A DNA stretch of 34,098 nt from Anaerolineales bacterium (GTDB lineage Bacteria > Chloroflexota > Anaerolineae > Anaerolineales > Villigracilaceae), in assembly GCA_014379595.1 (NCBI GenBank), contig JACMLM010000065.1, positions 1-34,098 of the forward strand, in the 5' to 3' direction. Shown here in pieces: positions 1 through 34,098 of this stretch (position 1 is the stretch's first letter; every line of letters starts with the position of its first letter). The notes under the pieces are model-generated. The model saw only the letters and a list, made by a program, of their open reading frames with translations. It was not told where the DNA came from and did no database searches. The translations under genes were made by a program, and so were the position numbers.

Positions 1-30
1 GTGCTCTCCCAATTTCAAAGTCGCGTTCAC
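1..30 (-). CDS. possible 5' end of a gene leaving the window
   Basis: On the minus strand a strong Shine-Dalgarno (GGAGG, positions 40-36) lies 5 nt before a GTG at 30-28, which opens 10 codons (MNATLKLGEH) to the window edge. A second GTG at 34 (MSERDFEIGRA) is also open but only 1 nt from the Shine-Dalgarno. The product cannot be identified from so few residues. The call rests only on the ribosome-binding site and an open frame, so it is weak. Confidence 0.25.
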   Translation of the reverse strand, partial: MNATLKLGEH

Positions 31-363
31 TCACACCTCCGGGGATTAAAAATGAAAGAACCCACCCAAAAACAATTTGCCACACGATCCGCAGGATGTA
101 TCCCTGTGTAACGCATGAAACAGTTTTCAAGCAGACTCTATAGTTCAATATTTATACTATGAGATGGCGTAGTGTCAATCTTTTTATTCAGTGAATATTA
201 CTTGCTGCAATAGCATATTGAAATCAAAATCATCATTGCACAATCTCTGCGGGTCATTATCATTATTCAAATGGTGTTTTGTGTAATGATTGGAAATGAA
301 CTAAAAAATGAGAAGAAAATTAGGGAAGTGTGGTTAAATTCAAACTTCTCAAGGAGAAAAAAG
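31..363. other. intergenic region, 5' of the methyltransferase gene
   Basis: No convincing gene is visible. The stretch is AT-rich and would hold the divergent promoters of the gene leaving the window and of the methyltransferase. An upstream ATG at 271 extends the methyltransferase frame, but the added 31 residues are Lys/Asn-rich and have no ribosome-binding site, so I treat 271-363 as untranslated. No clear -35/-10 pair was found. Confidence 0.4.
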
Positions 364-1191
364 ATGACCGAAAATCTGGATGACCTAAACAAGGAAACTC
401 GCGAGGCTTGGGAATTAAATGCAGAGGTTTGGGACAATCGGATGGGCGATGAAGGCAATGACTTCTTCAATATTCTATGCTGGCCTGCTCTCGCTTCTTT
501 ACTTGATGCTTCGACAACGCTCAGCACAGGCCTGAAATCTGATTCCCACATCCTGGATATTGCCTGCGGTAACGGCCTGACCACTCGCAAACTCGCCGAA
601 CTTGGTGCAAAAATTACGGCCTTTGACTTTTCATCCAAACTGATCGAAAAAGCAAAAGCAAGACTCGCCAATTACCAATCACAAATTACTTTTGAAATAA
701 TAGACGCCACCAATGAATCTCAACTACTCTCCCTTGGCGAAAATAAATTTGACTCTGCCATCTCCAACATGGCTCTATTTGACATGGCAGATATCGAAAC
801 ATTGTTTCGTGTCTTGCCAAAATTACTAAAACCAAAAGGCACTTTCGTCTTCAGTATCACCCATCCAGCTTTCAACAATGCATCAGCCATGCACGTTGCA
901 GAAGAAATGGACGACGGTGAAATTAAAGATACTTACTCGATCAAGGTCTCCCGCTACATGACCCCTACCCACCAGCGTGGACTTGCTCTTCGCAATCAGC
1001 CCAAGCCACAAGTCTATTTTGACCGTCCGCTTCAATATTATTTAAATTTGGGGTTCAAAAATGGATTCATCCTGGACGGCTTTGAAGAACGTGCCTTTCC
1101 TCCTGATGCACCGCAAATGTTTCCACTAGGCTGGGGAGGAAAATTTAGTGAACTTCCGCCTGTTCTCATTGCAAGAATGAGGCTTATATAA
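364..1191 (+). CDS. class I SAM-dependent methyltransferase
   Basis: Predicted to transfer a methyl group from S-adenosylmethionine to an unknown small molecule in the cytoplasm. Motif I, LDIACGNG, is at about residues 64-71. An acidic/aromatic strand (ITAFDFSS) follows about 20 residues later, as in Rossmann-fold methyltransferases of the Methyltransf_11/25 type. The C-terminal part (YMTPTHQRGLAL, QPKPQVYFDRPLQYYL) resembles the substrate lid of UbiE/SmtA-like enzymes. I chose the ATG at 364 because AAGGAG lies 7-8 nt upstream; the frame is open to an ATG at 271 without a ribosome-binding site. Length is 275 aa. The MFS gene starts 9 nt after its stop, so the two are probably cotranscribed. 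Substrate unknown. Confidence 0.85.
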   Translation: MTENLDDLNKETREAWELNAEVWDNRMGDEGNDFFNILCWPALASLLDASTTLSTGLKSDSHILDIACGNGLTTRKLAELGAKITAFDFSSKLIEKAKARLANYQSQITFEIIDATNESQLLSLGENKFDSAISNMALFDMADIETLFRVLPKLLKPKGTFVFSITHPAFNNASAMHVAEEMDDGEIKDTYSIKVSRYMTPTHQRGLALRNQPKPQVYFDRPLQYYLNLGFKNGFILDGFEERAFPPDAPQMFPLGWGGKFSELPPVLIARMRLI

Positions 1192-1200
1192 TTTCACAGC

Positions 1201-2349
1201 ATGAATTTTATCTATTACATAATTGAATTCCTCGATGAACTCGTCTTTGGCGTTGCCGAAACTGCCTGGCCTTTCATTCGTGATGACCTTCATCTCACCT
1301 ATACACAAATTGGATTACTGCTCAGCCTGCCAGGAATTATAGCCGCGTTCATTGAACCATTCATCGGCATCCTTGGCGATGTATGGAGACGACGTGTTCT
1401 CATTATTGGCGGCGGCATTTTATTCACAGTTTCACTTGCGCTTACAAGCATCGCTAATTCATTTTATATATTGCTTTTTTCATTGATCTTATTTAATCCA
1501 TCTTCTGGTGCATATGTCAGTCTTTCGCAAGCCAATTTGATGGACTCAGACGAAAGCCGCCATGAACAAAACATGGCACGCTGGACTTTTGCAGGTTCAC
1601 TTGGCGTATTGACGGGCCCAATACTTCTTGGGCTTTTTATCTACTTCGGGCTTGGCTGGCGCGGAACATACGCCCTGCTCGCATCCATTTCAACGATTGG
1701 CCTGCTGATTGCCTTAAAATATTTACCAACCGATAAAAAAGCCTCTGCACCATTTCCCAGCTTTAGCATTGTCCTCGAAGGATTTCGCTCTGCATTCTCC
1801 GCGATCAAACGCAAAGAAGTATGGCGCTGGCTTCTCTTGCTTGAATTTGCAGACTTAATGGGCGATGTACTATTCAGTTATCTTGCCTTATATTTTGTAG
1901 ATATTGCACTGGTCACAGAATCACAAGCGGGCATTGCAGTTATCATCTGGCTGCTCATGGGGCTCATCACAGACTTCCTCTTTATTCCATTTATTGATCG
2001 GCAAAAAGATTCGATAAAGTATGTCCGTACCACTGCCTTCATGGAGTTAATTACATTTGCAATTTTTCTTCTTATTCCAGGATTCATCTTTAAACTGGTC
2101 TTCGTTATCTTCGTTAATCTTTTCAATACAGGCTGGTATCCCATTTTGCAAGGCAGGTTATACTCAAGCCTTCCGAATCAAAGCGCAAGCATTATGGCGA
2201 TTAGCGCAGTAACCGCTCCGGTTGCAAAATTTTTTCCGTTTCTGATCGGCTTGCTTGCAGATCAATTCGGCCTCAACAACGCAATGTGGATTCTCTTTCT
2301 CGGCCCCATCGCATTGCTCATCGGTTTACCACGTAAAACAAATGTATAG
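1201..2349 (+). CDS. MFS transporter, 12-TM permease
   Basis: A 382-aa hydrophobic protein of the major facilitator superfamily, expected in the cytoplasmic membrane as a proton-coupled exporter. The loop 2-3 signature is visible as GILGDVWRRR at about residues 57-66. A long, more polar central loop (YLPTDKKASAPFPSF) separates two six-helix halves, and the length suits a 12-TM MFS protein. The first residues (MNFIYYIIEFLDELVFGVAE) begin almost at once with membrane sequence. The start has only a weak, distant GAGG, so translation may be coupled to the methyltransferase ending 9 nt upstream. Its last 8 nt overlap hemW. Drug/multidrug efflux is a reasonable guess; the substrate cannot be read from the sequence. 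Confidence 0.85.
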   Translation: MNFIYYIIEFLDELVFGVAETAWPFIRDDLHLTYTQIGLLLSLPGIIAAFIEPFIGILGDVWRRRVLIIGGGILFTVSLALTSIANSFYILLFSLILFNPSSGAYVSLSQANLMDSDESRHEQNMARWTFAGSLGVLTGPILLGLFIYFGLGWRGTYALLASISTIGLLIALKYLPTDKKASAPFPSFSIVLEGFRSAFSAIKRKEVWRWLLLLEFADLMGDVLFSYLALYFVDIALVTESQAGIAVIIWLLMGLITDFLFIPFIDRQKDSIKYVRTTAFMELITFAIFLLIPGFIFKLVFVIFVNLFNTGWYPILQGRLYSSLPNQSASIMAISAVTAPVAKFFPFLIGLLADQFGLNNAMWILFLGPIALLIGLPRKTNV

Positions 2350-3511
2350 CATCTACCTTCACATTCCATTTTGCAAACATCGCTGTGCCTATTGCGATTT
2401 CAATACATACGCAGGGCAGGAAGATTCGATTCCTGCATATGTCAATGCTTTGATTCAAGAAATCAATTTTGTTGGACTGCACACCCAGAAGAAAAATATA
2501 CATACTGTTTTTTTCGGAGGAGGAACCCCCTCGCTTCTTTCTGGACCTCAATTTGCGTCCATCATGGACGCATTACACGCCGCCTTCACATTCACCGCTG
2601 ACGCAGAGATCAGCATTGAAGCCAATCCAGGCACAGTCTCCGCTGAAAAACTAACCGCGATTCGTAATGCAGGCATCAATCGCATCAGCTTTGGAGTGCA
2701 ATCTGCAAACACAGAAGAACTACATATGCTCGAACGCGAGCATAGTTTTTTTGATGTGATCGAAGCAGTTTCCTTAGCGCGAAAAGCAGGCTTCGATAAT
2801 CTGAATCTCGATCTAATTTATGGCTTACCCGAACAAACTTTATCCACCTGGCAAAGCACTGTTAAACGAATTTTAGATTTACATCCCGAGCATATCTCTG
2901 CATATGCACTTACTCTTGAACACGGAACTCCATTTGGAAGATGGTCATCGAAAGGGTTATTACCTCTCCCAGACCCAGATCTCGCTGCCGAAATGTATGA
3001 ATGGGCCTGCGATACTCTCGAACAAAATGGATATGTGCAATATGAAATATCTAATTGGGCAAAGCCAAATCGAGAATGTCGTCACAACTTGCAATATTGG
3101 CGCTCGCTTCCTTATTTAGCTTTTGGCGCGGGCGCACACGGATATGCCGATGGTTATCGCTATTCAAATGCTCTAAGAATCAAAACGTATATTGAACGAC
3201 TTACCAATCACCAATTACCAATCACCAATTATCAATTTCCTTTATCTCCCGCAACTAGTAATCAACATAAACAAACACCAAAAGATGATATGTCTGAATA
3301 CATGTTAAATAATCTCAGGCTAACGAATGCTGGAGTCGCTGAATCAGATTTCAGCTTAAGATTCGGAAGCGGGCTTTTGGACATTTATCCAAAAGAGATT
3401 CAAGAACTTGTCCAAAATGGTCTGTTAGAAAGAAAGAATCCAGGAATTTATACCCTTACCAAGCGCGGCAAACTTCTCGGCAATCAGGTCTTTATAAGGT
3501 TCGTTGAATAA
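2342..3511 (+). CDS. hemW: HemW-like radical SAM protein (heme chaperone family)
   Basis: A 389-aa radical SAM protein of the HemN/HemW family. The N-terminus MYSIYLHIPFCKHRCAYCDF carries the CxxxCxxC cluster ligands (C11, C15, C18) that coordinate a 4Fe-4S cluster. It is followed by FFGGGTPSLL, IEANPGT, ISFGVQS and LDLIYGLP, all typical of this family. HemW proteins bind heme and were long misannotated as oxygen-independent coproporphyrinogen oxidase. True HemN has a longer N-terminus, so HemW fits better. I start at 2342, overlapping the MFS stop by 8 nt; the frame is open upstream to 2255, but that extension is not family-like. A heptamer repeat at 3203-3237 adds a low-complexity stretch (about residues 288-299) before the C-terminal winged-helix part. 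Confidence 0.88.
   Translation: MYSIYLHIPFCKHRCAYCDFNTYAGQEDSIPAYVNALIQEINFVGLHTQKKNIHTVFFGGGTPSLLSGPQFASIMDALHAAFTFTADAEISIEANPGTVSAEKLTAIRNAGINRISFGVQSANTEELHMLEREHSFFDVIEAVSLARKAGFDNLNLDLIYGLPEQTLSTWQSTVKRILDLHPEHISAYALTLEHGTPFGRWSSKGLLPLPDPDLAAEMYEWACDTLEQNGYVQYEISNWAKPNRECRHNLQYWRSLPYLAFGAGAHGYADGYRYSNALRIKTYIERLTNHQLPITNYQFPLSPATSNQHKQTPKDDMSEYMLNNLRLTNAGVAESDFSLRFGSGLLDIYPKEIQELVQNGLLERKNPGIYTLTKRGKLLGNQVFIRFVE
3203..3237 (+). repeat. five tandem 7-bp units inside hemW
   Basis: Five consecutive heptamers run ACCAATC, ACCAATT, ACCAATC, ACCAATT, ATCAATT. The unit length is not a multiple of three, so each copy is read in a different frame (protein NHQLPITNYQ). The stretch is in-frame overall and lies in a variable linker. 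Confidence 0.8.
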
Positions 3512-3603
3512 AAAAAACGCCAAAAGCACCTTTTTAATCTGTTAACTCATTGCAAAGCGCAATTTTCCAGTTATGGGGCATAATACGCAAACGGAAAAAA
3601 ACT

Positions 3604-4032
3604 ATGGCCACAAAAATATTAGTAATTGACGACGACGTAGCGATCACCGAGTTAATGAGCATGCTGCTCAAAACTCATGGTTTTGAAGTACTTACAACCA
3701 ATAGCGGCTCAGAAGGCATTTCAATCGCCCGGGAAAAAAACCCCAGCGTTGTGCTGCTTGACCTGATGATGCCAGACTTGGATGGATGGCAGGTGAGCAA
3801 GGCGATTCGCGCATTCAGCAACGTTCCCATTCTCATCCTTTCAGCTATCAATGACCCACGTATGGTTGCTAGTGTTTTGGATGCAGGTGCAGACGATTTC
3901 CTCGTCAAGCCTGTGCCAAGCGGCGTGCTTGTGGCACATATCAGGAAGATGGTCAGACGGAATACTGCTCCGCTGAACAACATGAGCCTCAATAATACTG
4001 ACTCGCTTACTTCACAACCGCTTCGCTCTTAA
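3604..4032 (+). CDS. single-domain response regulator (REC only)
   Basis: A 142-aa receiver domain with no output domain. The acidic pocket is D9-D10-D11, the phospho-acceptor is D53 (LLDLMMPD), the switch Ser is S80 (ILSA) and the conserved Lys is K102 (LVKP). About 20 polar residues follow the domain (NNMSLNNTDSLTSQ) and look disordered. Such stand-alone receivers act as phosphate relays or by protein contact, CheY-like. No histidine kinase is adjacent, so the partner is unknown. I start at ATG 3604 (MATKILVIDDD); the frame is open to 3550 but residues there are not REC-like. The gene is 92 nt beyond hemW and ends before a strong bidirectional terminator. Confidence 0.88.
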   Translation: MATKILVIDDDVAITELMSMLLKTHGFEVLTTNSGSEGISIAREKNPSVVLLDLMMPDLDGWQVSKAIRAFSNVPILILSAINDPRMVASVLDAGADDFLVKPVPSGVLVAHIRKMVRRNTAPLNNMSLNNTDSLTSQPLRS

Positions 4033-4059
4033 TCTCAAAACTGATCCCGTTTTAAAAAC

Positions 4060-4092
4060 AAGTCCGTCACTTTCACAGTGACGGACTTTTCT
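4060..4092. terminator. bidirectional rho-independent terminator
   Basis: Perfect 11-bp arms (AAGTCCGTCAC / GTGACGGACTT) enclose a 7-nt loop. A T-rich tract follows on the plus strand (TTTTCTT) and, read on the minus strand, GTTTTTAAAAC follows. It lies between the convergent response regulator and alpha/beta hydrolase genes and can serve both. Confidence 0.9.
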
Positions 4093-4111
4093 TATTCGTA
4101 TTTTGCTCTTG

Positions 4112-4882
4112 TTAAGATGAGCTTAGGCTGCTCAAACCGGCAGCGGTTTCTTTTGCGAATTCCATCATTGGCATATGACCAGCGCCTTTCAGCTCAACAA
4201 AATTCGCAGAAGGCACAGCCGCCTTAATTTCCTTTGCACGGTCAATCGGAACTAATGCATCTGCATCGCCATGGATGAGCACAAGCGGAAAGTTAAATGC
4301 TGCAATAAGTGATGTTAGATCCTCACGTTCAGCCATCGCTTTCAATGCGCCGCTCACGCCAGCCTGGCTTTGTTTCTCTATGGCACCGCGTACAAACGCC
4401 TGCACACGCGCGTCCGCAGAGAGTTTTGGCGTCATTGCTTCCACAACTACACTCACGCCCTTCTCGGTTACATCAGCAGCGGTTTTATATCTTCCTTCTT
4501 TACGCTCGGGCGGATCACCCGCAGCTTGAGAAGAGACCAAACCCAATCCGCTTACCCGATCTGGATATTTTTTCGCGAAAGCCAAAGCAACATAACCACC
4601 CATAGAATGACCTGCTATTGCGGTTTTCTCAACTCCTAAATGGTCAAGCAAACCAGCAAGATCATCAGCCATATCTGACATCGTATATTGCGATTCAATT
4701 GTCGTAGACTGACCTAACCCTCGCAAGTCGGGCAGGATAAGGTCAAATTTATCTTCTAATGATGGGATGACTTCATTCCATGAGCTGGAATCTAATGGGA
4801 AACCATGCACAAGCATTAGAGGAGTCCCTTTGCCACGACGTTCATAAGCGATGTCTATTCCATTTACAGTAACTTTGTTCAT
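4112..4882 (-). CDS. alpha/beta hydrolase
   Basis: A 256-aa alpha/beta-fold hydrolase, probably a cytoplasmic esterase or C-C hydrolase. The nucleophile elbow is GHSMGG (Ser93), the oxyanion region is LVHGFPLDSSSW, the acid is in HGDADALVP and the catalytic His is in GAGHMPM near the C-terminus. All three triad residues are present. Length and order fit the AB_hydrolase_1 family (RsbQ/esterase-like). GGAGAGG lies about 10 nt upstream of the ATG. It is the last gene of the minus-strand run, 21 nt after the exonuclease gene. The substrate is not recognisable. Confidence 0.88.
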   Translation of the reverse strand: MNKVTVNGIDIAYERRGKGTPLMLVHGFPLDSSSWNEVIPSLEDKFDLILPDLRGLGQSTTIESQYTMSDMADDLAGLLDHLGVEKTAIAGHSMGGYVALAFAKKYPDRVSGLGLVSSQAAGDPPERKEGRYKTAADVTEKGVSVVVEAMTPKLSADARVQAFVRGAIEKQSQAGVSGALKAMAEREDLTSLIAAFNFPLVLIHGDADALVPIDRAKEIKAAVPSANFVELKGAGHMPMMEFAKETAAGLSSLSSS

Positions 4883-4903
4883 TTTATCTACCTCTCCACT
4901 TTC

Positions 4904-5440
4904 TCATTTCCACTTTACATCTACTTTTAATTTACTGCCTAATCTTGATTTATAAAAAATATGACCATTGTCACGTCCAAATTCATACACGCGGCGCGTG
5001 ATATCTACATCCGCTTTGCAGTATTCGGCTACTTTATCCAACTCGCCCGCACGAAACCATGAAACAGATTGTACACCGTCTGCTGTTTTGGTGGCGCCAA
5101 GGCTTGCGCTTGCAATACTATCCAGACTGACTCGAAAGCCAAGGATCTTTTGCAGGTCGAGGAGCATGTCAAGGGTTGGGAGCGAGGCGAAGCGCATATC
5201 TGGCGCGTAAGGTTGAAGCACTAAGTAGTCAAATCCACGCAAGTTAAATCCAATGACCTTTGTTGCTGATTTCAATTCTTCAAGCAAAGTAGGAATATCA
5301 TTTTCCCAATAGACTGCGAAATCATTTCTTTGCGTAGACCATGTGACACCGCATGCAACGCGAAGTTTCGCGATGTTCTCACGTCCACCAACATCGTCAA
5401 ACAAATTTTGCGATTCCAGATCAAAGAAGACGAGATTCAT
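4904..5440 (-). CDS. DEDD-superfamily 3'-5' exonuclease-like protein
   Basis: A 178-aa RNase H-fold protein. Exo I is seen as FFDLES (D7, E9). Exo II is GFNLRGFDYLVL (D71). Exo III is EYCKADVDITRRVY with the YxxxD pattern (Y140, D144), placing it in the DEDDy group. All four metal-binding acids are present, so catalysis is likely; the substrate could be DNA or RNA. Related stand-alone proteins are often annotated as ribonuclease H-like or YprB-like. The start overlaps the stop of the CCA-type gene by 4 nt (ATGA), suggesting translational coupling. A role in tRNA or RNA 3'-end trimming fits that neighbour but is inference. Confidence 0.72.
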   Translation of the reverse strand: MNLVFFDLESQNLFDDVGGRENIAKLRVACGVTWSTQRNDFAVYWENDIPTLLEELKSATKVIGFNLRGFDYLVLQPYAPDMRFASLPTLDMLLDLQKILGFRVSLDSIASASLGATKTADGVQSVSWFRAGELDKVAEYCKADVDITRRVYEFGRDNGHIFYKSRLGSKLKVDVKWK

Positions 5441-7101
5441 GATGGTCCTTTCGCCAATTCTTCGCGCGCAAATGACAGAGCCTGCTCACGATTTTCAATT
5501 TTTCCCGCGGCTTGATTCTCGCGAATAGATTCCAATAACTGACCAATTACAGGGCCAGGGTGAATGTTAAGTTCTTTCATCAAATCATTCCCGCCTAATA
5601 ATCGCGGAGGAGAAATGATCTCTTCGGGCCTTTCCCAGTAATTCTCAAGCAGGAGGTGAGCAACCTCAAGATAGGCATTCCAAGTTTCAATGGTGAGGGT
5701 ATGAACGTATATCCCACGCAAGTCGGCGAGGCCGAGTAACACAAGGTCAACACCTGCTTCTCCGCTATCACGGAAGAAACGATAAATGGCTTTTCGTGAA
5801 GGCGTTTGCTTTTCATTTTCCAGGCGATTAGCAAAGAAATGAATTCGCATATGATTTTTAATAATGACGTGCAAACGCTCGACTTCATTAGTGCTTAGGT
5901 TGAATGCTTGCACACGATCCGCAGCAACTTCTGCACCTTTTACATCATGATCAAAGAAACGGGTACGCCCTGATTCTTCAACAGTCTTCGTTTCAGGTTT
6001 GCTCACATCATGATACAAAGCAGAAAAGAAAAGCAATGAGCGAAATGAACGGTCAACATTAAGCGACTTATCAAAGTGCTGTTTAAATCGCGATTGATAA
6101 TGTCCCAACTTCTGGATAAGCAAGTCCGTGAATTTGTCACTTATTTTTTCGGAGCCATGGTCAATGCACAAGGCAGAAATAATCTGGTCAAGATGATCGA
6201 GCACAGCTAGCGTATGAGTCCAGACATCATAGACATGGGGGTCAGATTGTTCCACACCTTTCATGGCAGTCAATTCAGGCATTAAATACGGAAACACACC
6301 CAACATTTCTAACGCGCGCATGGATGCTTCTGGTTTGGGGCCATTGAGTATCTTGAACACTTCATCACGCAGACGTTCCGGAGAAATACGTCCAAGCTGA
6401 TTTGCAGCTTGCTTCATTAACTCACGTGTGTTCTTCTCAATATGAAAGTCAAACGCCGCAGCCTGACGCACCGCTCGCAAAATGCGGACTGGATCATCTG
6501 ATAATGATGTCTGTGAGCATGCACGGATAAGTTTCTCGCGAAGATCGTTTCCACCGTCTAACGGATCGATGATGGTTTCATCGCGCAGGTTATATGCGAT
6601 TGCATTCATGGTGAAATCGCGAGCGCGTAAATCTTCTTCCAAGTTTGCGCCACGATAAACTGCGAAATCCAGAAATATACGCGAGCCGTCTTCATTGGCC
6701 ACTATGACACGGCCAGTATCGCGTTCGTCATCTAAGGGAAGAAAGTCCGCGTTGATGGAGTTGGCTACTTTTCGAGCAAGGGAAATGCCATTCGATGGAA
6801 GAGCAAAATCAAAGTCAGATGATATGCGGGAATCTAAAAGGTCACGCACAGCACCACCGACAAGATAAATTTTCTGGTCAGCAGGCAGAGCATCCATTAT
6901 TTTTTTTATCAAAGGAGGAAGTGTGAAAGAAACAGGCATGAAAGTGATTTCTGGTTTTTCTTTATAACGACTATGTTGTGAAGCACGGAGAGCCTGTTCG
7001 GGCGTGCCGCCTTGCGCTACGATCTTTCCGCGCACACGAGCCACCCAACGGCCTGCGTATGGTGAATGAGTTTGTTCGGGAGGAGGTGTTTGGTCTTGCA
7101 T
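5437..7101 (-). CDS. CCA tRNA nucleotidyltransferase / poly(A) polymerase family with HD domain
   Basis: A 554-aa class II tRNA nucleotidyltransferase-type protein. Residues about 13-57 (PYAGRWVARVRGKIVAQGG) resemble the small DUF5678 module, an unusual N-terminal addition. The catalytic head follows: YLVGGAVRDLL (80-89) then SSDFDFALP with metal ligands D96 and D98. The RNA/neck region contains ARDFTMNAIAY and DDPVRILRAVR. An HD domain (FFSALYHDVSKPET, FFDHDVKGAEV, IIKNHMR) sits in the C-terminal half, as in bacterial HD-type CCA enzymes with phosphatase activity. It would add or repair CCA at tRNA 3' ends; CCA- and poly(A)-adding activities cannot be told apart by eye. It follows hpt by 23 nt and overlaps the exonuclease gene. 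Confidence 0.85.
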   Translation of the reverse strand: MQDQTPPPEQTHSPYAGRWVARVRGKIVAQGGTPEQALRASQHSRYKEKPEITFMPVSFTLPPLIKKIMDALPADQKIYLVGGAVRDLLDSRISSDFDFALPSNGISLARKVANSINADFLPLDDERDTGRVIVANEDGSRIFLDFAVYRGANLEEDLRARDFTMNAIAYNLRDETIIDPLDGGNDLREKLIRACSQTSLSDDPVRILRAVRQAAAFDFHIEKNTRELMKQAANQLGRISPERLRDEVFKILNGPKPEASMRALEMLGVFPYLMPELTAMKGVEQSDPHVYDVWTHTLAVLDHLDQIISALCIDHGSEKISDKFTDLLIQKLGHYQSRFKQHFDKSLNVDRSFRSLLFFSALYHDVSKPETKTVEESGRTRFFDHDVKGAEVAADRVQAFNLSTNEVERLHVIIKNHMRIHFFANRLENEKQTPSRKAIYRFFRDSGEAGVDLVLLGLADLRGIYVHTLTIETWNAYLEVAHLLLENYWERPEEIISPPRLLGGNDLMKELNIHPGPVIGQLLESIRENQAAGKIENREQALSFAREELAKGPS

Positions 7102-7124
7102 TCAATCCCAAATTTAAATATTAA

Positions 7125-7682
7125 TTATAAGGGCGGCTTATATTTATCCAGGTCAACCACGCCGACAAAAGGTAAATTGCGATAATACTCATCAAGATCG
7201 AGGCCGTAGCCAAAGACAAATTTATTTGGAATGGAAAAACCAAGATAGTGAATGGGGACTTCTGCTTCGCGCCGTTCGGGTTTATCCAGCAGCGTACATA
7301 CTTTAAGAGACTTTGGCTGGCGCGTTTCAAGCATATGCAACACTGACGAAATCGTATGCCCGCTATCCACAATATCTTCTACAAGGATTACATTTTTATC
7401 GTGGATGTCAGTTTGCAAATCCAGCGTGACGCGGGCTGAGCCACTTGATTCACGTTTCCCCGCCCCGTAAGATGAAACCGCCATAAAATCGACCATATGC
7501 GGCGATGTGATGTTACGGCTAAGGTCAACCATAAATGGGACGCCACCGCGCAAGATGCAAATAAGCAGTAAATTCCCATCGGGATAATCCACACTGATCT
7601 GCGCACCAAGTTCCTTGATGCGTGCCTGCAGAGTTTCTGTATCTATCAATATTTCTGCGAGCACATCTTTATAATTTTGCAT
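7125..7682 (-). CDS. hpt: hypoxanthine phosphoribosyltransferase
   Basis: A 185-aa purine salvage enzyme that converts hypoxanthine (and usually guanine) plus PRPP to IMP/GMP in the cytoplasm. The PRPP-binding loop is VILVEDIVDSGHT at about residues 98-110. The flexible-loop region (MAVSSYGAGKRESSG) and the purine-recognition segment near the C-terminus (FVFGYGLDLDEYYRNLPFVG) are both typical of bacterial Hpt. Length is normal. It starts 28 nt after tdk, so the two salvage genes are probably cotranscribed. The start lacks a strong Shine-Dalgarno. Confidence 0.95.
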   Translation of the reverse strand: MQNYKDVLAEILIDTETLQARIKELGAQISVDYPDGNLLLICILRGGVPFMVDLSRNITSPHMVDFMAVSSYGAGKRESSGSARVTLDLQTDIHDKNVILVEDIVDSGHTISSVLHMLETRQPKSLKVCTLLDKPERREAEVPIHYLGFSIPNKFVFGYGLDLDEYYRNLPFVGVVDLDKYKPPL

Positions 7683-7710
7683 TTTTTATCTTGAGGCATT
7701 AATGGGTAAA

Positions 7711-8280
7711 CTAACGTGGAACTTCGTGATGCTGTCTACAGCGTGCTTCGTATAATTCAGAAGCGCCAACGATCACAACAGGGTCATCATAACGGGCGGG
7801 TTTTCCATTTACCAATCTTTGAGTACGTGAGGCATCATCACCGCAAACCATGCAGATCGCATGAAGCTTCAACACATCTTCTGCTTCAGACATAAGCACT
7901 GGCATGGAACCAAACGGTTCACCACGGAAGTCTGTATCCAACCCGGCAACGAGAACGCGTATATTGCGGGCAGCTAATTCCTGAGCAATCGTCACAACTT
8001 CGAGGTCAAAGAATTGTGCTTCGTCAATGCCAACAACGGTTGTATCTTTATCAAGTTTTGAACGAATATCTGCGGCTTTTTCTACTGGAATGGCATCAAA
8101 AGTTGAGCCTGCATGAGAAGCGACCTTTTCCACTGCATAGCGAATGTCAATCGATGGTTTGAATACTTGTACTTTTTGTTTGGCGATCTTTGCGCGTACA
8201 AGCCGGCGGATCAATTCATCGGTCTTGCCACTGAACATCGAGCCGCAAACAACTTCAATCGAACCGTGTGTATGGCGCAT
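7711..8280 (-). CDS. tdk: thymidine kinase (type II)
   Basis: A 189-aa TK1-type thymidine kinase that phosphorylates thymidine in the salvage pathway. The P-loop is GSMFSGKT (residues 13-20), the Walker B-like strand is [11 protein letters not shown], and the zinc/lasso region has CMVCG and a later CRQHH. I choose ATG 8280 ([11 protein letters not shown]) because GAGAGG lies about 4 nt upstream. An upstream in-frame ATG at 8295 would add MTRGF, but those bases belong to the left arm of a dispersed GTCATTGC repeat. It opens the run tdk-hpt-cca-exonuclease-hydrolase. Confidence 0.93.
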
Positions 8281-8290
8281 AAAACCTCTC

Positions 8291-8332
8291 GTCATTGCGA
8301 GTAAAACTCTATTGGCCTAACCGAGCAATGAC
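8291..8332. repeat. dispersed GTCATTGC...GCAATGAC palindrome
   Basis: Perfect 8-bp inverted termini, GTCATTGC (8291-8298) and GCAATGAC (8325-8332), flank 26 nt. The termini resemble those of the larger element inside the helicase gene at 19649-19757 (ATGTCATTGCGAG). It lies just upstream of tdk. Confidence 0.55.
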
Positions 8333-8346
8333 ATAAAATAGATTAT

Positions 8347-8382
8347 GAAAACAGGCAGATGCTTAAGCATCTGCCTGTCTAG
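8347..8382 (-). terminator. terminator after rpmE
   Basis: A perfect 28-bp palindrome (8351-8378; arms ACAGGCAGATGCTT / AAGCATCTGCCTGT) is followed on the minus strand by TTTTCATAAT. It lies 48 nt beyond the rpmE stop and would end the rplU-rpmA-rpmE transcript before tdk. The T-tract is short, so termination may be partial. Confidence 0.65.
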
Positions 8383-8425
8383 TTTACCTGAGAAACCTTT
8401 ACCTGACAAAGCAACTACAAAATTA

Positions 8426-9124
8426 TTACTCGCTTGCTTCAGCTTCTTCAGTAGTTGTTGTTTCACTTGCTGCATCTTCGGTTGCTTCAACTTCCGCTGC
8501 TTCGGTTTCGGTCGTTGCAGTTTCGATTGCTTCGACTTCGGTAGCTACATCTTCGGTTGCTTCCACTGCTTCGGTTTCGGTCGTGGCAACTTCGGTTGCT
8601 TCAACTTCTGGAGTTGAAGGTTGTTCCGCGGCTGCTTTCATAGACTTGGGTACTTTTGGAGCATCAGCAACTTCGGGAACTTCAAATCCGAGAGCACGGA
8701 GTTTCTTCTTAGCCGCAGTCAATGAAGACTGACCAAAGCCAGCGACTTCCAACATGGCGGCATTGCCTTCGCCAAGTTTGGCAAGGATCTGACCAAAGCT
8801 TAAAATACCGGCTTTCTTGAGTGCATCTGTTGCGCGAGGGCTAAGCTCAAGATCATCCACTGAACGATCAGGAGAGGTTAATGACTCTTCCTTGGTCTTC
8901 AGTTGTTCGACATAAGTCTGGCGGGCAGAAAGTTTCTTATAGAAGCGATCTACCTGACCTTCAACATCAAGCAATCTCGCAGATTCACCAGTAAAGAATG
9001 GATGACACTTCGAGCATACGTCAATGCGTAATTCTTTTTTGGTGGAAGTGGTGATCCACGTGGTACCGCAGGAAGCGCAAGTTACTTTTGCATCAAAAAC
9101 TGTAGGATGAATTTCTGCTCTCAT
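8426..9124 (-). CDS. rpmE: ribosomal protein L31 fused to an RNAP alpha-CTD-like domain and acidic tail
   Basis: A 232-aa protein, about three times normal L31 length. Residues 1-70 are zinc-type L31: [11 protein letters not shown]16/C19 and C37/C40, then [19 protein letters not shown]. Residues about 88-147 match the C-terminal domain of RNA polymerase alpha: [19 protein letters not shown], then [14 protein letters not shown]. At the position of E. coli alpha R265 there is an Arg (R97). The N268 and K298 positions appear changed to D100 and S133, by alignment from memory. From about residue 150 the chain is repetitive Glu/Ala/Thr, strongly acidic. The gene begins 1 nt after rpmA and shares its promoter. 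L31 sits on the large subunit near the central bridge; what the added domain does is unknown. Confidence 0.88.
8475..8612 (-). repeat. degenerate tandem repeats encoding the L31 acidic tail
   Basis: The DNA repeats 12-15 bp phrases built from CTTCGGTTGCTTC and CTTCGGTTTCGGTCGT (plus strand). A larger unit of about 70 bp is present about twice, encoding [10 protein letters not shown]-like and TATTETEA-like phrases. Such tracts change length by slippage. Confidence 0.7.
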
Positions 9125-9125
9125 G

Positions 9126-9386
9126 TTATTCCACCTCAGCCGGGACGATATTTACACGCTTGCGGCCATGAATAACATCGAACATGACAACCCCGTCTGC
9201 AATTGCAAACAAAGTATCATCCTTGCCAACCAAAACATTCAAGCCAGGCTTGATCTTGGTGCCGCGCTGGCGCACGAGAATATTTCCAGAAAGAACAAAT
9301 TGACCGGCGTAACGCTTTACACCCAAACGTTGGGAGTTGCTGTCACGTCCGTTGCGGGTTGATCCGCCACCTGTTTTATGTGCCAT
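9126..9386 (-). CDS. rpmA: 50S ribosomal protein L27
   Basis: An 86-aa L27 of normal length. It begins [20 protein letters not shown] and continues with [20 protein letters not shown], the conserved family signature. The N-terminus reaches the peptidyl transferase centre. There is no extra N-terminal segment of the kind cleaved by Prp in some Firmicutes. It lies 8 nt after rplU and 1 nt before rpmE. Confidence 0.97.
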
Positions 9387-9394
9387 TTCTACCT

Positions 9395-9904
9395 CTACTT
9401 CTTCTTAGAGTCGGTCTTTTTGGGAGCCGATTTAGTTGCTGTGGACTTTGTTGCCGGAGCCTTCTTGGCAGGTTTCTTATCCGCTTCTTTCGCAGCTTTA
9501 GCCTGCTTCTCGACTTTGGGCTCTTCAGTCACTTCAGCTTTTTCAACTTTGGCTGGGGCTTCCTTCTTTTCGGCCTTACGCTCTTCACCCGCCTTACCAA
9601 TGAAATCGATCATCAAACGGGTATAGAAATGGCGATGGCCACCTTTTACACGGATGCGTTTCTTGGGGCGATATTTGAAAGAGATTACCTTGGGGCCTTT
9701 GATATGATCGACCACTGTTGCGGAAACAACAATATCACTTACAGTGGGCGTACCGACCATAAAAACGTCATCCTCTGTCATAAGCAGAACGCGTTCAAAG
9801 TCAAATTTTTTGCCTACTTCATGGGCGAGGCGGTCCACATCAATAGTGGAGCCTTCAACGGCGCGATACTGCTTGCCGCCGCTTTCAACGATTGCAATTC
9901 TCAT
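9395..9904 (-). CDS. rplU: 50S ribosomal protein L21 with basic C-terminal tail
   Basis: The first about 103 residues are ordinary L21 ([19 protein letters not shown]; the basic [16 protein letters not shown] segment that binds 23S rRNA). A further about 66 residues are Lys/Ala/Glu/Pro-rich ([13 protein letters not shown] ... [12 protein letters not shown]), ending KKTDSKKK, similar in composition to histone H1 tails. I use the ATG at 9904 because GGAG lies about 8 nt upstream; an ATG at 9925 would add seven non-conserved residues. First gene of the rplU-rpmA-rpmE operon, about 120 nt behind its promoter. Confidence 0.95.
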
Positions 9905-10030
9905 TATTATTTCTCCAGTCATCACTTCGCCGTGTACACCGCGGAACCTTACACCCTTCGATACGCCTTTCAGGCACTCAGGGCAAGTCTACGCCTTGTC
10001 ACGGGGAAGCTGGGTTATTTAGCGGACGGT

Positions 10031-10060
10031 ATTATACATGCGAGAGGGCGTCTCTGTCAA
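10031..10060 (-). promoter_or_regulatory. sigma70-type promoter of rplU-rpmA-rpmE
   Basis: On the minus strand a perfect TTGACA (10060-10055) and a perfect TATAAT (10036-10031) are separated by 18 bp. Transcription should start near 10024 and give a 5' leader of about 120 nt before rplU. That is long enough for a regulatory structure such as ribosomal-protein feedback, but I could not assign a known leader motif. Confidence 0.85.
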
Positions 10061-10085
10061 CGCTTTTTGAGTGCAATAATTGCAG

Positions 10086-10104
10086 GTCAGGCTTGTAGCC
10101 TGAC
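10086..10104. repeat. GTCAGGC-TTGTA-GCCTGAC hairpin
   Basis: Seven-base-pair perfect arms close a TTGTA loop. It is downstream of the minus-strand gene at 10173-10643 but no T-run follows on either strand, so a plain terminator is doubtful. A hairpin with the same loop and GTCAG/CTGAC pairs lies at 33006-33030. Confidence 0.5.
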
Positions 10105-10172
10105 AATCTAAAAGCGCATGAAATGCTCAAGGTGTGGTCTCAGATAACAGGTCAGAAAGATGCGATTGCTTT

Positions 10173-10643
10173 TTATTTCGGAAGTATGGATGTGAGAGTC
10201 CGGGTGACAGCCTGCAGTTGGCCGGCATGTCCTTTTATTTTGTTTACATCGCCTGTGTTAAGACCAGACCGTACATCAGTAATCGTCTTGGCAGTAGTCA
10301 CTTCATTATCAATGATCTTTTGTGTAATGCTTTCAAGGTTGGTAAGCATCGCCATAATATTCTTGGGAACCAAGGGCAAATTCTTGAGGATCGGGAGAAG
10401 GACATCCAAAATAGCGTTGGCAGTTCTGGCATATTTCACTGTGAGAGTATGAAGGGAGCCAATGGACGAGGTTAGCTCAATTGCGATCTCTTGAATTGTA
10501 TCGATCATTGTTTTATGCTGTTCGATGATCTTCGCAATATCGTTAATGGAACCTGTTAATTTATCTGAAAATCTGACGAAAGAAACCGGCTTGTTGGTGA
10601 GAACTACTGCACCCCTAACTGTATTTTTAAGTGGTGTGGGCAT
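10173..10643 (-). CDS. hypothetical helical protein
   Basis: I do not recognise the family. The 156-aa product is almost entirely helical and soluble. It has Ile/Leu/Thr heptad-like spacing (FSDKLTGSINDIAKIIEQHK, MIDTIQEIAIELTSSI), a proline-containing break (LKNLPLVPKNI) and a second helical half. Several stretches resemble coiled-coil or methyl-accepting-type helices, but there is no membrane segment or signal peptide. AGGAG lies 7 nt before the ATG, so it is very likely translated. It is transcribed alone, divergent from the dienelactone hydrolase gene. Confidence 0.65.
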   Translation of the reverse strand: MPTPLKNTVRGAVVLTNKPVSFVRFSDKLTGSINDIAKIIEQHKTMIDTIQEIAIELTSSIGSLHTLTVKYARTANAILDVLLPILKNLPLVPKNIMAMLTNLESITQKIIDNEVTTAKTITDVRSGLNTGDVNKIKGHAGQLQAVTRTLTSILPK

Positions 10644-10734
10644 AAGAATCTCCTAAAATATTGGTTTTATTTACCTAGCATGGCAAAGTAAATTTGTCCT
10701 ACTATACAATACTTCAATTCTAAAAACAACCTTA

Positions 10735-10763
10735 TTGACAAAGACTTACATCTCGTATATCCT
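10735..10763 (+). promoter_or_regulatory. promoter of the dienelactone hydrolase gene
   Basis: A perfect TTGACA at 10735-10740 is followed after 17 bp by TATCCT (10758-10763, four of six matches). Transcription would start near 10770, giving a short leader with AAGGAG before the ATG at 10794. Confidence 0.6.
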
Positions 10764-10793
10764 GAATTAGAACCATTATTAAGGAGAATACAA

Positions 10794-11465
10794 ATGAGCG
10801 AATTAACGCAACTTAATTCTATAGAAGGTCATCTCGCAAAGCCAAGTGGACAAGGTCCATGGCCTGCAGTGATCGTGATCCAGGAATGGTGGGGATTGGA
10901 CGATCAAACCAAATCCATCGCAGATCGTTTTGCTGAGGAAGGTTATCTTGCCTTCGCGCCCGATCTTTATCATGGTGAACTCGCGAAGCTTGGCGATAAC
11001 GATAAAGCTTTTATGCTGGTTCAAAAATACGGACCGACTGCAGTAAATGACCTACATAAAGTTTTTGACGGATTAAAAGATCATTCTGATGCAACAGACA
11101 AGGTTGGCAGTGTTGGCTTTTGCTTTGGCGGACGCATGTCATTAGCCTTGAGCACGATACGCTCCGTTGATGCCGTCTGCACATTTTATGGCGGCGGGAT
11201 GCAGGAAGTTTTTCCCAAATTACGCCAAAACCTTAAAGCACCTGTGCTTGGTTTCTTTGGCGATGCAGACGAATCCATTCCCGCAGGAACAATTGAAGAG
11301 TTTGATAAATTGCTCCACGATGTTGGTGTAGAGCATGAGGTCATCACCTATCCAAATTCAGGCCATGCTTTTTTTAGAGATAGTGACCCAGGCGTATACA
11401 AACCTGAAGCAGCCAAAGATGCTTGGGAACGCGTGAAGAAATTCTTTGGGAAAAATTTGAACTAG
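10794..11465 (+). CDS. dienelactone hydrolase family protein
   Basis: A 223-aa cytoplasmic hydrolase of the carboxymethylenebutenolidase family. The triad is visible: Cys110 in GFCFGGRMS, Asp157 in FFGDADESIP and His191 in NSGHAFF. Glu31 in IQEWWGLDDQ corresponds to the glutamate that pairs with the resting cysteine in dienelactone hydrolase. The family opens cyclic ester/lactone rings in chloroaromatic degradation, but many members sit in unrelated genomes, and no catechol-pathway gene is near. AAGGAG sits 8 nt before the ATG. It is a single-gene unit with its own promoter and terminator. Confidence 0.92.
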   Translation: MSELTQLNSIEGHLAKPSGQGPWPAVIVIQEWWGLDDQTKSIADRFAEEGYLAFAPDLYHGELAKLGDNDKAFMLVQKYGPTAVNDLHKVFDGLKDHSDATDKVGSVGFCFGGRMSLALSTIRSVDAVCTFYGGGMQEVFPKLRQNLKAPVLGFFGDADESIPAGTIEEFDKLLHDVGVEHEVITYPNSGHAFFRDSDPGVYKPEAAKDAWERVKKFFGKNLN

Positions 11466-11470
11466 ATTGT

Positions 11471-11500
11471 AGAGCGGGATAATATCCCGCTCTTTTTATT
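11471..11500 (+). terminator. rho-independent terminator
   Basis: Ten-bp arms (AGAGCGGGAT / ATCCCGCTCT) with a 3-nt loop are followed directly by TTTTTATT. Located 6 nt after the dienelactone hydrolase stop. Confidence 0.93.
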
Positions 11501-11527
11501 GACAAAACTCCTCGCATACCTTACCCT
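11499..11527 (+). promoter_or_regulatory. promoter for a probable leaderless transcript
   Basis: TTGACA (11499-11504) and TACCCT (11522-11527) are 17 bp apart. The ATG of the next gene is at 11534, where transcription should begin, and no Shine-Dalgarno precedes it. This predicts a leaderless mRNA. The -35 box overlaps the T-tract of the preceding terminator. Confidence 0.5.
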
Positions 11528-11533
11528 CGCTTC

Positions 11534-13696
11534 ATGACAGATCCTTCGGCTTCGTTCAGGACAAGCCTTTCCCCTGCTCAACGTCAAATAATTGAATCTC
11601 CCCTTGACTCTCGTCTCTTCGTCTCGGGCCGTGCAGGGACAGGTAAAACGACAGCAGGCATTGAGCGCTTACGTTATTTACTTGAACAAGGCATAAATGC
11701 TGACTCGATCCTCATGCTCACTCCACAGCGGACAATGCAAGAGCCTTATCTTGATTTGCTCTACAGCCCCGAGCGGCGTGCAGGCGGAGAAGTTACGTCT
11801 GCTACGATTGGTGGTCTTGCAAAACGAATGGTTGATTTGTTCTGGCCGATTGCGGCAGAAGCAGCAGGATTTAAGAACGCTGATCAACCACCTGTTTTTC
11901 TTACACTTGAAACCGCGCAATATTATATGGCGTATCTTGTGCGGCCAAAACTTGAAGAGGGATATTTCCAATCCCTCACCATTGACCGTAACCGTTTATA
12001 TTCTCAAATACTTGATAACTTAAACAAAGCAGCAGTCGTTGGCTTTCCATATACAGAGATCGGCTCACGCATGGATGCAGCCTGGTTTGGCGACCCTGTC
12101 CAGCGCCGTATTTATCAGGACGCACAAGATTGCGCGACTCTCTTCCGTGAATACTGCCTCGACCATAACTTATTGGATTTTTCATTACAGCTTGAAATCT
12201 TCTCAAATATGCTTTGGCCGTTGGACCAGGTACAAAATTATCTTAAAGGCACTTATCATCACTTGATTTACGACAATGTAGAAGAAGATGCCCCACGCGC
12301 ACATGACATCATCGCCGAATGGCTTGCGGATTTTGACTCCGCATTACTGATCTACGACAATGATGCGGGGTATCGCTACTTCCTCGGAGGCGATGCAATT
12401 ACAGGTTACGCCCTGAGCGAAGCTTGTGACGAGAAGATCGAACTAACAGAAAGTTTTGTTTCTTCTGAAAATATCATCCAGCTTTCAAATCTGCTTGTTT
12501 CATCAATTACGCATATTGAAATCGAAAATGAAGTTACTCCAAATGGCACACTGGATTTTATTCTTGCACATTATTACCCTGAAATGTTGGATGTAATTGT
12601 AGCGAGAATCAAATCGCTAATCGAAGATGATGGCATTCCCGCATCTGAGATCGTGGTGCTTGCTCCTTATCTTTCAGATGCGCTGCGTTTCTCTATTACA
12701 AATCGCTTGGAAGAAGCAAAGATTCCGTGGCGGTCACACCGCCCATCGCGTTCACTGCGTGACGAACCTGCCAGCAGAACTCTGCTTACTTTATCTGCGT
12801 TGGCACATCCACATTGGAATATACGCCCCACCAAGTTTGATGTGGCGCACACCTTGATGTTTGCATTAAATACGGACCTGATCCGCGCGCAGTTATTAAC
12901 AGAAATTGTGTATCGCCAAAGAGATGTACGGCTTTCGATGTTTGACGAAATCAAACCAGATATGCAGGAACGCATCACATATGCGCTTGGTCAAAAATAT
13001 ACAAACTTGCGTAATTGGCTGAATGTATATCGAGAAGCCGGCCCTCAACCGCTTGATTTCTTTTTACGAAAATTATTCGGTGAAGTGCTCTCGCAACCTG
13101 AATATGGATTTCATCACAATATGGACTCCGTCCGCATTGCATCCAGCCTTATCGAATCCATTAAGAAATTCCGCTATGCGATGGAACCTTCAATAACAAA
13201 CCTGACAGGTCTCACCGAAACACCATCAATTAGCAATTCCTCACAAGAAGACCTGTCAGGTTTTGATTTAGGACGGGAATATATTGCCATGTTGGAAGAT
13301 GGTGTGATCGCTGCTCAATATTTGGAATCATGGCGTAGTGAAAATAAAGACTCCGTGTTGATTGCCCCTGCACATACTTTCTTAATGATGAATCATCCAG
13401 TCACGGTTCAATTCTGGCTTGACCCCGGCTCCAATGGATGGGTACAGCGCTTGTCACAACCTCTAACTCAACCTTACGTTTTGTCCCGTCACTGGGAGGC
13501 TGGCCGTTTGTGGGCGGATACAGATGAAGTGAATGTAGAAACTGAAGCACTGGCACGCCTGGTTAGCGGATTATTAAGTCGCTGCCGCGAAAAATTATAT
13601 TTGGCACTGGCAGATCTCAGTGAGTCGGGCTTCGAGCAGCGCGGGACTTTGCTTCGAGCATTTCAAAAGGTAATACAAGGGCAGGAAAGTGAATGA
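11534..13696 (+). CDS. UvrD/AddB-like SF1 pseudo-helicase
   Basis: A 720-aa protein laid out like an SF1A helicase, with an intact Walker A loop (GRAGTGKTT, 32-40). The other ATPase motifs look degraded. Motif II reads IYDNVEEDAP where DEAQDSS is expected. The motif III region reads YDNDAGYRYF in place of GDPNQ. The motif IV arginine is missing (TESFVSSENI). Only a motif VI-like SRCREKLYLA remains. It may bind but not productively hydrolyse ATP, like the AddB-type partner of AddAB; no C-terminal nuclease motif or Cys cluster is visible. A complete relative lies 4.5 kb downstream. The first residues (DPSASFRTSLSP) look repeat-derived, and residues about 555-577 come from an inverted repeat. 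Its stop overlaps the next start (ATGA). Confidence 0.7.
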   Translation: MTDPSASFRTSLSPAQRQIIESPLDSRLFVSGRAGTGKTTAGIERLRYLLEQGINADSILMLTPQRTMQEPYLDLLYSPERRAGGEVTSATIGGLAKRMVDLFWPIAAEAAGFKNADQPPVFLTLETAQYYMAYLVRPKLEEGYFQSLTIDRNRLYSQILDNLNKAAVVGFPYTEIGSRMDAAWFGDPVQRRIYQDAQDCATLFREYCLDHNLLDFSLQLEIFSNMLWPLDQVQNYLKGTYHHLIYDNVEEDAPRAHDIIAEWLADFDSALLIYDNDAGYRYFLGGDAITGYALSEACDEKIELTESFVSSENIIQLSNLLVSSITHIEIENEVTPNGTLDFILAHYYPEMLDVIVARIKSLIEDDGIPASEIVVLAPYLSDALRFSITNRLEEAKIPWRSHRPSRSLRDEPASRTLLTLSALAHPHWNIRPTKFDVAHTLMFALNTDLIRAQLLTEIVYRQRDVRLSMFDEIKPDMQERITYALGQKYTNLRNWLNVYREAGPQPLDFFLRKLFGEVLSQPEYGFHHNMDSVRIASSLIESIKKFRYAMEPSITNLTGLTETPSISNSSQEDLSGFDLGREYIAMLEDGVIAAQYLESWRSENKDSVLIAPAHTFLMMNHPVTVQFWLDPGSNGWVQRLSQPLTQPYVLSRHWEAGRLWADTDEVNVETEALARLVSGLLSRCREKLYLALADLSESGFEQRGTLLRAFQKVIQGQESE
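13198..13263. repeat. in-frame inverted repeat inside the pseudo-helicase gene
   Basis: Perfect 15-bp arms, AAACCTGACAGGTCT (13198-13212) and AGACCTGTCAGGTTT (13249-13263), flank 36 nt. The 66-bp element is an exact multiple of three and adds about 22 residues (NLTGLTETPS ... EDLSGF). It looks like a dispersed palindromic element tolerated in a linker. Confidence 0.75.
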
Positions 13697-14820
13697 ACTT
13701 AATTAAAAAACGACCGTTATTGTTTTTGAGCATCATATTATTTGTTCTCTCGCTTGTTGTTCGTTCTCAAATTATTGGATATGTAAATCGTGATTTAACG
13801 CTAATACAAAAATGGTACGCTCATTTGTATACCAATGGCATGGCGGGGTTGGCAGATGAGAACTTTTCAAATTATCCGCCAGCATATTTGTATTTACTTT
13901 GGTTCTCAACTTTATTATCGAATTGGATAAGTCCTGTCTCTGCGATCAAGCTTATTCCAACATTTTTTGACTTGTTATCCACATTCACGATCTTTCGTAT
14001 GGCTCGCCTGCGCTATGATGACGATACACCTTATTTCATCGCCGCTGGATTTTTCATGCTGCCGACGATCTTATTCAACAGCACAGGTTGGGGACAAATT
14101 GACAGTACATATACGTCATTCTTATTGTTATGCACCTATCTCTTATTAAAAGAAAAGCCTTTCTGGGCAATGATCGCCTTTGGCATGGCCTTTTCATTCA
14201 AAATCCAATCTATTTTTCTTTTACCATTTCTAGGGATTTTATTTTTAAAAGGCAGAATTCGCTGGCACCACTTTTTATTAATTCCCGCAGTTTATATAGT
14301 TTTGGGCATTCCAATTGCACTGACCGGCAGAAGCTGGCCCAGCATTTTCTCTGTTTATCTAGTACTAGCGGATCTATTTCGCGTTCTCTCAAAAAATGCT
14401 CCAAATTTATATATATTCGTACCCAATTCATTTTATGATATTGGCTTGCGGATCGGATTGGGCATCTTCCTGATCGTGATGGCAATTTGGGGCTGGATAA
14501 ACTGGCGTGCCAGGATCACATTCACCCATCGTCAAATGATGCTGATGGCGTTGGCCGTATTAGCTCTTGTGCCTTTTGTGCTCCCAAAAATGCACGACCG
14601 TTATTTTTATCCCGTAGATGTATTTTCATATGCGATCATCATCTTTGCACCTGAAATGTGGTTTGTGCCGTTTCTGTACCAACTCATCTCAGGACTATCT
14701 TATTCCGCATTTCTTTTAGGAGCGCCGGTCACAGTTATAATGATCGCTGCGCTGATCAACACAGGCGCAACGATTTACATTTTGCGAAAACAAATTTTAT
14801 CTTTAGAAGAGGAACAATGA
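13693..14820 (+). CDS. GT-C fold membrane glycosyltransferase
   Basis: A 375-aa protein with about 10 hydrophobic segments. Features shared with polyprenyl-phosphate-sugar-dependent transferases (GT87/GT39, PIG-M-like) are an acidic first-loop site (NRD, D34), SNYPPAYLYLLW, STGWGQIDSTY and KMHDRYFYPVD. It would transfer a mannose-like sugar from a lipid carrier outside the cytoplasmic membrane. It overlaps the pseudo-helicase stop and the following lipoprotein start, each by ATGA, so all three are translationally coupled. Donor and acceptor are unknown; the coupled lipoprotein is a candidate acceptor or partner, which is inference. Confidence 0.8.
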   Translation: MNLIKKRPLLFLSIILFVLSLVVRSQIIGYVNRDLTLIQKWYAHLYTNGMAGLADENFSNYPPAYLYLLWFSTLLSNWISPVSAIKLIPTFFDLLSTFTIFRMARLRYDDDTPYFIAAGFFMLPTILFNSTGWGQIDSTYTSFLLLCTYLLLKEKPFWAMIAFGMAFSFKIQSIFLLPFLGILFLKGRIRWHHFLLIPAVYIVLGIPIALTGRSWPSIFSVYLVLADLFRVLSKNAPNLYIFVPNSFYDIGLRIGLGIFLIVMAIWGWINWRARITFTHRQMMLMALAVLALVPFVLPKMHDRYFYPVDVFSYAIIIFAPEMWFVPFLYQLISGLSYSAFLLGAPVTVIMIAALINTGATIYILRKQILSLEEEQ

Positions 14821-15851
14821 ATTTCAAAAAACTTAGCGCTATCGCCGTTCTTTTGTTTTCCATGCTGGCTTGTAATCTCTCAAATCCTGATGGAGGGACA
14901 TCCACGCCTGAGGTTGTCGAGCCTGAACCCACAACCGTACCAAGTGAGATCGCAACAACGGATCCAACTGAACCAACTGTACCTTCAGATGGACCAGCTA
15001 TTGCAAACTGCCCCATCTTCCCAGCAAATAATTATTGGAACACCCCCATTGACTCGCTTCCGACTCACCCTCAATCTGATGCATGGATCGACAGCATTGG
15101 TCGTGACGATGCCTTTCACATGGACTTCGGTTCAGGTGAATATGAAGGCGGTTTGGTTGGCATTCCATATGATGTAGTTTCAGGTTCAAGTGTGACCAGT
15201 TATTCGCCCGAGTTCTACTATCCAGAAGAATCAGATACAGATCCATATCCGATTCCTGATAATCCAAGCATTGAATTCGGCAGTGATCATCACATCATTG
15301 TGGTTGATACAGATACTTGCAAGTTATATGAAATCTTTGATGCCAGCTTTGCTGACGGACAATGGTTCGGCGGCGGTGGTGCAATCTTTGATCTAAATTC
15401 AAACGCCCTGCGCCCAGATACCTGGACATCTGCTGATGCGGCAGGCTTAGCGATATTGCCTGGGCTAACCCGCTATGATGAGATCGAGGCTGGTGAAATC
15501 AAACATGCTTTGCGTTTTACTGCAGAACAAACTGCAGGCTATGTCTGGCCCGGCAGACATCTGACCGCTGACCCAGATGATTCAATTCCTCCGTTGGGCG
15601 CGCGTTTCCGTTTGACAGCGGACTATGATATTTCTGGATTCCCCCCTGAAATGCAAGTCCTCTTGCAAGCCTTCAAAACGTATGGAATTGTTCTAGCAGA
15701 TAATGGATCGAACTGGTATGTGAGCGGCGCGCCAGATGAACGCTGGGATAACGATATGCTGCATTTACTAGATGTATTGACTGGAAATGACTTTGAAGTT
15801 GTAGATACTTCTGGAATGATAGTGGATATAGATTCAGGAGAGGCGAAATAA
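14817..15851 (+). CDS. lipoprotein with a conserved uncharacterised domain
   Basis: A 344-aa secreted lipoprotein. A lipoprotein signal ends in LLFSMLAC (Cys19). A Thr/Pro/Glu linker (residues about 25-60) follows, then one large domain starting near ANCPIFPANNYWNTPID. Repeating hallmarks include GSDHHIIVVDTDTCKLYE, IKHALRFTAEQT, VWPGRHLTAD, LGARFRLTADYDIS and GIVLADNGSNWYVSGAPD. I recall this pattern in unannotated proteins of Actinobacteria and Chloroflexi but know no function. A start at 14817 overlaps the GT-C stop (ATGA) and gives the signal peptide; the frame extends upstream to 14658 only inside the GT-C gene. The His/Asp/Trp content would suit carbohydrate binding or hydrolysis, but this is a guess. 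Confidence 0.8.
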   Translation: MNFKKLSAIAVLLFSMLACNLSNPDGGTSTPEVVEPEPTTVPSEIATTDPTEPTVPSDGPAIANCPIFPANNYWNTPIDSLPTHPQSDAWIDSIGRDDAFHMDFGSGEYEGGLVGIPYDVVSGSSVTSYSPEFYYPEESDTDPYPIPDNPSIEFGSDHHIIVVDTDTCKLYEIFDASFADGQWFGGGGAIFDLNSNALRPDTWTSADAAGLAILPGLTRYDEIEAGEIKHALRFTAEQTAGYVWPGRHLTADPDDSIPPLGARFRLTADYDISGFPPEMQVLLQAFKTYGIVLADNGSNWYVSGAPDERWDNDMLHLLDVLTGNDFEVVDTSGMIVDIDSGEAK

Positions 15852-15866
15852 CTCAAAACGACATGT

Positions 15867-17486
15867 TTATTGTTCTGCCTCAATTGCATAATTTATCTGC
15901 TTCATGTTAGTTACGCCTGAATAATATTCCATTTCGCGAATAGCGCGAACTATTTCTGCGCTTGCGAAAAAATCAGGCTTCACATAATAATATTCCGTGC
16001 TGTATGGGTTTTCACCATAGGCCGCCGCCAGGATATATCCATTTTTCTGCGCGTACTCTTGAAGCACCACAATCATATCGTCCCAGTCATCTTTGGGAGC
16101 TGAAGCAGCAATGGGAGAAAAATACGCATGAAACATAATAATATGCGGATCAAAACTTCTTAAGTATTCTTCAGTAACAATACCATTATGAGCGATCCAC
16201 TGATCGTTTAGTCCCCAAGTATCCAATGACTTCCACTCAGAATACAAGGGCAGCAATCCAGATTCCGAAGTTGCCAGCCTAAGTTCATTATCTTTATATT
16301 CTGAAAGCATCAGGGCAACGGTATATTTTCCGTCATAATAATATCGGGCGCTATAGATACTGCGCTCGAATTGTATGGCACCGAAAAAGAACAATATCAC
16401 AAGCAGGGTATACAGCAATCGTTGCTGGACAGGAGTACTTGTCCACTCTGGGACTTTTAACCAGTCTCGAATTCCTTGAGTGATGGGCCAGCAAACCATG
16501 GCAGCCATTGGCAATATTACATATTGAAATCTTCCAAGGATATTCATATTGTTAGCAATTAGAATAAAACAGGTGGCAAAGCCAATGAGTGGAACTAGAA
16601 ATCCGATTGTTTTCCGAATTGTTTTCTTAAAGGAAATCCCTACAATAAACGCAGGCAACAACAGCATGTTCATAAAAAATACGTGGGTATATGATGCAAC
16701 GAGACTGCTCACGTAGATCTCCCCGCCGCCCTTTTTATAAAACGGATTAGGGAGAGGATAACCAAAATACTGCCATCTCCACAAGAAATATATTCCGCCA
16801 AGTACAAGGAATATTCCAAAATAATAAAGGAACGTGTACAGCGAATTCTTCGGACCTTTAATAAAAATGACTGCCAACAGCATAAAACTTGTCAACAGCA
16901 CACCTTCGGGTCTGACCAAACCTGTTACAAGGGATAAGATAGCAAACAAAAAAGCTTTCCTCTGACTCTCCCCGTTTTCGATAATATCCAAAGCCAGCCA
17001 CCAACTGAGGCAGGCAAACAATGCAAAAACTGTCGTTCCAAAATAGCCCACTACATAAAAAAAGCCAGGCCCTGCGATCAAGAATGCACCTGTACCAAAA
17101 GCGATCACACGAGGGGCATTAAAGGTTCTTCGTAAGGAGAAAAATATGACCGTGATCGTCAGGAAGTGAGCTGCGAAACCAAGAAAACGAGTGGCAAAGT
17201 CCAACGAGATGCCCGCCTTGACAAGTACTCCAACCGCGATCATAAATAAAAAATCGGTGGCACCGTCTACCGGTGCTTCACCAATATTCCACACAACTCC
17301 ATGTCCATCTGCAAAATGCTGGGAATAACGCATTAACATGGCAGCATCTTCAATTGGGTGACCTTTGAAATCTATAAACCATAGAGCATAAAACGCAACG
17401 ATTAAATACAAAAGGACAAGAACAATAAGGTCAATGGTATAAGGACGAAGTTGTATTGTTTCAAATTTCGCAAAAAGTTTTTTCAT
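15867..17486 (-). CDS. large GT-C membrane glycosyltransferase-like protein
   Basis: A 539-aa multi-pass membrane protein. After the first helix comes an extracytoplasmic loop, HPIEDAAMLMRYSQHFADGHG then VVWNIGEAPVDGATDFLFM. This is the pattern of AftB/GT39-like lipid-linked sugar transferases (acidic pair, then GxGxVxN and TxFL). About ten helices follow. A soluble domain of about 130 residues at the C-terminus (ATSESGLLPLYSEWKSLDTW ... HAYFSPIAASAPK) is typical for the group. It likely glycosylates a cell-surface polymer. It converges on the lipoprotein gene with only 15 nt between stops. No strong Shine-Dalgarno precedes the ATG. Confidence 0.75.
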   Translation of the reverse strand: MKKLFAKFETIQLRPYTIDLIVLVLLYLIVAFYALWFIDFKGHPIEDAAMLMRYSQHFADGHGVVWNIGEAPVDGATDFLFMIAVGVLVKAGISLDFATRFLGFAAHFLTITVIFFSLRRTFNAPRVIAFGTGAFLIAGPGFFYVVGYFGTTVFALFACLSWWLALDIIENGESQRKAFLFAILSLVTGLVRPEGVLLTSFMLLAVIFIKGPKNSLYTFLYYFGIFLVLGGIYFLWRWQYFGYPLPNPFYKKGGGEIYVSSLVASYTHVFFMNMLLLPAFIVGISFKKTIRKTIGFLVPLIGFATCFILIANNMNILGRFQYVILPMAAMVCWPITQGIRDWLKVPEWTSTPVQQRLLYTLLVILFFFGAIQFERSIYSARYYYDGKYTVALMLSEYKDNELRLATSESGLLPLYSEWKSLDTWGLNDQWIAHNGIVTEEYLRSFDPHIIMFHAYFSPIAASAPKDDWDDMIVVLQEYAQKNGYILAAAYGENPYSTEYYYVKPDFFASAEIVRAIREMEYYSGVTNMKQINYAIEAEQ

Positions 17487-17613
17487 ATGTTCAACATTAT
17501 TATACTGATAAAGAAGTAAAATATAGAGCGATTATTTTTATCTGTCATTTTCGCAAGCTAGAACTTCACGGCTAGGCATTGCGACTGCACTGGTATTGGA
17601 AAGACTATAAACC

Positions 17614-18024
17614 ATGCCATATTCAAAACTTTATTATCATTTTATTTGGGGCACAAAGAATCGATTGCCATTGATTGATTCTTCTATAGAAGCCGAACTA
17701 TATCGAGTCATTGCCGCAAAGGTGCAGGACATGCAGGGATTCGTTCATGCTATCGGCGGGATGGAAGATCATACTCACCTTGCAGTATCCATTCCGCCAA
17801 AACTTGCGCCTGCAAAATTTATCGGGGATGTAAAAGGGAATAGTTCACATTACGTCAATCATGTTATCAAGCCTGATTTTGAATTCTATTGGCAAGCCGA
17901 ATATGGAGTGTTATCTTTTGGTGAAAGAGATCTCTCTTCGGTGGTACGATATATTCATAACCAGAAACAACATCACGCGGATGGGACGTTGATCGCGGCA
18001 ATGGAGCGAATGGATGAGCAATAA
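17614..18024 (+). CDS. REP-associated / IS200-type Y1 transposase
   Basis: A 136-aa single-stranded-DNA transposase of the TnpA/RAYT superfamily. The metal-binding HUH-like motif is seen as EDHTHLAVSI (H53, H55). The catalytic tyrosine is Y113 in VVRYIHNQKQHH. The N-terminus YSKLYYHFIWGTKNRLPLI is family-typical, and length suggests an intact gene. RAYT proteins cut and join single-stranded REP palindromes. A group of four hairpins starts 33 nt after the stop. GGAAAG lies about 10 nt before the ATG. There is no TnpB. It lies between a GT-C gene and the UvrD helicase gene. Confidence 0.88.
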   Translation: MPYSKLYYHFIWGTKNRLPLIDSSIEAELYRVIAAKVQDMQGFVHAIGGMEDHTHLAVSIPPKLAPAKFIGDVKGNSSHYVNHVIKPDFEFYWQAEYGVLSFGERDLSSVVRYIHNQKQHHADGTLIAAMERMDEQ

Positions 18025-18056
18025 TTGCAATGGGACGTTTGCTACTGTCATTGTCC

Positions 18057-18158
18057 GCACGGCGATAAACCACCGTGCTAATTTTACAAAGTCCGCTAAA
18101 GCGGACTAGGCGGCTTAAGCCGCCTTTGCAGGCATAGCCCGACGGTTCATCGTCGGGC
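18057..18158. repeat. cluster of four REP-like hairpins
   Basis: Four adjacent palindromes lie in 102 bp. A: GCACGG/CCGTGC (18057-18078). B: AGTCCGC-TAAA-GCGGACT (18090-18107). C: AGGCGGCTT/AAGCCGCCT, a perfect 18-bp palindrome (18108-18125). D: GCCCGACG-GTTCAT-CGTCGGGC (18137-18158). B and C abut with no spacer. No T-tract follows, so these are not ordinary terminators. Their place next to a RAYT gene suggests REP/BIME-type substrates. Confidence 0.75.
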
Positions 18159-18232
18159 GGGTTCACAGAGTAGAATCAATCTATTGAAACAGGAAATTGC
18201 TGAAGAAAAATTGAAACCTGAAACCTAAACAC

Positions 18233-20545
18233 ATGACACCTTCCTTCACCCCTCGCCCCTCTCAACAAAACATCCTCCGCTACAATGGCGGGCGGTTGGG
18301 CATTGCCGCTGTGCCTGGTGCTGGCAAGACGCACATTCTTTCTGCACTGGCGGCGCAGATCATTCACGACAACCAATTGCAAGATGGACAGGAAGTTCTC
18401 ATCGTTACGCTCGTCAACTCAGCCGTTGATAATTTTGAAAATCGTATCAAAGGTTTTTTTGATAATAAGATTCAGGCGTTATATAAATATCGTGTGCGCA
18501 CATTGCATGGGCTTGCGCATGATATCGTCCGTGAGAAGCCTTCGCGCGTGGGGCTTGAGGAGCGCTTCAGCATCATTGATGAACGTGAAGCCGCGTTCAT
18601 TCGACGCGAGTCTGTCAATGCATGGCTGGCGTCTCATTCGCTGGATGATTATCTTGACCCTGCACTTGATTCATCAAAACAGGATTGGGTGAGGCGTTCT
18701 CAACTTCCAGATCTCGTGGACTCGCTCGCTTTAGCATTTATTCGTTCAGCAAAAGACCGCCTCTTGACTCCCGAAAGCCTGCGACAAAAACTAGATTCAT
18801 CTTTTGCGCCTCTGCCTCTCGCTGAACTTGGCTATAGCATTTATGCAGACTATCAACGTGCACTCGCCTATCGCGGTGCAGTAGACTTTGACGATTTGAT
18901 TCGTTTAGCATTGACTCTACTCCAAAGCGACGAAGAATTTTTAGAACGACTTCGTTTTCGCTATCCATTCATCTTGGAAGATGAAGCGCAAGATTCAAGT
19001 CAGTCACAGAAAAATATTCTTGAGTTATTAAGTGGTGAAAATGGAAATTGGGTTCGCGTGGGTGATCCAAACCAGGCCATCTTTGAAACATTTACCACTG
19101 CTGACCCCGACCTATTGCGCGATTTCATTCAAAGCAATCCGAATGCAGATATGCCAGAATCGGGAAGGTCACAGCCTGCGGTGATCGCGCTGGCAAATCA
19201 TCTGATTGACTGGGTGATGCAATCACATCCCGAACCGCAGGTGCAGACTGCATTATCACTTCCATATATTCAGCCTGTGCCAGAAGGATACGAGCCAGTG
19301 AATCCGCCAGATAACCCAGAGGGGATTAAATTTATCAGCAAGAAGTACACAGCGGAAGAAGAATTGGAAGCAGTGGTTAAATCTGTGAAGAGTCATTTGG
19401 ATTCATTTGCTGAGGATGAACAAAAACCAACTATTGCAATACTTGTCCCTCGTAATCAACGCGGCGTGGATGTTATTAATGCGCTCAAGGCAAAAAATGT
19501 CGAAGTGATTGAGTTGATTTCATCTACATCGAATACACGGGCAGCGGCAGGGTCATTGAATTATCTGCTTTCCTATTTAGCAGACCCGCAATCATCGCGA
19601 AAATTATCGAAGGCGTATGAAGTCTTTCGTCGTGATTGGCGCACGGGCATGTCATTGCGAGACGGTGATCTCCCGTCGAAGCAATCTCCCACAGATGAGG
19701 ATAATGCCAATAATGAGGGGATTGCTTCGTCGCGAAGTGCGCTCCTCGCAACGACATCAAACTTAATTCGACGCGTACATGAAGTGGAAAATTTCATCGC
19801 GCCGAGTCAAACCAATGACTGGCTGGCAGCTTTGGTTGAGGCTGAATCGTTCGAAGTCATCGAAGAGTTAAGAGAATTTCGAGTCAATGTCCAGCGCTGG
19901 TTGAATGCAGTCACACTTCCGATTGATCAATTAGTGCTCACGCTGGCACAGGATGTTTTTACAGAAGCACCTGACCTGGCGTTGGCGCATAAACTTGCGT
20001 TGGTGCTGCGCAAAGCGGCAGATGACCATAACGAATGGCGCCTGCCTGAGTTGACATCGGAGCTGGCGGTGATCGCAAAAAATGAACGGCGCTTCATTGG
20101 ATTCTCAGAAGATGACTCTGGCTTTGACCCTGAACGGCATCGCGGCAAAGTGGTGGTAACGACGATGCACCGCGCCAAAGGTTTGGAGTGGGATCGCGTG
20201 TATTTGATGAGCGTGAATAATTATGATTTTCCGTCGGGCATGCCGAATGATAGATTCATTTCGGAGAAGTGGTTTGTGCGACAGGGATTAAATTTGGAAG
20301 CCGAGGCACTGGCACAGTTGACCGCGTTGGAGTCGAACAGTGAATATGATTGGTATGAAGAAGGCAAAGCCACGTTCACTTCACGGCTCGGATATGTAAA
20401 GGAACGCCTGCGTTTGTTTTATGTAGGCATCACACGCGCGAAAAAAGATTTGATTGTCACTTGGAATTCAGGTCGCCAGGGTGATGCGACTCCGAGTCTG
20501 GCGATGTCTGAGTTGATGGGGTGGTGGGAGGAAAATACAAGATAA
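18233..20545 (+). CDS. UvrD/Rep-type SF1A DNA helicase
   Basis: A 770-aa ATP-dependent 3'-5' DNA helicase with every SF1A motif. Q-motif RPSQQNIL, Walker A VPGAGKTH (27-34), Ia LVNSAVDNF, Ib RTLHGLAHDI, II EDEAQDSS, III VGDPNQAIF, IV ESGRSQPAVI, V TTMHRAKGLEWD and VI FYVGITRAKKDL are all visible. No nuclease domain follows. The protein is longer than the motifs need because a palindromic repeat encodes residues about 473-508 (DGDLPSKQSPTDED ... SRSALLATT). No Shine-Dalgarno precedes the ATG at 18233. The last 36 bp are present again, degraded, at 21547-21581. It is probably a partner or paralogue of the degenerate helicase at 11534. Confidence 0.92.
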   Translation: MTPSFTPRPSQQNILRYNGGRLGIAAVPGAGKTHILSALAAQIIHDNQLQDGQEVLIVTLVNSAVDNFENRIKGFFDNKIQALYKYRVRTLHGLAHDIVREKPSRVGLEERFSIIDEREAAFIRRESVNAWLASHSLDDYLDPALDSSKQDWVRRSQLPDLVDSLALAFIRSAKDRLLTPESLRQKLDSSFAPLPLAELGYSIYADYQRALAYRGAVDFDDLIRLALTLLQSDEEFLERLRFRYPFILEDEAQDSSQSQKNILELLSGENGNWVRVGDPNQAIFETFTTADPDLLRDFIQSNPNADMPESGRSQPAVIALANHLIDWVMQSHPEPQVQTALSLPYIQPVPEGYEPVNPPDNPEGIKFISKKYTAEEELEAVVKSVKSHLDSFAEDEQKPTIAILVPRNQRGVDVINALKAKNVEVIELISSTSNTRAAAGSLNYLLSYLADPQSSRKLSKAYEVFRRDWRTGMSLRDGDLPSKQSPTDEDNANNEGIASSRSALLATTSNLIRRVHEVENFIAPSQTNDWLAALVEAESFEVIEELREFRVNVQRWLNAVTLPIDQLVLTLAQDVFTEAPDLALAHKLALVLRKAADDHNEWRLPELTSELAVIAKNERRFIGFSEDDSGFDPERHRGKVVVTTMHRAKGLEWDRVYLMSVNNYDFPSGMPNDRFISEKWFVRQGLNLEAEALAQLTALESNSEYDWYEEGKATFTSRLGYVKERLRLFYVGITRAKKDLIVTWNSGRQGDATPSLAMSELMGWWEENTR
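19649..19757. repeat. dispersed palindromic element inside the helicase reading frame
   Basis: Termini ATGTCATTGCGAG (19649-19661) and CTCGCAACGACAT (19745-19757) are inverted with one mismatch. An inner pair, GAAGCAATCTCCC (19678-19690) and GGGATTGCTTC (19718-19728), makes a second stem. This matches a repeat type I recall in several Chloroflexota genomes (CATTGCGAG ... GCAATGAC). The helicase frame stays open across it. Confidence 0.8.
20492..20527 (+). repeat. direct repeat, copy 1 (helicase 3' end)
   Basis: The coding end of the UvrD helicase shares CCGAGTCTGGCGA (13 bp) and TTGATGGGGTGGTGG (15 bp) with 21547-21581. The 7-8 bp between these blocks differs. This copy is intact and in frame (PSLAMSELMGWW). 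Confidence 0.85.
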
Positions 20546-20636
20546 ATTACAGGTTTTGTAAATATCGTTCAATACCTTTAACTTCAAGAGAAAGTATAAT
20601 CTTGACGATTCGACAAATCCGACAAAGGGAAAATAA

Positions 20637-21482
20637 ATGAGTGATACAACCGCACCCAAGCCATTTGTATTTGTTCTTATGCCTTTTGCAAAGGAATTCG
20701 ACGACATATATGAATTTGGTATTAAGATAGCTTGTCAAGAAGTTGATGCTTATTGTGAAAGAGTAGATGAACAGATATTTACAGGGAGTATACTTGATAG
20801 GGTGTATAACCAAATCGCGAAAGCTGACATTATTGTTTCAGACATGTCTGGCATGAATCCAAATGTATTTTATGAAACGGGCTATGCTCACGCGTTAGGT
20901 AAACAAGTAATTTTGCTGACGCAAAAAATTGCTGATATACCATTCGATTTAAAGCACTATTCTCATATTGTTTACCAAGGCAGCATTAAAGAGTTGAAAG
21001 AAGAATTAAAAAAACGAGTAAGCTGGTGCATCGAAAACCCTGATGAGTCGATTGACAAAGCTGAAACCAATCTAGAAATTTATTTACATGGCAAGAAAAT
21101 TTTCCCTAACGCACAGTTAAGTGTCTCAATTACGCTAGATACAAAAGAGCATAAATTCAGTGCTTCTTTCGCAGTTCACAACGCAAGTAAGAGAATTTGC
21201 GATGCAAATACAGTCCAATTAGGATTGATTACTCCTAGACAATTTAAAGGGGAACCTGCATCTTCAACGATTCAGCTTTCAAAGACTGAATCCATTCATT
21301 TGTTTCCACCTTTAGCTCGCATACTACCAAATGCTTGGCAGCAAACTGAATTAATATTAAATATTGCTGATGTGAGTGAGTTGATCAACGAAAAGCTAAG
21401 TTTCGTACTCAGGATATTTAATGAGCTAGGTACAACCGATATACCTTATAACCTTACGATACGTCTGAAAGAAGAAGTATAA
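20637..21482 (+). CDS. nucleoside 2-deoxyribosyltransferase/TIR-like domain protein
   Basis: A 281-aa protein. Residues about 8-130 form a Rossmann-like domain: FVFVLMPFAKEFDDIY, then YNQIAKADIIVSDMSGMNPN with NVFYETGYAHALGK. D69, N74, N76 and E80 match the pattern of nucleoside 2-deoxyribosyltransferase- and TIR-like proteins, where the Glu attacks an N-glycosidic bond. It could act on nucleotides or NAD, as in several antiphage effectors; this is inference. The remaining 150 residues form a beta-rich domain (LSVSITLDTKEHKFSASF ... YNLTIRLKEEV) that may sense a ligand. A TATAAT lies at 20595-20600 with no good -35. The gene is AT-richer than the helicase and lies between the two helicase-end repeats. 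Confidence 0.72.
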   Translation: MSDTTAPKPFVFVLMPFAKEFDDIYEFGIKIACQEVDAYCERVDEQIFTGSILDRVYNQIAKADIIVSDMSGMNPNVFYETGYAHALGKQVILLTQKIADIPFDLKHYSHIVYQGSIKELKEELKKRVSWCIENPDESIDKAETNLEIYLHGKKIFPNAQLSVSITLDTKEHKFSASFAVHNASKRICDANTVQLGLITPRQFKGEPASSTIQLSKTESIHLFPPLARILPNAWQQTELILNIADVSELINEKLSFVLRIFNELGTTDIPYNLTIRLKEEV

Positions 21483-21546
21483 AATCTCTTAATCTGTTTC
21501 GCTAGCACTAATGCGAAAATGATATATTAACAATAGAGATTCAGCG

Positions 21547-21581
21547 CCGAGTCTGGCGACATCCGCTTGATGGGGTGGTGG
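21547..21581 (+). repeat. direct repeat, copy 2 (decayed helicase 3' end)
   Basis: A degraded copy of the helicase terminus: CCGAGTCTGGCGA and TTGATGGGGTGGTGG are intact, with seven bases between them instead of eight. In the helicase frame it reads PSLATSA then a stop. The 200-nt gap 21483-21682 holds nothing else recognisable. Confidence 0.8.
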
Positions 21582-21682
21582 CAGGGAAAAATGAACAATC
21601 CTAAATTGCCTGCAAAACTATTTACGGACTAATGAGTTTTCTCACGCAATTTGAAAACTTCGCATAAGGCTATATTGATTTT

Positions 21683-22738
21683 TTATTTTGTCTTAGTTTC
21701 GTAAGACCGTATTGTTAGGCTACTCGAGAGAATTACTTCAAATAAAACAGTGAGTCTCATTGCGTAAAGCTGTTTTTGCTCATCACTGAGGTTTTGCTTT
21801 ATTTTTTCAAGCATACCAACGGCAATTTCGAAATTGATCTTTTGCAATTCCAATTGCAATTTGTCATTTTCAATTTTGTGTCTTCTTAACTCCTCTTCTA
21901 ATTTTGAGGTTTCTACATGGTCTCTTTGAGCCTGAATACGTTTTATAATTATTTCGGCTCTTTTTTCTTCCTCCTCCAATTGCGCCAATAATCTTGCATG
22001 TTTTGATCTCCACGGCACAAAAGTCTCTTGAAAAATTCGGATAGCCTGAGAAGCTCCATCTAAACTTACACTCAATGGAGAGTTCCGAGTTATCGAAAGT
22101 ACTTTCACTTCTTGAGGTTGTAAGCCTGTTATTTCATCAATAATATGTTGAATCTCTATTATTGAATTAATGAATGGATTAACCACTGTATGAATGTATT
22201 CGGGTGTAAATTCGTATTCTTTTTTGGACACTAAAATAATAATCACAACTAATTTTGGGACTATCTTCGTCTGAAAGTCTTCTGTCGACCCTCCACTTTT
22301 CTTCGCAATTTCCCACTCAGTAAACTTATCAAGGTCCAATTTAACATATGACGCTACGATGAAGATTAGAGCGGCATCATCTAGGTAGCCTATGACAGGA
22401 ATAAAATCTGGTATAAGATCAAATGGGGTTACGAAATAAATGATTGCGACTGTAATCGATACGATGGACCCCCAAGGTATATCAGTATATTCATCTGTAA
22501 TATAACTCTTAAAAAGCCTAAAAAAAGCGGTTAGCTTTCTCCACGCCCTCGCTAAGTAGCCATTATTTTTTTGCTTTTCTGCTTTCTTTGTGGCTTTTTC
22601 ATATAAGCCTTCTGCTTTCTGAGAGTCGTGAAGATAGTCTTCTGCCTCGCCCTTCATGTTTTCGACAGTATCTGTTAATAAATCTTCATTAAAAGGGATC
22701 TTGTCTTCATCAGGTTGGTTTTTATCTTCATTCGTCAT
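21683..22738 (-). CDS. DUF1232 (YkvA-like) protein with coiled coil
   Basis: A 351-aa protein. Residues about 75-130 hold the DUF1232 signature: WGSIVSITVAIIYFVTPFDL, IPDFIPVIGYLDDAALIF. In this family these residues form a short membrane-associated hairpin of unknown function. The N-terminus is charged and helical. The C-terminal 100 residues are a strong coiled coil (LEEEEKRAEIIIKRIQAQRD ... KLEEELRRHKIENDKLQLEL), which is unusual for the family. I start at ATG 22738 with GAGGG about 10 nt upstream; the frame is open to 22786. Like its divergent neighbours it is AT-rich, suggesting recent acquisition. No function can be assigned. Confidence 0.75.
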   Translation of the reverse strand: MTNEDKNQPDEDKIPFNEDLLTDTVENMKGEAEDYLHDSQKAEGLYEKATKKAEKQKNNGYLARAWRKLTAFFRLFKSYITDEYTDIPWGSIVSITVAIIYFVTPFDLIPDFIPVIGYLDDAALIFIVASYVKLDLDKFTEWEIAKKSGGSTEDFQTKIVPKLVVIIILVSKKEYEFTPEYIHTVVNPFINSIIEIQHIIDEITGLQPQEVKVLSITRNSPLSVSLDGASQAIRIFQETFVPWRSKHARLLAQLEEEEKRAEIIIKRIQAQRDHVETSKLEEELRRHKIENDKLQLELQKINFEIAVGMLEKIKQNLSDEQKQLYAMRLTVLFEVILSSSLTIRSYETKTK

Positions 22739-22786
22739 ATTGGTAGCCCTCAGCGACCTGAATAGTCCTAATTTTACAACATGCAA

Positions 22787-23173
22787 CGATTATTATACAA
22801 TGAGAAGTAAAGATTCAGGCGATAATTTGTGGTCTTTGACATTGGTGCCTGAATTGCATTGCTTCAGTTACAAGTGCAAAGAAATAGGAGCCTTCGGGGT
22901 GAGGGGCGAGTGCGGTTGACCTCTCCCCAGCCATCTCCAAAAGAAGAGGGAGTCTGTCGTCAAATGAAAAACAGTCTCAGGCGTAATGTCAACGACCCCA
23001 CCCGACCTCACCTGCACTGCACCAAACGCAGTGCGGTGCAAGTGTCGGTCACCCTCCCCCGCGAAGCGTCCGTAAGAAAGATTACGCAAGTTATTCAATT
23101 TATATAATTCGGATTTGGAGACACAATACCCGAGCATAGCGAGTGGTAGGGAAATGGTCTCGGGATGTGACGA
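22787..23173. other. 387-bp gene-free region of decayed repeats
   Basis: No convincing gene. The left half has phrases of a common dispersed repeat (GGTGAGGGGCGAG ... CCTCTCCCCAGCC). A hairpin GCACTGC-ACCAAAC-GCAGTGC lies at 23014-23034. Base composition changes here from AT-rich to GC-richer, marking the edge of the 20.5-22.8 kb stretch. Confidence 0.5.
22966..22997 (+). repeat. decayed copy of the nested-hairpin repeat
   Basis: The stretch AACAGTCTCAGGCG then TAATGTCAACGACC matches the short copy at 27452-27486 (GGTCTC ... TAATGTCAACAAGACC) in the same orientation, but the outer right arm is lost. A further possible half-copy (AAATGGTCTCGGGATGTGAC) lies at 23153-23172. Confidence 0.5.
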
Positions 23174-24337
23174 CTAATGCGCGTGGGTCAGCGTTTGGGT
23201 TGTAAGGGAAGCGATCTGAGCTTTGTCAACTTCAATGGGCGGGGAGACAAACGCGGTTCCATCCACAAGGTCTTGTTGAATGCGTTGACGGAGTTGCTCC
23301 GTCCATTTGTCGGTTTGCGGGGCTAAAATCAGTTTCGAGACCAAGTCGTTCATCTTACAGAGCAACCATGCTCCCTGTGCCTTCCCCCACAAATAAATCA
23401 AACGCGCCCCATCCCTGGTGGGTTCTAACTTGAAGGTACCGTTATAGGTGATCCTGAGAGGGGTTGTAGCGTTTGTTGTATATTGCTCGAAGGGGCGCCA
23501 ATCCAAAATGAGCATCCTGGATGATTGCATCTCTCCGTGGTAGCAAAAGTAAACCGAATCAACCGCTGTACGTCCCTGTGTTTGGTTATGAAGTTCCAGT
23601 TTGGTCGCTCCAAATAAGATGGCGCGATATTCAGGCTTCGTCAAATACTCCCACAAGATGGACGGAGGGATGGGGAACTCATATTTGAGAATAACCAGCG
23701 CCTCTTCAGGTCGGACCTCGATCCTGACTCTGTCCTTCAAGCGTTCCCACACTTGATGTAGATCATGCACGTACATTTGCACTTCCCCCACATCCGCGAA
23801 GGTCTCTCGATGCGGGGTCAGGCTGTTTTGGAAATCTGCCAGCCCCAACGCATCCATCACCGACTGGGTAAAAGCGGCGTATGCCTTGAAGCCCGTTTTT
23901 TCCTTGATGTGATTCTTCGCCAGGCGATGCACTAAGTTGATATCATTCCCCACCAATTTAGTGAAGCTTCCGAATTTCTGGGTCATATACGAACCGAAAT
24001 GAACAAAGAACTTCAAGTCGAGATTGGGGAGGTTTCGACAGGCATTGCAGGTGCAGGTGGTGTTGATCACCATCAGTTCCAGCGCCTTACGGAAGGACGC
24101 ATACGTGCACTCGATCATATCCAGCAGGCTTTGTCCTTGCAAGAAACCGCCAGCAGGCGCGTACGAAAAAACAGCATCACCTTCCAAGTCGGAGATAACC
24201 AAGGGAGATTTTGTGTGTTGAATTAATAAGTTCAACAGGGCAGACAGGCTGTCGCGCGCGTGTTCCAGCTCCGACTCGTTGAGATACTTTGAATAGCCAG
24301 TAATATCAGAAATGATCAAGAAGCCTTGTTGTGTCAT
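23174..24337 (-). CDS. DUF2652 cyclase-like domain fused to SRPBCC domain
   Basis: A 387-aa two-domain protein. Residues 1-205 are DUF2652, which looks like a class III nucleotidyl cyclase fold: IISDITGYSKYL (D11), DLEGDAVFSY (D54) and GNDINLVHRLAKNH. A conserved cysteine motif CTCNAC (C95, C97, C100) sits before FFVHFGSY. Residues about 215-370 are an SRPBCC/polyketide-cyclase-like ligand-binding domain (FPIPPSILWEYLTKPEYRAI ... YNGTFKLEPTRDGARLIYLW). Both potential metal-binding Asps are kept, so nucleotide binding is possible, but cyclase activity is unproven. The start at ATG 24337 is preferred; the open extension to 24388 (MRPVRDRF) is encoded by a hairpin repeat. A DUF2652-only paralogue lies at 28018. 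Confidence 0.8.
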   Translation of the reverse strand: MTQQGFLIISDITGYSKYLNESELEHARDSLSALLNLLIQHTKSPLVISDLEGDAVFSYAPAGGFLQGQSLLDMIECTYASFRKALELMVINTTCTCNACRNLPNLDLKFFVHFGSYMTQKFGSFTKLVGNDINLVHRLAKNHIKEKTGFKAYAAFTQSVMDALGLADFQNSLTPHRETFADVGEVQMYVHDLHQVWERLKDRVRIEVRPEEALVILKYEFPIPPSILWEYLTKPEYRAILFGATKLELHNQTQGRTAVDSVYFCYHGEMQSSRMLILDWRPFEQYTTNATTPLRITYNGTFKLEPTRDGARLIYLWGKAQGAWLLCKMNDLVSKLILAPQTDKWTEQLRQRIQQDLVDGTAFVSPPIEVDKAQIASLTTQTLTHAH

Positions 24338-24364
24338 CCCGCCGTTTATATCATAGGTTAATGG

Positions 24365-24414
24365 AAAACGGTCTCGGACCGGTCTCAATGCGACCGTGTC
24401 AACGAGACCGTTTT
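24365..24414 (+). repeat. nested-hairpin repeat, copy 1
   Basis: Outer arms AAAACGGTCTC (24365-24375) and GAGACCGTTTT (24404-24414) are perfect; an inner stem GGTC/GACC lies between. TTTTATTTTC overlaps the end. It sits between divergent genes, so here it does not follow a plus-strand gene. Confidence 0.85.
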
Positions 24415-24473
24415 ATTTTCTATAGTTTTATCCACATGCTATACTTCACAAAATCAAATTTAAAGGAAGTCTC

Positions 24474-25751
24474 ATGTCCGATTTCTCAACCCCTCTGTCA
24501 CATGCAGTAGATGATGCCCGGGGCGACCTGGTCGCTTTTTTGCAAAAAATGGTGCAGACCTCGAGCTTGCCGGATCACGAACATGAAGTACAAAACCTGA
24601 TTGCAGAAAAATTGAGGGCGATGGGTCTTGAAGTTGATATCGTACCTTCCCATTTTGAAGACTTGCGCGCTCATCCTGCTTTCAACGACGATGGGTTTTC
24701 AGCGACCGAGCGCATCAATGTGATCGGTCGCTGGCGCGGAACACAAACAGGTGAAGGTCGTTCGCTCATTCTCAATGGGCATGTGGATGTGGTTCCAGCA
24801 GGCGACCCCGCTCTATGGGATGATTCTCCCTGGAGCGCTGCGATCCATAATGGGCTAATGTATGGACGCGGTTCCTGTGATATGAAGTCAGGGTTATGCG
24901 CGGGTATCTTCGCTGTGGATGTATTGCAGCGACTCGGTTTTCACCCCGCGCGCGATGTGTTGATAGAAAGCGTGATCGGCGAAGAGTCGGGCGGCATTGG
25001 CACACTGACCTCGATCGTCAAAGGCTACACAGCAGATGCAGTCATCCTGCTCGAGCCCACACGCCTTGAAATTTGTCCTGTCCAATCGGGTGCGCTCACT
25101 TTTCGATTAACAGTACCTGGTCGTTCCATCCATGCGGCCATGAAGCCATACGGCGTCAGTGCTATCGAAAAATTTGCCCTGCTTTTACAGGCCATTAATA
25201 CACTGGAATCTGAGCGGCATCAGGCTTTCAAACACCCGCTTTATGAAGATCCGAACAATATCGCGCCGATCAATATCGGCACGATCCATGGCGGGGAATG
25301 GCATTCCACCGTTCCTGAAGAAGTTGTCGCGGAGGGACGCATGGGTGTTTTGCCGGGCGAATCCAACGAAGCTGCGAGAAATGCGTTCGAAGGCGCAATC
25401 CAACGCGCCGCATCTTCTGATCCCTGGCTGCGGGAACATCCGCCGCGCGTGGAATGGTTCGAAGGGCAATTTGAATCAGGCGAGACTTCGCTGGAGCATC
25501 CATTGATTCAAAAACTCAGTGCCAGTCATCAACAAGTCATCGGAACTCCGCCGATTTTGCGCGGCGTACCGTATGGCTCCGATATGCGTTTATTCACCAA
25601 TCATGCAAAGATCGCAGCCACGCATTATGGTCCCGGCGATGTGGGCATGGCTCATGCAGCCAATGAGTTTGTTCCTCTTGATGAAGTAATCACTGTTACG
25701 AAGGTAGTGGCGCACATGCTGGTGGAATGGTGCGGAGGCGATATTGCATAA
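24474..25751 (+). CDS. M20 family metallopeptidase/deacylase (ArgE/DapE-like)
   Basis: A 425-aa dinuclear zinc amidohydrolase. Metal ligands lie in ILNGHVDVVPAGD (His), YGRGSCDMKSG (bridging Asp), IGEESGG (catalytic Glu plus ligand Glu), LLEPT and, near the end, GMAHAANEFVPLDE (His). The dimerisation/lid domain sits between (SGALTFRLTVPGRSIHAAMK). This fits acetylornithine deacetylase/succinyl-diaminopimelate desuccinylase-like enzymes; the exact acylated substrate cannot be told. AAGGAAG lies 8 nt before the ATG. No arginine or lysine biosynthesis gene is near. Nested-hairpin repeats lie on both sides. Confidence 0.9.
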   Translation: MSDFSTPLSHAVDDARGDLVAFLQKMVQTSSLPDHEHEVQNLIAEKLRAMGLEVDIVPSHFEDLRAHPAFNDDGFSATERINVIGRWRGTQTGEGRSLILNGHVDVVPAGDPALWDDSPWSAAIHNGLMYGRGSCDMKSGLCAGIFAVDVLQRLGFHPARDVLIESVIGEESGGIGTLTSIVKGYTADAVILLEPTRLEICPVQSGALTFRLTVPGRSIHAAMKPYGVSAIEKFALLLQAINTLESERHQAFKHPLYEDPNNIAPINIGTIHGGEWHSTVPEEVVAEGRMGVLPGESNEAARNAFEGAIQRAASSDPWLREHPPRVEWFEGQFESGETSLEHPLIQKLSASHQQVIGTPPILRGVPYGSDMRLFTNHAKIAATHYGPGDVGMAHAANEFVPLDEVITVTKVVAHMLVEWCGGDIA

Positions 25752-25798
25752 AAACTTCTACTCATCTGACTAATGAGTTCGTTTGGTTTTAATTAGAA

Positions 25799-25856
25799 AT
25801 ATGAAACGGCCTCGGATCGATCTCAAAGAGATCATGCCAGCGAGGCCGTTTCATAT
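25799..25856 (+). repeat. nested-hairpin repeat, copy 2
   Basis: Perfect 16-bp outer arms ATATGAAACGGCCTCG / CGAGGCCGTTTCATAT. The inner stem is GATCTC-AAA-GAGATC. Compared with the other copies, paired changes (GGTCTC to GGCCTC, GAGACC to GAGGCC) keep the stem. No T-run follows. It lies 48 nt after the M20 stop. Confidence 0.85.
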
Positions 25857-25926
25857 GAGCCGGAATTGAATTTGTAAAATAAGTGTGCTACAGTATTGAA
25901 AACATTTTGGAAGCAGGAGTCTCCTT

Positions 25927-26463
25927 ATGGAAATATCCATTCGTGTGGCTGTGATGGACGATGTGCCGACATTGAAGGAATTGATACCTTTATCCGCACG
26001 GGAGTTGAGCAAGGGATATTACGCTCCGGAACAAGTAGAGAGTGCCATCCAATATATCTTTGGTGTCGATACGCAGCTACTTAGGGATAAAACATATTAT
26101 GTCGCCGAGGCAAATGGTGAAATTGTCGGCTGCGGCGGCTGGAGCAAAAGAAAAACTCTCTATGGTGGCGACCAGATGAAGGAGGAGGCAGATCCGCTGC
26201 TTGACCCGAAAGAAGATGCAGGACGCATCCGCGCATTTTTTATTCATCCAAATTGGGCGCGTAAAGGCATTGGCCGCCGAATCATCCAGGCCTGTGAAGA
26301 TGCAGCCGTTGCTGACGGCTTCACCAAAATGGAGTTGGGCGCCACATTACCTGGTGAGCCACTCTATGCCGCAATGGGATATGAAGTGACCGATCGTTTC
26401 GAAATTCTCATGGGGAACGGAACGGTATTACCTTGCGCACACATGAAAAAGGAGCTGACATAA
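25927..26463 (+). CDS. GNAT family N-acetyltransferase
   Basis: A 178-aa acetyltransferase that uses acetyl-CoA. Motif A is IRAFFIHPNWARKGIGRRII, with the R112-K-G-I-G116 pyrophosphate loop. The preceding strands (YYVAEANGEIVGCGGW) and following helix (IIQACEDAAVADG) fit the fold, as does the late strand (LGATLPGEPLYAAMGYEV). The acceptor is unknown. AGGAG lies 7-8 nt before the ATG. The stop abuts the next ATG (TAAATG), so it is an operon with the cysteine-synthase-like gene. Confidence 0.92.
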   Translation: MEISIRVAVMDDVPTLKELIPLSARELSKGYYAPEQVESAIQYIFGVDTQLLRDKTYYVAEANGEIVGCGGWSKRKTLYGGDQMKEEADPLLDPKEDAGRIRAFFIHPNWARKGIGRRIIQACEDAAVADGFTKMELGATLPGEPLYAAMGYEVTDRFEILMGNGTVLPCAHMKKELT

Positions 26464-27438
26464 ATGGACAACCCGCGACAAGACTCACTGCTCGACTCTG
26501 TGTTGGGGGCAATAGGAAATACTCCGCTTGTGGAACTTTCCCGCATCACTCGTGGACTTGAAGGCCGCATCCTCGCCAAATTGGAATATCTCAACCCAGG
26601 CTTTTCCAAGAAAGACCGCATCGCTTTACAAATGATCGAAGAGGCTGAAGCAGATGGAAAGCTCAAGCCAGGTCAAACCGTTGTTGAATTGACCAGCGGC
26701 AATACAGGCACAGGCTTATCCATTGTATGTGCAGTAAAAGGATATCCATTCGTGGCAGTAATGTCCAAGGGAAATTCAACAGAACGCGCGCGTATGATGA
26801 AAGCTTTCGGTGCAGAGGTATTTCTTGTTGACCAACTGCCTGATTCAAAACCCGGTCAAGTGTCTGGTGGAGATTTGGCATTGGTCGAAGAAGCCGCTCA
26901 ACGTATTGTCAAAGAACGAAATGCCTTTCGTGCTGATCAATTCCGTTTGCCTAGCAGTTCACGTGCTCATTATTTACATACAGTTCCAGAGATATTGAGT
27001 CAAGCGGGTACAAAGATTGACGCGTTTTGTGACTTTGCCGGCACAGGCAGTTCTTTTGGAGGTTGTGCTGCCGCGTTCAAAGATCATGACTCAACTATCG
27101 AATGCTATATCGTCGAGCCAGCAGACGCATCAATTCTTTCGGGGAAACCTGTTACTAATCCCAATCATCGCATTCAGGGCGGCGGATATTCCATGCCGGA
27201 GTTATCTTTGATAGATAAAAAACATATTGATGGCTATCTTCAAGTGACAGATGAAGAAGCAATGGAAGTTGCACGGCGCTTGGCAAGCGAAGAAGGAATC
27301 TTCGCAGGCTTTTCATCAGGTGCAAATATTGCCGCGGCGATGCACTTGTTGAAAACAACTCACAAGGGGAAAACCATTGCCGTCTTGCTGAGTGATTCAG
27401 GCTTGAAATATCTCAGCACAGATTTGTGGCCTTCATAA
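26464..27438 (+). CDS. cysteine synthase family PLP enzyme
   Basis: A 324-aa fold-type II PLP enzyme. It starts with GAIGNTPLVELSRI. The PLP lysine is K50 in NPGFSKKDR, where CysK has NPxxSxKDR. The substrate loop is ELTSGNTGTGLS, the phosphate-binding loop FAGTGSSFGG, and the pyridine-nitrogen Ser lies in LLSDSGLKYLS. The core agrees with O-acetylserine sulfhydrylase or cystathionine beta-synthase; residues about 125-145 are less standard, so another amine or thiol substrate is possible. AAGGAG within the end of the GNAT gene serves the start. An acetyltransferase coupled to this enzyme recalls the serine acetylation-sulfhydrylation pair, but the GNAT is not CysE-like. Confidence 0.88.
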   Translation: MDNPRQDSLLDSVLGAIGNTPLVELSRITRGLEGRILAKLEYLNPGFSKKDRIALQMIEEAEADGKLKPGQTVVELTSGNTGTGLSIVCAVKGYPFVAVMSKGNSTERARMMKAFGAEVFLVDQLPDSKPGQVSGGDLALVEEAAQRIVKERNAFRADQFRLPSSSRAHYLHTVPEILSQAGTKIDAFCDFAGTGSSFGGCAAAFKDHDSTIECYIVEPADASILSGKPVTNPNHRIQGGGYSMPELSLIDKKHIDGYLQVTDEEAMEVARRLASEEGIFAGFSSGANIAAAMHLLKTTHKGKTIAVLLSDSGLKYLSTDLWPS

Positions 27439-27451
27439 ATCTTGAGAATAA

Positions 27452-27486
27452 AAATGGTCTCGTACATAATGTCAACAAGACCATTT
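27452..27486 (+). repeat. nested-hairpin repeat, copy 3 (short form)
   Basis: Arms AAATGGTCT (27452-27460) and AGACCATTT (27478-27486) enclose CGTACATAATGTCAACA. The inner hairpin is missing, but the TGTCAAC phrase before the right arm is kept. ATTTTTATG follows, so it can terminate the upstream operon, whose stop is 13 nt away. Confidence 0.8.
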
Positions 27487-27530
27487 ATTTTTATGGCGAG
27501 GATAGTAAAATCACCTGAGGAGACTCTTAC

Positions 27531-27869
27531 ATGTCAACTAAAACGGCTTCCATCATCTCTTCCGTGGTTACTGCTCTTCTGGTTCTGGTGATTGTGATCA
27601 TTTTCGGATTCGGGGGAATTGTCCTGCTTAACGGCTTTATGGACGCGAGCGCTGCAGTGTACACGGGGTTCACCTGTTTGGGCATCACACTGATTCTTTG
27701 TCCTATCCTTGCAGGAGTCCTTGCCAGAACATTCATCGCGAAATTCAATTGGAACAACATTCTTTCCATCTTCGTTTCGGTCCTGGTTACAACGCTCCTT
27801 GGCTTTGGAATGGGAGTGGCGTCAACTTTCATCATGGCTATTGTGGCTGAAACCATGTGGCGTTCGTAG
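27531..27869 (+). CDS. small membrane protein, three TM segments
   Basis: A 112-aa protein with three or four hydrophobic helices: ISSVVTALLVLVIVIIFGFG, GFTCLGITLILCPILAGVLA and LSIFVSVLVTTLLGFGMGVA, followed by FIMAIVAETMW. No known family is recognised. The Gly/Ala-rich helices and short loops could fit a small transporter subunit or an integral stress protein. GAGGAG lies about 9 nt before the ATG, so translation is likely. It is alone between repeat copies 3 and 4. Confidence 0.75.
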   Translation: MSTKTASIISSVVTALLVLVIVIIFGFGGIVLLNGFMDASAAVYTGFTCLGITLILCPILAGVLARTFIAKFNWNNILSIFVSVLVTTLLGFGMGVASTFIMAIVAETMWRS

Positions 27870-27893
27870 AGAGCTTGATCGATACAAATTTAT

Positions 27894-27943
27894 AAACGGT
27901 CTCTGATCGGTCTCATTGAGATGGTGTCAACGAGACCGTTTTT
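27894..27943 (+). repeat. nested-hairpin repeat, copy 4
   Basis: Outer arms AAACGGTCTC (27894-27903) and GAGACCGTTT (27932-27941), then further T's. The inner stem is TCTC-ATT-GAGA. The GTGTCAAC phrase before the right arm is kept. It begins 25 nt after the membrane protein gene. Confidence 0.87.
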
Positions 27944-28017
27944 GTTATGAATTGATAAATCCTGCTGCATCTGAAATCAGTTAGAATTCAGGCTATTCTT
28001 ATAGATTTAGGAGTTAT

Positions 28018-28629
28018 ATGGAACGCAAAGCGCAGGCAGGCTATTTAGTACTTGCTGATATTTCAGGGTACACATCTTTTATCGCCAAAACTGAAATTGA
28101 GCACGCCGAGAAAGCCATCTCCATTTTGTTGGAAGATATCATCGAAAAATTGGATGATGTGTTGACCATCGTAAAACTGGAGGGTGATGCCGTCTTTGCA
28201 TACATCTCCGACGATCAACTGTCCAACGGCAATGCCTTGCTTGAATTGCTTGACAACACCTATCTTATCTTTCGAGATTCAGCCAAAGCCCTGCACAGTC
28301 AGGCAACTTGTCCATGCAAGGCGTGTATAGCCATTCCCACACTCGATCTAAAGTTTTTTGTCCATCATGGAGAATATATTGTCCAGCAAGTGGCGGGCAT
28401 CAGAGATCTGTTGGGGAATGATGTCACTCTGATCCACAGGCTTGCGAAAAACCATGTTACCGAGTCCACGGGTTGGAATGGGTATGTTCTGTTTACAGGC
28501 AATTGTCTCGAGCAGATGCAGGCAGATAAGAAACCTTTTGTTCAGCAGGCTGAAACCTACGAGCATCTCGGCAACGTGGACACGTACGTTATGAACCTGC
28601 ATGTCCGCTATGATGAAATGAAAAAGTAA
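28018..28629 (+). CDS. DUF2652 family protein, cyclase-like
   Basis: A 203-aa single-domain DUF2652 protein, paralogous to the N-terminal half of the 23174-24337 product. Shared blocks are LVLADISGYTSF (D14), VKLEGDAVFAY (D57), ATCPCKAC (C98, C100, C103), LKFFVHHGEY and GNDVTLIHRLAKNHV. The order matches class III adenylyl/guanylyl cyclases, with both metal-binding Asp positions present. The cysteine cluster is a family trait and could bind a metal or sense redox state. Activity is unproven. TTAGGAG lies 5 nt before the ATG. It stands alone between repeat copies 4 and 5, next to a diguanylate cyclase gene. Confidence 0.82.
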   Translation: MERKAQAGYLVLADISGYTSFIAKTEIEHAEKAISILLEDIIEKLDDVLTIVKLEGDAVFAYISDDQLSNGNALLELLDNTYLIFRDSAKALHSQATCPCKACIAIPTLDLKFFVHHGEYIVQQVAGIRDLLGNDVTLIHRLAKNHVTESTGWNGYVLFTGNCLEQMQADKKPFVQQAETYEHLGNVDTYVMNLHVRYDEMKK

Positions 28630-28647
28630 CCGCTGGCTTTATTAATC

Positions 28648-28699
28648 AAAAACGGTCTCGGACCGGTCTCTTTGAGATTGGGTCAACGGGGCCGTTTTT
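28648..28699 (+). repeat. nested-hairpin repeat, copy 5
   Basis: Left arm AAAAACGGTCTC pairs with right arm GGGGCCGTTTTT through two G-U wobbles, so the stem is kept in RNA. The inner stem is TCTC-TTT-GAGA and GGTCAAC precedes the right arm. A long T-run follows. It starts 18 nt after the DUF2652 stop. Confidence 0.87.
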
Positions 28700-28823
28700 T
28701 TGTTTATCTACAAAAGATACAAAGACCTTACAGAAATATTGCAACAGATAGTCCAGAACGATTCCATGTATACTCTTCTCAAGCGTGTTGTATCGTTCAA
28801 ACATGCCAGGAAATGAAAGAAAT

Positions 28824-31091
28824 ATGAAGAGTATTAAAAACTTCAAACGCGATCGTCCAACCATTGGGGTTTTAGCAGGTTGGTCCATCCCTGAAGGGTC
28901 AAGACCAGACCAGTATCGTGGGCTGGTTGTGAAGGGCATACAATCTGCCGCGCGCAACCGTCAATGTAACCTGTTGCTAAGCTGGGGAATTCGCCGCATC
29001 TATCAGATCGATCAATTTTATTCATGCTGGCCAGATGTAGCCCCTGAAACTGATTTTGTTCCGGTCGGCCCCTGGAATACAGATGGTCTGATCGTATTCG
29101 CGCCACTTGGAAATCAAAAACAATCAGCTTACCTGCAACAACTGATCGCACAGGGCTTTCCCGTTTTATTCATTGCATCTGGAGAAGATGGGCCAAATGT
29201 CGCAGTCAACAACAAACTGGGCATCCATCAGGCGGTATCACATTTAGCAGAACACGGCCATCGTCGTATTGCCTTTCTGGGCGGGCGGCCCGAAGACAAA
29301 GGTGATAGTACAGCACGTCTGCAAGCCTATCATTCTGCAGTAACTGAACACGGCCTCGAGGTTGATCCCAAACTTGTAGTATGGGGTTGGTATGACTTTA
29401 CAGAGGGGTATAAGACCATGCGCGAGCTTATTCGCTCGGGCGTCAAATTCACAGCAGTTGTCGCGAGTAATGATGCATCTGCTACCGGGGCCATGCGAGC
29501 CATTCAAGAAGCTGGCCTGAAAATTCCGCAGGATATTGCGATCATTGGATTCGATGATCAGCCGGGAGCGATCGCACAGGTGCCGCCGCTTACCAGTGTG
29601 CACGTCCCGCTGACCCTCATCGGTGAACAAGCTGTGCTTCTAATGGTTGAGCATATTCAGGGGCTTGCTGCTCTCGAGTCAATCGAAGTTTCTCCACGCC
29701 TTGTAAAGCGCCAATCTTGCGGCTGCATACCGGCCGCAGTATTTTCAGCAGCAGATGGAGGCTCATCTGACAAAATCATCACAGTTAATGGGTCGGCAAA
29801 GCTAGACATCCATGAAATACAAGGACAAATAGTAACAAAAATGTTGATAGCCTTGCCAACCGAATTAAGGCTACCGAGTGGGCCTCAAATTCGGAAGACT
29901 GCTACCCTGCTTGTAGAAGCTTTTTACACAAGTCTCAAACAGAATGATCCAACTCATTTTCAAACGGCGTTCCTGGAATCCATCCATGCACTGGAAATTG
30001 CAGATGCCAGCATTGACTACTGGCAGGAAATGATATCCATCCTGAGGCGCGAAGTGCTGCAATTGCCATTATTTATCAAGACAAGCAAAACACGTCAGCT
30101 TGCAGAAAATATGCTTCATCAGGCACGCGCAGTAATCGGAGAGAGCGCACAGCGGCAGGATCAGCGCCATCAATACCTGCGAGATTTGGATTCGCAAGCT
30201 CTGAACTCGGTAACTGCTCAGGTAAGTGTTGCATTGAGCGACGCACAATTGATTGAGCTGTTAAATATACATCTTCCAGAAATTGGGATCCGGCATGTCA
30301 AGCTTATGTTCTTTGAAGCTGAGCAGGAAGATCCAGTTGCGTGGAGCGTGGTGCCAAGTCCACTGGAAGATAAATCACTCGATACACGCTTTCGCAGTCG
30401 GGAGTTCCCTCCACCCGGGCTTTATGAACCCGCTGAAGTACTAAATCTCATTTTGCTCCCTCTCGTTTTTCAAAGTGAAGTTCTTGGCTACGCGGCCTTT
30501 GACGCCAACGACATAGGAGCTTGTACAGTGGTTGCCACACAACTCGCAGCAACCATCAAAGTTTCCCGATTGCATGCGCAGGTTGTTGAACTTTCACTTA
30601 CCGATCCTCTCACCAGCCTGCACAACCGACGCTACCTGGACCTTTTCTTAGCGAATGAAATCTCCCGGGGCCATCGCTTCTCACATGAATTATCGGTCAT
30701 CATGATCGATATCGACTACTTCAAGGATTATAACGATCGGTTTGGTCACCCTGCCGGCGACGAAGCTTTACGGCAGGTAGCCCAATGCCTAAGCAATGAT
30801 CGTCGTGCCAGTGATGTTGTAACCCGCATCGGCGGCGAAGAGTTCGCCATCGTTCTGCCAGAAACAGATATCAATGGAGCATTGAAGTGTGCCGAGAAAC
30901 TGCTGACTTCTGTTGCCGCCATTTCCAATCTCAATCGTTCAATAACCGTAAGTATGGGAATAGCCGTCCTTAGCGAAGATATATACAAGCCTGAAATTTT
31001 ACTGCAACAAGCTGACCAGGCTCTTTATGAAGCGAAGAAGACAGGTCGCAACCGCATATGTATTTATAAGGAAAAAATAACGAACGGATAG
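28824..31091 (+). CDS. LacI-type sensor diguanylate cyclase (GGDEF)
   Basis: A 755-aa cytoplasmic enzyme predicted to make c-di-GMP from two GTP. Residues about 10-310 are a LacI/GalR-type ligand-binding domain (TIGVLAGWSIPEG, DGLIVFAPLG, HGHRRIAFLGGRP, ASNDASATGAM, DIAIIGFDDQPGA) without the HTH. It has no signal peptide, so it would sense an internal ligand. A helical region and a GAF-like segment (about 330-570) follow. The GGDEF domain has LTDPLTSLHNRRYLD, GGEEF (670-674) and an upstream RASD inhibitory site (661-664), so catalysis and product inhibition are both expected. Starts at GTG 28785 and ATG 28803 are open; I prefer 28824. Its ligand is unknown. Confidence 0.88.
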   Translation: MKSIKNFKRDRPTIGVLAGWSIPEGSRPDQYRGLVVKGIQSAARNRQCNLLLSWGIRRIYQIDQFYSCWPDVAPETDFVPVGPWNTDGLIVFAPLGNQKQSAYLQQLIAQGFPVLFIASGEDGPNVAVNNKLGIHQAVSHLAEHGHRRIAFLGGRPEDKGDSTARLQAYHSAVTEHGLEVDPKLVVWGWYDFTEGYKTMRELIRSGVKFTAVVASNDASATGAMRAIQEAGLKIPQDIAIIGFDDQPGAIAQVPPLTSVHVPLTLIGEQAVLLMVEHIQGLAALESIEVSPRLVKRQSCGCIPAAVFSAADGGSSDKIITVNGSAKLDIHEIQGQIVTKMLIALPTELRLPSGPQIRKTATLLVEAFYTSLKQNDPTHFQTAFLESIHALEIADASIDYWQEMISILRREVLQLPLFIKTSKTRQLAENMLHQARAVIGESAQRQDQRHQYLRDLDSQALNSVTAQVSVALSDAQLIELLNIHLPEIGIRHVKLMFFEAEQEDPVAWSVVPSPLEDKSLDTRFRSREFPPPGLYEPAEVLNLILLPLVFQSEVLGYAAFDANDIGACTVVATQLAATIKVSRLHAQVVELSLTDPLTSLHNRRYLDLFLANEISRGHRFSHELSVIMIDIDYFKDYNDRFGHPAGDEALRQVAQCLSNDRRASDVVTRIGGEEFAIVLPETDINGALKCAEKLLTSVAAISNLNRSITVSMGIAVLSEDIYKPEILLQQADQALYEAKKTGRNRICIYKEKITNG

Positions 31092-31110
31092 AAAGCTTAC
31101 TGGCAATGCA

Positions 31111-31923
31111 TTACGGCAAGCCAGGAATTTTATCCAAGTCCCACAGTTTCAGGTTGTCAAAGTTTACAACAACATCATGGTCAGTGTTTTTAAGTAGACG
31201 AAAAGAAGCAACCCAAGTCTGTAATTGAATATTTGCATCAGTTCTACAATTGTTCAAATATACAAGCGGGTCATTATTAAGGTAGACAGCACATTGAGTA
31301 CCTTGCATAATGATCGTCACAGGGATGTGTTCAGGCGGGAAATGCGGATAAATATCAGCCATGAATTGCCAGTTATCTTGAGCTCCCCATTGAAGTCTCC
31401 AATTTCGATTATTTGATAGATCAAAAGCAATGCTTTGATCGAGAGAACCATCAAATTGGAAGCGCACCGTATCATCTGGCTGGTCGTGATTAAATCTAAG
31501 CTCCAGGGTCAAAACAAAGTTCGTGCGATTCACTTTTGAGTTATAGAAGATCGAATCCTTTGTTCTTTTAGGCAGTCTGAGAAGCAACATTCCATCATAT
31601 CGTTCTGCATAAGTGAATCCATCCATTCCAGACATTCGATTAAGCCATCCGCGATAGAGTGAGAAATCATCCTGAAAATCAGGCTTTCGATTTACCACTG
31701 CCTCAAGAATTGGGTCTGCAAAATCAGTCACCCACAGTGGCACTGGAGTCGCTTCTGGATAGGCGGGAGAAGCTGTAGGAGTGATTTCTGGAGTCGCTAG
31801 CAGTATTACTGTCCGCGTTTTCGTCGGCGTGACAGCAGGAATAGTCTGTTGTGGAACATTACTTAGAACACAAGCTAGTGTAAAGATAGCTGCAAAAGAT
31901 AATAAAACTTTGTTCAGTCTCAT
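31111..31923 (-). CDS. lipoprotein with LamG/jelly-roll-like domain
   Basis: A 270-aa lipoprotein with signal MRLNKVLLSFAAIFTLAC (Cys18), a Thr/Pro linker (TPTKTRTVILLATPEITPTA) and a beta-sandwich domain from about residue 80: FQDDFSLYRGWLNRMSGMDG, VLTLELRFNHDQPDDTVRF, WRLQWGAQDNWQFMADIYPH, VTIIMQGTQCAVYLNNDPLV, VVNFDNLKLWDL. The pattern is like LamG or DUF1080 concanavalin folds that bind carbohydrate. It is likely anchored to the outer face of the membrane. The ATG at 31923 gives the signal peptide; the frame is open to 31977. It ends 19 nt from the end of the convergent cyclase gene. Confidence 0.78.
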   Translation of the reverse strand: MRLNKVLLSFAAIFTLACVLSNVPQQTIPAVTPTKTRTVILLATPEITPTASPAYPEATPVPLWVTDFADPILEAVVNRKPDFQDDFSLYRGWLNRMSGMDGFTYAERYDGMLLLRLPKRTKDSIFYNSKVNRTNFVLTLELRFNHDQPDDTVRFQFDGSLDQSIAFDLSNNRNWRLQWGAQDNWQFMADIYPHFPPEHIPVTIIMQGTQCAVYLNNDPLVYLNNCRTDANIQLQTWVASFRLLKNTDHDVVVNFDNLKLWDLDKIPGLP

Positions 31924-32138
31924 TTTTCTATTGTAGCATCTGCGTACAGGGAAAAAGCCCGCACTAGTATTATCCACAGTACGTAGTACAATGAAATCAG
32001 GTCATCAGATCGTAAATTGCATATACGCGGGGGATTTGGATCATTGCTTGTAAGCAACGCCACGATACTTTCATAAATTCAAATATTGAAAAAAACACGC
32101 CTACTGAGGTGTGTTAAGTGATTTAAGGAGAAGATAGC

Positions 32139-32369
32139 GTGAATAAAACACTATTCGAGGAAAAATGGACAGTAATTCGTGGGCAGATCAATGCCAAATG
32201 GAGTTTGATGGTCGAATACGACCTGCTCAAAGTGGACAAGGCCGAAGTGAAGTTTGATAAATTTGTCACCATGCTTCAGACCAAATATGGGCATACCCGC
32301 CAGAAAGCCAAAGAAGAAGTTGCAAAACTTTGGGCTGAATACGAAGCCAAAAATAAAAGTAAGGCATAA
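32139..32369 (+). CDS. CsbD-like small stress protein
   Basis: A 76-aa hydrophilic helical protein starting at GTG 32139, with AAGGAG 8-9 nt upstream. The pattern (EKWTVIRGQINAKWSLMVEY, then KFDKFVTMLQTKYGHTRQKA) follows the CsbD/YjbJ family: W near residue 10, RGQ, KW, then LxxKYGxTxxxA. CsbD proteins are abundant under general stress; their function is unknown. The 160 nt upstream contain two small hairpins (32044-32057 and 32094-32115). It leads a probable operon with the basic protein 18 nt downstream. Confidence 0.75.
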   Translation: MNKTLFEEKWTVIRGQINAKWSLMVEYDLLKVDKAEVKFDKFVTMLQTKYGHTRQKAKEEVAKLWAEYEAKNKSKA

Positions 32370-32387
32370 GCAAAAGGAGTAATACAG

Positions 32388-32540
32388 TTGAATACTACAA
32401 TCGTCAAGACCAAAGCCAAACGTCCATCCAAAGGCGTGGCAAGACATAATCGAAGAGTAAAACAGGAAGCGCGCAGAGTCAGCGTCTCTGGGACAGAAGC
32501 TGTAAAAAGCAAAAAACGCCCGGTAAAAGTACAGGCTTAA
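32388..32540 (+). CDS. 50-aa basic protein with TTG start
   Basis: A short gene starting at TTG 32388, with AAAGGAG 8 nt upstream, running 50 codons to TAA. The product (MNTTIVKTKAKRPSKGVARH, then VKQEARRVSVSGTEAVKSKK) has about 16 Lys/Arg residues and very few acids, suggesting binding to nucleic acid or a ribosomal surface. I know no family. The good ribosome-binding site, 18-nt gap from the csbD-like gene and a strong terminator directly after the stop support it. It is below the usual gene-finder size. Confidence 0.7.
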   Translation: MNTTIVKTKAKRPSKGVARHNRRVKQEARRVSVSGTEAVKSKKRPVKVQA

Positions 32541-32577
32541 TCAAAAATCGGAACAATAATATTGTTCCGATTTTTGA
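32541..32577. terminator. bidirectional terminator
   Basis: Perfect 17-bp arms (32541-32557 and 32561-32577) with a 3-nt AAT loop. The outer parts are A- and T-runs, giving T-tracts on both strands. It lies between the convergent small basic protein and STAS genes. Confidence 0.93.
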
Positions 32578-32598
32578 TTCTATTCATATCAGCGACAC

Positions 32599-32943
32599 CT
32601 AGGCTGCAATCAAGACAGCCTCAGCAGACTCAAAAGTAGAATGGATTGGGATGATTTCTGGTACGCCAGTCATATCAAGCACATTATAAACATCAGGAGT
32701 CGGGTTCAACAACACCATCTTCCCGCCGCGGGTTGCAAGCGATTTGGCAGTCAGTATGAGAAGCCGAATGCCAATAGAGGCCAAGAAGGTAACTTCGGAT
32801 AAATCCACAACCACACGGACTTTCTCTCCGGCACAATAACCTACAAATTTGGTTTCGATTTCCCCAGTACCAATCATGTCCAATTCCCCGCTAAGTTTTA
32901 TCAAGTTGATGTTGTTGTCCAGTTCGCTATAGCTAATTTTCAT
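32599..32943 (-). CDS. STAS-domain anti-sigma factor antagonist
   Basis: A 114-aa SpoIIAA/RsbV-like STAS domain. The fold is seen in INLIKLSGELDMIGTGEIE, VRVVVDLSEVTFLASIGIRL and KMVLLNPTPDVYNVLDMTGV. The likely phosphorylated serine is S56 in LASIG. Such proteins release sigma factors by binding an anti-sigma kinase when unphosphorylated. No kinase or phosphatase is near. I use the ATG at 32943, with AGGTGA about 5 nt upstream; a GTG at 32952 is inside that Shine-Dalgarno. Two hairpins at 33006-33056 lie upstream. Confidence 0.9.
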   Translation of the reverse strand: MKISYSELDNNINLIKLSGELDMIGTGEIETKFVGYCAGEKVRVVVDLSEVTFLASIGIRLLILTAKSLATRGGKMVLLNPTPDVYNVLDMTGVPEIIPIHSTFESAEAVLIAA

Positions 32944-33005
32944 ATTTGTCACCTGTGTTTTAAGAGTGAGTTAATTAGACCTTTTGCAAAAGTCTTTGTT
33001 TTGTT

Positions 33006-33056
33006 CCGTCAGCAGTTGTACTGCTGACGGTTCGGCACGCTTCGCGAACTGCCGAA
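33006..33056. repeat. paired hairpins upstream of the STAS gene
   Basis: CCGTCAGCAG-TTGTA-CTGCTGACGG (33006-33030) abuts TTCGGCA ... TGCCGAA (33031-33056), whose inner part TTCGCGAA is itself palindromic. The first has the same TTGTA loop as 10086-10104. The gap 32944-33257 also contains AT-rich sequence and the terminator at 33214; no gene is seen. Confidence 0.7.
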
Positions 33057-33213
33057 AAAACTTCTTAATAAACATACTTATGCAAGAAGTCCATTATATT
33101 AAGGTCAATGAATATTATTGTTAACAACAGGTTATCGTTTTGGATCGAGCAAACATCCACTTGTGAGTATAAAGATAAAAAATCTGCAGGATATAGAAAG
33201 TCTAGTTAAAACA

Positions 33214-33241
33214 AACGGCGTCCACAATTGTGGACGCCGTT
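33214..33241 (-). terminator. terminator of the membrane protein gene
   Basis: A 28-bp perfect palindrome (arms AACGGCGTCCACAA / TTGTGGACGCCGTT) followed on the minus strand by TGTTTTAACT. It lies 16 nt beyond the stop of the 33258-33677 gene. Confidence 0.8.
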
Positions 33242-33257
33242 GTGGACACCTTAGCTA

Positions 33258-33677
33258 TTAAAATGTTTGCTTGTATTGTTGTGGTTGGTTTTTGTTGGAT
33301 GTAACTGTGATTCCAAAGAGCAGGACTACATATCCCAATATAAACAGAATATGAATGACCAGCAAGATCCAACCATTGGCGCGGATCACATTTGCGAAAA
33401 CCATGCCATATAAAGTTAACACAAATCCAATTGCTGAACTGGTCAACAAGGCGATGGTCATGGTACGCTCGGTCTGTGGCTCGATCATGTCTTTTGCAAA
33501 CCAAATAAAGACACCTGCAAGAGCTAAACCTGCGCCCATAAAGCGAGCTACGAATACTGTTGCGGCATAGGTTTCTGTATCAAAGAAATTGAGCAGTGTT
33601 TCAGGCATGGCCAAAAATACCACCCCAAAAGCGGCAACGGCAATTGCATTGAAGATGAACATTAAACGATGGGACAT
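33258..33677 (-). CDS. four-TM membrane protein, unknown function
   Basis: A 139-aa protein with four hydrophobic helices: FIFNAIAVAAFGVVFLAMPE, FMGAGLALAGVFIWFAK, IALLTSSAIGFVLTLYGMVF and ILLVIHILFILGYVVLLFGI. The first-loop PETLLNFFDTE and ARFMGAGLA are reminiscent of DUF4345-like proteins, but I am not certain. AGGAG lies 7 nt before ATG 33677; the extension to 33728 has no ribosome-binding site. It is transcribed alone, with its own terminator. Confidence 0.78.
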   Translation of the reverse strand: MSHRLMFIFNAIAVAAFGVVFLAMPETLLNFFDTETYAATVFVARFMGAGLALAGVFIWFAKDMIEPQTERTMTIALLTSSAIGFVLTLYGMVFANVIRANGWILLVIHILFILGYVVLLFGITVTSNKNQPQQYKQTF

Positions 33678-33783
33678 TTTATTCTCCTTTGTTAAAAATA
33701 AGGTGGAATTGATAAAATAAATATACAATATTTTGAAATGAAGGCAAAGAAATATTGTCTCTTAAACCTTACATTTACTTTGC

Positions 33784-34014
33784 ATGGAGGCTCAATCAAT
33801 ATCACCCATTTGGCCTATACATTCATATCTATATTACAGAGACACTATTAATGATGGCATTGACCCAAATGATATAATTTCAAACCCCATGAAAATTATT
33901 CGTTCCATTTTTTCAACAGAAAATATATACGCAATTCTGCTAGTTCTTATCATTGCCGCGCTTATCGTATTCACAGCAGACACATCCCCCGCCTGGATCT
34001 ATCAGGGGTTTTAA
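33784..34014 (+). CDS. small protein with one TM segment
   Basis: A 76-aa frame from ATG 33784 or, more likely, a 42-residue one from ATG 33889 (MKIIRSIFSTENIYAILLVL, then IIAALIVFTAD). The C-terminal part has one membrane helix and ends SPAWIYQGF. A TATAAT at 33873-33878 lies 10 nt before the second ATG, but no -35 or Shine-Dalgarno was found. The next gene starts directly after its stop (TAAATG), which supports it as real. Family unknown. Confidence 0.45.
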   Translation: MEAQSISPIWPIHSYLYYRDTINDGIDPNDIISNPMKIIRSIFSTENIYAILLVLIIAALIVFTADTSPAWIYQGF

Positions 34015-34098
34015 ATGAGTATTCTTGAGGTACTCACTCTCGCTCTTGTTTCACTGCTCATTGGCTCGCTATCTCATCCAAAAATTCGATCTCACGCA
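34015..34098 (+). CDS. 5' end of a membrane protein gene, cut by the window edge
   Basis: ATG 34015 directly follows the previous stop and opens 28 codons (MSILEVLTLALVSLLIGSLS ... ) to the window end. The start is a hydrophobic helix followed by a basic segment, so it is a membrane or secreted protein. No family can be assigned from this fragment. Confidence 0.5.
   Translation, partial: MSILEVLTLALVSLLIGSLSHPKIRSHA

What the first reader, a model, noticed from the sequence alone, without database searches (positions are those of the whole stretch)
22966..28699. Array of same-orientation nested hairpins separating one- or two-gene modules
Seen: a ~50-nt element recurs at 24365, 25799, 27452, 27894 and 28648, with decayed copies near 22966 and perhaps 23153. 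Each has an outer AAACGGTCTC/GAGACCGTTT-type stem, usually an inner TCTC-GAGA stem, and a conserved asymmetric TGTCAAC phrase before the right arm. All are in one orientation, and between them lie accessory genes: DUF2652-SRPBCC, M20 peptidase, GNAT+CysK-like, a membrane protein, DUF2652. Copy 2 has paired substitutions and copy 5 has G-U pairs, so structure is kept, probably as RNA. Copy 1 lies between divergent genes, so termination alone does not explain it. Inference: a cassette-like array with a novel recombination site, or a mobile terminator family.
Basis: partly seen in the sequence, partly recalled or inferred. Interest (0 to 1): 0.85.

Follow-up and report, generated by a model that had tools for sequence, protein, structure and literature searches.

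The report
Oriented hairpins bounding swappable gene modules
In one family of uncultured Chloroflexota, a short one-way-facing hairpin that looks like a transcription stop signal marks the borders of small gene modules that differ between close relatives at a chromosomal hotspot, and no recombinase gene is consistently found beside it.

Summary
Five copies (24365, 25803, 27451, 27893, 28649) face one way, with left-half remnants at 22966 and 23150; no comparable match was found elsewhere in the 4.47 Mb genome. A model from 61 copies finds the element in 57 of 152 genomes of the same family and rarely outside it. Of 111 listed sites, 67 lie 15 nt to 9.9 kb downstream of one UvrD-type helicase gene (window 18233-20545), 64 of them on its strand.

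Gene content around copies turns over. Of 106 copies, 78 share a flank with a copy in another genome, yet 0 of 124 such pairs share both flanks (33 of 212 for other gaps in the hotspot). Seven module contents recur between two copies in two or more genomes; 1 of 20 pairs shares a neighbour. In two close genome pairs homology resumes at the hairpin's edge. Copies sit just after stop codons with A and T tracts, like bidirectional terminators; relatives without them often have ordinary terminators there.

Best reading: a terminator-like hairpin that also bounds exchangeable modules. It fails the tested defining features of integron attC, dif-module and REP sites. The joining enzyme is unknown, and terminator activity is inferred.

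The parts
24365..24414 (+). hairpin copy 1 (long form), between divergent DUF2652 and M20 peptidase genes
25803..25852 (+). hairpin copy 2 (long form, compensatory changes)
27451..27487 (+). hairpin copy 3 (short form, the commoner type in relatives)
27893..27942 (+). hairpin copy 4 (long form)
28649..28698 (+). hairpin copy 5 (long form, G-U pairs)
22966..22993 (+). left-half remnant of the hairpin; right arm lost
23150..23168 (+). weaker left-half remnant, just after the stop codon of the 23174-24337 gene; a similar stretch follows the homologous gene in L078
23174..24337 (-). module gene, DUF2652 protein; in G139 (L078) its homologue also has a full hairpin on the same side (left flank 83% over 200 nt, up to the hairpin)
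24474..25751 (+). module gene, M20 peptidase
25927..26463 (+). module gene, GNAT acetyltransferase
26464..27438 (+). module gene, PALP / cysteine-synthase-like
27531..27869 (+). module gene, 112 aa, no Pfam match
28018..28629 (+). module gene, DUF2652; a homologue lies between two hairpins in G010 (L131) with other neighbours
18233..20545 (+). F1, UvrD-type helicase gene upstream of the array; same-strand reference for hairpin orientation across the family

Best explanation
The element (called E) is a 41-54 nt hairpin with conserved arms AAAACGGTCTCG / CGAGACCGTTTT and usually an unpaired dinucleotide on the 3' side. It does two things. First, inferred: it acts as a bidirectional intrinsic terminator that insulates small accessory gene modules. 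Second, shown by comparison: it marks the boundary at which modules are exchanged in a hotspot downstream of a UvrD-type helicase gene in one Chloroflexota family. All or nearly all copies near the helicase keep one orientation, so copies multiplied with the modules in direct orientation and not by random insertion. The joining reaction is inferred and unresolved: host recombination at the hairpin (short-homology joining, RecA, or a host recombinase encoded elsewhere) between an E on incoming DNA and an E in the array.
For: Linkage and polarity: 67 of 111 listed sites are 15 nt to 9.9 kb downstream of F1, 64 of 67 on its strand. Boundary role: 78 of 106 copies share a flank with a copy in another genome, 0 of 124 pairs share both, versus 33 of 212 for non-E gaps in the hotspot and 30 of 139 elsewhere (with 300 and 500 nt flanks 2 of 143 and 4 of 199). 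Recurrent modules: 7 contents lie between two E copies in two or more genomes; 1 of 20 pairs shares a neighbour. Close pairs: G135/G136 differ completely between the end of F1 and an E, then match at 95.2% over 4.5 kb from E start +2; G100/G139 resume at E start -2/-3 at 92.9%. A chimeric E in G114 joins the left flank of one G150 copy to the right flank of another. Terminator shape: copies hug 3' ends (median 22 nt after the stop in 37 tandem cases; 34 convergent, 11 divergent of 96; background gaps 41 convergent and 75 divergent of 342) and have 6.8 and 6.4 T in the 10 nt after the stem on the two strands.
Against: No 3'-end data, so termination is inferred. E-less relatives carry some of the same gene families in the same hotspot. 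At gene-family level, adjacency across E (12 of 38) is not clearly below non-E gaps (16 of 35). Twelve of 104 copies show a conserved junction in some other genome. Copies in one array share a median of only 12 identical nt (113 pairs), short for RecA (threshold recalled). In the L069/L075 pair the same two genes lie with and without E, which looks like terminator replacement. Pairs are not independent.
Confidence: 0.5

Rival explanations
1. E is only a lineage-specific bidirectional terminator sitting between genes of a hypervariable hotspot; it plays no part in the exchange, which happens by ordinary homologous recombination in conserved flanks.
For: Placement at 3' ends and A/T tracts; ordinary terminators of unrelated sequence at such places in E-less relatives; single E copies just after sucB in L077 and L079; same gene pair with and without E in L069/L075; adjacency test not different.
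Against: Fixed orientation whichever neighbour is being terminated (64 of 67; 14 of 96 copies serve a gene on the opposite strand); shared stem sequence across unrelated genes; stronger breakpoint signal than other gaps in the same hotspot (0 of 124 versus 33 of 212), though for convergent non-E gaps the control is small (2 of 18).
Confidence: 0.28
2. E is a site-specific recombination site worked by a recombinase encoded elsewhere, for example a host Xer-type enzyme, giving an integrase-less cassette array comparable to dif modules.
For: Same-orientation array, modules bounded at both ends, chimeric E, toxin-antitoxin-rich cargo; the own genome has just two tyrosine recombinase genes, both unlinked; E copies in an array share little identity, so a structure-reading enzyme would help.
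Against: No recombinase consistently linked: nearest PF00589 gene on an array contig is about 76 kb away among 17 genomes, one serine recombinase pair 5 kb away in 1 of 14. E has no dif-like arms (10.99 of 22 matches versus 10.95 shuffled). No conserved core was shown.
Confidence: 0.16
3. E is a REP-like mobile hairpin moved by an HUH (Y1) transposase such as the IS200-like gene at window 17614-18024.
For: An IS200/IS605-type gene lies upstream of F1 in the window; 13 of 19 genomes with a close orthologue have E.
Against: Close orthologues are missing from 44 of 57 E-positive genomes; REP end tags GTAG/CGTC in 2 of 96 copies, 5.8 expected; copies few, not scattered, one orientation.
Confidence: 0.05

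Closest known systems
Integron cassette arrays and CALIN clusters (attC sites)
   Same: Chromosomal arrays of small modules, many toxin-antitoxin genes, direct-oriented imperfect hairpin sites near gene 3' ends.
   Different: E is usually 41 nt (attC 57-142 nt per PMC2727003), has no R boxes (0 of 96 with both), modules point either way, and no integrase gene is linked.
dif (pdif) modules of Acinetobacter plasmids
   Same: Modules bounded by short sites, toxin-antitoxin cargo, no dedicated recombinase in the module (PMC13141974, passages).
   Different: dif modules need alternating site orientation and XerC/XerD arms; E copies face one way and lack those arms.
REP / RAYT repeats
   Same: Short extragenic palindromes, at gene ends, sometimes near IS200-like transposases.
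   Different: No GTAG/CGTC tag, few copies confined mostly to one locus, single orientation.
Bidirectional intrinsic terminators
   Same: GC stem flanked by A and T tracts, close to stop codons, favoured between convergent genes.
   Different: Same stem sequence and same orientation next to unrelated genes; marks synteny breaks.

Membership tests
Integron attC / CALIN | terminal R boxes (RYYYAAC ... GTTRRRY; motif letters recalled) | tested here: not met
   left box 2 of 96, right box 0 of 96, both 0 of 96
Integron attC / CALIN | site length 57-142 nt | tested here: not met
   E is mostly 41-42 nt, long form 53-55 nt in the model span; length range from PMC2727003, passages
Integron attC / CALIN | integron integrase beside the array (not required for CALIN) | tested here: not met
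   no PF00589 gene within about 76 kb of an array E on the same contig in 17 genomes
dif / pdif modules | XerC and XerD 11-bp arms around a 6-bp spacer | tested here: not met
   best match 10.99 of 22 on average versus 10.95 for shuffled E, 96 copies; arm sequences from PMC13141974 Table 1 passage
dif / pdif modules | alternating site orientation | tested here: not met
   64 of 67 sites near F1 share its strand
REP / RAYT repeats | GTAG or CGTC tag at one end | tested here: not met
   2 of 96 copies, 5.8 expected from shuffled feet
REP / RAYT repeats | associated RAYT / IS200-type gene | tested here: inconclusive
   IS200-type gene near the array in 5 of 14 genomes; close orthologue in 13 of 57 E-positive genomes
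Bidirectional intrinsic terminator | GC-rich stem followed by T tract on both strands | tested here: met
   mean 6.8 and 6.4 T in 10 nt after the stem, 96 copies; stem kept by covariation
Bidirectional intrinsic terminator | transcripts end at the element | not testable with these tools
   needs 3'-end mapping
Site-specific recombination site | recombination catalysed at a fixed point in E | not testable with these tools
   one chimeric E and edge-aligned breaks only

The most novel reading that the evidence does not exclude
A cassette system without a linked integrase: E is a new class of oriented hairpin site, read as folded DNA by a recombinase encoded elsewhere, and it doubles as the terminator of every module, so capturing a module also insulates it in either gene orientation.
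Probability: 0.17. Interest if true: 0.87.

Novelty: new variant of a known kind. Interest (0 to 1): 0.62.

Why it matters
If right, it shows that module exchange much like that of integrons can be organised around terminator-like hairpins with no dedicated recombinase beside them, in a lineage that is abundant in wastewater. It would link insulation of acquired genes to their exchange and gives a concrete locus where gene uptake can be followed.

Tried and rejected
Independent mobile element in random orientation: rejected on orientation. IS200-like transposase as the required mobiliser: rejected on distribution. Linked tyrosine or serine recombinase: not found, except one serine recombinase pair about 5 kb from an array in G100. 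attC, dif and REP membership: rejected on tested features. Rfam family at gathering scores: none in the window. Replication-strand bias by GC skew: uninformative (31 helicase loci, 17 positive; 20 other loci, 8 positive). Stronger likeness of copies within one genome: weak (0.747 versus 0.724 mean identity, 6 of 500 label shuffles as high). Co-inheritance of left or right E with a module by E similarity: not resolvable because copies are too alike. Gene-family adjacency test: no clear difference. A wider homology-block scan found 45 of 527 block ends within 60 nt of an E; most ends lie inside the helicase gene, so I did not use it as a test (its output was cut). Viral contigs: no exact pattern match.

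Papers: I saw only passages of PMC2727003, PMC13141974 and PMC3733652 and search listings otherwise. None of those listings described this element; that is a limited search of an open-access library, not proof of novelty.

Full report
What was checked. Two left-half remnants precede them. A model from these five (R1) and a second from 61 copies (R2) find only these five strong matches in the own genome; the next best are 28.6 bits with R1 and 20.2 bits with R2. The window is the whole 34,098-base contig C9.

What the element is. The 61-copy alignment gives nearly invariant arms AAAACGGTCTCG and CGAGACCGTTTT, an inner stem of three pairs, and unpaired bases on the 3' side. In 54 of 96 copies that fit a strict pattern the extra dinucleotide is AA, CG, CA, AC or AG. 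Fifteen pairs are 92.9% formed with eight two-sided changes. Most relatives carry a 41-42 nt form; the window has four long forms and one short.

Where it occurs. R2 at E <= 1e-5 hits 57 of 152 genomes of the family, in 8 of 26 genera; R1 at E <= 0.01 hit 63 of 152. Across 396 genomes of the class 17 had a hit at E <= 1e-4, 12 of them in this family. Viral contigs gave none.

Linkage to one locus. The helicase F1 (window 18233-20545; PF00580; below every NCBIfam cut-off) has matches in 134 of 152 genomes. Of 111 E sites listed, 67 in 34 genomes lie 15 nt to 9.9 kb downstream of it on the same contig, 64 on its strand; three lie elsewhere on an F1 contig and 41 on other contigs, some of them contig ends. 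The three opposite-strand cases score 48.1 against 42.7, 41.6 against 41.0 and 37.5 against 25.0 on the two strands, so two are close calls. To the right, several loci reach aspS and gat genes, named from their sequences by eye. So the array sits in a fixed chromosomal hotspot. It is also found at other places, such as after sucB in L077 and L079 (gene names by eye).

Genes between copies. Fifty-six E-to-E modules hold 44 different contents. Among 82 of 84 module proteins, Pfam finds PIN toxins (7, plus 2 PIN_3), MazE-type antitoxins (4), F420H2-dependent quinone reductases (5), DUF3891 (4), DUF2652 (3), GNAT and methyltransferases. Genes point either way (55 with the array, 29 against). Seven contents recur in two or more genomes, and of 20 cross-genome pairs only one, the closely related G150/G114, shares a neighbour. 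The window's DUF2652 module between copies 4 and 5 recurs between two hairpins in G010 with other neighbours; the hairpin on the G010 right side is weak and its strand ambiguous (28.7 on both strands).

E as a boundary. With 200-nt flanks, 78 of 106 copies match a copy in another genome on one side, and none of 124 pairs match on both. For non-E gaps in the hotspot the figure is 33 of 212 pairs and elsewhere 30 of 139 (Fisher p about 1e-7, pairs not independent). With 300 and 500 nt it is 2 of 143 and 4 of 199 against 44 of 348 and 65 of 526. For convergent non-E gaps the control is thin (2 of 18). When E-less sites are allowed, 12 of 104 copies have a conserved junction somewhere.

Close genome pairs. 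G135 and G136: F1 is 87.7% identical, the next 2-3 kb are unrelated, and homology resumes two bases into an E at 95.2% over 4.5 kb. G100 and G139: 96% upstream, 91.6% in part of F1, unrelated content, then 92.9% from 2-3 bases before an E. G020 and G016 at sucB: homology runs to 9 nt before E in one, while the other has a 736-nt stretch with two small genes before E. G150 and G114: a gene block has moved, and one E in G114 joins the left flank of one G150 copy to the right flank of another, with its centre inverted.

Terminator features. Of 96 copies, 37 follow a same-direction gene (median 22 nt after the stop), 34 lie between convergent genes, 14 follow a gene on the other strand and 11 lie between divergent genes; 342 background gaps have 41 convergent and 75 divergent. 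Both strands have T tracts (6.8 and 6.4 of 10). Nine loci without E hold some of the same gene families, and several of their convergent gaps have ordinary terminators of unrelated sequence; one, L117, keeps a right-half E.

Mechanism. Shown: location, orientation, boundary role, one chimera. Inferred: bidirectional termination, and joining at E. Not shown: any enzyme. Tyrosine recombinases are no closer than about 76 kb on array contigs in 17 genomes; a serine recombinase pair is near one array only; the IS200-like gene is near 5 of 14. Copies in one array share a median of 12 identical bases, 4 of 113 pairs share 25 or more, which makes plain RecA exchange between copies inefficient if the usual threshold, recalled, applies. 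I keep the enzyme open.

Results against. The adjacency test (12 of 38 versus 16 of 35), the presence of the same gene families without E, the gene pair with and without E, and weak within-genome likeness all favour a plainer terminator-in-a-hotspot reading, which I hold at 0.28.

Noticed in passing
window 19649-19757: A palindromic repeat lies in frame inside the helicase gene (about aa 472-508). Matching motifs occur at a similar place in the helicase gene of 11 of 38 loci (window included), like protein-coding palindromic elements.
   Followed up: partly
window 17614-18024: IS200/IS605-type Y1 transposase of constant length just upstream of the helicase; close orthologues in 19 of 152 genomes.
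   Followed up: partly
L059 3640-5268, L060 2983-4611, L072 (gene before the first hairpin): Reverse-transcriptase-like proteins (YVDD motif in the first two, by eye; no domain scan succeeded) next to the helicase; SIR2-like and other defence-like genes lie there in other relatives, also by eye.
   Followed up: no
L051, L057, L063, L078, L083: An upstream extension of about 85 nt with two further hairpins (CAYGAACTGAGGCAGGGATTTATCCCGCC) at a fixed distance before some copies.
   Followed up: partly
window 22966; L050 8228; L053 near oriented 11640: Left-half copies whose right side continues into similar CCCCACCCG-type sequence in different genomes.
   Followed up: no
all copies, arms: The arm core GGTCTC equals the BsaI/Eco31I recognition site (recalled), which matters for cloning.
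   Followed up: no
window 8431-8613: Imperfect 15-nt repeats inside the coding region 8426-9124.
   Followed up: no
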